Assembly (NCBI GenBank): GCA_019059635.1 | Contig: JAGVRJ010000001.1 | Location: forward strand, 1,426,001-1,490,000 | From: Proales similis | Lineage: Eukaryota > Rotifera > Eurotatoria > Ploima > Proalidae | Direction: 5' to 3' | Length of the DNA stretch: 64,000 nucleotides | In this document: positions 1 to 64,000 of the stretch, one piece after another | How the letters are laid out: each line of letters begins with the position of its first letter | Position numbering within the stretch: position 1 is the first letter of the stretch | Position numbers and translations under genes: made by a program | Notes under the pieces: model-generated | The model's database searches: none | Told to the model about the DNA's origin: nothing | Seen by the model: only the letters and a program-made list of their open reading frames with translations

Positions 1-3000
1 TTCAAGTAGCTCTTGTTGTCACACAGCTTGAGCAGATCTTTCCAGCACAAGACCAAACGAGCGAGTTTGCTCTCAACTTCTTCGTCGTCGGCAAATCGGC
101 TTGCGCGCTGCTGAAGCTTGCCGATGTTCACTTCGTGGCTTTTCTTTATCGATCTCTCGAGCTCGGCCAGTTTACGATGCATACTTCGAGCCTCGGACAG
201 ATTTTGAGGAATCACGGCCGAAATGCCTTCTATTTGACGAATGCACTGCTGAAGCCAATTTGTCTCTTCCTCCAAATCGAATTTTAGCTGCTCAAGAGCC
301 ACTCCCGTTTCCAGCTGATTCTTCCTTCGCAGCAGATCAGGCTGAAGCTTGAGCAGTTGCTGCTTTCGTTTGTTGAGAGCTTCGCTCAGCACCTGGTCAC
401 TTTGAACTGCTGCTTCCATATCGTCCAACACATCGAGCTCAATCTGCACCTCTTTTTCAAGCGACTCCATTCGCTTTAGAACAGTCTTGACTGTCCTCAA
501 ATCGTTCACTGTGTGCTCGGTTTCAATCAACTGTTCAAATGTCTCAAGTTTGGCGTCGATATTAGCCAGCGTCTTGTTGGCCATGTTAACTTGTTGTCTT
601 TGCTCAATTGTTTGGCCTCGTTGGGCACAGTTCTCGTTCAGATCTTTCCATTTTTGCGTCACCTGAGTGAGAATTTGAGAGCTTGAAACTGCATAGGCAG
701 AGTCAAGACTTTGAGCTAGCTGTTTTAGCTGCTCGAGTCGCACCTGATTCACGACCAGCTCTTTTTCAATCGCCTCATGCTTATTGGCGCTCTTTTCCAG
801 ATTGTCACAGTTCTCGAGCGCTTTCAGTAGATTTTGTCTCTCTCTCATCCAACAAAGCAGATCTTCCTGTTGCGTTTTAAACTCAAAGTATTGCTTGGCA
901 TTGGTCAGATCCAGTCGCTTGTCTAGCGCTCGTTGCCATATGCAGTCTCGCTTTTCACGGAGCCTTGCAGTCAAAAGTTGAACCTCGTCGAAGTAGGCCT
1001 CGTCACAAGGCTTGTTCTCGGCCTGTTCGTTGAGGCTTTTGAGCTTTTCGTCCAAACCGGCCAATTTGCTCATAAAGCCCGTGTGACGTTTTAGAAGCGC
1101 CTCGACTGAGTCGAGAGAGTCGATCGGCTCGTCCAACTGAAGATAGATCTCGTGCTCTTGCAGAATCAAATCTAGTTTGTGTGCGTCTTGTTTGAATTTC
1201 AAGTAGCCGCGTAGTGTGCGCAGTTGGTCATCCTTCTCGCGTCGCAAGTGTTCAAGTAGATTTCGACTCTGGGTCGCTGCGAGTAAAAGAGTGTTGATCG
1301 TCTGCTTGGTGTGAGGACGCATGGCCATTTGTTGGACGCCGAGCGCCTCGATTTCCTTGAATTTAAACTCAACGCTGCTCTGAATATCAGTGTCCAGCGC
1401 CTTGAACTGTTCGATAAGCTCGTCGCAGCGCTTCAGGTCGCTAGGTGACTCGAGCTCGCCAATTTTGCCGTTCAAATGAGCGCAGAGCGTGTTGAACTCG
1501 TCGCATTCATGCTCAAAGCGCTGAAGGCCGTGCTTCTCGTCCAACAGCGACTTTCTCTTCCGGGCCTCTTTTCTCAGCTCTGCCCACATGAGGTCCACTT
1601 GAACGACCCTTTGCTTGACACTGGCCACCTCGTTCGGAAAGCAAGCGCAAACTTCTAGCGCAAGCGAGTTCATGTCCTGGACGCTCTTTTCGACAAGACC
1701 AATGTCACGCTCGAGTTTGTCGTGCTTGCGCTGAAGTGCCCGCACCGTTCTCACGTCTGACTCGTCGTAGAGCCGATCGTCCTTCACCAAGTTCAACTTC
1801 TCCTTGAGCAGGTCGATCAAATCGGCGTGATTGATGTTAAACTGTTCAATTGTGGTGATTCCTTTGATTGAATTGTCCCAATGTTTCTTCAGATCCATAA
1901 GCTCAGACCATTCGGCTTTGATTTGCTGCTGGCGACTTTTGACCAGCTCATGGCCAATCCTATTTCCGTCCAATGTGGATGAGAAGGAGCTGTGCTCGAG
2001 CTCACCAGCGAGCCGTTCAAGTTCGTCAAAGTCCACTCGATTCGCCACAAAGTCAGTGTTGAACGCTCTGTACAGTCGCTTGGCTCCGTCTGGATCGGCG
2101 ACCAATGAGTTTTTCAAACTCAACTGCTCCAGTTTGGATCGAATCCATTTGTCGACCTGCTGGGATAAACGCAACCAGCGGTGAAACGAAACGGTGGCCT
2201 CAATCTGCTTCCTCTTTTGGCCGGAGGCGTTCAGCAGACTCTCGAAAGCCGCGTTGAGCTCATCTTGTCTGAGTCTCAAGTTTTGAGTGCTCAGGAACAG
2301 AAGCTGCTTGGGCTCGACAATCGTGGTCTTATGACGAAGAGACGAGCGGCGTCTTTTGGTTCGTTTGGAGGCCGGCTTTCTAACTCTGATCAGCTCCGGC
2401 TTGATTATGACCCGCTGCACTTTTTTGCTGACGGTCATGAGACCGACCACCGTAAGATAGTTGGCCGGCGCGTAGCCTTCTATTCCGGCCTGATTCTGGA
2501 TGAACCACCAGTCGGCGTTGGTTCGATCCTTTAGCTCAAGCAGTTCGTTTCGTTTCATTCGAAAGCTCTTGTTCTCATAGGAATAGAGCGCCTTGACGCA
2601 GGGCACCTGCACTTCCTCAATGCATTCCTCGATGACTTCTTTGTCTACTTGTTGGGTGATGTATTCGGTCTCGTCCTGAATGCTCGAGATGTCCGATTCA
2701 CTCTCGTTCAACTCATCGGTGTTGCCTGAGGAAGTGCGCTGCTTCTGCAGCAAGTGCTTAGAGCCGTTCTCGAACCGCTTGCTGCCGACAAGCACCTGGC
2801 TCATTTCATGAAGCCGCTTTACTTCGGCCTGATACGCCAATATCTCTTCTTGGATGTAAGTGTGACGATGCAGCAACGCCTGTGCGCTTGCCTCGTCACG
2901 GCCGCACTCATTCTGAAGCGAGACGAGCGACATTTTGTCGCGGATCCACGACTCGGCGTCGTTCACATCGGTGAAGTACTGCTGTGAACTGCACATGTCC

Positions 3001-6000
3001 TCGAGTCTGGACCGTCTTTCGTAACTGCGGCTGCTCACTTCGTTCAGCTTTTCTCTCAGCTCGAGCAGACGTTCTTGCATCAGCTGGCATTCCTCTGGAC
3101 TGTATCGCTTTTCGTTCAGCACCTTCTCAATGCCGAGCTCGAGCTGTTCTACACGGCTCGAATGGTTTTTGAACTCGTCTTCAAACTGCTCCTGTTTGTT
3201 GAGCAGAAGCTGAATCTGTTTTATGTCGTGACTGGCCGTCTCGTTGAGCTGAAGCAAAGGCAGCTTTTCGTTCATCCAGATTAGCTCTTCGTCCATGTCC
3301 TCAAGCAGTTGGTGGAAACGGCGCCTATCCTCCAGATAGCGGCGACGCTCGTCGGCCAGCTCAGTTATGAACGAGTAAATCTTGTTCAATGATTCGAGCT
3401 TGCTTTTCACGTTGTTGACAACATCTTTGCTGAAAATGCTGTGAGACGAGCCAGTCGGTGAGACAGACGGACTGGTCGAGCTCGGCGATTGGGAAGGAGA
3501 AGACGAGAGCGATGATAAGCCGATCGATGAATGCGAGGATGATGTGACCACCGGCTGAGGTGAGTGAACTGGCCTCGATCGAACAAACTGCTGCGAGCGT
3601 CTGTTGATGCTCTTAAGCCGATTGTTTATGGCAAAGATCTGAGACTCGGCCAGCTCGTGACGTGTGAGTGCGCTTTCCACAGCGAGCAGGTGCTCGCCGT
3701 AGTCTTTTGACTGAAAGCAGTTTTCGATCTCGAGCATGTCGTTGGTCAAACTGTCAATCTCGTTGAACAGCTGCTCTAGCTCATGGAACCAGGCGAGCGA
3801 CTGCTTTCTCTTTTCGAGCTGCTCGACCAAATTGGCGTACATGAGTTGGATCTGATGGTTGCGGCGTCGCACAGTTTCCTTCGAGAAGTAGTCCTCTGTG
3901 ACCAGTTTGTTCATGAGCTCTTCGAGTTTGACAAAGCGCGATCGGTTGCCCTGAATTTCGGTTTCGATGGTCTCGAGCTTTTTGAAGATGGCCTCGCTCT
4001 GATTGGCGTTGCGATCAAAGATCGTGTTCAAGATGCTCGTCATGTCACCGAGCCAATTTTCGCGAAGTTTGGCCTTTTCGTCAAACGAGCAGTAGGTTCG
4101 CTCGAGCATTTCTTGCCTGTTTAGTTCGGCCTTGAGAGCAATGTCTCTCTCGTGCTCCACTCGTTCGAGTCGCATCCAAGCCAGCTCTAGATCGCGCAGG
4201 GTCAGTCCTTCAGGCGGCTGGTACTTGGCATGACCTTGAGCGCTCAGTTTCAGATTTACGTTCTGAAAGTGAGCCTCCAGACTCGCTTTTTGCGCGTATT
4301 TGCCCGGCTTTTCTATTTTCATGTACTGCATGTTGAACGTGAGCATCAGCGCTTTGATCGAATCAAGTGAATTGGGAAACACGAAATTGTTCAGCTCCTT
4401 GATTTTGCTCTCGATCCAGCGCAGCATTTCGATCAGCTGCCGTTCGTACTCAACGCGCATTCGCTCAATCTCCATGAGGAAGCCGATGATTTTGCAGATT
4501 CGCTTGCCGCCCACGCTCTCGTTTTTGATTCGGGCGAACACGTGAAAGTAAGAAGATATGTAGGTGAGAATGGACTTTTCGTCTGGTCGGTCGACGTCCA
4601 CATCCTCTGCGTCCAATAGCTTCGGAATGCCCAGATATCGATGCGCAATCTCAAACGCATGATTTAAATTGTAGTCTGGATTGCTGGCGTCCAGCTTGGA
4701 GTAGTCGAACAACTCCGGCTTTTGAGAGTGAATCAGGGCGTTGAAGGCGAGTCCGTTGCGCCAGCTGCTCGAAAAGTCCGTTATTTGAACGTTGCGATAG
4801 GAGCTTGTCTTCCGCTGGCACCAGACCAAAAGCGCTTCTTTGGCGTTTCGCTTCTCCTTCGGCATGAGCTCCTCATCGTCGTCGAGAGTGGTGGTTTCGA
4901 TTTGAAATTTAAGGATTATCATCCATATCAAGCCGAGTATGAGAGATTCCTTGCCGTCGACCACATCTTCGGCGCCAATGCTTTCGATTTTCACTTTGCC
5001 CTGAATGAAGCAGAGCGCTCGGTTGACATTTTCAATCTTATGAACTCGCAATTTGCCGTTGTTCGGCTTGCCCAGTCGCTCGCCCGATATGACTTCGAGC
5101 AGTTTTATTAGGCGTTTGCCATCGCCCAAATCGCTGAACAAGTCCTTTATCTCCATGTGCGCGCCGTACTTGGACAGGAACGTGTTGCACCATTTTGTGA
5201 ACGTTTTCTTTTGCACATTTATTCGCTCCTGCTGCAGGATTTTGATGCGGCGATTCTCATAGTCTTTCATTTGCTCCTCATAGTCCTTTGAAATTAGAGA
5301 AAAAAAAATCGTCAGTGAATGGCATTTAAGGCGAAGAGAGACGGAGAGGCCGGGTTACTTGAGCGCCCGGATCTCTGAATAGGGACATCCTGCCTCACAA
5401 TCAGTTTGTTCACGTTCGGGCAATATTGTGTTGGAAAGTTAAAAGTTAAATCTAATCGAAATGAAGAAACCGATTTGCTGAATAACTTCCTTTTTGCAAT
5501 GCGACAGAGGACTATTTAAAAGAGCTCGAAATCAAACGAGCCGTGCATCATCTATATTTCGCCCGAACAAGTTCGCTCTTTACTACGTCGGTGGCTAGAA
5601 GAGCGATTTTCGTTCGGCGCTTTGACTCAAATTAAAATAAGAGTCGGAGGCCGCAAATGAACAAGCGAGAAAGTGTGAGAGCAAGCGAGCGAGTGATAAG
5701 CGCAGTGGCCCGTCTGAGTCATTGTTAGATAGCGCGCGTACGGATGCGTGAGGGCACAACTCGTATTCAAGCCGGATTGGCAAGTCGAAATATGAACGCG
5801 AGAGTGCCTACGCGTCGAGCTTAATTTGGTGTAAACAAGCGCCGATGAACGATATGTGACCAGCCAAGAGGAAAATAGAAGAGAGCGAACCAAGGGAAAT
5901 TGGATGGATTAGTAATAGGCAGAGAGAGAGAGAAAGGTAGAGGGAAAGTAGGAAACGCACGGCAATATGGAGACGAACAGAGCAACAGAGAAAGAGACGA

Positions 6001-7226
6001 GGAAGGAAACGACTGTGGTCAGTAAAGAGGCGAGTCGAAATTAATCGCAGCGCAAATAAAGAAAACTTAAACTAAGACAACTCACATTAATTAATAAATC
6101 GATTTGCAATCAGAGCAAACAACTCGTCGACTAAGTGATTAGACTTATTTAAACTGAATTCACCTGGTCGCTCGGCGTCCAAGCAGCCAACGCCCAGCCT
6201 ATCCCATGGGCAATAGTGACAAGAAAGGAAAAATGGCGAACGGTGATGACTCAGATGATGATGATGGTAATCATCCGATATAATGTTGCGTCTTTAAGCC
6301 GTTTATTGCTTAAGCCGAGCTGTGGTTTAGCTCAGCTTAGAGAAGCGGTTAATCCAACTAGATCTGGATGGTGCAAGTCCAAGTGTTGGCAAGACGCGAG
6401 CGCACGTCAACAAGGCTGAGCCCAGTCGCATAGTTAATGAGGCTCCAGGTTAGAACTGGTTCGTGCGAGTCAAACGCTTAATTGCCGCCTAGATAAGGCA
6501 ATAAAACAAAAAGGTCTTGGAAATTTTGATAACAGTGAACGAATCTTGTCTGGCCGGGTGGAGATTTCCGAGCACTAAAACTTCTGAGGCGCGTTGCAAT
6601 GACAATAGACGGTCGACGAGGCTGCTGCTGCTGCTGCGGCAGAGGGCATCCAGCGGGCATAAATGAGATGACCCAGTTTGCAGTCGCATATCTCCCGATT
6701 GACGTGCGATGACGCGCCAAATATCAAGTAACGCGACTATTTGATGTGAGCTTAGCGAGGAGACGGCCGCGTGCAAGCCGTCAGGGCAACTGCGCAGGCG
6801 GCGCGCTTATTCTCTCATTCTTTCGCTCGCTTCGTGTATATATAGAAGTAGCACCTGAGCGATTAATCATTGCATTCATTACATGGGCCCGAGTGTATTA
6901 ATAATGATCGAGGCGGCTGCGATCGTCGCTCTTAATCACTGTTGAGTGGGGACTAGTGGGAGGTGGTGGCGGGCACGGAAAAGGATCTAATCACGAACCG
7001 GGTCGAAGGTTTCATGTCGCTCTTGACCACTAGAGCGGTGTTTATTTAGACGGTCGTGCGAAACTGCGATCAAGCGCATTTTGAACGGCTTCCTCGGCGC
7101 TTAGAGAGGCTCTTCCTAGGTCACCTGATCGTGTGCATGTGTGTGCCGAACGTGAACGAACCGTGTCGTAGGTGTGACCGAGTCCATTAAAACTCCAACT
7201 CTTACCTCAATAGTTTCGTGCACCAT
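1..7226 (-). CDS. Beta-heavy spectrin, N-terminal part (runs off the left edge)
   Basis: Membrane-skeleton protein that cross-links actin under the apical membrane of epithelia. Reading leftwards, exon 2 (5285-1) is open for about 1,760 codons in one frame. It encodes two calponin-homology domains (about residues 25-260; KKTFTKWCNTFL begins CH1), then about a dozen spectrin repeats. An SH3 domain lies near 2430-2600 (ALYSYENKSF ... WWFIQ ... GYAPANYL). A CH pair plus an SH3 inside the repeats is the mark of beta-heavy spectrin (fly karst, worm SMA-1, vertebrate SPTBN5) rather than ordinary beta spectrin. A Ser/Pro-rich linker sits near 3430-3560. I place the start in a 21-base exon at 7226-7206 (MVHETIE), with donor GTAAGA and phase 0 into DYEEQMKDY. 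The 1.92-kb intron is very long for this genome. The C-terminal half, including any PH domain, lies outside the window. Confidence 0.93.
5286..7205 (-). other. Long first intron of the beta-heavy spectrin gene
   Basis: This 1,920-bp stretch has no supportable coding exon. Its ends fit splicing on the minus strand (donor GTAAGA at 7205, acceptor TTTCAAAG at 5286). It holds a GA tract near 5921-5933 and a plus-strand TATATATAG at about 6836-6844. Its length against introns of 40-90 bp elsewhere suggests regulatory content, but I see no specific element I can name. Confidence 0.6.
6836..6844 (+). promoter_or_regulatory. TATA-like element inside the spectrin intron
   Basis: TATATATAG stands in otherwise mixed sequence, facing away from the spectrin gene. 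No gene start follows it within 1 kb. It may be a chance match or mark an unannotated non-coding transcript. Confidence 0.2.
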
Positions 7227-8079
7227 CCTGTCCTTTGTTAGCACCGGCTCTCCGTATCACAGCAAGTTGCCTGGTCGATTGTCAAGATTGATGTTAATGA
7301 CCTCGCGCGAATCAAACGCATATGTAAAGTAGACGTGTAGAGAGAGAGAGAGAGAGTGAATGGGTAAAAACTGAATCGCTACTTGATGCTCGCATTCTGG
7401 TGGGCGTGACCTGTTCGGGTCAACTATGACCTGTTTATGACGCAACCCAGTCGCGTGTCTCGAACACTCTCCTCCGCCTCCGTCCCTTTTTATGCTCACA
7501 GCATCCTCAGCTTGAGGACGCACATTTCGTCCATGACTTGGTCCCCAATTCGTCATATTGTCTTAAACGATTTCCTGATCAACTCAACTGACACCCGAAT
7601 TAAGCTTAACCAGACTTCCATGCCCCCCAAAATCTTGTAAAGGCTTTTTTCGGCTAATCGTGCTGGCTCGTGTTTTGGTAAAATTTCCTCAATCGATCAT
7701 GTCACAATATTGGGAACGATTACGATGTGGATGAGGGGACCAGATGGATCCTAGACCGTAAAGGTTGAAGATAAAAGCCGAGGCAATTTGAATTCGATGT
7801 GAAAAAAGAGGAAAAAATGAGAATGACAGTTGGTGCTTGCAGATTCAAACCCTAAAAAGGCCGAAGACAAATTCGCAGACGCCTGAGAGCTAAGTATGCA
7901 AGGCTCAGGCATCGCTTGCAAATTATATAAGGACAGCTGGAACGCAATAAATTATAAATGGTATGGTGATGTCTTTCGACACAGAGTGGCTCGTATGCAT
8001 TTTTTTTTTTGAAAAAACAAATACTCATCCAGATAGCATCGAATCTAGAGATTGAGGCGAAATACAAGCGCAAAACAAG
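7227..8079. other. Intergenic region between divergent spectrin and MARCH6 genes
   Basis: The start codons of the two divergent genes are 853 bp apart, so this region must hold both promoters. It contains a (GA)n tract at about 7338-7356. No TATA box is obvious near either start. Short plus-strand ORFs here have no recognisable similarity. Confidence 0.5.
7338..7356 (+). repeat. GA dinucleotide tract upstream of spectrin
   Basis: Perfect (GA)n run about 110 bases upstream of the spectrin start codon. Similar tracts recur in most intergenic regions of the window. Confidence 0.7.
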
Positions 8080-11000
8080 ATGAGCTGGGCAAACGGAAAC
8101 CAGAGCGTTTTGGGATCCGAGAGTTCACAGTCGGCCTCAGACAACCTCAACGATCAAGACGGTCAGTCTCTTGCTTGCTCAGATTAGCTCCTCAGCCGTG
8201 GGCTTAGCCTTTCTTACAGACGTGGACATTTGCCGAGTTTGCCGATGCGAGGCCACCCCCGACCGGCCTCTGTTCTATCCCTGTGTGTGCACTGGCAGTA
8301 TCAAGTACATTCACCAAGAATGGTGAGCCGCTTTATTCACCCTGCTCTATTCGTCTTTCTTAATTGCGCTCCAAGTCTCGTACAATGGCTCAAGTACAGC
8401 AAGAAAGAATTCTGCGAGCTGTGTAAGCACAAGTTCACATTTGCGCCGAGTAAGTATTTCGAGTTCGAGCGGGCTCTAGCCGATCTGATTGACGTGAAAT
8501 AACAGTCTACCACCCGGACATGCCGAACCGTCTGCCAGCCAAAGATTTGCTCAACGGCCTCGTGAAAAATGTGTTCAAAGCGTTGAGATTCTGGCTGCAT
8601 TCAACACTGGTCGCAGTCTCGTGGCTGGGCGTAGTTCCTTTGACTGCTTGTCGCATTTACCGATGCTTGTTCGCCGGCTCGGTCAGCTCGCTGCTCACAT
8701 TGCCTCTTGATATGCTCTCCACTGAGAACATACTCAGCGACATATTTCAGGGCGCATTTGTCGTTCTTTGCTCTCTCGGCGCATTCATAAGTCTCGTTTG
8801 GCTTCGAGAGCAGATCATGAACGGCGGAGGTCCAGACTGGCTCGATAATTTCCAAGAACCGGCCGAAAACGATGCGCCAGTCCCAGCGGACCAGAATCAC
8901 CAAGAACCGAACGACCAACAAGTTGACGCAAACGAACCAGAGCCAGCGCGTGCAGCAGATGATCCATTCTACCGTGTTGACCCTCTCTTGCAAAACGCGG
9001 ACCAGCTCATTCACGAGCAAGACCAGCCGGCTCCGGAAGAGGGCAACAACGCTCCGGCAAATGAAGACAACCATTGGAATCCGATCGAATGGGATCGGGC
9101 CGCCGAAGATCTTACCTGGGATCGAGTAAGTCCAGAACGACCGATTCGAACCTTCTCATTCATTCATTCTCTGGCGCTCAAGCTGCTCGGATTAGACGGC
9201 TCGCTGTTGTTTCTCGAGCACGTGTTCTGGGTGATATCCCTAAACACACTTTTCATTCTTGTGTTTGGTAAGATTGTCAATTGAGATGAAATTGAATTCA
9301 TTTTGACCGAATTGACTTGAAGCGTTCTGTCCGTACCATCTCGGTCATTACATGATCTATGGAATGCGCCTGCACAAGCTGGTCGAGACGAGCCATTTCG
9401 AGGGATTGGTCACCACCGTGGTCGGCTATATGATGCTAGCCAAGCTTCTCATACTATCGTACGCTTTGCTCACGTTCTCCTCATTCCAGCGAGCGCGCAA
9501 GCTCATCGGCCTCTGCTACATTGTGATCAAAGTGGCCCTGCTGGTCGTGTTTGAGATTTGCGTGTTTCCGCTTGTCTGCGGTGTTTGGATTGACTTGTGC
9601 TCACTGAAGCTGTTGAACGCGACCATTAAAGACCGAGCGCAAGGCTTCGAACAAACGCCCGGAACGAGCGTGTTCATCCATTGGCTCGTGGGCATGGTCT
9701 ACGTGTTTTACTTTGCGACATTTGTTTTTCTGCTGCGCGAAGTTCTGCGACCCGGCATTCTCTGGTTCCTTCGTAATTTGAACGATCCGGACTTTAATCC
9801 GATCCAGGAAATGATTCAGCTGCCTGTGATGAGACACGTGCGCCGATTCCTCATCTCTGTGGTCCTGTTCGGCTTCTCCATATTCATCCTCCTGTTCTTA
9901 CCGATCAAATTGATTTCAATTTTTTCGACGCGTTTCGATCTCAGACTCGTTCCGTACAACATTGGCCAGTCAAGCGACACACTGTCGACCGAGCTTTCGG
10001 TCGAGCTACTCTGGCTTCACGCAGCGCTGCCAGCTTTGCTCGAGCAAACCTATTTGAGAAACTGGACCAAGCAAGCGATTCGTTTGTGGGCGCTAGGAGT
10101 CGCCTGGTTCCTCGACCTCAGGTCCTTTCTACTCGGCGACCAGCCATCTACGTCTGAAGGGTCGGCCGGAGCTGTCGCTGTTCAGAACCCGCAAGAGCAA
10201 CAGCAAAGAGAAGCCAATCCGTTCTTGTTCAATGTGGGCGAGGCTCATCAGGCTCTGCTGCAGAACAGTCCGCCCTATTCAAACGTGGCTTACCAACGAC
10301 CGTCTCTATTCAAACTGCGAATCAGTCTACTTCTGGTTATTGTCTGTTTGAGTCTGATTCTTACCAGCGGGTTTTGGATGTGCGCTCCGGCGCTTATCGG
10401 TCGAGCCATTCTCACTCGCGCGTTCGGCGGCGACAAGTTCAACGAGCTCTACACCATTGTGATCGGCTTCTACACGCTGTGGATCTGTGTGCGCTTGTGC
10501 GCCATAGTCTACGGCTGGATACAAATGGGACTGTTCGAGCTGATGGAGAAAGTGAGAAGGAAGGCCAAGCTTGTGATCAAGTCTTTTGTCGTCCTCACGC
10601 TCATATTCGGCTATGTGCCAGTCCTGCTCGGACTTGCGTTTCAGCAAATAGTCATCAACCCGATAAGCTGCAATTTCGACCAGACGCCGATCATGTCTCT
10701 GTGGCAAGTGTGGGCGCTGGGTCTGTTGCACACGAAAATCTTCACCGCCCTTGTGCTCACCGGCCCGCAATGGTGGCTCAGACAAGTGGTCGAGCGCATC
10801 TGCCAGGACGGCATGCGTCAAGTGGAAATACGCTTCATGCTGCTGAAGCTGATTTATCCGGTCACGGTCTGCGTTGGACTTGTCCTCGCCGTGCCCTATG
10901 TTCTAGCGCAGAATGTGGCGCCCTTGTTTGTCAACAATGAGAAATACCTGATTCTCATCGAGCGCCGCATTTACCCATCAACCATCTTCTTGTTCTCCGC

Positions 11001-11127
11001 CGTTGCCTTGTTCGTGTTTCAAGTCAAGCAATTCAAACGACTGTACGAGCGAATCCGCAATGACAAGTACCTGGTCGGGCAGCGCCTAATCAATTTCGAA
11101 CGTGGCCAACAGTCCGCTCGAGCCTGA
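8080..11127 (+). CDS. MARCH6: MARCH6/Doa10-type RING-CH ubiquitin ligase
   Basis: ER-membrane E3 ligase for ER-associated degradation, including sterol-pathway enzymes. Five exons join in phase: 8080-8161, 8220-8322, 8376-8449, 8506-9267 and 9323-11127, giving 941 residues against about 910 in human. The RING-CH finger is at roughly residues 32-82 (CRVCRCEA ... [18 protein letters not shown] ... CELCKHKF). It is followed by the conserved [11 protein letters not shown] segment and many hydrophobic helices (the family has 14). A hydrophilic Glu/Gln-rich loop lies at about 8870-9110. The C-terminus keeps the conserved element around RLINFER that the family needs for substrate turnover. The first codon is the ATG 55 residues before HQECLVQW, preceded by a Ser-rich stretch. 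An alternative start is unlikely, because the RING begins only 31 residues downstream. Confidence 0.96.
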
Positions 11128-11390
11128 TTGATTGAGCTGAGGCGCTGTTGAATGTTTCTCCTCCTTCTTCTTCACTTTTCTCGCTTCTTCTCATTTTAAT
11201 GTAATTTAAAATATTTTCATCAAACTTGATGTCCAAGCGACCTCGTTGAGCAAATATTAAACAATATCTGCATTCTTAACCGTAATCGGCTGTGAATCGC
11301 CTAATTGGCTCGGAGTAATTCCTGAGCGACGCCTGATTTCTCTCCTGCCCAAGTCTCTAAACATTCACAAACAGGAAAGCGTTCTACCCA

Positions 11391-11940
11391 ATGTCTGCCC
11401 GTCTCCGTGTTCTCAGTCTTTACAAAAATCTGCTCAAAGAATCCGGCCAGTTCTCTTCGTACAATTTTAGGTAAAGCCAAGCTGCCCAGTCACAGGGCCA
11501 AATGATCGATTTATTCCTAATCTTCGCTCGAACAGGGAATATGCAAAAGAGAGAGTGAAATACGAGTTCAGACAAAACAAGCAAGTAAAGGACCAGGCGC
11601 AATTGGAGCAGCTGCTCGGCAAGGCCAAGTCAAATCTTGAGCTCATCAAAAGACAAGTAAGGCGAATCGACAAGTTTAATTCTTGTTCTCGTCTTCTCGT
11701 GTTTTATTTCGTTGCTGCTTGGCTTGAGGCTGGCATTTACGATCGAGCGCATAATATGGGTTACGTAACCTATATGGCCGATGGTGGAGCGCCGCTCGAG
11801 CCCCGCAAGTCGAACAGCTTGATTTGCGTTCATTCTTTGTTGTTCGACCTGATTGTCTCTGACTCTCTGACTCCTCTTTTTTCTAGGCCACAATCAGTCG
11901 ACTCTACCCGTCTGAGAAGTTGATTGTCGAACGGCATTAG
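11391..11940 (+). CDS. LYRM4: ISD11/LYRM4, iron-sulfur cluster assembly factor
   Basis: Small mitochondrial matrix protein that stabilises the cysteine desulfurase NFS1 and links it to acyl carrier protein during Fe-S cluster synthesis. Three exons (11391-11470, 11536-11656, 11887-11940) give 84 residues. The pattern LSLYKNLLKES, then SSYNFREYAKERV, NKQVKD and SRLYPSEKLIVE follows ISD11 closely. The signature LYR is LYK here, a conservative change. Intron 2 is 230 bp, about four times longer than its neighbours. The stop codon is only 4 bases before the ATG of the ecdysoneless gene, so the two probably share a transcript. Confidence 0.94.
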
Positions 11941-11944
11941 AGAA

Positions 11945-13699
11945 ATGGCTCAACAAGCGGCCGAGCTCGGCGACTCACAGCTCGCCTTTAAGATTTTTTT
12001 TATTCCCGACGAAAACGAAAATTGGAAGCAAACGTACGATTTACTAGTTGACTATTTACAGCAAGAGAGTTCGAGTTATATTTGGAACAATGAGAAATTG
12101 CGCCTGGGCAAGCCGGCGCGTTGCGACGACCAAATGTTCGTGTGCGATGGAACGCTGGATTTCGGTGACAATCTCGACGACGAATGGTTCGTTCTTCATC
12201 TGCTGTTCAAGCTTAGCGCCAAGCGAAAAGGAAAGCTTGCAGCTCAGATTGTGGACAGCGACGGAGAGTTCATGCTCATTCACGCGGCCAATGTGCTTCC
12301 CGAATGGGCGTCGAGCGCCACCCAAATGACCAATCGAGTATTCATTCGCAACGGGCGAGTGCACATCATACCTCCAGCAACGAATCCATCTCAAGTCACT
12401 TATCTGCCTGCGGCCGGCTCACTTCCAAACGCCTATCACGGAGCCAAGATCGTGCTCGACTTTCCCAAGCTGACCAAAGCCGACAGCCGCATCCAAGCCT
12501 GCATCCGTTCGCGCTTGGAGCCGTTCAACCCTTCGACAAACCAGACGCCGTCATATCTGCATCGAAGCACGTGCCTTATTCCGGTCAAGCTGGCCATGCT
12601 GCTCAAGAGCAGTCCCTCGCTGATCGCCGCAGCCATAAACCGCTTCTGTGACAAAGACCCGGCCGATTTGAGGCAATGCCAGACACTGTCTGTGTTCAAG
12701 CCGTGTGAAATGGTGCAATACCAAGTGCTGTTCACCAAGCACTTGTACGGCAAGCTAAAGTATTGCGACTATCGGCCAGACAAACGGCACGAGTGGCCTG
12801 CAAGCGGGCAAGATTCGCTTGAAAAAGAACGCAGCATGCTCGGCTTTAAGCTCACCTGTGCGTTCGAGATCTACCTGAAGAGTCTAATGAAGAGGCCGGA
12901 CAAGCGTCGCACGCTGGACCAGTTCATCGAGCGTCTCGAGCGTCTTGGATACTTCAAGGGCTATTTGCCTCACTCGCAGCCTTACAATGAACTGTACGAA
13001 AAAGCGAAGCAGAACTTCGACTCGATTAATCAAGAGCCCTCAGACACTCAGAGCGACTTCGAGGACTTGTTCGACAGCTATTACTTGAAGCAGATCACTT
13101 GTGACGAATACGGCCCGAGCGAACTGAAGCAGGAGATAATCAGAAGCTGCTCTGAACAGCGCCAGGACGATAGCGACGAGTGGCTGTGCGTCGACGCGCC
13201 TCAACTCGACGACTACCTTGAAATGTACTCGCGCGGCGAGGCCAGTTCGACCTACGACCTTCGAATAATCTCGAACGCGTTCAAAAAGTTCATCAAGGGA
13301 CGCGAGAAGAGCGGCGGTGTGCTCGATGGCGTGGCATACGAAGGAATCGACCCGAACGACACCGATCTAGTCGATTTCAATGTTGAAACAATCGAGGCCA
13401 ACCTGAGAGAGGCGCTGAAAATGAACGAAGAAGGAGACGAACGAGAATCGAAAGCAGACGATAGCGACGAGGCCGAGTCGTTCTACGAAATAGACGAGAA
13501 CGAAGGTGGCCAGCTCGACTCTTACATCAGAGAGATGGACGAGGAGCTAAAGGGCGAGGAGAAGCTCGGCAGAAAGACGAGCGATCAGAGCGAACTCGAC
13601 ATCGACCTTGAGCTCGTTTCCAACGCACTCGAATCCTATTCGTCACAGATCGGCCTCTCTGGCCCAGTCTCAAACATCCTCAAATCTCTTGGACTTTAA
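11945..13699 (+). CDS. ECD: Ecdysoneless (ECD/SGT1 family) cell-cycle and splicing regulator
   Basis: Single exon of 584 residues. ECD proteins work with the PRPF8/R2TP machinery in spliceosome assembly and in cell-cycle control, and are needed for ecdysone production in flies. The N-terminal half carries the conserved ECD core: W-N near residue 32, DDEWFVLHLL around 80, LIHAANVLPEWA near 110, then VFIRNGRVHIIPP. The C-terminal third is acidic and disordered, with SDEAESFYEIDENEG. The ATG at 11945 is the first in frame after the LYRM4 stop; the codons just upstream belong to the end of LYRM4 in another frame. There is no room for a promoter between the two genes, so this cistron may be read from a dicistronic mRNA or use a site inside LYRM4 intron 2. 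Confidence 0.93.
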   Translation: MAQQAAELGDSQLAFKIFFIPDENENWKQTYDLLVDYLQQESSSYIWNNEKLRLGKPARCDDQMFVCDGTLDFGDNLDDEWFVLHLLFKLSAKRKGKLAAQIVDSDGEFMLIHAANVLPEWASSATQMTNRVFIRNGRVHIIPPATNPSQVTYLPAAGSLPNAYHGAKIVLDFPKLTKADSRIQACIRSRLEPFNPSTNQTPSYLHRSTCLIPVKLAMLLKSSPSLIAAAINRFCDKDPADLRQCQTLSVFKPCEMVQYQVLFTKHLYGKLKYCDYRPDKRHEWPASGQDSLEKERSMLGFKLTCAFEIYLKSLMKRPDKRRTLDQFIERLERLGYFKGYLPHSQPYNELYEKAKQNFDSINQEPSDTQSDFEDLFDSYYLKQITCDEYGPSELKQEIIRSCSEQRQDDSDEWLCVDAPQLDDYLEMYSRGEASSTYDLRIISNAFKKFIKGREKSGGVLDGVAYEGIDPNDTDLVDFNVETIEANLREALKMNEEGDERESKADDSDEAESFYEIDENEGGQLDSYIREMDEELKGEEKLGRKTSDQSELDIDLELVSNALESYSSQIGLSGPVSNILKSLGL

Positions 13700-13819
13700 T
13701 TTAACTCGAACTTTTCACTCATTTGCTCTGCCTTTATTCACTATTAAATAGAAGAAGAAATCGTTTAAATAAATGCGGCCGTCTCTAGCCGCTAGCTAAC
13801 AGATCTTGCTTTCAAACTG

Positions 13820-15078
13820 TCAGAGCAGCTGAATTTTTTGACCGAATGACGCCTCTTTGCCTGCATCCAGCACGTAACGATCCGAGACGTATCCAGCCTC
13901 CACACAAACCGTTTCCTGGTACTCTAGGTCGCCAAAATCCGCCATTGACTTGGCTTTCTCGCTCCACGGATTCCAAACAACTTTTTCGTCGATCATTTCA
14001 TTCTTAATTTTTCGCAGTCGTCGGCTGCTGTATCATTTAAGCTACTCACCGGTGTCAGGCAGATTCTGTTTGGTCAGTTGAATCTTGCCCAGGCCAGTCT
14101 CGATCAAATGAGTTTGAGGCGTTGATTTATAGACACTGTGTGAGCGAATGATTGATCAGATCAGATGAGCCAAAGAAGAGCTTGAGCAAATAGCTTTTTG
14201 AGATTACCGGTCAGTTTCACCCTCGATTTGAACCAGTTCGGCTGTCTCGGTTTTGCTCTCACCGCCGGCAACCTTGTCCACGTACTCGAGTCCGTTCAGA
14301 TTGCTCACTCTCACGTTGGCAATGTCGTTCACTCTAAAGTAAGTGTGAAGCAAAGTGGTAAAGTCAAACTGGCTTTGTCCTTTGATTCTCAATAAGATTG
14401 ATCGTCATGAGATTGCGTCCAATTACGCTAATGCCCAACCTGTGTTCTTGACATCCAGTCGAGTTTGCAGCGATTTGGACCGCCTGAGCGTGACAGTGAA
14501 GACCAGTTCAAATTGATGATTCCAAACGGCTCTGGTCTCTGGGTCGTCTTTTAGGCTCAAGACCGCTGTTCTCGACTCGTCGTCCTTTAGGAAATCGCTT
14601 CGCTCAGACCCAGAGCTTGCGCACAATAAAAGTTAGAGCCCTGCCTCGTCCACTTCGACCAGAGTCCATCTTTTGGTGCGAGCGAATCCATGCTGAGGCC
14701 GATTTTCTGACCACGGACCGAAATTGGCTTAATCAAAGTGATTTGAGCCGACTTGAGAGCGGTTCGACGGCTATCACTTACGAAACACGATCGGAATTCC
14801 GCCGCGAATCGCTTTCTTGTTGTCAAACACGGCGTTTTTACTTGAGAAACGCGCGAATTAGACCCAAGCAGCCAAGCCGACGACGGTGATTTATGTACCT
14901 GACGAATATGAGCTCAGTCGAGTCGCAGATCCATGAGGTCAGTGTGGCGCCTTCGCATCGTCAGCATCAAAGTCGTTCTAATTCAGACACTTGAAGGGAG
15001 CAGCTGAGTGTTACCGTGAAAGTGAATGGTCGCCTTGTTCTCTTCGTCTAATTGCAACGTTACCAAGTCGCTCTGCAT
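13820..15078 (-). CDS. Glucose-6-phosphate 1-epimerase (hexose-6-phosphate mutarotase)
   Basis: Interconverts alpha- and beta-anomers of glucose 6-phosphate; galactose-mutarotase fold, cytosolic. Eight small exons on the minus strand (15078-15015, 14950-14899, 14840-14782, 14727-14654, 14584-14427, 14387-14208, 14135-14050, 13980-13820) give 277 residues. Family landmarks are all present: ATLTSW, KAIRGGIPIVFPNFGPW, RPQHGFAR (catalytic-site His), LLHTYFRV, GLEYVDK, ETDRVY and [21 protein letters not shown] ... VCVEAG. Several introns are 40-75 bp. The junction after DVKNTG uses donor GTAATT and is the least certain; it adds about six residues relative to relatives. The gene diverges from kynureninase across 256 bp. 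Confidence 0.9.
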
Positions 15079-15287
15079 GTTCGCTTGATGGGAGTGTCGG
15101 ACGGATCAGTAAATGTCGAGTCTGAGCAAAAAAAGTTGCATAATAGAACCAAAATAGCTCGACTCTTCAAGACAAATTCTCGACGTTCAGTTTTCGACTT
15201 TGAATATGGAGCGCAAAGCAAAGACAACTCCGAGCCGAGAAGATAAGATCTGAGTGGAGAGTACTAGTGTTGCCGATAAGACCCTCC

Positions 15288-15296
15288 TATATAAAG
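15288..15296 (+). promoter_or_regulatory. TATA box of the kynureninase gene
   Basis: TATATAAAG lies 6 bases before an in-frame ATG at 15302 but 39 bases before the ATG at 15335. A TATA box normally sets transcription start about 30 bases downstream, so the first ATG would not be transcribed. The second is the likely start, which also matches the family N-terminus. Confidence 0.6.
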
Positions 15297-15334
15297 TGAG
15301 CATGCCGGGCGAGCCGTTGCAATTGGCGTTCGAA

Positions 15335-17226
15335 ATGTCGACGAGTTTGGCTAAACTGCAAGCGCTCGCTCAAGAATGGCGACTAGACCTTTATTCAGAC
15401 GAGTTTGCGACTCAGCTTGACGAGAAGCAGCTGTGGCCGCACCACCGTGAAAAGTTCTTTTATCCAAAAGTCGGCGACCTGTCCCAGGGTACGCGGACGA
15501 GGAGCCGTTCATCGATCAAGTCTAGTTTGATTCGTTTCATTTTAAAGTCGATCCAGGCCTTGTTGATGGCCCCGAGCAAGAGTGCATTTATTTGTGCGGA
15601 AACTCGCTCGGACTTCAGCCACGAACGGCCAGGGAGTATGTTGGCCGTCAGTTCGACAAATGGGCTCGAATGTAAGCTTGCTTTACATATCGACACATGA
15701 AGCAGAGGCGAATTGAATGAGCTAAACAGAGGAGTGAACGGACACTTTGAGGGCGAGCTCCCCTGGGCCGAGTGTGAGTTGCCGCTTCGTCCGGCCATGG
15801 CCAGAATTGTCGGCGCCAACACAGAAGAGGTTAACATCCTCAACTTCTTGACCGTCAACATTCACCTGCTCATGGTTGGTGGCGATCGAAACTGCTTCTG
15901 GTTATTTCGAGTCACATCTCCTGCTCGATGCCAAGATTTCATTTTTCCGACCTGAGGGCAAGCGGCACAAAATTCTGTTGGAAGACAAGGCCTTTCCAAG
16001 TGACCATGTAGGTGCCCGATCAATACGCTCATCTGAATGGCCAATCTGACTTGGCTCAAGTACGTGGTCGAGTCGCAGCTTCGACTGCACGGATTAGATC
16101 CGGCCACGAGCATGGTGCTCATTCGACCGCGAGAAGGAGAGGCGTCGTTCAGGACAGAGGACATTGTGGCCAAGATACGCGAAGAAGGAGAAGAGCTCGC
16201 GCTGGTCTTTCTCAGCGGCGTGCACTACTTCACCGGACAGTTCTTTGACATGGAAACAATAACCAAAGCGGCCCATGAGCAGGTTTCACTCGGTAATCGC
16301 CCTCGGCCGAGCCAACTCAGTGAATCGATTCAAAGGGATGCTACATCGGATGGGACCTGGCTCATGCAGTCGGCAACGTGCCACTCAAGCTACACGATTG
16401 GAACGTGGACTTTGCTGCCTGGTGCACTTACAAATACCTGAACGGTGGCGCCGGCAGCATCGGAGGTCTTTTCATTCACGAGAGGCATTTCGACGCAAAT
16501 CTCATGCGACTGGACGGCTGGTGGAGTCACCGATCTGAGACTCGCTTTCAAATGACCAACAGTAAGTTATTTTAAATGAACACGCTCAAGTGCGGACAAC
16601 AATTTAACGAACCTGAACAGAGATGGAATATGCGCCCGGAGCGCTTTCTTATGCAATGAGTAATCCTTCGATGCTCCTATGCAGCTGCCTCAAGGCCAGT
16701 CTGGACGTAAGAGACGCTCGCTCGACTCGCTTTTCGTGCAAATTCGCATTCGCCTTCAGATTTTCGACGAGGTCGGAATGGAACGACTGCGAGAACGGTC
16801 GCTGATGCTCACCGGCTATCTGGACGCTCTTCTTCGCAATCAGTTCAAAGAGGGTGAGTCGACCGATCGCTCATCAAAAACAACTCAAATCTGGACAAAC
16901 CAAAAATAGGCAGCTTCTCATTTGGCTATCTGACGCCAAATGACTCGACGCAGAGAGGAGCTCAACTTTCGCTAAAATTCGCCAAAAATGTGCGTCAAGT
17001 TCACGAAGAGTTGGAAAAGCGCGGCGTTGTGGTAGGCGAACCACTGGAGTCCAATTTAATCTGACCTTGGTGCTTTATTGGAAATTTTGAAAAGTGCGAC
17101 TTTCGAGCGCCCGACGTGCTGCGCTTCGCTCCGGCGCCTCTCTACAACACTTTTAGTGAAATGTACCGTTTTTCTCAAATATTGAACGAATGCTTTCAAG
17201 TAGTCTATGGCAGCAGCAATAACTGA
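15335..17226 (+). CDS. KYNU: Kynureninase
   Basis: PLP-dependent cytosolic enzyme that cleaves kynurenine and 3-hydroxykynurenine to anthranilate or 3-hydroxyanthranilate plus alanine, in tryptophan breakdown. Ten exons (15335-15488, 15557-15671, 15730-15874, 15936-16007, 16061-16282, 16336-16561, 16621-16706, 16760-16853, 16910-17031, 17095-17226) join in phase to 455 residues, close to the human 465. Motifs: [59 protein letters not shown], the PLP-binding lysine in [11 protein letters not shown], and [12 protein letters not shown] at the end. Start choice rests on the TATA box at 15288. It shares its upstream region with the epimerase gene on the other strand. Confidence 0.96.
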
Positions 17227-17566
17227 TCAATTAATGGCGTCAATTTAATCAGAGACGATTAATGGAAACTAATTCAAAATAAAGAGTTTAGTTTTATTCT
17301 CATTTCGAAAGTCGAGGCAAGGGCGAACAGGGCTTGAATGACGAGACGCAGCTTGTCACAGAGCCACCCAAAGAGGGCTCGGACAAATGCGCGGTGCGAG
17401 GCAAACTAATATGCAATTGAAGCATGTGCATGCAAAAGAAGTGTCGGAGAGCAACAGTCGATTGGTCTGTGCGCATTAAAATCAAATTCGTCTAACGCGC
17501 ATTTGAATCAGCGAAATTAAAAGCTCCCGTATCGTTTTAACATTTACAGCTTCAACTCAGTGCGCA
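17227..17566. other. Intergenic, kynureninase to proteasome alpha 5
   Basis: 340 bp containing the kynureninase 3' end and the upstream region of PSMA5. An acceptor-like CATTTACAG lies 18 bases before the PSMA5 ATG. I see no other feature. Confidence 0.4.
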
Positions 17567-18709
17567 ATGTTCTTGACGCGTTCCGAATACGATCACGGTG
17601 TGAACACATTCTCGCCCGAAGGCCGTCTCTTTCAGGTCGAATATGCCTTGGAAGCAATTAAGGTGCCCATTTGCGTGTTGCGTGTCAATTGTCGCAGTTC
17701 TGTCGCCATTTCTGTCTTTTTCAGCTCGGCTCGACCGCGATCGGAATCAAAACCCCGGAGGGCGTCATACTCGCTGTTGAGAAGAGAGTGACCTCGTCGC
17801 TCATCATTCCGAACAGCATTGAGAAGATTGTTGAAATCGACAGCCACACAGGCAAGTGACAACATCCTTTTTCTGATCGTCCGTTCTCAAGCTAAACCGA
17901 GTTCAGCTTGCGCCATGAGTGGCCTGATCGCCGACTCCAAGACTCTGATCGACAAAGCTCGCGTCGAAGCGCAGGTAAGAGTAACAAACAATGAAAAATG
18001 AAAAATTGACGATCGATGAGCCGGTCGGCTTTAGAACCATTGGTTTAGCTACAATGAGAAAATGTCTATCGAGTCAATCACTCAGGCCGTCTCAGACCTT
18101 GCTCTGGCCTTCAGCGACCAGGACGAAGAGCTATACGCAATGGTGGGCTACTTCAAGTCAATTCTGCGATATTTGTTCTCAATTTGAACTCTACATCGAT
18201 TAGAGCCGACCTTTCGGCGTGGCCCTGCTGTTTGCCGGCGTCGACGAGACTGGACCTCACTTGTAAGCCTCGAGTCCCCAGTCCGCTCTGCTGCTCGTCT
18301 CACCCTTGCACTTGGCAGGTTTCATTTGGAGCCGAGTGGCACCTTCCTCGAGTACGAGGCGAAAGCGATCGGCTCCGGCTCTGAGGGAGCTCAGCAGAAT
18401 CTGCAAGATATCTATCACAAAGTGAGCGCCCGTTTCTCTCTGCTCTGTGCGCGTCCGACTCAAGCTCTTTAAAAGAACATGACGCTCAAAGAAGCTGCCA
18501 AGCACGCGCTGACCATTCTGAAACAAGTGATGGAGGAGAAGCTCAGCTCGACCAACGTCGAGGTCTGTAGCTCACATTCTGTACCTGCGTTGGCTCTGAT
18601 TTCTCCAACAATTTCCACTCTTGTTTAGATGTCCATGGTCACCATACAGGACAAGCAGTTCCACTTGTTGAGCAAGGAGGAGATCGAAGAGGTCATCAAG
18701 GACATGTGA
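17567..18709 (+). CDS. PSMA5: 20S proteasome subunit alpha type 5
   Basis: Subunit of the outer ring of the 20S proteasome core, in cytosol and nucleus. Eight exons (17567-17662, 17725-17851, 17907-17974, 18035-18142, 18204-18262, 18319-18421, 18476-18562, 18629-18709) give 242 residues, one more than human. The alpha-subunit signature is intact ([19 protein letters not shown], then [16 protein letters not shown]). The rest follows alpha 5: [48 protein letters not shown] and [15 protein letters not shown]. The N-terminal threonine of active beta subunits is absent, as expected. Exon 2 probably ends in a GC donor (AG-GCAAGT), which gives Thr-Ala-Cys where human has Ile-Gly-Cys. Confidence 0.97.
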
Positions 18710-18843
18710 GCATGCGACAATGCACCGTGTTTTATTTAATCACAAAATGCCAACTCATTGATTCAAATTGAAAAACAATTTCATCACCTCCCTATCACAT
18801 TCTATTCGCATTTTGGCTTTGGCTTTCAATATTTAGCCTTTTT

Positions 18844-18861
18844 CTTTCTCTCTCTCTCTTC
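18844..18861 (+). repeat. CT dinucleotide tract
   Basis: TCTTTCTCTCTCTCTCTTCT-type run between the convergent PSMA5 and RPA2 genes, followed by AATAAA near 18881. Confidence 0.6.
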
Positions 18862-19000
18862 TCATTCTCGATGTCGAGCAAAATAAACAACAATTCACAA
18901 GTCGCCTATCCAGAGGTGCTGTTGTTCAAATTGAGAAAAATCGATTCACTTGATTTTGTTTATTAAAAAACATTTCGTGTCGCCTCTCCTGAACTCAACT

Positions 19001-19882
19001 CTAGCTCATCGGCATGTAGTGGAACTCATCTTCGCAGCTGTAAATTAGACCGCGTTGTTCAAGGGACTTGAGTGCGTTCAGCACATGCCTATGCTCGGCT
19101 GAACGGTACTCGGTCTGAGCCGATTTCGACTTAAAGAGACGGTAGACATCGATTGACTTGCACGATCTGCAGACGTCAGCGTCGTTAAGCAGATTGGGCG
19201 AGTTGCTCATGCGAGTGACAAGCAGCTTCAACGTGGAGTGCACTTGCTCTATGAAATTTTCGCTTGAGTAGATGAGTTGCTCGGCGCACCCTTTTGAACT
19301 TTTATTTTCCGCGTCGGCGTTTCTAGCTGAATCGGCGCTTCTTCTCTCGGCCGCTTCCTGGCTGTCTAATTGAGCATAGAGCCTTGCCTTCAAAATCGGC
19401 GGCAGCAGCAGATGGAAAAGCTCCTCGGTCGAGCTTTGCACTTTGGTGCAAGAGAAGGCGTTTAGCTGAAGTTGACTTCCGAATAGATTGAGAGCCCCTC
19501 TAACAAATACAAGGTCGCCTCGTTTGGTCTCATCGCCCGCTAGGTGTCCCAATGACTTTTCCCGACCCAACATCTCAATTTGGTCGAGCAGACGCTCAAG
19601 CGACCCATACTCTACGTTGCCGGTATGCATCGAGCCGTCTCTTAGATTGCCCAGCAAATTGTTCTTCCAAACAAACACGTTCATTCGGCCAGTCGAGTCG
19701 TCCACAGTGAGGCGAAAGTTCTTTTCGTTTTCGAACATGTCCGTGACGAGGCCGCAAATGGCCACATTTCTGACCGCGTGGTTCTTGATTCTGACCATCG
19801 CGCCCGACGATATTTCGCTCTCGGCCGCCTCAATCAGGCTGCCGGCAAGGATGTCGGCGATAAAATACCGTTGGCAGGACAT
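19001..19882 (-). CDS. RPA2: Replication protein A 32-kDa subunit
   Basis: Middle subunit of the single-stranded-DNA-binding RPA trimer, used in replication and repair. Single exon of 293 residues. An OB fold occupies about residues 28-150 (VRIKNHAVRNVAICGLVTDM, FRLTVDDSTGRMNVFVWKN, LVFVRGALNLFGSQLQLNAF). A C-terminal winged-helix segment begins near residue 215 and ends with LKSLEQRGLIYSCEDEFHYM. The protein starts only a few residues before the RYFIADIL segment. The Ser/Thr-rich phosphorylated N-terminal tail of other RPA32 proteins is therefore missing, unless an upstream exon was overlooked; the sequence just upstream (to 19910) shows no suitable open reading frame joined to it. Confidence 0.88.
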   Translation of the reverse strand: MSCQRYFIADILAGSLIEAAESEISSGAMVRIKNHAVRNVAICGLVTDMFENEKNFRLTVDDSTGRMNVFVWKNNLLGNLRDGSMHTGNVEYGSLERLLDQIEMLGREKSLGHLAGDETKRGDLVFVRGALNLFGSQLQLNAFSCTKVQSSTEELFHLLLPPILKARLYAQLDSQEAAERRSADSARNADAENKSSKGCAEQLIYSSENFIEQVHSTLKLLVTRMSNSPNLLNDADVCRSCKSIDVYRLFKSKSAQTEYRSAEHRHVLNALKSLEQRGLIYSCEDEFHYMPMS

Positions 19883-20503
19883 CTCCGATGCAAATGCAAT
19901 TTCGACTCGCGCTTAGGCCATACAATAATTAGCCGCCGGCAATATTCACACATGGCGCGTGCATTCTCAACTAATCATTTCAAGACCATTCGTAAACTGC
20001 TCGGCCCAAGAGAGTCATTCTAAATGGCAGCAGAATAGGCTCAAGTCGGATAAAACGAGGTTTACCGCAATAATGGGCCTGACGTGGATTATTAGCTCCA
20101 GCGATGCCTGAGAACCGTTCGACACGTTCGACCGATATCCCCAACCAGCCCGTCAGGAAAATCTTTATCTCGGGCTTGCAGATGCGAAAGCATAATTTTA
20201 TTGATCGAAGACGAGAAAATTACGGGAATCAGCAGTAGCAGCAGGACCTTACTGGCCTATCTGGCTGTTGGTGAGCGCGGCCAACTCGTCACGGATAAGA
20301 CCGGCTCTTTCCTATCGACTTGAAAATTATAATAAATCAATACGAAAATGGTCTTGGTGGAACGAGGAAGACTCCGCTTGAGGCAGACTCGATTCGTTCA
20401 GTCATTCGACTATTCGGTTCATGCTTTTGTTCTTATGTGTGTGAATTCTAACGTCAGTCAGTTTGCATGAGCTTAGCTGCAAAGCAGTGGTGAAATTTCC
20501 AAA
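19883..20503. other. Intergenic region between divergent RPA2 and an acidic-protein gene
   Basis: 621 bp with no supportable ORF. It must contain both promoters. No TATA box or repeat stands out. Confidence 0.4.
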
Positions 20504-20965
20504 ATGAGCAGAGAACAAGAAGCGGATGAGAGATTTGCGAAGAAGCATTTGCTCAACGACGACGATGAAGAAGACAGTCCTGAAAATAATGATGACGAGA
20601 ACAAGCTGGAAAATTCACGCAGCAAAGCAGCCAAGCTTGAGTTAACCGATACATGCGATCGGCCAATGGAAAGCAAATATGAGGAAGCAGACAGCCAACC
20701 AGGCGAACAGGAAGTCAAGGAGAACGCTGAATCAGACCAACAACAAGATGGATTAGACCAATTCGGAAGCGAACCTGTTGAGCGAGAAGATGAAGCTGAC
20801 GAGGATGAGCGATCAGGCGAATCAGAGGACGCATTACGAGAGGAGAATGGATTTGAGGATGGCTGCAGTGATTACAGCTCTGATGCTCAACATGAGACTG
20901 ATGGCGCTCAAGATGAGGTTGACGGCACCCAAGATGAGGCACCCACTCGAAGCCAGTCTGGTTAA
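20504..20965 (+). CDS. Acidic, intrinsically disordered protein of unknown function
   Basis: Single-exon ORF of 153 residues, starting MSREQEADERFAKKHLLN. It is dominated by Glu, Asp, Gln, Ser and Asn, with no hydrophobic core, signal peptide or membrane segment. The C-terminal end has a short internal repeat (TDGAQDEVDGTQDEAP). Two AATAAA-type signals follow at about 21011 and 21027, which supports a real transcript. I do not recognise a family. The composition fits a nuclear or chromatin-associated acidic protein, but that is only a guess. Confidence 0.55.
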   Translation: MSREQEADERFAKKHLLNDDDEEDSPENNDDENKLENSRSKAAKLELTDTCDRPMESKYEEADSQPGEQEVKENAESDQQQDGLDQFGSEPVEREDEADEDERSGESEDALREENGFEDGCSDYSSDAQHETDGAQDEVDGTQDEAPTRSQSG

Positions 20966-22230
20966 TGATTGCTTCCTCCTGACTGTTGTAAAATTGTAGC
21001 CTTTAGCGCCAAATAAACCAGTTGTGAAATAAATCTAGGCCAGCTAATTTACCTCTTAGCCGAGCGACTGTCTGCTTCATTAAAATCCTCAGAGTCAAAT
21101 TGATTGGCAAACAAGAGCTTAGATTAAACCGTAAACCATTTCACGCGCAGTTTCAATGGCGCCTCTTTTATTTGAACTGAAATGAGAAATAGGGCAGACA
21201 CGAGTTGGCTCGTCGAGAATCTCATCGATCGGAAAGGGCCTTTTTAGATTGGATTGGCAGACCGGGGCAGCAGTTTTGCAATCAGCTATCACTCGATTAA
21301 CGCGAACGAGCTGATTGTTCTTTAAATTAAGTTCGGCCCTCATTTAGTTAAGCTCAATCTCAAATTGACACACACACACACACACCGCCTTAGATGCAGG
21401 ATTGCATTGCATCGTTAAACTTGTGCGGCACAGCGAAATTAGCAGCCGGCTAAAGCATGTCGGTTAGCTGACGTCAACTCATGCGTGCCTGCACACATTG
21501 ATTCTCAAGTAAACTGGAAACGAACTGAGAAACGAGTTTTTATTGTCGATCAGCAGAATTTTATTGTGTTCAGATTCGATCGATCGAAAGCATGCGTTAG
21601 TTTGAATGAGCGCGCAAGAAAATTGCCGCGTGGAGAGGAGGGAAATGGTTACTTGACAATACAAGAAATGCGCATTTCTATTCTCTGTCTCAGACGCACA
21701 TTCCACAGCAATCATGATCAAGGCATGACAATAGCCGGCAGTCAGGATTCATGACTGCCTACTAAATAGCATCGAAGCTCCTTTGTGCAATTGACTTGTC
21801 TATCCAGCATTAGTTGGCTGTCAGTTAGGGAAGTGAAATTCATCATCATCCCATTCAGCGTCATTCCATTCAGCATCATCAGCATCATCTTGCTGGGTGT
21901 CCTTATCAGAGTCAGCAGCCATTATCAAACAATGAGCGTTTGAACCTTAATTTTGATTGGCTCCCATTCAATCTGATATTTGTTTAAATTACTTAATTTC
22001 TCAAGGCCTTCTTCTCATTCATCTGATTTTACACGGTCATTGACCGCTGCCGATGCCTTTCTAAATTCTTTCTATGATCGTGTCAGGAAGCAACATGTCA
22101 TCATTCTGACTCTCTTATAAAAAAAAGAATCAGACTGCAATTGTGCAAATGGAAGCCGTTTCGTTCTATTTTATTAACAAAGTGTTACAGCACGTAAAGC
22201 GTTTAATTATCGATCTTAGATAAGGTGCTC
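20966..22230. other. Gene-poor interval with a CA tract and a micro-ORF
   Basis: 1.27 kb holding the 3' end of the acidic-protein gene, a (CA)n tract at about 21368-21385, and a minus-strand micro-ORF listed separately. A TTTATT at about 22169 (AATAAA on the minus strand) fits the polyadenylation signal of the next gene. Confidence 0.4.
21821..21922 (-). CDS. Candidate 33-residue acidic micro-protein
   Basis: ATG at 21922 opens a 33-codon frame rich in Asp and Glu. It repeats an EWNDAEWDDDEF pattern with two tryptophans and ends HFPN. Short acidic chains with spaced tryptophans occur in DSS1/SEM1, the small proteasome and BRCA2 partner, but this one is half the usual length and lacks its C-terminal helix. 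It could be a genuine micro-protein, one exon of a spliced SEM1-like gene, or chance. Confidence 0.25.
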   Translation of the reverse strand: MAADSDKDTQQDDADDAEWNDAEWDDDEFHFPN

Positions 22231-22839
22231 TCATTTGTGCACCACTGCACCGCCATGAATTACTGGTTTGTTCAATAGGGGCCTGTCACGCATGTAAGGC
22301 TCTTCTATTTCGAATCTATGATTCGGTTTGCCTCTCCAGCTCTGGTCGCTTGGCACGCGATTCTGGCTCGAGCTGCGCTGGCTAAACTGTCGCTGTTGTG
22401 TGTTCTGTGATCTTGGCACATAGGTGCGAGGGGTTCTTTCAGGCGAACTCGCCTGACCTTGCCGATTCGGTCTGTAAACGCGAGATCTTGGCGAAGCTCT
22501 ATATTGTCTCATTTCATCATCGACAAAATCATATTCGTCAGCAACTAGCTCGCCGCCGTCATAGTCAATTTCGTCTTGCATCACATAGTAGCGAGTCGGC
22601 CTTTTCTTCCTACGCGTTGAGACTAGCACAGGCTCATACTGATAGTCGGGCTCAGCATAGACATATTCTGTCTTGGGCTCGTTGACGTAGATGACGTTCG
22701 GCTCGTTCTTTATCACGTACTGATGGCTCGCTTGCGGCGCAACAGTCTCAACCACTCTGTAGCGAGGATGAGCGTCTTGTTGAACGTAATATGTCAAGGG
22801 AGCCCCTGCTCCGGGCACTTCGTAAATTCTCCGGTTCAT
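22231..22839 (-). CDS. Tyrosine- and arginine-rich protein of unknown function
   Basis: Single coding exon of 202 residues beginning MNRRIYEVPGAGAPLTYYV. The N-terminal half has many Tyr-Val pairs (YVIKNEP, VIYVNEP, EYVYAEPDYQYEP), then RRKKRPTRYYVMQDE. The C-terminal half is Ser/Arg/Gln-rich and looks disordered. An acceptor-like CATTTAG lies just upstream of the ATG, so a non-coding 5' exon is likely. AATAAA on the minus strand about 60 bp after the stop supports transcription. No signal peptide or membrane segment is visible. I do not recognise a family. Confidence 0.6.
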   Translation of the reverse strand: MNRRIYEVPGAGAPLTYYVQQDAHPRYRVVETVAPQASHQYVIKNEPNVIYVNEPKTEYVYAEPDYQYEPVLVSTRRKKRPTRYYVMQDEIDYDGGELVADEYDFVDDEMRQYRASPRSRVYRPNRQGQASSPERTPRTYVPRSQNTQQRQFSQRSSSQNRVPSDQSWRGKPNHRFEIEEPYMRDRPLLNKPVIHGGAVVHK

Positions 22840-23678
22840 TGACAATTTTCTAAATGATCGTCAGTTTATTTCGTAACCCGGATTAAAGCATCCGCTTCTA
22901 AATTTAAACGAGCACTGGCTTGAGACTAATGCATTTGCTTACATTTTCAGATTGAGTTGGTTCGTAAGGGAAAAAAGCCAGAATGATTTTAATAGGCAGA
23001 AATTTGGAAATTGAATTCAAGAGAGAGAGAGAGAGCGCGAGGGGGAGAAAGATTATTGACGCAAATTCACCGTGGTGATTGCTCTACGCCTCTCATTTCT
23101 TCGCCTCCTTAAGTAAGTGAGCCTAGACAGAGAGACACTGAACCAAACAGAGCGAGTGAGAGGGAGAGTGAGCACGAGAATATGAGCAGCGGGCGATGGA
23201 AGCGGTGCCACATTAATAAATATACTTTGAGCGCCAATGCAAACACTTTTATTACATTTTTACACTTTAGCTTTGATTATGCTGGCAAACTTCAACAAAA
23301 GGTGTGCAGCCATGCTTCAATGCCAGCGCCGATTTCTTTACAGTTTTTCGCTCTATTTTTTATTAGTTTCACTCTTGAGCTGAAGCGAAAGAGGATTTAA
23401 AAGGCCACGCAGCAAATGAAGTGGCAAATCTAGAGTCGTGCGCTTGTTTATTGCTCATTTAATCAAGAGCTGCAATCAAAGAAGAAGACGAGACTATCTG
23501 GAGATGAATATTTTACTTGCGAGGGCCAATTGCTTTTGACGTCCGCAGTTGCCAATTGCTGTTCACTCTGCCTCTTTGCTCTGTCTAGGCGCCTCGTAAT
23601 CCAACTGGAAAAAAAAAACTTGCTTTTGTTAAACGAATAATGATGAGCAAATAGTTGCCTAAATCAATCATTCGAGCT

Positions 23679-23702
23679 GAGAGAGAGAGAGAGAGAGAGG
23701 GA
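23679..23702 (+). repeat. GA dinucleotide tract
   Basis: Perfect (GA)n run of about 22 bases, one of three such tracts in the 1.8-kb region before the neuropeptide receptor gene. Confidence 0.7.
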
Positions 23703-24285
23703 GAAGTGAGAAAAAATTCTCTTGCCAGATAAGCAATTTTTTATTCGCCTCTTGTTTTATTTTGGCTGTTCGTTTATTCTTTTGACGCTCTGCTGGGGCT
23801 GGCTCCTGTGCGAATAATAAATTACAGAATTTCTCGTTTTCGACCAAGAGAGAGAGAGAGAGAAAGATAGAATAATCAGGAACCAGATTGAATTCGTTTG
23901 GCATTTGAGGCACTTTAGAGATTTGGCAAGTGAACCAATAATAATTATTGCCATTGTTGGCAAAGGAGATTTTCGCTCTCAATTAGACGCGTTTAATGGT
24001 CGCGTTTATTTTGGAAACAGTCGGCCCAGGGATAAGCTGTGCTTTGGTTAGAACGCGCTTTGCCATTAATGATCAGGTAAATTGCTTTCGCGTCGCTCGC
24101 TCTTCTTCTTTCTCCAGCACTTGAGACGAATGAGAAAAGAATAAGAAAGAGCACTGTTCAAGTCAGAGTTGCCGCTTGCTCACGAGGCGCAACATGTTGC
24201 CAACGCTCGTTTATCTTTGTTGCGGCCAATTTTGTGAATTTCTCGCCCAGACTGGAAATTGTAAATCATTTACATATGAATGGCA

Positions 24286-24294
24286 TATAAATAG
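24286..24294 (+). promoter_or_regulatory. TATA box upstream of the GnRH/corazonin-type receptor
   Basis: TATAAATAG followed 25-35 bases later by CAGTCGCC, a plausible initiator. This leaves a 5' leader of about 310 bases, which may contain an intron ending in the pyrimidine-rich TTTTTTTTCTCCAACCTAG at about 24590-24609. Confidence 0.5.
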
Positions 24295-24628
24295 CGCGCA
24301 CGCGTCAGACAGGGCTCAGTCGCCAATTCAGCTTCCAAATCAATTAAGAGCTCTAAATCGCATCAAGGTGCAAAGCAAGAGTGGGCTCTTTGCCTTCCGA
24401 TCGAGATCTGTGAATAAATTCACTAATCGTTTAAAACATGGTAATTACTCTCGCCGCAATCGCTGGTTAATTCACCTGTTTAACTGTCTCGCCGACGCTT
24501 TCAATTTTCTATCTTCGATCCTTTCTCTCTGACTTAAAGAGAACCCACCCGGCTGCATTGCAAACGCTCAATTAAAGGAAATATTCGATTTTTTTTTTCT
24601 CCAACCTAGACAGTAATTGAATAGCAGG

Positions 24629-26014
24629 ATGGCGGGCAACTCCAGTCTGACTGAATGCAATGCAACAGAGTTCTTGCAGCCGCCCTCCGAGCAGTGTCTG
24701 CCCTCTTACATGAAGCTGAGCAGAGCGGCGATCAACACAATTGTCATCTATTTCGTCTTGTTCGTGCTGTCGGCCGTTTGCAACCTCTCAATGCTCGGCT
24801 ACATTTGCGTGATGAAGCTTCGTCAACGCTCAAGGCTGCACATGTTCATGTTTCATTTGAGCATTGCCGATCTGATCATCACGTTCATCACAATTCCGAT
24901 GGAGATCGGATGGAAGTACACGGTCTATTGGAAGGCGGGCGCATTCGCATGTCATCTGTTTCAGTTCCTGCGTCCGATCGGCATCTATCTCGCCTCGTTT
25001 ATTATAATCTCGCTCTCAATCGATCGGTAAATTCTCTTCTGATTGCTCGGCCTCGATTCTCACTCTTCTACGATTTCCTGAAGCTACTTTGCCATTCTCT
25101 ATCCTCTAAAGCTCTACAGGCGCTATCTGCGCGCAGAGAACCTCGTCTACGTGGCCTACACAGTCAGCATAATATGCTCTGTTCCTCAGGTAGGACATTT
25201 CTGGTCATTTGTCGGGCAGATTTCATTATCTGATCGTCTGCAGGCGTTTGTGTTCAGTCTTGAGGCGCATCCGGTCCACAAGTGGTACACCCAGTGCGTA
25301 GACTTTAAATTTCGACTCTTGCAAAAGAGCGATGTCCAATCGGCCCGTTTCTACGAGATCATGTTCCTTCTCTATCAGATATTTGTGGCTTCAATCACAT
25401 TCTTCTTGCCGTTCGCAGTCATAGTCATCACCTACTCCAGAATATTTCTTCACATGGTCAAAAACATGCGCAAATCCAATCAAAGTAAATCGATCTCATC
25501 TCTTCGAAGCTCGATCTAATATACGTCCTCTGCCGCTTCTGTGCACTCTTAGACTCAGAGCACTTTTCGCAGACGCGCAACGAGACCATTCGCAGAGCAA
25601 AGAAGAAAACCTTGCGTCTGGCGATCGTCATTGGTATCAGTCAAATTTTATCCTAATTCATTCATTTCAACCGCAAGCAATTGCTAACCAAGTGTTTCAA
25701 GTTCTCGTGTTTCTCGTCTGCTGGACTCCTTACTACAGCATATCCATACTGTTCTGGATCGACCAAAAGGGCGCATCGGAGACTATTAATGAACGAGTTT
25801 ACAACTTCCTGTTCATATTCGCCGTGTCCAGCTGTCTGGGCAACCCTCTAGTCTACGGTTAGTGCTTGCACTCTGGTCCAGAACGCGGCCCTAAATCAAA
25901 TACGCTTCTTTTCAAGGTCTGACCGCCCTCAAAACAAAGGAGGCTCAGTGTGAAAGCCGAGCGGTCGAGCTACGCAAAAGCTCTCAATATCGCTCAATAA
26001 GACTTCATTCTTAA
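24629..26014 (+). CDS. GnRH/corazonin/AKH-type neuropeptide GPCR
   Basis: Rhodopsin-family receptor of 359 residues in six exons (24629-25026, 25084-25189, 25244-25484, 25553-25633, 25702-25857, 25917-26014). N-glycosylation sites (NSS, NAT) precede TM1. TM2 has LSIADLIITF and TM3 ends in an intact DRY box (IDRYFAIL). Extracellular loop 2 reads FSLEAHPVHKWYTQCV and TM5 FFLPFAVIVITYSRIF. TM6 has VCWTPYYS and TM7 is close to NPxxY (GNPLVYG). ECL2 and CWTPYY are typical of the GnRH/AKH/corazonin receptor group, which signals mainly through Gq. The tail after TM7 is only about 30 residues. I cannot separate corazonin from GnRH or AKH subtypes without a tree. Confidence 0.88.
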
Positions 26015-26491
26015 AAGTGCAAGCCTGCTCAGCTGAGTTATTAAATTAAATAAAAACGCGTCGGTAGAAGTAGACTGCTCATTCTGAGTCGATTTTAGCA
26101 TTCAACAGAGAGTGCTGGGAAGCGAAGAAAATTCGGTGCAAAAGACAAAACAAGGGACAGACGACGCAGTAGACACGGTGGACACGTGCGGACTAAAGTA
26201 AGGAGAAGAGCCAAAAACGAGAAGAGAGAGAGAGAGGGAGAAGGAGAAGAAGAGAGGGAGGGAGGGCGGCAGAGAAGCGGTGAAGTGTTTGAGCGATGAA
26301 TCAAAACTAGCATCGCAAACGAGCTCAAATCAGTCTCGACGCTCTCGCGAACTGATTGGCTCGGGCGAGCAAACTCAAGCCATATGGCCAATGTGGGACT
26401 TGTTGCAAATTTGCATTCACTACTCGAGTCTTGAATATAATACGAGACGTTTATTTCATTGCTTTGAAACCAAGAGGATAAAGCAATTGCA
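26015..26491. other. Intergenic, receptor to ribosomal protein L27a
   Basis: 477 bp including an AATAAA near 26046 for the receptor gene and a purine-rich GA tract at about 26222-26265. The L27a promoter should lie here. Confidence 0.4.
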
Positions 26492-27478
26492 ATGGTAAGA
26501 TCCCATTTAATCGAACGGACACAGCCGAATTGAGACAAGACTTGACTCGGCGTCCGACTTTTCCACGCTCGGCCGATAAGAAAATTCAAGCGCGTTTACT
26601 GCTTTAGGCAGCTAGAGGCTCTGGCAGGAACACCAACCTGAACAAACGCAAGAAGACCAGAAAGCTGAGAGGTCATGTGAGCCATGGACATGGTCGTATC
26701 GGTAAGTGACTGGCGCGCAAGTGACAGCCACGTCGCACAGGCAATAAGCGCTCGTAAAAAGGAAAGCACCGCAAGCACCCCGGAGGTAGAGGAAACGCTG
26801 GTGGTGCCCACCATCACCGAATCAACTTTGACAAATAGTACGTGTTGGCTTTTTGCTCTTTAGTACTTGAGACCTTTGCTCGGTGTAGAACGCGTGCCAG
26901 AGTGGCTGCGTCTAGGGGGCTCGTGCTATAAGTAAGATGGCGTAGAATCTCGCAACTTTTACGCCATAACAAATATAGCCGACACAATCAGACTCGTTTA
27001 AATCAAACAGGCCAGTCGCATTGTTTGACTGAGCTGTTCAAGCAAATGAGGACATGCGATCAAAGTCGTTATTGGACAGAATTCGCATTTATGTTTGTTT
27101 CTGTTACTTTTCAGCCATCCGGGCTACTTCGGCAAGGTCGGTATGAGACAATACCGTGTGCTCAAGAACCGACTCTGGCGACCGGCTATCAACTTGGACA
27201 AGCTCTGGAGCTTGGTCACCGAGCAGCACCGAGAGACTTACAAGAACAAGACCGACGTTGCGCCCGTGATCGACGTTGTCCGCGCCGTAAGCTCTCTCGC
27301 TCGCGACACTCTTTCTCTCTATTTCCGCTCTAACGCCTCACTTGGACAGGGCTACGCTAAGGTTCTTGGAAAGGGTGTGCTCCCATCGCAGCCAGTGATC
27401 GTCAAAGCCAAATTCTTTTCGAAATCGGCCGAGGAGAAGATCAAGAAGGTCGGCGGTGCCTGCGTTCTTGTCGCTTAA
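26492..27478 (+). CDS. RPL27A: 60S ribosomal protein L27a (uL15)
   Basis: Component of the large ribosomal subunit. Exon 1 is only the ATG (26492-26494), then 26608-26701, 26762-26837, 27115-27286 and 27350-27478, for 157 residues. Signature segments: [74 protein letters not shown] and the final ACVLVA. A first exon ending at the ATG is common in animal ribosomal-protein genes. Intron 3 (26838-27114, 277 bp) is much longer than the others and contains two inverted repeats, so it may host a snoRNA. Confidence 0.97.
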
Positions 27479-28690
27479 ATATTCCAAGCTGCATGCAAAA
27501 TAAAAAAAAAACACAAACAAACTAATCGCGTTTAGAGACATTAGTTGTCGGAGTCCTTGAATAATTGGCATCAAACATGAGCAGGAAAAGCGAAGCTAAT
27601 TAATCCATGATCTTAGCCGCTTCTCGGCTTTGAAGGGCAGAAACGGCTTATTAGCCTGAGATTGTCATTAGACAGGGATGATGTTTTCTTGAACATTTAG
27701 ACTCGATCTCGTGTCGAGCTAGATCGGATTAAGAGAATTCTGAAACAGGAGACGTGATCGCTCGTATAAGAATGAAGCGTGCAATCAAGCCCGGCATTTT
27801 ATTTGCGGGAAGTGCTCATCAAAGTGGTGAATTTACTTTTGGCGGTCGATGCTTGATTGCTCGCTTGATCGAGCAAGATCCATTGGTCTTTAGTGCCGAT
27901 CAACAAAACTCGCATCTTGGTTTCTTGCTCGCATTCAGAAACTTAAGTGAAGCGAGAAGAGCGCTCGCATGTCGGACTCGGCGGATATTAAACAACACGG
28001 GCGGAAACGGCGCTCATTCAATTAAACCTTGTATTGCTTTCCATTTATTAAAATGCCGCTCTCGTCCAAACGACGCCGATCTGTTTGACTCGTCTCGGGC
28101 CGCGTTACTAATTGCCCACATCACCCGCCTGTCTCTCTCTCTCTCTCTCTCTCTGGGCGCTTGCGTGTGTGCTGCGGTGAGCCACTTCATATTGGGCCTT
28201 GAGATGCTCAGAAAAGAAGAAGAGAACGAAGATGCTCGGAGCGAAAAAGTGAGAGCGGCTGCTGGTTTATTGCGCATACTTGAGCGAGCTCTATTAAAGT
28301 CCGACGAATCAGTTGGTGGCATACTTTGGTGCGGTTACTCAACCGGCGGCGGCGTGCGCTTCAGTTTCACGCGCGTTACCTAATTAAAGCGAAACGGGAC
28401 GAATTTGAGTGGGCAGCGCTGCCACTTAGACTCAACTCCTCATTTCCTCCAAGTGGCACTCCAAGCCTCCTCGCCAGTTTTATCTCATTGTTTATTCGCA
28501 TATCAACGCCCAGATTGTTATTAATATTAAAGAAGAAGCAACTATTTGGATCGTGATCAACTTCTACTTTTAATTTCCAATTGCCCGCATCTGTGACTAG
28601 CACAACTGCCAGCATAGATCCCAGTCACACACGCACAGGATTAATTCAATCGCCTGCAAATAATTCTCATAGCATCCGACTTACTTTCTC
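27479..28690. other. Intergenic region upstream of the neuropeptide gene
   Basis: 1.2 kb with a (CT)n tract at about 28131-28154. A 209-codon plus-strand ORF (27754-28383) crosses this tract and is rejected as spurious. AATAAAA just after 27490 serves L27a. Confidence 0.45.
28131..28154 (+). repeat. CT dinucleotide tract
   Basis: Perfect (CT)n run upstream of the neuropeptide gene. It creates a Ser-Leu repeat in a spurious ORF. Confidence 0.7.
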
Positions 28691-28699
28691 TATAAATAG
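28691..28699 (+). promoter_or_regulatory. TATA box of the neuropeptide precursor gene
   Basis: TATAAATAG sits about 100 bases before the start codon. Transcription would start near 28720-28730, leaving a purine-rich leader of about 65 bases. A strong TATA is typical of tissue-restricted secretory genes. Confidence 0.6.
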
Positions 28700-28791
28700 G
28701 AGCCACACCGGTCCTAGTCCGCATTCGGCACAATAATCTCTTGTTCGTAAATTAGATATTGAAGCGAAGAGAAAAAAAAAAAGAGAAAAGA

Positions 28792-29369
28792 ATGCAGAGA
28801 CCAACAAGAATGACCAGACAGATTCTTGCCTTTCTCTTCATGCTTTCTATGGCTATTGGCGCTCTCACCGATGCTTCAGTTCAAAATGGTCAGCCTGCCA
28901 TTTAAAATGCTCTATTTTGTTTTATCTAATTCGAATCGAACAGAAAAAGCGGTCGAAGAGGCAGTGCTCGAGAGCAATGCACTTAATAGTGTCCAGCCGC
29001 TGAACGGACTGGTCAGACGACTTGACCGCATGAAGTACTACGGAGCGCTCGGCAAGCGAATGGACTCGGCCTCAGAGTTGTAAGAACACTTGATCTCTCC
29101 TCCACGCAGCTTTTCACGTCCTTTCGTGCCTAAGGAGCGAAGAAGATCAAGTGATCTCTCGCCTATTGGAAATCGAAGCGCTCAGAGAGCAGCGTGATCG
29201 CGATCAGGCCAAGCGGTTGGACAAGATGAGATATTATGGCGGAATTGGCAAACGATCAGGATTCTTTGATTTCGGCTTCTTCAAGAACAAGAAAGACCAG
29301 GCGCTGGATGCAGATGGAAGACAATACTCGTTCGATCGTCTCCGATATTTGGGCAATATCGGCAAGTGA
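28792..29369 (+). CDS. Neuropeptide precursor with buccalin-like amidated peptides
   Basis: Three exons (28792-28888, 28944-29079, 29135-29369) encode 155 residues. The N-terminus is a signal peptide (RQILAFLFMLSMAIGALTDA). Three related peptides follow, each ending in an amidation glycine and a basic site: LDRMKYYGAL-GKR (residues 59-71, after Arg-Arg), LDKMRYYGGI-GKR (106-118, after Lys-Arg), and YSFDRLRYLGNI-GK at the C-terminus (142-155). The shared pattern [L/F]-D-[R/K]-x-[K/R]-Y-x-G-x-[L/I]-amide matches molluscan buccalins position by position (Asp, aromatic, Gly, then Leu or Ile amide). Buccalins are the spiralian relatives of allatostatin A. A phenylalanine-rich stretch (SGFFDFGFF) follows peptide 2. 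The product would act on a rhodopsin-family receptor; the family assignment is inference, the precursor architecture is plain. Confidence 0.85.
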
Positions 29370-29700
29370 ACGGACACATCTCATCATTCATTCAGTTCCA
29401 TGAGCCCACGTTTTGTTTTATTTAAAAGACTCGTCTAACTATCCTTCTTGGTGTTGAATGTGTGCAAATAAATGGCATAGTACCCGTAAGACTCGGTTCA
29501 GATTGGGCTCGTTCGCACACACGCCTGATTTGCTTTAGAGCAAAATGTATACAATCGAGATCAAAGAGAGAGAGAGAGAGAGAGAGACAGAGGATGATCG
29601 CTCTAAAAGTCAGTAGATTGTTTATTTTGATAATTTGCTTGTTACAATCACAAGACCGTGGACGATGCACGTGAAGAAGGAGGTCGGAGAGAGCGAATTG
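29370..29700. other. Intergenic between convergent neuropeptide and EI24 genes
   Basis: 331 bp, 3' flanks of both genes, with a (GA)n tract at about 29566-29588. AATAAA near 29467 suits the neuropeptide transcript. Confidence 0.45.
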
Positions 29701-30765
29701 CTAGTTTGTCTTGCGAATAGTGAACTGGGCCGGTTGAGGGTTGCCCTTGTCTGTGGGCTGTTTGGTCTTGGCCGCGCTCTTTCGCTTCGTGAACGTCTTG
29801 AATATCAGGTCGGTGAGATAAATAGAAAATCTGAAAAGAGAGAGTCGCACAAGCACGGGCTTTTGCATGCCGCCCTCTGACGAAGCAAACACAAACGGAC
29901 TGAGGGCTTCGTGGTCGGACTCGATCGCCGACAAGATGAAGGCCGGAAACACGGAGGCGAACAGAGTGGCGCTGTATATGTAGGAACCGGTCGCAGAGAG
30001 CAAGAGCGAGAGACTAAGGCCAAAGCCGAAAAAGTACGGCCATCTTGTTTCAATGTAGTCGATTCGCTCTCTGATGTCCCAGCTCATGTTGCACAGCTTG
30101 TACTCGAACGAGTAGAGCGAATACAAAAACGCCAAGTGCACATGCACGAGCAAGGTGGCCAGCCAGCTGATGGGCACCAAGCTGACCAACGAGCTCTGAA
30201 CTAAAAATATGAGCTGCATCAGACAGCTGAACAGGGTGTCGGCGATCACTTGGGCCAGAGTGAACTTTTGAAATATTTTCGGCTTGCCGTACTTTTGCTC
30301 GTAGGCGATGTCGGCTATTTCCTGGTGGCACAGCAAATTGAATATTTTGCTCAGCATGAACACAGGCAAGATCCAGATGAACGAGAACAAGAGCCGAATG
30401 GTCGGGTTTATGTAGAGCTCGATCCAGCTGTGGTTGCCAGCGTTTAAAAGTCGAAAAGCGATCGCGTTCAGCACCGGTATGAGCACGTAGTTGAACGTGA
30501 GTATGCACATGAACAGAAATATGCCGTTGAGGACACAGCTCTGAATCAAGCGCTGGTAGAGCTTTTCGTAGCTCTTGGCCAGCTTGCTCAGTTTGTAATG
30601 ACTTCGGCTTGTGCTCTGCTCGCCAATCTGCTTCAGTCGAGCGTTTATCATCTGGTTGTGAGCACTCTGGCGTTGAAAAAAGCGCACAAAGCCCAGCAGC
30701 GAGTCCTTGAAGCCGTTTATGAACTGTAAAATTGCCGGCTTGAATGACATGACGTTGCTTTGCAT
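29701..30765 (-). CDS. EI24: EI24 (etoposide-induced 2.4) ER membrane protein
   Basis: Single exon of 354 residues. EI24 is a multi-pass ER protein required for basal autophagy and linked to p53-induced apoptosis. Family features: GFKDSLLGFVRFF near the N-terminus, FNYVLIPVLNAIAFRLL, WILPVFMLSKIFNLLCHQEIADIA, the conserved SLYSFEYKLCNMSW region and IETRWPYFFGFGLSLSLL. About six hydrophobic segments are visible. The C-terminal tail is Lys-rich. The upstream in-frame ATG at 30765 is taken; a second at residue 6 is also possible. Confidence 0.93.
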   Translation of the reverse strand: MQSNVMSFKPAILQFINGFKDSLLGFVRFFQRQSAHNQMINARLKQIGEQSTSRSHYKLSKLAKSYEKLYQRLIQSCVLNGIFLFMCILTFNYVLIPVLNAIAFRLLNAGNHSWIELYINPTIRLLFSFIWILPVFMLSKIFNLLCHQEIADIAYEQKYGKPKIFQKFTLAQVIADTLFSCLMQLIFLVQSSLVSLVPISWLATLLVHVHLAFLYSLYSFEYKLCNMSWDIRERIDYIETRWPYFFGFGLSLSLLLSATGSYIYSATLFASVFPAFILSAIESDHEALSPFVFASSEGGMQKPVLVRLSLFRFSIYLTDLIFKTFTKRKSAAKTKQPTDKGNPQPAQFTIRKTN

Positions 30766-31639
30766 GTCAAGCTCAAGCTCAAAATCTTAAACACAAGTTG
30801 TATTCGATTAGCGTCATTGAGCAATATCAGTTGTCGTCGCCGTTTGCCTTATCGTTCTGCGTTCTTGTTTTTGCGCCTTCACAATTAAGCGAGCAAAAGC
30901 GCAAAATGAATGAAGCAAAAGTAAAGAAGAAACAGCCGATCGGCAAGAGAATGTGTTTTAATGCGCAGCAAAGAAGCAATTTCTGCCTCCTTCTCCTCTT
31001 CATAATTCACTATTATGCTGCGTCAAAGCCAAACAATTGAAGAAAGAAGTGAATCTCAGGGTCGGAACATTGACAGAGCAATGATGCAATTGCAACCATC
31101 GCCCTGCATGCAGTACAAGTCCGGCTCTGAATAATAATGATGGAATAAGTCGCAAGGTGCAAGCGGTTTGCGTTCACCTAACCGATCGACAGGCAAAAAG
31201 GTCCTAGCCAGGCGAAGAGAGTAGAAGCGTCAGCGTTGTTGCCAATTGCTACGCTGATTCGTTGCCCGGGCTCTAATTTCATGTTGTAATGCAGTCAAGG
31301 CCTCGACCTTTGGCAGACGCTTGCGCTGCGTGTTGTTTACACTCAGTCGAGAATGATAATCACGTTGCTCATCCACATTTGCACACTCGGGTTTGCCTTG
31401 CCTTTGGCCACGAGTCGGATAAAATAAATGTTTTATGTCAATTCCACTCTATGCTTGTCGCAGCCAGACGCCGCTTTTAATTTTTCGTGACTAATTGCCG
31501 CTATCTATCTTTAATTAATTTCTTTCAAATTTCGCCGCTGCTGTTTGCCCTTGTTGTTGTTGGTGTTTTCTCGTTCCTTGTTCGTTCGTTTGATTTAAAA
31601 ACGCTGTGGTTTAAAAATTTCGGTTTGTGACTAGAACAA
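30766..31639. other. Intergenic between divergent EI24 and SLC35G-like genes
   Basis: 874 bp without a supportable gene. The last 20 bases before the SLC35G-like ATG read TTGTGACTAGAACAA; the ACTAGAAC string recurs before the third thioredoxin start. Confidence 0.4.
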
Positions 31640-33131
31640 ATGGCGTCCAGAATCGGCAGTCGAACAAGCGTGTTTGAGCTAAAAAGAGTAAACCCGGCGA
31701 GCAGCGAGAAGGACCTCGAGCCGGCCGTAGATGACTCACTGGTTGAGCTGAGTCAAATCGGGGTGCTGGCAGCATCGTGCACTTCGCTGCGATACCGGAG
31801 TCGACCTGAGCTGGCTCAGAAACGAGCAGCTGAAGAAGCCGAAGACAAGCTATTGTTCAAAGAAGCTGAAAAGCCGCTGCCAGCTGAACCATCTGCTGAG
31901 CCATCTAGCGCGTTCGTGGCTCATTTAAGCCTCTATCAAGGGTACTACTACACGATTGGCTGCGCCTTTGTCTACACATGCTCGCAAATAATCATGAAAC
32001 GCTGCGTCAATCTGACCGGATCCGACCAGGCGCTCATTCGATACATAGTCGGCATGGTCGGCATGTTCATAGTGCTCAAGTACAAAGAGATCCCGGTCAT
32101 ACCGAAGCGCAAGCTTTCTCTCCTCGCTTTTCGTGGAATGCTGGGTAAGTTCGAATGCTCGTCTGGTTTGTTTATAAGCTTTCAACCGCCTACTCGCGTG
32201 CACAGGTTCAACGGCTCTGATTTCAATTTACTTTGCGTTGACGTTCATTGCTCCAGCCGATGTAACGTCAATGTCACATTCTAGTCTCATCATCACTGCG
32301 CTGCTGTCTCGCTTTTTCCTCAAGGAGAAGCTCACTCTGGCCCATTTACTCTCGACCATATTTACAATCACAGGCGCCTTGTTGATCTCAAAGCCGTCGT
32401 TTCTATTCGAATCGGACAATGCCAACAGCTTGGTCGACGACTTTCCCCCGCAGCAAAATGGCACCGAATCTGGCATAGACGAACCAGCCGAAGATCATAC
32501 ACACAGGCAACTCATGGGCATATTACTGACATTCTTGGGCTCCTCATGCGGCTCAGGCGTGTTCTTGGTCTTGAAAAAACTCAGCAGTCATCGGGTGCAT
32601 TGGGCCACAAACACAATATTCGTGTGCTGGATGGGCATACCGATATCGGCGTTGCTTTCCTTTCTTCTCATGAAATTCTCAGGCGCCCATTCGAATTGGA
32701 AAGATGAGCAGCAGACACTTCCCATGGACCTGTTCTACTCAATAAACTCGGCAATTCTCAGCATGATTGGCCTCATATTCATGAACAAGGCGCTTCAAGT
32801 AGAAGACGCGACCAAAATCGCAATCACCAAAACGATCGACGTCTTCTTCTCGTTCGTTCTGCAATATTTCTTCTTGAACATCAGCACCGACCTGCTGAGC
32901 GTTCTGGGCGCCTTGGCCATACTCACCGGCACATTCACCATCCTTTCCTATCGAATACTTGAAAGCAAATACCAGATTTCCATCGTCGACCAAGACGAGC
33001 ATGCGGCTAAATTGAACGAGGCGGGACCGGCTGGCGACAGCAACCAGGACGAGGTCATAATCAAGCGATCGGTGCTGGACAAGAGCTCGCTAAAGCTTTG
33101 CCTCCTCAAGCTCTTGTTCATCAAAGTCTAA
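31640..33131 (+). CDS. SLC35G-like drug/metabolite-superfamily transporter
   Basis: Two exons (31640-32144, 32206-33131) give 476 residues. After a hydrophilic N-terminus of about 95 residues come two EamA-type halves, about ten membrane helices in all. Typical segments are YYYTIGCAFVYTCSQIIMKR, FALTFIAPADVTSMSHSS, LLSRFFLKEKLTLAHLLS and the second-half VEDATKIAITKTIDVFFSF. These fit the SLC35G group, whose substrates are not firmly established. The C-terminus is hydrophilic. It may act at the plasma membrane or in the secretory pathway; I cannot infer the substrate. Confidence 0.85.
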
Positions 33132-33382
33132 AAAGCAATCAAGCAGCGGCCAAAGACATTAATCGTCATTTTTGATCATTTAAAACGCTTTACGTCTCAT
33201 CAATTTAATCGAGTCTCAGCCACTTTGAAATAAATCCCGATCGAGCAGGCCTTTCCTTTTCCAGGTGAACTATCCATTCGTATAGAAAATTCTGCCCTTC
33301 CTTTTGCTTTTTTTGTTGTTTATTTGTTGCTGATATTGCCGAGAGAATAAAAAAAAAAAAGTTAAAAATTGGCTTATTGGCC

Positions 33383-34469
33383 TCAGAGTTCACTGTGAAA
33401 AGTGTCGTTTGTGATTGGCGTCTGAAAAGTGGAGTGAACGTGCACACGTTTGGGAAAGAGACGAATAAACAAGACCATCATGACAAAGACGACTAGGGCG
33501 AGCACAATCACTAGCCATATCCAACAGTTGCAAGACCTTGACACTCGGTCGCTCAGAGTGTCGTTCACTTGCTTCAGATTTTCCGTGTTTTTGTCCACCT
33601 CGGTGTTTAGTTTGTCCAAAAGCTTGAGCATTCAAATTAATGACTCTGAACGGGTCCTCTAACTAAACGCTTCGAGTACCTTAGTGTCGCCTTTGATCAT
33701 GTTGTTGGCCAGCAGCGAGTTTTGCTTTATATTTCCGACCGAGCGCAGCATTTCGGCCGCAATCTTCTCTTGATTATCTTGCTGCTGGGCAATCAGCTTC
33801 TCTATTTCGCTCTCGGCCTCGACCGCAAACGGCGATGAATTTTGCCCTTCCAGTTTGCTTGCTTGAAGACACTGACCAAGTGAAAGCTGGCAAAGCAGAT
33901 ACCTTTGGAGCCGAGCAGCTGTTCGCGCATTCGATTCTCTTGGTTGAGGCGAACTTTGTGGTAAATTTGCTTTTTCCTCGTGTCCTCCCGACTTATGATC
34001 GGACCCGGGTCCGGCAGCAACTGTATTGACTCTACATTTCGGTCGACACTTTCGTTCTTTTATTGCATTTCATAAATCGGCGTCGACGAGTCAAGACCCG
34101 GAGATCAATGCAAACTTACGTCGAGTCTGACAACACTCTTCAGAAAGTCGACTCTCTTCTTGTATTCATTAAGAGCGTCGATTGACGGCTTGCTATCGGC
34201 AAATTGTGGAACTAATCATGTCCTCAAGAGACCAGAGATATGTCTTACTTGGCAGTGAGCTTTGAGAGCTGCTTTAAAAAGTCTTCCAGTGAACTGACGT
34301 ACTTCAATTTTAATGTTAGATGATGATCATTGGGTGTTAAGGGCGTTCGAAGCCCAATTGACTGCCATACTTGCTTCAGACGCCACTTTTCTTCGTCTTG
34401 ACGCTCGGCCAGCTGCTCACATTTGGTCAACAGCCGTTTCAAATTTATTTCCAGATGAGCCAGGTTCAT
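33383..34469 (-). CDS. USE1: USE1, ER SNARE for Golgi-to-ER retrograde transport
   Basis: Tail-anchored SNARE that acts with Sec20 and syntaxin 18. The N-terminal exon (34469-about 34250) encodes LEINLKRLLTKCEQLAERQD, with the family's LELNLxRLLxRCE pattern, and SLEDFLKQL. Following exons carry SIDALNEYKKRVDFLKSVV, LNQENRMREQLLGSKG and a SNARE-like helix (LLANNMIKGDTK, then LNTEVDKNTENLKQVNDTL). The tail anchor is WIWLVIVLALVVFVMMVLFI, followed by RLFPK as in relatives. Unlike relatives that stop there, a lumenal tail of about 20 residues continues and ends in His-Ser-Glu-Leu, an H/KDEL-like ER retrieval sequence. Exon limits in the middle are approximate. Confidence 0.88.
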
Positions 34470-34685
34470 CTTTTCTCAACTGCCTGTGTTGGTCTAATTT
34501 CTAGTATTTCGTGGCCTATTTCAAAAATCAACGCGGTGCAAAACCAACAAAACAATTGTTCAGACACGTCTTGCTCTCACTGTCATGCATTTCAAAACAA
34601 GTTCAGAGTGAGTTTTAAAATATTTTATTATTTCTTCAAGGCTATTCTTTTGGCTAAGGAATGTGGCACTTGTTTCATGCTTGTT

Positions 34686-36752
34686 CTACTCGAATTTGAT
34701 GCCCTGTGCGAGCGGGAGCGATTTGCTGTAGTTTATGGTGCTAAAACATTTTTGATTAAAAAAAAAACGGATCGGAACTGGAAATGATTCAATTTACCAA
34801 GTTGAGCGTCTCATGTAGGCTTTCCACGCGTCAGAGCCCGACTCGCGTCCTCCGCCAGTGTGCTTCTCGCCGCCAAAGGCGCCTCCGATCTCCGCTCCAC
34901 TGGTCGGTATGTTCACATTGACGATACCGCAGTCCGAGCCTTTGGCGCCAGTCCATCGAAACATGTTCGAAATGCTGGTTGTAAACAAGCTGCTTGAAAG
35001 GCCTTGGTTTACTTCGTTGTTCCATTTGATTGCCTCGTCGAAATCCTAATTAAATCAAAGCTTGAATCAATCAGCCAATGGTCACTCAAGGCAGGCAGTT
35101 ACTTTGCATTTGAGGATGTACAGAATCGGAGCGAACGTCTCTTTGTGCACAATGGGAGCATCGTGGGCCAGACCAGTGATAATGGTCGGCTGCACGTAAT
35201 TGCCTTCCAAGTCCTCAATCGCTTTGCCACCGACCAGCACTTGCGCGCCACTCTGCTTGGCCTCTTCAACAGCTTTGAGAAACATGTCCACGGACTGTTT
35301 GGTGTGCAGAGGGCCATAGAGCGTCTTGGAGTCAAGCGGATCTCCGATTCTCAGCTGCCCGTACGCTTTGGCCAGCCGCTCGACGACCACATCGTAGACT
35401 TTTTCGTGCACAATCTTCAAGCAAATGTCACTAGGACTTGTCGAGAGTTGGCAGTTGTCGAGGAGTAATTACCAGACGTCGACAGGTAGTGCACCTTTGG
35501 CCAGCAGTTCCGACTGAGGCGAAAAAGACGGCCGGTATGGCAAGCTCGAGGTCAGCATCGTCCATGACCAGAATGGCGTTGTTGCCTCCGAGCTCCAGCA
35601 GACATCGGCCGAAGCGCTTGTGAACTTCCAAGTTGACTTTCTTGCCCACTTCGGTGCTGCCTGTGAACGAGACCAGATTGACGCGTTCGTCTTCGGCGAT
35701 TCGTTGCCCGACGTCAGCTCCTCCGCAAACCAGCGAACAGATCGCGGCCGGAAGGTTATTTCTGGCCAACACTGACGAGACAATGCTTGAAAGCGACGAT
35801 TGTTCAGTAATCAGTTTGAAAGGGGCATATATATTTGGAGAGAGAGAGAGAGAAATGGAGAGAGAGGGGACAGTGAACTGAGCTTACTTGGTGACGGCGA
35901 TGCTCACCAAAGGCGTGGTGGGCGCTCCTTTCCATAATGTCACGTTGCCGCACACGAGCGCAATGGCCGAGTTCCAGCCAAAGACTGCGCACGGAAAGTT
36001 GAAGGCGGTGATGACGCCCACAACACCGACCGGGTTCCACTGCTCCATCAGAAAGTGACCAGGTCCTGTGTTTAAACGGCGTTCAAGTCAATCGGACTGC
36101 GGTGCCAGTGTGAATTCATTTACGTTCGGATGGGAATACTTTGCCGTCAAACATTCTGGAGAGGCCAACTGCGTAGTCGCAAATGTCAATAAACTCTTGC
36201 ACTTCGCCCTCGCCTTCGGCCACAATTTTTCCCATTTCCAGAGCGATCTAATACCAGAGTAGATTAGACGGCGATTGCGAGACGAAGCGCGAGATATTCA
36301 CCAATTTGCCGAGCGCACTCTTGTGCTTGCGCAGTTCGTCGCCGATCTGACGAACAATTTCGCCCCTTTGCGGTGCCGGAATATCGGCCCAAATGTCCCA
36401 GGCTTTGCGCGTTTCGTCAATCGCCAATTCGTAGTCGCTCACATTTCCCTTGAAGCAGAGTTCGAGTTGAAAGAAAAAATCGGCGACAAGTGTGGCAAGG
36501 ACGAACCTGGACCACCGAGGCTATTGGCTTGTTGTTGGCCGGACACACCGAGTCGATGAGGGCGCCGTTGCCGAACCAGTTTGAATGTTTGGCCAGCACG
36601 CCGTGGTTCTTCTCGCTTAGACCGAGCTCTTTGAGAAACGAGTATCTGGGCTCGTTGATTAGGTAGGACGCGCCGCTGTTCATTCTCACCACCAATACGT
36701 TTAAATTGCCGCTTTTTACGATTTGACTCGCTTGTCTCAACACTCTGAACAT
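34686..36752 (-). CDS. ALDH7A1: Alpha-aminoadipic semialdehyde dehydrogenase (antiquitin)
   Basis: NAD-dependent enzyme of lysine breakdown, mitochondrial and cytosolic. Exon 1 (36752-36507) begins [15 protein letters not shown], a likely mitochondrial presequence, then [14 protein letters not shown] and CPANNKPIA. Later exons carry [32 protein letters not shown], the catalytic glutamate in [10 protein letters not shown] and the catalytic cysteine in [10 protein letters not shown]. They continue with [30 protein letters not shown] and [20 protein letters not shown]. After RRST the frame reads Trp-stop, but a donor there (GTAAAT) joins a last exon at 34740-34686 encoding [18 protein letters not shown], exactly the family C-terminus. 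A TATA-like element lies just upstream at 36788-36796. Confidence 0.96.
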
Positions 36753-36787
36753 TTCGCCTGACTGCTGCTTGAGATTAGACGCTCGCC

Positions 36788-36796
36788 TTTTATATC
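36788..36796 (-). promoter_or_regulatory. TATA-like element upstream of ALDH7A1
   Basis: On the minus strand the sequence reads GATATAAAAGG, about 40 bases before the ATG at 36752. That spacing would place transcription start near 36763, giving a very short leader. Confidence 0.45.
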
Positions 36797-38056
36797 AACA
36801 TCAACCAGTGGGAGTGGCCTTAGAGGCTCGTATGCATTCGTGCGCGCTTCGAACAGAGATAAACATTGGCCTATAAGGAAACAGATCGGACAAGAAGAAA
36901 TCGCTCGGAGATAAGAGTTTATCTAATCTCTTCGTTGGTTGGCTTCTTCAATTCTCAGAGGGTCAGCTCGAGTCTACGCATTAAACAGTCGCCGCTGTCG
37001 TGCTCTATTCGATTTTGTTGGGCGCCAAAATATTCTTTGTCGATTAGTTTCAGAGCGCAGCCCAGTTAGTTAAGAAACATTTATGATCTGAGGGCAGCAA
37101 ATTCAATACGGCTCAAGAGTACAGACAAGATTACTTGTCGCTGCACGAATGTTCTACTCGGCGATAAGAACGCAGCGGCCAACACTTTCTTCAGAGTCTA
37201 CGCACACACACACACACACACACACAAAGAGAGCGCAGGGAGCGATAGAGGGGCCGAATCAGGGCATCCGAAGCAAAAATAGCTGGAGAGTAAAATAGAA
37301 AGCGCTATTTGCACGCTACATGACTCATTGGCTTTAATTTTGCTCTTGCTTGGCCAATTTTATTCTCCTAAGCTTTCCACGTCGCATTCGTCTTGAAATT
37401 AGAAAAGAGGCATTTGATCGAGAGCATTCGAGGTGTGCGGTCTTGGATTAGAAAAACTAATGATCTCGCCTTCTCGAGTGTTGGTGTGGGCCCAACTGTG
37501 CGCCAATCGTTGGTCTGCAGGTGTCTCATTACGTGTCGCACCATGAAAAATCACGCAATGCTCATTTAGTTAATTTATGAATTCAGAGCGGCCCCTTTAT
37601 CTACAGAACGGTATTCATGAATCACGAGCGAACACAAGCGTTTTCATTTTTTCTCCTTTTATTTTTTTTTATTCGTTCTTTCTTATACATGTGCCGGCCC
37701 AACTAACTTGAATGCATTCAAGAGACGGAACGGAGCTTCAGTTTGCTTCATGCGATTTACTGGCGCCTGTGAAATTGCTCGGCTTTCTAAATTCAATCAC
37801 ACAAACGCGTTTCCTTTTTATTTGTTCACCCATTTGGCTGATGAATTGATTGCCTGCTTGCATTAATGCGGCTCTAAGCCGGAGCGTCTCCAGTTACTTG
37901 ATTGCGCCAACTCTGCAGAATGGTGCAATTTATGCGAGCAATCGATTTTCACTGTTGAGCTCAAATTCCCAATCGCTCTCTATCCGTTCTCTATTCTAAT
38001 TGACCGGTGGCAAATTTTTTTTAGATTAATTTGCAACGAGAAGCCTTCGAAATAAA
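36797..38056. other. Intergenic between divergent ALDH7A1 and thioredoxin genes
   Basis: 1.26 kb with a (CA)n tract at about 37202-37227 and AT-rich stretches. No ORF that I can support. Confidence 0.4.
37202..37227 (+). repeat. CA dinucleotide tract
   Basis: Perfect (CA)n run of about 25 bases between the ALDH7A1 and thioredoxin genes. Confidence 0.7.
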
Positions 38057-38472
38057 ATGGTCCATCAGCCCGCCTCAGCCGAAGAGTTCAGAGAGATCGT
38101 CAAGGACGGAACCGTGGTCGTTGACTTCAGGTGAGCAGATTGAGCTCGATCAGAGCGTGCAGTCCTCAAGCAAATTGAATTAGTGCGACCTGGTGCGGCC
38201 CGTGCAAAATGATTGCTCCGTTCTTTGACGAACTGTCGAAAAAGTACACCAGCCTGCGATTTATCAAGGTCGACGTTGATGAGCTCGAGGAGATTAGCTC
38301 TGAGGCCGGCGTCTCTGCCATGTAATTATAAAAGCGCCATAAACTCGCTGGCTTTTCATCGAGAACTTTGAAAAGGCCTTCGTTCTATGTTTACCGAAAC
38401 GGAAGTGTTATCGACACCTTGGTCGGCGCCAGCAAAGAGAAGCTTGAAGAGCTTGTCAAGAAATACGCTTAA
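38057..38472 (+). CDS. Thioredoxin, canonical WCGPC active site
   Basis: Three exons (38057-38130, 38184-38321, 38376-38472) give 102 residues, the usual size of cytosolic thioredoxin. The active site reads [17 protein letters not shown], followed by [20 protein letters not shown] and the cis-proline in [10 protein letters not shown]. All catalytic residues are present, so this should be a working protein disulfide reductase, recycled by thioredoxin reductase. It is the first of three tandem thioredoxin genes. Confidence 0.96.
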
Positions 38473-38736
38473 ATGAGGCGCTCATGGCCGGTGCGTTCAG
38501 TTCCCTAGCGCGTTTAGCGATTTAGATTTACACACCGCCTTGGACTTTAGACACAACATCCCATCGTCACCTTTTTAATTTTACTTCTGCCATAAATAAA
38601 CTCGAAATTTACGAGCAAACTTGTTATCGTTTAAACGACGAGTTGACGGGAAGAGAACGCCTTGTGTACGTGAGGCAGCAATGGCGCTCTTCAGCTCCAT
38701 ATTTCACGCAACCGGATTAAAAGCGAAACAGCAAGA

Positions 38737-39054
38737 ATGTTTCTGAAATGCAAAAATCGAAGCGAATTCAATCGGGTCACCCAGAATGGTCTGGTGGTGG
38801 TGGAATTCAGCGCGAGCTGGTGCGGCGCTTGTCGTCTCGTAGGTCCCCAGTTTCAAGCTCTCTCAAGCAACTACGCCCAGTTCAACTTCATGCGAGTCGA
38901 CATTGAGCAGCTTGAAGAGCTCGCCAGTCTCGAGGGCATTGTGGCTGTGCCCTGCTTCAATTTCTACCGCAACGGATGCCTTGTCGATCAAATAATCGGC
39001 TCTAACAACAAACTCCTCGTGGACTTTGTCGAAAAACATTTCAATCGCGCTTGA
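38737..39054 (+). CDS. Thioredoxin-like protein, WCGAC active site
   Basis: Intronless gene of 105 residues, 264 bp after the first thioredoxin. The active site is SASWCGACRLVGPQF: both cysteines are kept, but the proline between them is alanine, which in thioredoxins alters redox potential. The cis-proline is in AVPCFNFYRNG, with an additional cysteine beside it. Lack of introns could mean a retrocopy of a thioredoxin gene, but divergence is too great to tell. Confidence 0.92.
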   Translation: MFLKCKNRSEFNRVTQNGLVVVEFSASWCGACRLVGPQFQALSSNYAQFNFMRVDIEQLEELASLEGIVAVPCFNFYRNGCLVDQIIGSNNKLLVDFVEKHFNRA

Positions 39055-39278
39055 TTTCATTTTAGAACGCTCGTAGCCTGATTGCTAGCAGCAGACTTTT
39101 CAATTTTTCTACTCGTTTGCTCGCCGAATAAAAATAAAGCAACAAAAAGCAGATTGAGCTTTGAACAAAAAACAATTGAGCTTTGATTTGGGCTGCAGGC
39201 AGCGCTGAAGCGCACTGTTCAGCTTGCTCTTGCATCTTTCTCAGTCACTTTCGATTCCATTTAGACTGCCACTAGAAC

Positions 39279-39735
39279 ATGATCGTGTACAAGTGCATAT
39301 CGTTCGAGGAGTTCCAAGCATATACGAGAGAGAAAAAGAGCGTCGTGTTCTTTTGCGCCAGTTGGTGTAAGTTGAGCTTGAAATTCTCGCTTATTCTGTG
39401 TGTCTGATCGATTGGCGGACCAACTGCCTGTCTTTTGGCCTGCCCGTCTGTCTGTTTGTCTTTTGGCTTGCTTGCTTCTGGTGACCTTAATGTTTTGAAT
39501 TGAAGGCACCTCGTCGCAAGCGATCACTCCCTACTTTGACATTATGTCACGCAAATACCAAACGATCAAGTTTGTCAAAGTCGACATAGACGAAGTGGAC
39601 CAGATAAAGACCAACATTCAAATAGACGCCATTCCCAGCTTCTACATTTACAGACAGGGTCAAGTAGTTGAGGTGCTGCTGGGCGCGTGCGTCGAAAAAC
39701 TTGAACAGTTCCTGCTCAAGCATTCGTTTGATTAG
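39279..39735 (+). CDS. Thioredoxin-like protein, WCTSS (single-cysteine) active site
   Basis: Two exons (39279-39366, 39506-39735) give 105 residues. The active site reads CASWCTSSQAITPYF: the second, resolving cysteine is replaced by serine. The fold-defining FVKVDIDEVDQIKTNIQIDA and IPSFYIYRQGQ (cis-proline) remain. A C-x-x-S thioredoxin can form mixed disulfides but cannot complete reduction alone, so it may act by trapping partners, glutathione-dependently, or as a chaperone. The single intron interrupts the active-site cysteine codon, a different position from the first thioredoxin's intron. Confidence 0.92.
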
Positions 39736-39811
39736 AACCTTGAATAAACTCTTAGACCAGTGGTTTTGGGCGTTTTTTTAAACAGAATTTTTATTTCAAC
39801 TGGTCAAGAGG

Positions 39812-41098
39812 CTAGTTCTTGCCTTTCAGGTGCTCGTAGACGTAGGCCATGTCCTTTTTGTCAAAGCCCATGTTGCTCAGCTGACGGTAAAAGTTCAAGG
39901 CGGCCGAGCCGAGCGGTATCGGCGAATTGGATGCGAGCGATGCGCTCTGAGCAAGGCCCAAGTCCTTGGTCATCAGTCCACAAGCAAAGCCGCCCTCGTA
40001 GTTCTTGCTCGGCGGGATGCCTTCGATCACACCTGGCACTGGATTGTACACCTCACTTGACCAGCATCTGCCCGACGATGTGTTCACTATCGAAGCGAGT
40101 ACGTGCTTGTCAAGGCCAAGTCTTGACGGCCTCACTCTTAGTTTTGCCAGCCTAAATGAGTCAATTTAAACGCCTACCGAATTCCAAGATTCATTATTTC
40201 GGCGGTGCCGATCATCGATATTCCCAGCATCAGGTTGTTGCATATTTTGGCCGCCTTTTTCATTAAATTTGAGTGGCAAGTTGAGAGGAAGAGCGTTTCG
40301 GAGCAGAGCAGATTACAAGTCCAAGTCCTTGTTCGCCCGCGTGAACAATGTTCTTTCCCATTCCTTGCAGAATCGGTCGAATAGCCTCGAATTCTTGCTG
40401 CGAGGCGCCGACCATGAAAGTCAAAGTGGCGTTCTCGGCACCCTTCACACCACCGGACACTGGTTGTGATTGAAAGCAAACAGTCAACACCAACGAGTGC
40501 AGCAGGAGCTTTCTGATTCAAAACAAACCAGGTGCATCGTTGAACGAAACTGACTTTTTGCTGCATTCGACCGCAAGCTCTTTGGAGGCCATTATGTCAA
40601 TGGTGCTGCAATCGATGCAATAAGTGGATGCCTTGACGTTCCTTGATTGAGAGAGTTGGGTCGACTGCGAGGAGAAGGGCGGACGAGAGAGACACAGCTT
40701 ACGAGAGGATTCCGTCTTTGGATGTAAACACCTCTTGGACGTGCGGATGACTCGGCAGCATGGTGATTATGTACTGGGAGTCGGCGGCAAGTTCGGCCGG
40801 ATTGGAGGCGGCCTTGGCGCCTAAATCGAACCATTTATGGAGAGGCTAGTCGCAGGCCGGGGCCGTCTATTACCCAATCCTTGGAGCTCAGAGACAATCG
40901 ACTTGTTGATGTCGAGAACGGTGAGCTCGTGACCGCTCTTCATCAAGTTCTTGGCCATCGACGCGCCCATGTTGCCTAGACCAATGAAGCCTACACGAGC
41001 CTGGGTTTGCGCCAAGGCAGACGTTTATTTTACTCGTTCGACCATGTTTCGATTGACTAAGGAGCGCATACCTGACGGATTAAGCTAACTCGAACCAT
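39812..41098 (-). CDS. HIBADH: 3-hydroxyisobutyrate dehydrogenase, mitochondrial
   Basis: NAD-dependent oxidation of 3-hydroxyisobutyrate to methylmalonate semialdehyde in valine breakdown. I place the start in a 27-base exon (41098-41072, MVRVSLIRQ, part of a presequence), joined to exon 2 at 41000 (ARVGFIGLGNMGASMAKNLM, the NAD-binding motif). Later exons give ITMLPSHPHVQEV, DAPVSGGVKGAENATLTFMV, the catalytic lysine in AAKICNNLMLGISMIG, then SSGRCWSSEVYNPVPGV and KDLGLAQSAS. An in-frame ATG at 41015 lies in the intron and would give MAQTQARVG without the arginine-rich leader. The gene is tail-to-tail with the third thioredoxin, 76 bp apart. Confidence 0.94.
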
Positions 41099-41291
41099 AA
41101 CTAGGGCGATTTCAAAAGTGAATATTAAATAAAAGGAATCGATCGATTTTGAAAATTCTCTGTATTTATGTGTCGCTTAAATGTCGAGCACGCACATCCA
41201 CTGCCACACCTATTTATTTTGTTTTGCAACGAACGAAGAAGAGAGACGCGCAACACTCAGGCCAAACAGAGTCACAGCTCATGTCCTCTCG

Positions 41292-42617
41292 CTAGGCCGG
41301 CTCTTTGCTGCTCAGGTCGTTATTGATCACATAGATTTCATCATTTTGCTGGTCAATGTCGGCGTCATTGTTGTTGCTTTGGCGAATCAAGAAATCATTC
41401 GGTGACTTTTCATGCGCATCACTGCTTGTCCTTGAGCACTGCAACAAGCTGGCGATTGAGTCCTTGAGTCGTCTGTTGTAGGAGACGAAAAACACTGGGC
41501 TGAATGAGAACTGAACGCTGGCAAGCGCTTGAATGAAGAGCACCCAAGTTTGACTAAATTGCCAGTCGGAAGAGAGATAGCAGACGTACGGGCTGCTGTA
41601 GATTCAGACGTTGATAGCGAGCGGTTAAAGGAGGCGTTTGAATTGAAAGAATAAACTGCAACTCACCTGCAGAGGAACATCAAAATCCACGAGTAGCAGA
41701 GGAGATGGACGAGACGAGACGCCTCGCAGCGCAGGATGTTGGGTATTTGACTGGCAATGCGAGTTCTCATTCGACACAGGTCGGCCATCAGCACACAGTA
41801 GATGACAAGAGTGATGCCTTGAGTGATGAGAACCAGAGAGATGGTCGAGTAGATCTTGATCGGGGTCATTTTGCGTTCAGTTCTGCAAATCAAAACGCGG
41901 TCGTCATAGCGATAGCTGCTCAGTCCTTTTGTGAAATCGTCGTCAATTCAGATGGCGACCAACAGAAGAGACGGAGGAGAAGAACAGCACCTGTGTAGTT
42001 GATTGAGTTGATTGCAAACGACAAAAGCCAAACGCCCAAGATCATTAGCTTTGCAGTGCGCAGAGTAAAGCAGCGTTTGTAAATGCCCGGCTTGAACAAG
42101 AAAAAGAACCTAATCGGCGAGAACAGCAACAGAAAATCATTTTAGCCCATTCTCGATCGATTGGAGTGTGTGGGTACAAACCGATTGATGGCAATCATGT
42201 AAAAAGAGAACACCGCTGCCAGACCGCTAGTGGTCATCAGTGAGCCCTGAATTGCACAGATGAAGCTATTTTGCTCAAGCAAGCTGAATGATCCCAGAAG
42301 GCCTTGAAAGCAACTTCGATTGGAGCTGAACATTAAAAGTTAAAATGCCAGAATTTTACTTGCGGAGATGAACGGAGAGGACGACAGGCAGAACACCAGC
42401 TCAGCAAACATTAGATTGCCGATCCACAAGAACGGCTGACTTGAGCGCAGCTCTCTACGTCTCAGGATGGCCACGACAATCAAACAGTTGCCTGTGAAAA
42501 GTTGTTTCATGAGCCAGCGAGAGGGAGCGTTGGAGACGCCAACAAACCGATCACTGCCAGAAGCAGATTGACAAGGTGAAAAGCAGAAAATCCGACCAGG
42601 ACCGACGAGGAAGCCAT
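41292..42617 (-). CDS. Divergent orphan rhodopsin-family GPCR
   Basis: About six short exons encode a seven-helix receptor. TM1 has the conserved Gly-Asn (AVIGNCLIVVAIL). TM2 reads LMFAELVFCL, with Glu where most receptors have the sodium-binding Asp. TM3 ends AINRFF in place of DRY. TM4 is LMILGVWLLSFAINS. TM7 lacks NPxxY (SPVFFVSYNRR). Asn-Arg-Tyr/Phe motifs occur in melatonin-like receptors and in the insect Tre1/moody group, so one of these is possible. Similarity is too weak for a ligand call. The tail is rich in Asn and Asp. The start at 42617 lies about 50 bases from a minus-strand TATA element. Confidence 0.8.
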
Positions 42618-42667
42618 TCAGAATCTGAAATGAAGCGAATGCGATTGGGAATTTTCCATCCGGATGC

Positions 42668-42676
42668 TTTATATGC
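42668..42676 (-). promoter_or_regulatory. TATA box upstream of the orphan GPCR
   Basis: On the minus strand the sequence reads GCATATAAAGC, about 50 bases before the ATG at 42617. This would place transcription start close to 42640. Confidence 0.45.
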
Positions 42677-43085
42677 CTTTTTAATCTGACCTGGTTAAGC
42701 TGTTTGAAAATCGCTTGTAGCTGGCAGTGCCGGATTTAAGCTCTAGACATTTGCTAAGTGATTTGACAGCTTTGCTTGCTACATGACAATTGGCCAATAG
42801 GAAATCAGTCACATGCATCTGAGACAGTGGCAGTCTCAGCGATCGAATTTCATCCTCTCTCTTGTGCTTGATTATTCAGCATCAGACGATTATCTCACCT
42901 TAAACGAGCAGCCCATTGAATAGTGCTGAAGCATTGAACGGATAATGACTTAAGGGCTGAAAATGATGCGCTCACTCAGGAAAATTGAAAAAAATTGGGC
43001 GATTGCAGTCACACGTCATTGTCATTATTATCTTTATTATCGGAAAATAAAATTGATACCCGCGAACGAGGCGATCGAAAGTGTT
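42677..43085. other. Intergenic, orphan GPCR to ankyrin/SOCS gene
   Basis: About 410 bp of promoter flank for the GPCR and 3' flank of the next gene on the same strand. AATAAA on the minus strand near 43048 fits the polyadenylation signal expected for a gene ending further right only if it is the upstream gene's; otherwise no feature. Confidence 0.3.
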
Positions 43086-44465
43086 TTAGTTAAAGTAAAG
43101 AAATTCTTTACAAGTCTGATCTAGAATCGGCAGAGCGTTTATCGCGTCGGAATTGTAAGAGTTCATCAGGTCTCTAATCCTGACTCGGGCCAGCTCTTTG
43201 AGGTCCAGAGGAACGAGACTGCGCTGAATAAGAAAATCGCCGAGCACGTCGAATTTTTTCACGTGCTCGAGCCTGAGCAGCTCGGTCACATTGGCACAAG
43301 TGAGACGAATGTGATTCATTGTGATCATGGTGTCGTAGAACGTGATGAAATATTCGACAAGTTTGTACACGTTCTCGCCGGTCTCTTTCATTTTGGTGTG
43401 GAAAAAGTCGAAGGCCGAGTCGAGGTCCGGATAGAAGGCTTCAAAGTCGACTAGCGAACGCTGATGCTTGAGCACTGTGAAGAAGAGCAAGGTTCGATAG
43501 AGAAGGATTTCGGTTCGCGAGTCGTCGCTGCTCACTGCGTTGAACAGCGCCTTGAGTGTGGCGAAGAAGCCGCGCACAAACACATCCAAGTTGACAATCT
43601 CAAATCGGCCGCCTTCTTGATCGTCCTCGACGCTCAATATGTTCATGACTGTCTGCAGGATCTGTTCGATTCGCTCCAGCTTCTCTCGGATTTTCGACTT
43701 CATCAATAAATAGTTCAAGATGTGAATGAGCATCTCGCCCTCTACCCGGCCCTGGTCGAACAGATTGGGCAGCACGATTTGAATGAGCTCGATGCTCTCG
43801 CTCATCAGGCACTGACGAAGCACGTCGTAACGCTTGGCAAACAGCCATTCGATGCAGGCCAGGTCTTCTTTTTCAAACATGTTGGCCAGCATTTTCTCTG
43901 TCGTCTTTACTCTGTTCAGTCTGATCGCTTCTTGCAGCGGTGACTTTTCAAAGTCAGCTGATTGCCTCTCGCTGCTGTTCGACGCTGAGCCGGTGATGTC
44001 AGCGCCCGATTCAATCAAATAGATTGCAATCTCTTCGAAGCCGTATTTGATGCAAATGCAGATGGGCGAGTCGCCTCTGTTGGATGCCAAGCTGCTGCTG
44101 TTGACAAGCCTTGATTGACGTCGCGCAGATATTCCCAGGGTGGGCGTAATTGATGAGAATCCTCCCGTGGCATTTATTGTGCGACAGGTGTTCACCTCGG
44201 CCGCATATTGCTCGACCAAAACCCTGACGAGCTGCTCGTCGCCTTTGTTGCACGCCATGCACAGCAGAGTGTCGCCGTTCTTCAAGTGCTCGTTCACGTT
44301 CGGCTTCAATTCGGCCAATAGCTGAATCAGAGCGTCATGGTCGTCTGTGCGTCGCAACAAGCCGTAGATCTGTTCCAGGTCGCTCAGCTTTTCCTCGTTT
44401 AGACTCAACGTGTCCAATCTAGTGTCCTCGTTCACACTCATCGTTTGCGTCACTGATTCGCTCAT
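43086..44465 (-). CDS. Ankyrin-repeat protein with C-terminal SOCS-box-like motif
   Basis: Single exon of 459 residues. Ankyrin-type units are seen around residues 55-90 (NGDTLLCMACNKGDEQLVRV) and 130-165 (RGDSPICICIKYGFEEIAIY), with a further degenerate pair (SPLQEAIRLNRVKTTEKML). The middle is helical with no clear repeat. The last 45 residues (PLDLKELARVRIRDLM ... INALPILDQTCKEFLYF) follow the SOCS-box pattern: a BC-box helix, then a proline-containing Cul5 region. This suggests an ASB-type substrate receptor of an Elongin BC-Cul5 ubiquitin ligase. The substrate is unknown, and the SOCS call is by eye. Confidence 0.75.
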   Translation of the reverse strand: MSESVTQTMSVNEDTRLDTLSLNEEKLSDLEQIYGLLRRTDDHDALIQLLAELKPNVNEHLKNGDTLLCMACNKGDEQLVRVLVEQYAAEVNTCRTINATGGFSSITPTLGISARRQSRLVNSSSLASNRGDSPICICIKYGFEEIAIYLIESGADITGSASNSSERQSADFEKSPLQEAIRLNRVKTTEKMLANMFEKEDLACIEWLFAKRYDVLRQCLMSESIELIQIVLPNLFDQGRVEGEMLIHILNYLLMKSKIREKLERIEQILQTVMNILSVEDDQEGGRFEIVNLDVFVRGFFATLKALFNAVSSDDSRTEILLYRTLLFFTVLKHQRSLVDFEAFYPDLDSAFDFFHTKMKETGENVYKLVEYFITFYDTMITMNHIRLTCANVTELLRLEHVKKFDVLGDFLIQRSLVPLDLKELARVRIRDLMNSYNSDAINALPILDQTCKEFLYFN

Positions 44466-46320
44466 TTCTGCTTGCCGCTCGCTGTTGGCTCAAGTTTATC
44501 AAATTGGCGCTTCAAGTATCTTGCTTGTCTAAAAACTCTTCGCAGTCGATTAGCACTTGTGTCGAATGGACATGACATGAAACCAAGCAGGTCTCCTCTA
44601 CAAATAAGCTCGCAAATTATGATGATATGTCGAAATCGTTCAAGTGAGAGAATTGTTTCAAAAGCGCGCTCTCTCTCTCGTTCTCATACCGTAGGGCATA
44701 ATTAATCGCAAATATTCCGAGTGGTCATCGCTTGATGGTATGCGAGTTTGTGTCAGAGTCTGGGTGTTGTTGTTGAGTAGCGCGGACGCAGAGCGTTTTA
44801 CTCAAGCCCAATATCACACCTCGAATCCGATTTTCTCTCTCTCTCTCGGCCCCCCTCCTCTCTCTTCTTCTTCTCTGTCGGCGGCGCTTAGTCAAAACGG
44901 AGCCGAATTGTTTTTAATTAACAATCAGCTCATTGCTCACCGTTTTCGGCTTCAAAATCAAACCAGGCCCAGCGATTAATCCCCTCGCTCCCTCCCCGCC
45001 TCGTCCTCCTGCTACCCGTCGCACTCTCCATCCTCTCAGTTTAACCCGCTTTCTTAAGTGCTAACCTCTAGCCTCACGCAAAAGAGCGCGCAACACTCGG
45101 CTAAAGAAAAACAACAACTGACAGGCCGCTTGTTGCCCTCCGCACCCCCTTGGCTTCAAATGCCTATGCACTCTTGTCTCATTATTCGACCCTTGGGCTC
45201 TGCCTCTTTGGCGCCCTAAACTATCTAATAGGGCTTGTGGCAGCCCTTGCTCTCTTTCGTGTGCTTCTCGCCTACTATGTGATGAATTTCAATAAATAAA
45301 TTTGGATGAACCCGGCAAACACATTGATGGGCTAGGAGACGGGCACGCTTCTAGCTACATACACACCACACATAGTTGGTAGAGTTGATTGAAAGTGGGA
45401 CTGGGTCAACAAACTTTCTAAATTGACTACCAGTTAGCTGCCTCGTGCATCTAGAGAAATATTAGAGCCAAACTGCCGCGAGGACAACAAAAACGAAAGC
45501 GTTCGAGTTGACGAGAGAAGGAAAGCAACACCAAGTGAGAAAATTGAGAGAGAGAGAGAGTGGAAAGATAAATAGAAAAAAAAGGAAAATAAGAAGAATG
45601 GAAGCGAACGGCGGCTATTTTGTCCGGTTTCGCGTTTCTTTTCCTAAACCAACTCCTGCAAAGTGCTCGAGCCCTTCTGCGAGCTTTGCCATTTCGTTTT
45701 GTTGCGAGTTCAATCGCCTAGCACACACCAAACACACACACACAACTTAAACTGACTCATGCATCGTTATAAGAGCCAAAAACAGTAGGCGTGCAGGCAG
45801 CTCAATTAATTCGGCAGCAGTCGGTAAAATTCAAGCGCCGATTGCCAAGGGAAGCCGATTTATTCGAGAGCGAAGATAGGCCCGTGGGCGGCCAGAAGCG
45901 ATTAATTATGAAATTCGCTCAAAGGAACAAAGCTCTGCCGTGTCGGATCAAAACAAGAAATAGCAGAATCCTTCAGTGGTTGAACAAAATCGTTTCAAAT
46001 TGTTTGTTTTGACAAGGAATTGAATGAGTGAGACCGAGTCGATGCAAGCAATGACATTCATCCAGCGCAAGAAGAGAGAATAAAACGCGTAATTCGACTT
46101 TATGTGAATAAAATGGGTAAAATGTAAATGGGAGGCTAAAATAAGAAGAAGACGAAGAAAAACTGAGCGATTGAATGAGACGAAGAAGAAAGAGACGAGA
46201 AAGAGAAGAGAGAAGGGGGACCGCTCTATTTATCGAATCAGAGCAGGAGCGGACTGAATAGACGCCTGCACCAAACCGCAATGTTATCAGGCGGTCGGTC
46301 GAATGGGCGGATCGCATCGC
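44466..46320. other. Gene-poor 1.85-kb interval
   Basis: Upstream region of the ankyrin/SOCS gene and downstream of DENND4. It contains a (CT)n tract near 44837-44849, a (GA)n tract near 45546-45560, and purine-rich runs near 46140-46220. Several 60-115-codon ORFs are built on these tracts and look spurious. I see no gene. Confidence 0.45.
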
Positions 46321-49300
46321 TTAACTCATTGCCAGCGGAGAGGCTGCTGAACGCTTCGCGGTACTCGGTGTCGAACGCATCTTTGAATATGATTAAACTC
46401 GTTTAAAGGCAAATTGAGCGAGCGTGTGGTGTTTGTACCTAAATCGACCAGTTCTCTCTCGAGCATCACGAGCACTAGATACAGTATCTCGCGGTATATG
46501 CTAATCGAGTTTACTTTGGACCGTTGTCGTTCGCGAAGTAAATTTCTAAACGGCATTAGCATGTCGCTCTCTTTTATGTTGCGGATAATCAACTCGACTA
46601 ATCTGAAGAGAGAGCGATTCGGGCTCAGTTTTCAACCGAAACTAGTCGATTCGATCGTCTACTTACTTGGCCAGAGTACGCTGGTTAATGCTCCTGCGAT
46701 TGGCCGCCAAAAGAAAACGAATTATTCACCGTGACCTTGAACAATTATTAAAAGTGACGTACGTTTTCCGCATTGATTTCAGTTCCGAGTGAGTTAGAAA
46801 AGTGACCGTGTCCTCCGAGTCGGTTGACCTTGGTTCCTGGCGCGCTGGCAAAGCAAAACAACAGTGTGCGGCGAATCGAGGAGGAGAAAGAAATGAATGG
46901 GAACTTACCGTGGCTGAGCCAGCTGAGGTAAAGAGGAACTTCGTGAGCTGTCTGGCGACCTTGAAGTTGAATGTTGTCCCACATGCATCTGATTCTGATG
47001 TGCGGGTGCTGGTTATAGACTCGATGACTGTCGGGAATGAAGTTTTTTATGTCAAACACGTGCGCGAGATCAATGCCGTCGATGAGCTCTGACTGTTCGG
47101 TGAGCAGCTGCACTCGCTTCTTGAGCAGAACCGTGGCCAAGTGCCCGCTGTCGGCGCCCACGCGCTTAAAGTACCACAGCAGGTTCCAGAATATGTCCGG
47201 ATAGTGCTCGAAGAAGTGAATGTCGAAGAGCTGCGAGTCGCCCTGACGCCGTCGATTGCCGATGATGTTCTCGAGCTCTTTGCGCACGACCAGCGGACTG
47301 AAATAAGAGACACTCAGCTCGGTGCAGTTGAGTTTTATGAGACTGGCGAGTCGATGCTTGACGGGGCTGGTTGTTAAAGGATTCGCAGGGAGCTCGTCGT
47401 TCGACTGCTCGCTCTCTGACAAGCGAATGTACTTCCTCAACGCCTCCAAGTCCTTGAATGGCCGAATGATTCTAAATGGCTGGTCACTCGATTCCGGTCG
47501 AAAATGTCACAAACCTGGATCTTGACAAACAGTCTCGGCACCATCGACTCGGCGCAGAACACGCATTTTATGTTAAAGTCAGAGTCGTTCAACGTCCAAC
47601 TCGACATGATCTCTTCGTCGTAAATGAACGATCCGCACTTTTCACAGCTGTTCAAATTGAACTCTTCAAAACCATCAAACGATCGAGTCGAGACAACGGA
47701 CACTTACCAGTTGCAGGTGGTCATTTGCACGTCGATCATCATTTCGTCGTCCGAGTCAGATTTCAGCTCGGACTCGGCCAAACGCCACCAGCTCAATGGA
47801 AGCGGCTTGAACGATTCGTCGCGAACCACGGGCTTCAAGTCCAACTCTTTGATGTTCATTTGGACGCTCTCGTGACCGTCTTGACCCGACTGTGGCTGAT
47901 TTAGATTCAGATTGACGCTCATGCTTTTAGAAAAGCCGCTTGCTGTCATGGGCGAATTGAGCTGGTAGCCGCTGAGAGATTTGAGCCGATTGGCGAACTC
48001 GCTCTGATTCGAGTTGGTCATGAGGACATCGCGCACTTCGACTGACTTGTAGCTCAAGTAACGGCCGACGTCTTTAAGTTGGCTCGTTCCTTTTTCGACC
48101 GAGTCGCCGATTCGCTTGAACAGGCCTCCGAATCTGCTCGTGTTGATTACCGGTGTGATGGGAATTATGTTCGGATGGCGCAAGTACTCGCTCGGTCCTG
48201 GCTCGGTCTGGTTCAGTTTGCGTTCGAGTTCAGCTGCGTTTCGTCTAACTGGCGTGTTTGGCTCATCGCTCGGCTCGTTTAATGACGCAATCGAATGATT
48301 CGAATTTGTCGAATGAAGAACCTCCGGCGGCCTCGGCTCCGACTCGACCGATTGGCCGCCTAAATCTTGGCGGCCTTCACTGTCCAAGCTCTCATTTTCG
48401 TACTCAGAGTCACTTTCATACTCGTCATCGTCGTTCGAGTCCCAGTCCTCGTCGTCATGGTCGTCATTCTCGTATTGGCCGTTGTCCAGATCGTCACGTA
48501 CAAGTCGATGGCCGTAGATGAAGTCGCTTCGCGCAGCGTCAAACGGCTGATGATCAAACAAACGCTTTCTAACTTCATTCTCGAGCTGCTCTTCGCTCGG
48601 CATTAAAGTGGAAACCGGTCCCTGCACTTGGCCGCTGTTTTCCAGCCGTCGAGCAGCAGATCTCTTTGCTGCCGAGCGGCTCTTTCGCTTCATACGACGC
48701 TCCATGCGCAGCAGCCTCTGTCGCTTGATTTTCAGATTTTGCTTGAATTGACCGATCACCAGAAGAGTGAGACGCAAGTGCGCCCATTTGTCCTGCTCGA
48801 ACGGAGGCCAGTACTCGGTGATTGCCTTGTTGTAGTACGAATAGGTGATCGGGCTTGTGTCGATCTTGTGATTTCTCATGTGCAAGTGAGTTTTGACCGC
48901 AATGGCCGGCTGCCGATGCAGCAGACACAGTTGCATCATCACTCTGTAGCAGATCTCGTCGGTTTTCACCAGCTGATGCTTTTGCATTTGAATCAGGACC
49001 GAGTAGGCGTAGTTGAGCGCTCGACTCTTGGCCTCTCCGCACGCCCGCACGTAGTCCGGCAGGGCGATGAACCAGAGCGCGTACGAGTTGCTCAGCAAAT
49101 AGAACGCGTGCAGCTTTTGCATTGCGTGAAGATTCTTCTCGTTTTGCTGACTGCTCTTGCTCGGCTTGAAGCTCATTTTCTTGTTCAGCTCCTTTCGAGT
49201 TGGAAAAATTGAAAGCGAGAACCAGAAGCTACGCACCAGGCACTTACTCTCTGATAGTGAATCTTGTCCGATTTGGTGCGCACTCCGATCGGCGTGCTGG

Positions 49301-51671
49301 CCAGCTTCTGCATGCGATTCGTCTTTGAGTGAATGGTCGATGTCGTGTTGCAGGACGAGATCGACTGGGTGTCGGCGCGAGGCGATTCCGACTCTCGGCC
49401 CGTCTCAGCCTCGCCGTCCTCGTCCTCCTCTCTGGCCTCCGCAGCTGAGCTCACTACCACAACTTCAACTTGGGCGCTCAGCTCGGCCTTTAGCCGCGGG
49501 AACTGAGCTCGCTCCGTCTCTGCATAAGCGAACGCACTGTTCTCAAGTGTGAACTCGCTCGACTCTGAGCTGCTTGGCGGCAGCACGAAAACTGTTTGAT
49601 CGGTGAAGTGTCCGCTCGACTCGAGCAGGCGATGGCTGTCGCCCGACGGCGAGAATTGCGAGCAGGCGTCGGCGAAAAATATGAACGCGTCGGCCAATGA
49701 AGGCTCTAGCTCAGATGTGAACGAGAGATTCATTATACAATCGTAAAACAACTGTGTGCGAACGAGCTCGTCGAAAAAGAGATGACTAGAGCGCTCGTTG
49801 CTCTTTATAAAGTCGTTGCAGTTGAAATAGGTGTTTAGGTTGCGATCGAGCGCTTTCATGTTCGGTCGGCCGGTCAGAGTGAGCAGGAACTGTTTGTAAT
49901 TGTGCAAGATGTGCACCATGAAGCGGAGGAATGCTTCACGAATAGACAACGAGATGGCCGCCTCCTGCCGCTTGAGTCGGATGAACTGCTCGCTGCCGTG
50001 TTTGGCCACGCGAATCAAGTCGAACGCTCGCTTGGCCTCGTCGTACAGACGCCGCAGTCTTGACTGCAGCTGGTAGACTGCGTGCGACGGAGCCGCTTTC
50101 AGCTTGTTCGAGTCGTGGTTCTGCGATATTGTGCTCGTGTCCAAGTCGACGCAGACCACGCTGCTGGGCGGCTCGAACAAGTCGAAGAAACGCGAGTCCA
50201 TGCCGACTATGAACGAGCCGGGCGCTTCGATCACCTGAGACAGACTCAGCGGACACATTGGTATGTATGAGTAGCGCCACATGAACGGAAACATGACCGA
50301 GGTGACCGCTTCGACCACGGTGGTTAGCAGAGACGGCCGAAGCGAGTGGAACATTATGTTGCGCTGGAGGATGGCCAGCAAGAACACGTTTATGCTGTTG
50401 TCGACGCCCAGACTTAGCAGCAGGTCGAGATAGGAGGCGGCCGACTGAGGAAGCAGCGACTCGTCTGGCAGGCTGAACAACACGCTCTGCTCGGTGTTCT
50501 CGTCCAAACTCACAAGAACGTTGGGCTTGAGTGGCGTCGGAAATGGCACCTCGTAGACTAGATGGCTGAGATATCGCTCGATCGGAATGCTGGGCAGTGC
50601 GCTCGAGAAGTAAAGAGAGTACAAAAAGTTCAAGTACTGTTTGAACGGCTCGAACAGCGGATGTCTGGACAGGATCACAATGCACTTGTTCGCTCTCAGT
50701 TTTGAGTCGATTTGGGCGCCAAGCGCTTGCTGCTGAAACTCATTCAAGTGCTCGTTGGGGTAGAGCTCGTAGAAAGTAACGCTTGTGCCATAGACCTTCT
50801 CCATTATGACTCCGTCCTCTGAGTTTATGTTCAGCACGAACGTGTTGTACTGAAGCTTCATCGAGTCCAAGTGGGCCGGCCACATTTCGACCTGAGCGCC
50901 CATGGGCAGCGCAAAGCTGGCCACCTCGGACGGGAACGGCAGATCGGTGTGGTCGCGAGACGGATAACGGTACAACAAGCTCGGCAGGTACTTGATTTGA
51001 GGCGCCGGGATGAACGCCTTCTTGTAGCAGAGAAAGACGGTGGTGCCCACCGGACCGCGATTAAGGTTCTTCCTTATCTCGTTGTAGGTGTGAGGCGCTC
51101 GTTCGCCTTTGCTTTTCAAAATCACGCCAACGTCCACAACGGCCAGAGAGTTGCATGCCAGAGTGGCCGCTCGTCGATAGGTTATGAACACGTTCTCTTG
51201 AATGAGGCTGCTGTTGTTCAGATTGGCCGATCGTTTGCCCACTGTCTGCTCGATGACTACGCAGCCGGGCATGAGACGCTCGTTGCTGCCCTGGTAGAAA
51301 ACGCCGATGTCGATCAGAGGCGGCTTGTCGGTGCCTCGTTTCACGCACAAAAACAGCTCGTTGGCGCGAAACATGTGCCCGTGACAAAGGTTGGCCGAGT
51401 GTCCTCCTTTGGTCATGAAGATGCACTCGTAGCCGATTGGCACGCTTTCGCTCAACGTCCGATTAACAACGCACAGGTCGACGATCGGCTCCAGTTTGTC
51501 GTTGCTTTTTGTGGAGAAATTCTCCAGATTGTCGTACTGAAGACGCGTGTGCTGCTCGAGGCTGAGCGAACTGCCGTCAACAAGCTGCTTTGGAAGACCC
51601 GCCACTGCGACATATTCGACAAGACGAGGCCTATCCTCCGACGGCCGATCCGTATCCTCGCCTCCGAACAT
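46321..51671 (-). CDS. DENND4/Crag, DENN-domain Rab guanine-exchange factor
   Basis: Activates Rab10 and related Rabs in polarised membrane traffic. Exon 1 (51671-49248) begins MFGGEDTDRPSEDRPR and encodes a MABP domain (GYECIFMTKGGHSANL, FLCVKRGTDKPPLIDIGV, GCVVIEQTVGKRSANLN) and the tripartite DENN module (IVILSRHPLFEPFKQYLNFL through IEAPGSFIVGMDSRF). Exon 2 (49191-47708) holds PPR-like helices (NYAYSVLIQMQKH) and a long acidic disordered part. Later exons end with a zinc-ribbon-like SCEKCGSFIYDEEIMSSWTL ... CVFC, then LSPLVVRKELENI-like and DIFWNLLWYFKRVG segments, closing AMS at 46321. MABP plus DENN plus PPR is the DENND4 arrangement. An in-frame stretch upstream of 51671 has no ATG. 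Confidence 0.92.
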
Positions 51672-52546
51672 TTCGATCTTCAGCTTATGTTTTAGACGAC
51701 CTTTTTGCTCTCTGCTTTTCAACTCTTCTTTTTTCCCGTGTCTCTTTGTTGTTGTTGCTGTTCATTTAAACTGAACCATGCATTCATACATTCGATCGAA
51801 TCGAATTGCAACAAAATTAAGTTTCAAATTGATTGTCTCAATGTATAAGTGTCGGTGCGTGTGTGCCAGTGTGAGTTGGCGGGAGACGACAATCGAGCGA
51901 TTTTCTCTTTATCAAATTTAAAATAATCAACGAAAACTATGCGTGTGATTAGAGAGAGAGAGAGAGCAAGCGAGCGCGCGCAAGTGAAATTGGCGCCGAT
52001 CTCGTCAATCTATCGAGCAGCACAATGTGTCGACCTGAAATAGAAAGCCGCTCGACGACGAGGGGGCAGTGACAGAACGATAATCATATGAGATGACGAA
52101 AAATGGTAGCAGAATTCATAATTTCGAGTTCCATCTCTTTAAATATGCACGCTGGCAAATAGTGGTCCACATGTGACCAAATCTATCTGCCGAACGTAAC
52201 CGTTCTATTTGATGCTCGATTTCAGAGAGCGAGAGAGTTTCGCTTGTTGACCTATTTCGTTCAAAGCTTATTTCGTTTTGCTGCTTCCACGAATGGATGC
52301 CAAAGGACAAGCGTCATTTTATCCGAAAGTGATAATTTAACGCAAGATTGACAGTTTATGATAACAAAATTCAAATTCGGCCTTTTGACCAAGTCGCCAA
52401 GACAAATGAGACGTCGCCTCGTCAGACCAAGCTGATTCAACTGCATTTTAGAACGTTCTGGCTTGAAATATTTCAAGGAATTTGCCTCGAGCACGCTCCG
52501 ATTCACCAAAAGCGAGTGAGAGTCGAAGTGAATCTTTTACATTTGA
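51672..52546. other. Intergenic between divergent DENND4 and FAM210-like genes
   Basis: 875 bp with a (GA)n tract near 51951-51964. No ORF that I can support. Confidence 0.4.
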
Positions 52547-53329
52547 ATGTTCAGAGCTGTGACAACCTTGCTGCGCTCAGCCGGTCCGATCCGACTGGCA
52601 GCGCAGATTGAATCGACAAGACTCGCTACAACTCAGCTGACTCGTTCGTATCGGCCGATTCGACTGCAGCCCGTCACTCGACCGGACAGACTGACCAGAC
52701 TTGTGGATAGACTGAAACTGCGACGAGACCTGGCCACCGAGCAAAAGAGCGACGAGACAACAAAGAGCATATTCAAGCGATTCAAAGAAGCGTACAGGAA
52801 ACACGGCACCATTCTGATCGTGTGCCATCTGACCACCAGTGTCGGCTGGTACAGCGGCTTTTTCTTCTTGTCCAAAAGCGGCTTCGACATCACAAAGATA
52901 TTCGTGCTTCTGGAAAAGCTGCACATCATGTCCAAAGAGACGGGCGAGTCGATTGCGCAGAAGATTGTCGACTTTAGTTTGGAGAATTTCTTACGCAACA
53001 ACTTCTGCTACGTGCTGCCCGAGTCGGCCATAGTCTGGCTGGGCAAAACGATCACGGGCGAAACGCTCAAGCACCTTGTGACCTCAATAATGCTTGTCAA
53101 AATATCCACACCGATCCGGTACCTGACCACGTTGGGCTCGACCAAGCTGGTTATCGACTTGTACAAACGCACGGGCGCGCTTCCCAAGCGACCGCCGCCT
53201 GGCTCTTCCATTTCCGAACTCTACTCGGCTCAGAAGCAAGTGCTCAGGCGAAGCATTGTCCAGCACCGCGAACGATACAACGCTCGCGTCAGGCCTTTTC
53301 TGAGGCGCAAAACAAGTCAGAAAGGCTAA
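52547..53329 (+). CDS. FAM210-family (DUF1279) mitochondrial membrane protein
   Basis: Single exon of 260 residues. The first 60 residues are Arg-rich and lack acidic residues, like a mitochondrial presequence. The DUF1279 domain covers about residues 80-220: YRKHGTILIVCHLTTSVGWY, a predicted helix, then MLVKISTPIRYLTTLGSTKL, the family's KIATPARYxxTLG motif. In vertebrates FAM210A and B affect mitochondrial translation and respiratory function. An insert between the two helices (residues about 125-170) is longer than I expect. A or B type cannot be assigned. Confidence 0.85.
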   Translation: MFRAVTTLLRSAGPIRLAAQIESTRLATTQLTRSYRPIRLQPVTRPDRLTRLVDRLKLRRDLATEQKSDETTKSIFKRFKEAYRKHGTILIVCHLTTSVGWYSGFFFLSKSGFDITKIFVLLEKLHIMSKETGESIAQKIVDFSLENFLRNNFCYVLPESAIVWLGKTITGETLKHLVTSIMLVKISTPIRYLTTLGSTKLVIDLYKRTGALPKRPPPGSSISELYSAQKQVLRRSIVQHRERYNARVRPFLRRKTSQKG

Positions 53330-53692
53330 GCCCGAGCCGGTCGTGTCCAACCTGCCGAGCCGTTTACCAGCCACTAATTTCCGGTGGTTTTTTAGTTTGT
53401 TCTCTCTCTCTCTCTTTCTGATTGTATTTTGAACCTTTCACTCGAACAGCGTTTATTCACCATCGAAAGACAGATTCCGCCTTCCTAATCCCGTTTCATC
53501 TTTGTTTGCTTTTTGAATTGCCCGAAAACCCAAATAAAAGTTTCTATTGAAATCCGCACAACGACCACAATTGAATTGAGCATAATTGAGCGGCTGGCGC
53601 TTATCGCCGACGCACGATCATGTGATTCAGTGCGCAAAGTGAATATGTGCTGCTTAGATCAGGCGCGAATTGCATTCAATTGAACGCGAGAA
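53330..53692. other. Intergenic, FAM210-like gene to CCDC93
   Basis: 363 bp with a (CT)n tract near 53401-53416 and AATAAAAG near 53533 as a polyadenylation signal for the FAM210-like gene. Confidence 0.45.
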
Positions 53693-55959
53693 ATGTCAAA
53701 ATCGGCGTCGTCGTCTAAATTTTATCAAGCGCCCACTGACCAGCTTGGCAATGCGATCAAGGTTCGAATTTTGCTCAAATAAAAGGCCGGTGTGTTTGTT
53801 AAATGAAATTTAGTTCGACGTGAGGGAGGATGAAGAGCAACAGACCAAACTTCAGGAGATTGTCGAACTGCTGGTCGCCGCCGGCTATTTTAGAGCTCGA
53901 ATCAAAGGCCTGTCGGCGTTCGACAAGATCGTTGGCGGAATGACCTGGTGCTTGACAATCTGCAATTTTGACGTTGATGTCGACCTTCTATTTCAAGAGA
54001 GCTCGACCATCGGCCAGAAAATGTGAGCACCATTCAAATCGATTGGGCCATCTAGCAAGCTTGTAACATGATTGTAGTCAGCTGGTCGAGAGGATTGTGG
54101 CCGTGCTGCCTTTGATGAAGTGTCCGCACCGCATTGAGCCGCATCAGATTCAAGGTCTCGACTTTATCCACATTTACCCGGTCATTCAAGTAAATCTCGG
54201 TCGCCATTGGCGGTTCGTTCTTTTGGTTCCTAACACTCGCTCAAGTGGCTGGTGAAAAAAGCGATCGAAACGCGAGCAGAGCTCGGGGACACCAACCGAT
54301 TGTTCGCGCTGCTTCAATTCGACAAGATGAAGCAAGAGGCCGAAAGCGCTGACCTGGCGGCCAAGAAAGTGATTGCGTCACAGACCATTCAGTCGCTGAA
54401 GGACTTGCATCGGCCCAAGCGAAAACTGCGTCGGCCAAACTTGCACTTGGTCAAGGACGACTACTCGAGAGTGCGACTCACGCTGCTCGAATACGGCCAG
54501 CAGCACATTTTGGCCAACGCGGGCAGTGTGGAGAGCGAAGGCCAAAAGGAGAACAAGACTGCGAGCGCTCGAGAGGAAGAGAAGCTGCGTCGCCAAGAGC
54601 AGGCCGAAGAGGACAAGAAGAGACTTGACGCAATGATCGGCGAGATGACCGAAGCCAAACTCAAACAGGTAGAAGATGTCCACGAGGAGCAGTTGAGAAA
54701 GCATTCGCTAACAAACAGTGACAGAACAAGGTGTCGTCTGGCGCGATCGGTGAAATGTTCAGTGTGCAGCAGAACAGCTTGCAGAAAATGGTGAACGAGT
54801 TTGCCAGCAAAGAAAACGAGCTGCAGTCGGAAATGAACGAGCTTGAGAGGATGCTGGAGAGCGGCGAAATCACGATAGGCAGCTTCCAACAGAAGCAGCG
54901 TCTAATAAACGTGATGAACAAGCAAAAGCAGCAGAGAAGCGGTGACATAAAGGACAGAGAGAGCGAGATCGAAACTCTCAAGCAGCGCGTGGTCGAACAG
55001 CAGCAAAAGCTTGACCAAGTAAGTCTTGTGTGCTTGATGACAACGGCCGCCAAACGTAATCGGCTTGAGTAGCTCAAACAAAGCCAGAACGAGTTGGGCG
55101 ATGAAATCGCGCGGCTTGAAGAGTTGGAGGCGAACGCAGACAAGAAGGCAGTGAGAGAGCTGGAAGAGCTGGTGAAAGTCTACGACGAGCTGAAGCAGAG
55201 AGAGCAAGAGTTTAAGAAGTCGTGCAAATCAGAAAAGGCCGAGCTCGAGGAGCAGATTGAGGTGTTGAGAAAGAGGCTGGAACAGTCGGAAGATCGGGAC
55301 AAGTTCGACGAGATCATGCAGAAACACGACGCTCTGAAGGAGAAAGTTGCCGCTTTGAAGCTTCGAGTGGCGAAGAAAAATCGAGAAATTTCAAGTCTTA
55401 ATCGAAAACTGGACGAAATACCGTCCCGAGTTGAACTGAGCCAGTACCAGAAGCGCTTCATTGAGCTTTTCAATCAAAGTAAGTTCAACCGTTTATTCGA
55501 TTTCATCTTACTAGGTCCCTACCGCTTGCTTAAACAGCTTCGGCCGTGCTCACACAAACAAGACGCTTCTACGCGTTCTACAACGTGCTGCAGGACAAAA
55601 AGTTCTACCTGAACAAAGAGATCAACCTGCTCAACTCATTGAACGAGCAGTTCGGCAAGTAGGCCAGCTTGTGAAAGCAAAGCGAACGCGCTTTTGACTT
55701 GTTGCAAAGGGCAATGATGAGCGCGGAGAGTCGGGAGAGACTTTTGCAGCAGCTCTCCTCTATTCTGTCGGCGCTCAATGGCAATTTGGAGAAGCTGAAC
55801 GAGAAAAAGTCCACTTCCAAGGCCGAGCTAGATCGACTCAACGACCAGTTGGCCGATCTAAATCAGAAGAAACGTCTCTACTATCGAACCGTTCAAGACT
55901 TTCAGGACGAATGCCGACGAAACGATTTGCTTCAGTCTAAACTTGCGGACAGGAGCTGA
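53693..55959 (+). CDS. CCDC93: CCDC93, subunit of the CCC endosomal recycling complex
   Basis: Works with CCDC22, COMMD proteins and VPS35L to recycle membrane cargo together with retriever and WASH. Eight exons (53693-53761, 53814-54022, 54078-54189, 54246-54668, 54725-55018, 55073-55478, 55538-55658, 55683-55959) give 636 residues against about 631 in human. The N-terminal calponin-homology-like domain is strongly conserved ([60 protein letters not shown]). From about residue 230 on it is charged coiled coil. The junction between exons 7 and 8 is placed by phase and is slightly uncertain. Confidence 0.95.
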
Positions 55960-56648
55960 TCAAAACTCCGATAGACACGATTTTCATTTTTCTTTGAAGA
56001 TTTCTTTAAATTCGAATCCGATTTCAGACTCTGTTGAATTGTTTACTTTCTTGTCGTCTGAATTCAAGTCAAATTGACGCAGTCAAACGTGACTTGAAAG
56101 TGAAATCTTGGCGTAATATGGTTGAATATTTGAAACAAAGGGGCCGCTTTGATTTGGAGATGATCAAACTCAAATGTAATGTTGCAAACAAGCGACGTCT
56201 ACTCGGCAAAAGAGAAGCCATCTAACTGAATTAACGCTTGTTGCATTGTTTTTGTTGAAATTTCGAATTAGATGCCGTCGGGCAAATAATTAGCCCCCAT
56301 TTGCCACACACACACACAGAGCCGGCAGGCCGCGTGCTTTGCCTCACGCAATATGTAACAACATTGAGAATCGGCTGAGAAAAGAAGGCAAATTTATTTG
56401 TTCACATCTGAAAGCGGTCTGGCCGCCTGAAGCCAAAACTCGTCGTCAGTCGTTTAAAGTCTCTTTGTCGTTTTGAAACAGCTGTTGAAAAAAATTCCAA
56501 ACCACAACAACATAAATAAACAATTTGGTTAAGTGCACGCGCACGCTTGAATAGTAATTGAAAACAGGGCCAGCTCACAGCTGTAAGATTAGGCAAACAA
56601 ACAGACACATCCAAGCGATTCGGGCGGACAATTTTTGACAATCGGCAA
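55960..56648. other. Interval between CCDC93 and the large repeat gene
   Basis: About 690 bp. It contains a 63-codon ORF (56034-56225, listed separately), a (CA)n tract at about 56307-56320, and the upstream region of the next gene. Confidence 0.35.
56034..56225 (+). CDS. Possible small basic protein or 3' exon
   Basis: A 63-codon ORF starting MNCLLSCRLNSSQIDAV and ending NKRRLLGKREAI. Its latter part (SWRNMVEYLKQRGRFDLEMI) looks like a coherent charged helix rather than noise. An acceptor-like CTGAATTCAAG precedes the SQIDAV part, so it might be one exon of a small spliced gene. I recognise no family. Confidence 0.25.
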   Translation: MNCLLSCRLNSSQIDAVKRDLKVKSWRNMVEYLKQRGRFDLEMIKLKCNVANKRRLLGKREAI

Positions 56649-59600
56649 ATGGATTCTCGAAGAGAGTCGCTTTCAATTGAGGAATCCTTGAACGCATTTC
56701 CGGCCCATCTCGGCCTTCAACTGCCTGCTTCGGTATGGTTACGTAATCGGTTCGTTTTTCGTTTCGTCTCATTCGTGAATGGCTAAAGGAAAGCGGCTTA
56801 CGAGATAACGCGGAAGCGTTCGTGAGTCTGAATCTCAGCGTTCGGCAATCAAACTCGAATCAGCGACGTTATCGTCAAATAAGCTCAAGCGATCGAGTCA
56901 GGCGCCATTTGCGCACACTAACCAAATCGTGGGATCATTCGGTTCTGAAGAGCTTCATTCAGAAGAGAAAGATTCAAACAGAGCAAGAAGCTGAGCAGCA
57001 ACTCGATGAAATTGATCAAACCCAGCAAGTTTACAAGGTCGAGGCGAACGTTCAATTCACCGGTGACTCGGGCAAATACAGATTCGCAGTTGAAGAGCGC
57101 GGCCCGTCGGCTGGCAGTAAGTCGCCTCCACAATAAGCCAGTTTGAGGTCTAAAATAAAGCGAAAATCAAAAAGAAAAGGCAAAAGTGAACGATGAAGAC
57201 GAGCAGATTGCAATATTTGATCATCAGTCCAAACCGCTCTCGTATGAAAATCTTGACCACAACGAGAAGGAGCAAGTGCTCACCGAGCTTCTCTACCAAG
57301 GAGCCATGAGCAACATTATGAAGCATCGAATGGTAAGTCATGGTCAAGATCGACTAGGTTGCGAAATATTTTAATTTCTCCGCCTCTTGAGGTCGAGTTG
57401 AATGAATTGGAAGAAGAGGACTCGCAGCACAATCCCGAGCTGAGTCGATCTCAAATGCGAGCCCAGGCCAACCAGTCGTATGTGAAAGCTCAGAAATGGA
57501 TTCAGCAACGAAATGCCACGCTTGCCGACTCAATCGCACAACCGGCCGAAGAGAAGGAGAGCGCGATTCCCAAAAGAAACGAGCCAGTCTACATGTAAGT
57601 CGCGTTATCGTTTTCAAACGGTCAATTCTTTAATTAAACGAATCGAAAAAGGTTCGGTCGAATGGAAGGCGCCTCGTGGGTGCTGCGTAAAAACAAAGGT
57701 CAGAGTCGTAGGTGTCGCCTCTCGTTTTCGCTTGACTATTGATTAATGCAGATGCGGAGAGCAAGCAAAAAGCCAGCGAGCTGCCCAAACGGGCCAACGC
57801 AGCATTTTTCATGGCCTCCGAACGGATGGTTGGCAAAGCGGAGTCGAAACGGAGCTCACCTGTCGAGCTCAGTTCCAGCCTTGAAATTCGCGCTCTTCAA
57901 GGTGAACTAGACCGAGTCAATCTAGCGAGGCTCTTGTTTACCTGTTCTCGATCAAAGAAAAAGACTCGCCTCGCCAGTGGGACGAAACCGACGCGGACGA
58001 ACAAAACGAGATGAACAATCCGAACTCGAACACTTCGCCCGAGTCAAAGAGAACGGTCAAACTTGACAAAGAATTGATTGACCTTGACTACAGAGAAGAC
58101 AATGAAACCTCTCTTAAGTCAAGAACCGAGCGGCAGCCTCTCAAAAAGCAGCCTTTGGCCAGCTCGCTTCCTCCCATTCAATCCGCATCGACTGGCAACC
58201 AGCTGCGTAGGCTTTTGACTTAAAGTGAACTCGGCCTGATTCTCACTTCTGATCAGCCAAGAGGCTCACGCCTACTTTGAATATGGCTCACAGTCCAGTG
58301 TTTGATGAGGAACAAGCCCAAGTGGAAATAGTCAAACTGAAGGCCAAAACGAGCTCGTTCAGAGCATCCGAAGTGCCTTTGCAGCGCAGCTTAAGCTTCT
58401 TGGACAAAAGCTCCGAACAAGTGAAGAGCACCGGTTTGAACTTTCGATCCAAGAGTAAGCAGCACCTCTCGATTCCGTCTCTGTTTAAATTGAATTTCGT
58501 CGGAAAAGAAAGCCAACAAGAGTTGGCATCTAAAAGCGAACTTAATCGATCGGTTCGACCGCGAACAGAGACCACTGGCAAACAGACGCAAGCGGATGCA
58601 AACCGCAAGTCGATGCCGAATCGCTTCCGGCCGCTCGCTTCGAATCAGAATTTGGGAAAAAAACGTAAATTGTCGACTTAAGTCAGGAGCTAACTCGATC
58701 CAGTGCTGAAATGAGAAAACCGATCAGGTCTGGATTGGTCCAGTAACGGAGGCTTTGATCCACGCGACTGCTTCACTTTATGGTCGTACGAAACTCCAGG
58801 TGAGACGCGGACGGGCATCTTGCTGCAGAACTGAGAGAGTGAGAAATTTTAAGAACCGCCGGTGGTTGTGGACCGCGAGTTTGCCATGTCTCTAAAGCGA
58901 TACGCAGCTCTGATCGCTCGTCTGGTCCTGGGTGACAATCTGACTGGCAGCACACTCTCCGACGATTTAAAAGTGAGCCAAAGCTGTGCGGAGATTGCCA
59001 ACCGTTGAAATTGAAAGACCAAATTGAAAAGCGAGCGCTGCGAGCCAACTTGGAAAAGCTCAAAGACGCCATCCTCAAAGGCCGAATCAAGCAAAAGGTT
59101 CTCGACGAGTACAAGAAAATATTCCGGCAAATACTGGCCAAAACTTGTACGCATTTCGACTCAGGTCAACTTGATTGATGCTTGATTGATTGATTTCCTT
59201 TTCGACAGTGCAGAGAAAAGAGCTGGAGGATTTGGAGATCGACGACTACATTCTGATCAAGCTGCTCGAGCTTCCTCCGCACGCGTTCGAAATCTACACC
59301 GATCCGACGAGTGGCCGCGAGCGTCTCAGAATCCGATCGGCCTATCTTCGCGAAGAGGCCAAACGAGTCAGAAGTGAGCGATGATTTTCTGAATTGACTT
59401 GCTCTGTTGGTGATCAAGTTCATCATTTCTCACTTGCTCAAGATGTAGTCACCGAAAAGGCGCTGAACATGGACGACTTCGATGTCGAATACGATCCCAA
59501 GACAGGTAAAGCGATGTGGGCGCTGAATTTAGGCGGCCATTTCGGTTAAATTTAACTCAGGAGAGAAGAAACTTCGCCTGAAGGATGACGTAGCCCGACG

Positions 59601-62600
59601 ACTTGGAATTCCAAAAGGCGCCGAGGATCTGATCGAGATATTCACCGACGAGAACGGAAATCAGATTCTCCGACTCAAGGACGGCGCTCGCAACGTTCAG
59701 ATCGGTGAGCGGATTAAATAGCGAAATCGATTGCTCAACACGGCATTGATTGGATTGTGAAGGCGACACCTCATACGAGCTCGTGTTCGATCCAGACACT
59801 GGCCAGTACAAACTGAAAATGAGCACCAAGCAAAAAGTGGGCGAGGAGAGCTTGGAGGACATCATGCGACTGGCGCGTAAGTGATTTAAGATGAAGGACA
59901 AATGGCAACTCGCACACGCACTGAAAAGGAAACATGACGCCGGAGACGCGGCATCGCTATTTTCAAGAGCTGCTCAAGACCTCGGGCGGCAAAATGTCAG
60001 ACGAACTGCGGCGTCAAGTGATCGACCAAATGGTTCTTAACTCAAACGAGCTTGGCGAGGAGACGCGCAAAAATCTTCTCAAAGACCTGATGAGCAACTT
60101 GGCCCAAGGCATGGACCAGGAGCTGGCCAAGAAGGTCATGGGCGAAATAATGAAGTCAACCGACGCCAATCTGGACACTAGAACCAAACAGGAAATGTAC
60201 GAGCAGCTAATCGACAACTTGGACCAACTACCAGACGCGCTGAGGAACGACGCTCTCAAGCAAATGATGAACAACATGGAGAACATGCCGGCCGAGCAAA
60301 AGCACAAGCTGCTGAAAGATCTTTTTGACAAGGTCGAGCTTGGCGGAGGCGGCAACGAGTTGAAGAACGAGATTCTCGGCCAAATGATTAGAAACTCCGA
60401 AGGGCTTGACCAAGAGACTCGGCATCGAATAATGCAAGAGGTGCTGGAAAAGGTGAGCCAAGAGAACGGCGGCTCAGTGCCGCAGAACATCCTGCAAGAA
60501 CTGGTCAAGCAGATGCACGACTTGCCAGACGAGCTGCGCGACAGAGTTCTGGGCGAAATTGAGAAGAACATTCAAGAGGGCAACATGGACGGCAACGTGC
60601 TCAGCGAGCTGTTGAAGAACTCTGATCAGCTGCCGAGCGAGCTGCTCAACAAGTTGGCGCAGAACGCCGACAAGCTGGACAGCTCTGCATTGAAGGAGCT
60701 TGTGAAGAATCTGGACAAGCTGCCGGATGAGCTGAGAGAAGAGATATTGCACAAGATGGCGCAAGATTTGAACAACATGGACGCAGGAGTGAAGCACGAG
60801 CTGCTCAGAGAGTTGCTGAAAAATGCGGACGCGCTCAAGGATCCAGAGCTGCGTGACAAGGTCATCAAGGACCTGCTGGGCAGAATGAGCGCCGATGACG
60901 TGCGCAAAGAATTGGAAAACATGAGCGCCGAGGAGCGCAACAAATATCTGCAGGACTTGCTCAAGCATGCGGGCGACTTGGACGAGAACACGCGGCAGCA
61001 GATCGTCTCGATGCTGCTGGAGAACGCCAAGAACCTAGACGAAGAGGCACGCAACAATCTCATGGGCGAGGTCATGCAGAACGTGCTGAAAAACCTGGCG
61101 CCTGATATGGCCGCCAAGCTCATGGGCGATCTGATGAATGAATCGGCCAACTTGGGCGCGAACGAGAAGCGCAAGCTAATCGAGAACTTGATGCAGAACA
61201 TGGACCAAATGCCCGACGAGCTAAAGCAAGAGGCGTTCAAAGCGATCGCCAGCAATCTGGACGACATGTCGGCTGATTTCAAGCAAAACGTGTTCAACAA
61301 AATCATGAACAACGTCGACTCGCTGCCGGCCGAGATGCGAGACCAAGTCCTGGGAGCGCTCATAAACAATCTGGACAATTTGGACTCGAAAAAGAGGCAA
61401 GAGTTCCTCGAGAGTGTGTTGAACAAGATCGAAACGGGCGGCGAGGGCCAGGCAGGCGAGAGTGAGCTGAGTCGAAAGCTGCGCAACGAAGTGCTCAAAG
61501 AAATGGTGAAGAATTCGCAGAACTTGGACGAGCAGCAGCGCAGCAAGATCTTACAGAACGTGATGAGCCGCCTGAAGAACGAGGGCGACTCGGGTGGCCT
61601 CGTGATGGAAGAGCTCTTTAAGCAGATGAACGACCTGCCGGACACGATAAAAAACGAGCTGCTGGACGAAATAGCCAAAAACATCGAAAGTGGAAACTTG
61701 GCTCCAAACGTGCTCAAGCAGCTGATGAAAAACTCGAAGAAGATTCCCAAAGAGCTGCTGAAGAAAGTGATCGACAATTTGGACCAGCTCGAGCCAGAGG
61801 CGATCAAAGAGCTCATTTCAAATCTGGACGAGCTGCCCGATGATCTCAAAGAGAAAGCGCTTGCTGACATGATGAAAAACCTGAACAAGATGGAGCCGGG
61901 CGCGCAAAAAGAGCTGCTCAACGAACTGCTCAAGAACGGCAAATCGAACGATCCGAGCAAGAAGCGAGTGATCGAGAAGGCCATCATGGACATAATGGAC
62001 AATCTGGACAACGTGCCGGAGAACGTCAGACGCGACATGATTCGAAACATCGCCAAGAACATAAACAGCCTGTCCAAAGAGAACAAGAAGCAGGTTTGAC
62101 TTGGGTGCTAGTCGCTGCAGGCCAATCGACTTTTCAACTTTCTTCCTTCCTTCTTCAAAGGCGATCAAGCAAGTTTTAGGCCGAATCGAAAAGGCCGACG
62201 ACCAGAGCCGCAAAGAGGTTCTCAAACAGCTGGTGAAAAACATGGGCCGAGAGGAGCTCGAAGAGTGGATTAGAAACAGCGACATTTCTGACGAGCTCAA
62301 ACAGCAAATGCTAAACGACCTAAATCAGATTATCGGTGAGTCTTGAGCGCGATATTGATGGCTGAAAAAGCTTAATATACTGAAAATGTTTTTTGCTCAG
62401 CAAACGAGGACTACCTGTTGGACAGCGACGACGTAAGTTCTCTCACTTTTCAGCTTTTTTTGTTCTTAATCGAGGCAATCACAAAAAAAGGAATTCGAGC
62501 TGGTAAATCTGAGCGGCGAGGAGAAGGAAACCAGAAGGCGGCAGTTGATTGAGAAAAGGAAGAAGCAAAAGGTGACCGATAGCGAAAAGTAAGCGCCACG

Positions 62601-63215
62601 AGCCAACTTGACCAACTTTTGAGCGCCTCTCGAACTGAACATTTTCAAGCATTGTTGGCAAGCCGGTCGTAAAGAGAGATTTCAAATGGCTGCAGCAAAA
62701 CAAAAACGACTTGTTGTCGTCTGACCGCGTTGACGACAACCCAAACAGAGAACGTAAAGCCTCGGCATTTCGACTTTATCGGTCAGATCTCACTTCAAGA
62801 GCGTGTTGAATTAGTGAACGAAGAAGAAGTCGACTTTGTGCGAGCGTTCAACAAGCTGAGCGACGACGAGAAGACAAAACTTCTGGAGACGTTGAGCGAA
62901 GGCGAGCGCGACAATCTGCTCAAACTCCAGTCCAAATATGAAGAGTAAGACTCTGCCCGTTTGCTTCTGAGTAGCCGCATTGATCGAGCTCGTGATAAAA
63001 GCCTCAGACAAAAAGAGCTGGAAGCGGCACTGACCGACGCACGCGACCAGGCGATCGCGCAACTGAGGGACTTGTTGGCTGCTCAACGTCGACTTGACTA
63101 CCTTCGCTTTCTTCAAGTCGAATCCAACATGCTCAATCACACGCAGCAGTTGACCAGGGCTTTTGTTTATTCCTACTTTGAATTTTTGGGCTTCATCGAT
63201 CCCATGGCCATCTGA
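56649..63215 (+). CDS. Large repeat-rich protein of unknown function
   Basis: Spliced gene of about twenty exons and roughly 1,600-1,700 residues, ending ...FLGFIDPMAI. N-terminal part (56649-58800): hydrophilic, disordered, beginning MDSRRESLSIEESLNAF. Linking of exons near 57900-57935 and 58980-59030 is uncertain, so this could be two genes. Then a helical segment (LEKLKDAILKGRIKQKVLDE) and, at 59200-59880, four copies of a short D-[P/E]-x-x-G-x-x-x-L-[R/K] unit. Exon 59929-62093 holds about 720 residues of roughly 20-residue helical units (typical: NLDKLPDELREEILHKM). The last exons (62161-63215) are charged helix with more of the same units, then FVYSYFEF. There is no signal peptide or membrane segment. 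The long charged helices would suit a cytoskeletal or axonemal scaffold, which is a guess. I recognise no family. Confidence 0.75.
59200..59880 (+). repeat. Four-copy beta-hairpin-like coding repeat
   Basis: Within the large gene, four segments share one pattern: FEIYTDPTSGRERLRIR, FDVEYDPKTGEKKLRLK, IEIFTDENGNQILRLKD and YELVFDPDTGQYKLKMS. Each has alternating hydrophobics, an Asp-x-x-x-Gly turn, then Leu-basic alternation, as in a beta hairpin. They lie about 40-50 residues apart, and two junctions fall inside or beside the turns, so exon shuffling may have spread them. Confidence 0.7.
59929..62093 (+). repeat. Nested helical repeat: two ~350-residue super-modules of ~20-residue units
   Basis: One 2,165-bp exon. 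Units of 15-24, mostly 19-20, residues start with Pro or Asp-x-Glu and continue L-[R/K]-x-x-[V/L]-[L/M]-x-x-[M/L]-x-[K/N]-N. The whole series is itself duplicated. MTPETRHRYFQELL at the start matches MSAEERNKYLQDLL near residue 328. Further, NELKNEILGQMIRNSEGLD at about residue 141 matches RKLRNEVLKEMVKNSQNLD at about 514. PDELRDRVLGEIEKNI matches PDTIKNELLDEIAKNI, with the order kept to the end. The second copy has about two extra units. DNA identity between copies is low, so the duplication is old. Confidence 0.85.
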
Positions 63216-63267
63216 TAGTGTTATCGTATTTTTTGGCTTTTTTTTTCTTTATTTCTGCTCGAAATAT

Positions 63268-64000
63268 TTAATCCAGTTCAACAATGAGCGGCTTTTTATC
63301 TCGAATGTTCAAATCTGCAAACTGTTGCAGACCATCTTCGACCTGGCGGTCCTCTCGATCCGAGTGGATTTTGACTGGATCGACATCCTCCTCCTCCTCG
63401 TCTTCTTCTTCATTTTGACTGCTAGGACCGCCGTGCTCTGCCTGCTGCATGGCGAGAGTGCCGATGAGCTCCAAATTGGGCAGATCCCAGCCAATTTGAC
63501 TTTTCTTCAATTGAACCTAATCGCACCAAACGCCGTCATCGATTTGCTCGACCATGAAAGAAAGAAGCACTCACACTCTTAAGACACTCTACCAGGGCAT
63601 TCAGCTTTCGGTCACTATTCGAACGGAATTGAAAGAGTGTTTTGGGCAATAGCTTAGGCCTGATCCTTACCTGGCGTGCTGGATCCACACACAATAGTCG
63701 TTTATGTACAGGTCATTGAGAATGTAGCGGCAGTCGGTGTCCATAAGACAGCTTCTGATGTCAATCAGGCATTTGACAATCATTCGTTTGCCCTTGGCAA
63801 GAATACCGATCAGATCTTGGACGATTCGCTCGCAGAGTTTCCAACTTCGGTAAAGTGGAAAGCAAAGGGCGCGTCTAAAGCAAGCTATGAGGACCTCCTC
63901 GAGTGAGTCGAATACCTAGAATGAATGAATCGACTGAACAATAGACGACCGGTGCCAACATACTCACATCGAACCAGGAGAGAGTGCTGCTCAATTTGCC
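63268..64000 (-). CDS. SHQ1: SHQ1, H/ACA ribonucleoprotein assembly factor (C-terminal part)
   Basis: SHQ1 is the chaperone that holds dyskerin before it enters H/ACA snoRNPs and telomerase. The gene enters from the right edge. Exons in the window: 64000-63968 (KLSSTLSWFD), 63915-63671 (FDSLEEVLIACFRRALCFPL and YRSWKLCERIVQDLIGILA, ending INDYCVWIQHA), 63614-63575 and 63516-63268. These match the SHQ1 C-terminal helical domain segment by segment, including the GKRMIVKCLIDIRS helix and KSQIGWDLPNLEL. The tail is acidic (NEEEDEEEEDVD) and ends KKPLIVELD. The N-terminal CS-like domain is outside the window. Confidence 0.88.

Follow-up and report, generated by a model that had tools for sequence, protein, structure and literature searches.

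A gene of the monogonont rotifer Proales similis encodes a long, strictly ordered array, predicted to fold as an alpha-solenoid, for which we found no described protein family. Our preferred explanation, which we hold at a probability of roughly 0.65, is that the protein represents an undescribed alpha-solenoid family, an elastic intracellular scaffold for multiple partners whose array was duplicated once and has kept its order. The general architecture is a known one; the family is absent from the libraries searched and has so far been seen in two rotifers and one further protein (P0002). It is a clear case of two-level repeat evolution, in which single-helix units gave rise to an array, the whole array was duplicated, and unit number and order were then conserved between two rotifer genera.

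The window analysed is a stretch of 64,000 nucleotides of contig JAGVRJ010000001.1, and all coordinates are positions within it. The genome is reported to comprise 32,722,929 bases in 15 contigs (PMC11954553), and its size is given elsewhere as 33 Mb (PMC8878817). The gene and the two exons that carry the array are as follows.

56649..63215, plus strand: whole gene model, 22 exons and 21 introns of 46-70 nt, all GT-AG, in one frame, encoding a 1777-aa protein
59929..62093, plus strand: exon 16 (splice borders), 2165 nt, carrying units 1-38 plus the opening part of unit 39
62161..62335, plus strand: exon 17, the remainder of unit 39 and units 40-42, where the array ends; conserved in Brachionus calyciflorus

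A preliminary description of the locus had pointed to a single 2.2-kb exon in an intron-rich gene and implied a compact spiralian genome; exon 16 bears out the former and the rotifer source the latter. The exon is open across 721 codons and lies within the open frame 59925-62099. The protein is nevertheless larger than this exon, because the array continues into exon 17 and conserved upstream and C-terminal regions lie on either side. Homology backs exons 9-22 throughout and exons 2-5 through short Brachionus matches. Exons 1 and 6-8 are less certain; for them, as for the start codon, the main support comes from reading frame and splicing signals. The exon 11 donor was shifted to 59146/59147 because six residues there are absent from both relatives described below (P0001 and P0002).

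The array consists of 42 helical units, 38 of them complete within exon 16, with unit 39 split by the next intron; the preliminary description had counted about 35. Borders were placed by eye on the Brachionus protein and transferred to Proales through the alignment. The Proales units are 19 residues long in 15 cases, 15 in nine, 20 in six and 21 in three, so that 33 of the 42 measure 15 or 19-21 residues, and the remaining nine span 9-34. Taken position by position, the 15 units with a length of 19 in both Proales and Brachionus yield the consensus [DN]-[LM]-[PSD]-[DEA]-[ED]-[LV]-[KR]-x-[KQE]-h-[LI]-x-x-[LIM]-h-[KN]-N-h-[DNE], in which a start ([DN]-[LM]-[PSD]-[DEA]-[ED]-[LV]-[KR], containing the D/P-x-E-L-[R/K] motif recognized earlier) is followed by the helix and then by N-h-[DNE]. 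The protein encoded by exon 16 is net acidic (137 D+E versus 105 K+R), which argues mildly against general nucleic-acid binding.

Within exon 16, units 1-37 fall into two super-modules of matching order.

59931..60917, plus strand: super-module A, units 1-18, 329 residues (coordinates from unit-table lengths)
60918..62009, plus strand: super-module B, units 19-37, 364 residues, in the same order as A
61263..61376, plus strand: two extra 19-residue units (25 and 26), in module B only, present in all three proteins
62010..62093, plus strand: unit 38, then the nine opening residues of unit 39 (unit table)

The order of units 1-17 recurs in units 19-24 and 27-37. Alignment of exon residues 19-345 with residues 347-709 gave 126 identities over 315 aligned residues (40%) and a score of 591, against a maximum of 109 in 100 residue shuffles. 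Permuting coarse blocks of the second half 300 times gave a mean of 442 and a maximum of 572, a control passed only by a narrow margin and weakened by the size of its blocks. Sharper is a test of unit order, in which the best B partners of A1-A18 increase in 16 of 18 cases, compared with at most 10 in 10,000 permutations. The exceptions are A15, which matches B6 best and its expected partner B17 second, and A13, for which B16 and B15 are nearly tied; A18, of nine residues, finds only a weak partner. The ordered doubling proposed in the preliminary description is therefore upheld. Self-comparison of the exon translation likewise revealed long off-diagonals, the best 40-residue diagonals scoring 122 at offset 371, 102 at 164 and 92 at 327, with maxima of 34-52 in 20 residue shuffles. 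The offsets first read as 325 and then 373 were measured as 327 and 371/373, and inserted units do account for most of the shift, since two extra units follow the sixth unit of module B; longer loops add to it. A finer repeat inside module A, suggested by the offset of 164, was rejected, as the similarity is scattered (A6-A15, A7-A9 and A12-A14) and forms no ordered half-module.

Comparison with other proteins dates this duplication and bears on whether the array is under selection. The same doubled array was recovered from Brachionus calyciflorus, in P0001 (2260 aa, labelled just 'unnamed protein product'), which has a longer N-terminal part than the Proales protein, covers the whole array at 49% identity and aligns over both flanks. 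The doubled array also occurs in P0002 (1242 aa), a truncated protein that we infer to be from a rotifer; it covers 66% at 48% identity and ends within unit 29. All 42 units align in identical order between Proales and Brachionus; orthologous units are on average 49.7% identical, compared with 20.4% for non-orthologous ones, and 27 of the 42 find their best match at the same place. This retention of unit number and order, as read from the sequences, argues for selection on the array. Tandem repeats at the DNA level are confined to four rows of 20-44 bases, and this near absence indicates that the repeats are old. That the array is repetitive filler with no selected order, or an artefact of a gene model based solely on splicing signals and homology, is extremely improbable: the exon is open over its 721 codons, DNA tandem repeats are nearly absent, and the alignment of array and flanks with the Brachionus protein, unit for unit, largely refutes it.

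In a tree of six modules, from which units 18, 25, 26 and 38-42 were left out and in which module B of P0002 is partial, the A and B modules separate with 100/100 support, and the duplication therefore predates the divergence of the compared lineages. On a tree of six rows label shuffling is a weak test; 51 and 40 of 500 shuffles were as clustered as the real labels. Identity between Proales and Brachionus is 47.6% for A-A and 51.1% for B-B, and within-protein A-B identity is 39.2% in Proales, 48.9% in Brachionus and 52.1% in P0002; raw identities alone would not show the age of the duplication, and the Proales branches are long. Among 7984 scored candidates sharing most words, P0001 and P0002 were the only full relatives. 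Two further searches, one over all 4504 candidates of about 1243-3955 aa and one over the 7990 candidates with most words in common, recovered nothing beyond the query itself; P0002 lay just outside the length range of the former and P0001 was too long for that of the latter. Relatives that are short, split or distant, whether in bdelloids, acanthocephalans or other animals, would escape such searches, and a restriction of the array to rotifers is accordingly tentative.

An AlphaFold2 model, built on shallow alignments, predicts about one helix per unit and an alpha-solenoid overall. The loop of unit 27 (61431-61478) is rich in Gly in Proales and in Asp/Glu in Brachionus, and the confidence of the model is lowest within it, at exon residues 503-507. 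The solved structures nearest to the model are mostly of HEAT/ARM type, with low TM-scores, and structural comparison gave a highest Z of 15.8 over 363 residues for importin alpha, with PP2A subunit A and importin beta at the same Z. Of the 'long solenoid or rod' envisaged earlier, the solenoid part is thus what the model predicts. Alternatively, the units could be apolipoprotein-like amphipathic helices wrapped around lipid or membrane, or could form an extended rod. The abundance of L, E, K, N and D in the helices would suit this, as would the P at position 3, seen in 14 of the 30 19-mers of two species. Against it, the models agree with stacked solenoids, a unit is more similar to the next but one than to its neighbour (lag-2 over lag-1, P values of 0.012 and 0.019), conservation is unit-specific, and no apolipoprotein model occurs among the Pfam hits listed for the exon or the three members; we consider this alternative quite improbable.

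HEAT proteins are built of two-helix hairpins, repeated in tandem at about 40 residues each. On the predicted model, the rotifer array would share stacked short helices and a long superhelix with HEAT solenoids such as PP2A subunit A, importin beta and CAND1, and adjacent units total 30-40 residues unless a long loop intervenes. Unlike these proteins, it shows no HEAT signature in the searches given below, uses units of 19 and 15 residues, is doubled as a whole and has no known partner. ARM repeats have helices H1, H2 and H3 (PMC11514114). The rotifer array differs from the ARM protein importin alpha in having mostly one predicted helix per unit, and no ARM model was listed for it. The suggestion of a possible new scaffold class is not sustained, as the model falls among HEAT/ARM-type and other alpha-solenoids, though with no demonstrable HEAT sequence kinship.

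Could the protein be a true HEAT (or ARM) protein by descent that has diverged past the reach of family models? The predicted fold neighbours favour this, as do a weak hit to a HEAT protein of Theionarchaea (P0003, 991 aa; E 5.9e-6, 25% identity over 40%), weak matches to TFCD_C, presumably a solenoid-like family, in all three members (best E 4.5e-5) and a FANCI_S2 match to the exon (E 0.04). Against it, Pfam listed no HEAT or ARM model at E up to 1 for the exon or 0.1 for the three members, and column-shuffled controls draw Pfam hits as strong as real ones. Of four such controls, which remain 36-39% identical to the original with the inner parts of the few long units unshuffled, three drew unrelated hits at E 1.5e-5 to 3e-6, and in two of these three a cut-off was exceeded. 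TFCD_C was therefore treated as pattern noise, together with Arg_tRNA_synt_N (the sole Pfam hit of the exon to exceed its cut-off, 25.9 bits against 21.5, E 1.5e-5; two of three members). DUF3106, found in two of three members, was also rejected: its best E of 7.9e-7, in a relative, is the strongest real Pfam hit and somewhat better than the best control, but one control also drew DUF3106. NCBIfam hits, the strongest of which had E 2.9e-4 and 20.4 bits where the cut-off is 198, were likewise rejected, and the best matches among PDB sequences had E values of 0.054 (exon) and 0.09 (profile).

The HEAT-annotated 34-residue repeats of P0003 start N-F-D-K-L-P-E-E-Y-R and by eye resemble the rotifer N-L-D-K-L-P-D-E-L-R. 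A profile of eight of these repeats scored 11.3 bits against Proales, compared with 3.3 and 2.6 for the two relatives; 10 of 200 column-shuffled controls (195 reported) reached the Proales score, and residue shuffles reached at most 1.8. In this comparison with one archaeal HEAT protein the similarity did not rise above column-shuffled controls, and we rejected P0003 as a true relative; its likeness to the rotifer unit apparently arose by convergence. Descent from HEAT or ARM proteins is on balance doubtful, if a serious possibility. Judged by sequence, the array convincingly fits no described family in Pfam, NCBIfam or PDB sequences, in agreement with the initial impression that its unit belongs to no named family, and no literature on this protein was found among the matches listed in open-licence papers.

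The array is embedded in further conserved regions.

58728..59146, plus strand: exons 9-11, conserved region upstream of the array with the motif F-D-P-R, helical by eye
59209..59876, plus strand: exons 12-15, about four beta-hairpin-like repeats (D-x-x-T-G-x-x-x-L-x-h-K type) identified by eye, conserved in three proteins
62401..63215, plus strand: exons 18-22, conserved C-terminal region, acidic, then a basic stretch, then helices (by eye), ending AFVYSYFEFL...

Across alignment A3, which includes exons 9-11, Proales shares 63% identity with one relative and 57% with the other. For the region of exons 9-11 Pfam gave no match at E 0.1, and the best results of a further search (E 0.0049, one of three members) and of a comparison of the upstream region with PDB sequences (E 0.08) are unconvincing. 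The beta-hairpin-like repeats, directly before the helical array, are a second kind of repeat in the protein; all four of their exons have a phase-1 end, a pattern compatible with exon duplication. The C-terminal region is 50% identical to Brachionus calyciflorus and had an unconvincing best Pfam match (E 0.11). Its best PDB sequence match, to RASSF5 (E 0.02), was not accepted as real.

Under the scaffold reading that we prefer, exon 16 would encode most of an alpha-solenoid of 42 short amphipathic helices, mostly one per unit of 15 or 19-21 residues, packed in antiparallel pairs like those of HEAT repeats. The duplication, head to tail, took in about 17 units; it happened once, before the compared lineages split, and unit number and order have been retained since. 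Unit-specific conserved surfaces of the superhelix may bind several partners along its length, and anchoring may be provided by the N-terminal tail (disordered by eye), the region of beta-hairpin-like repeats and the C-terminal region. The protein is probably intracellular, as no signal peptide was recognized by eye. Partner binding and scaffolding are what we infer from the array itself: a fixed order with unit-specific conserved residues seems to suit a binding scaffold better than filler or spacer.

In a more specific variant, which we regard as rather unlikely, the solenoid would be restricted to monogononts and independent of HEAT/ARM, a single helix of about 19 residues having been amplified and the array doubled to serve an intracellular structure peculiar to rotifers, such as the ciliary corona or the intracytoplasmic lamina found in the syncytial skin. 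Lophotrochin is an example of a spiralian-specific ciliary gene (PMC7441323). Were the array tied to a rotifer-specific structure, it would provide a molecular handle on that structure.

As to the neighbourhood of the gene, two short open frames downstream (63268-63903) have no Pfam match at E 0.001, and the upstream neighbour (53814-55612) is CCDC93, matched in three pieces (CCDC93_N, E 3.1e-22; CCDC93_CC, E 6e-10 and 1.4e-34).
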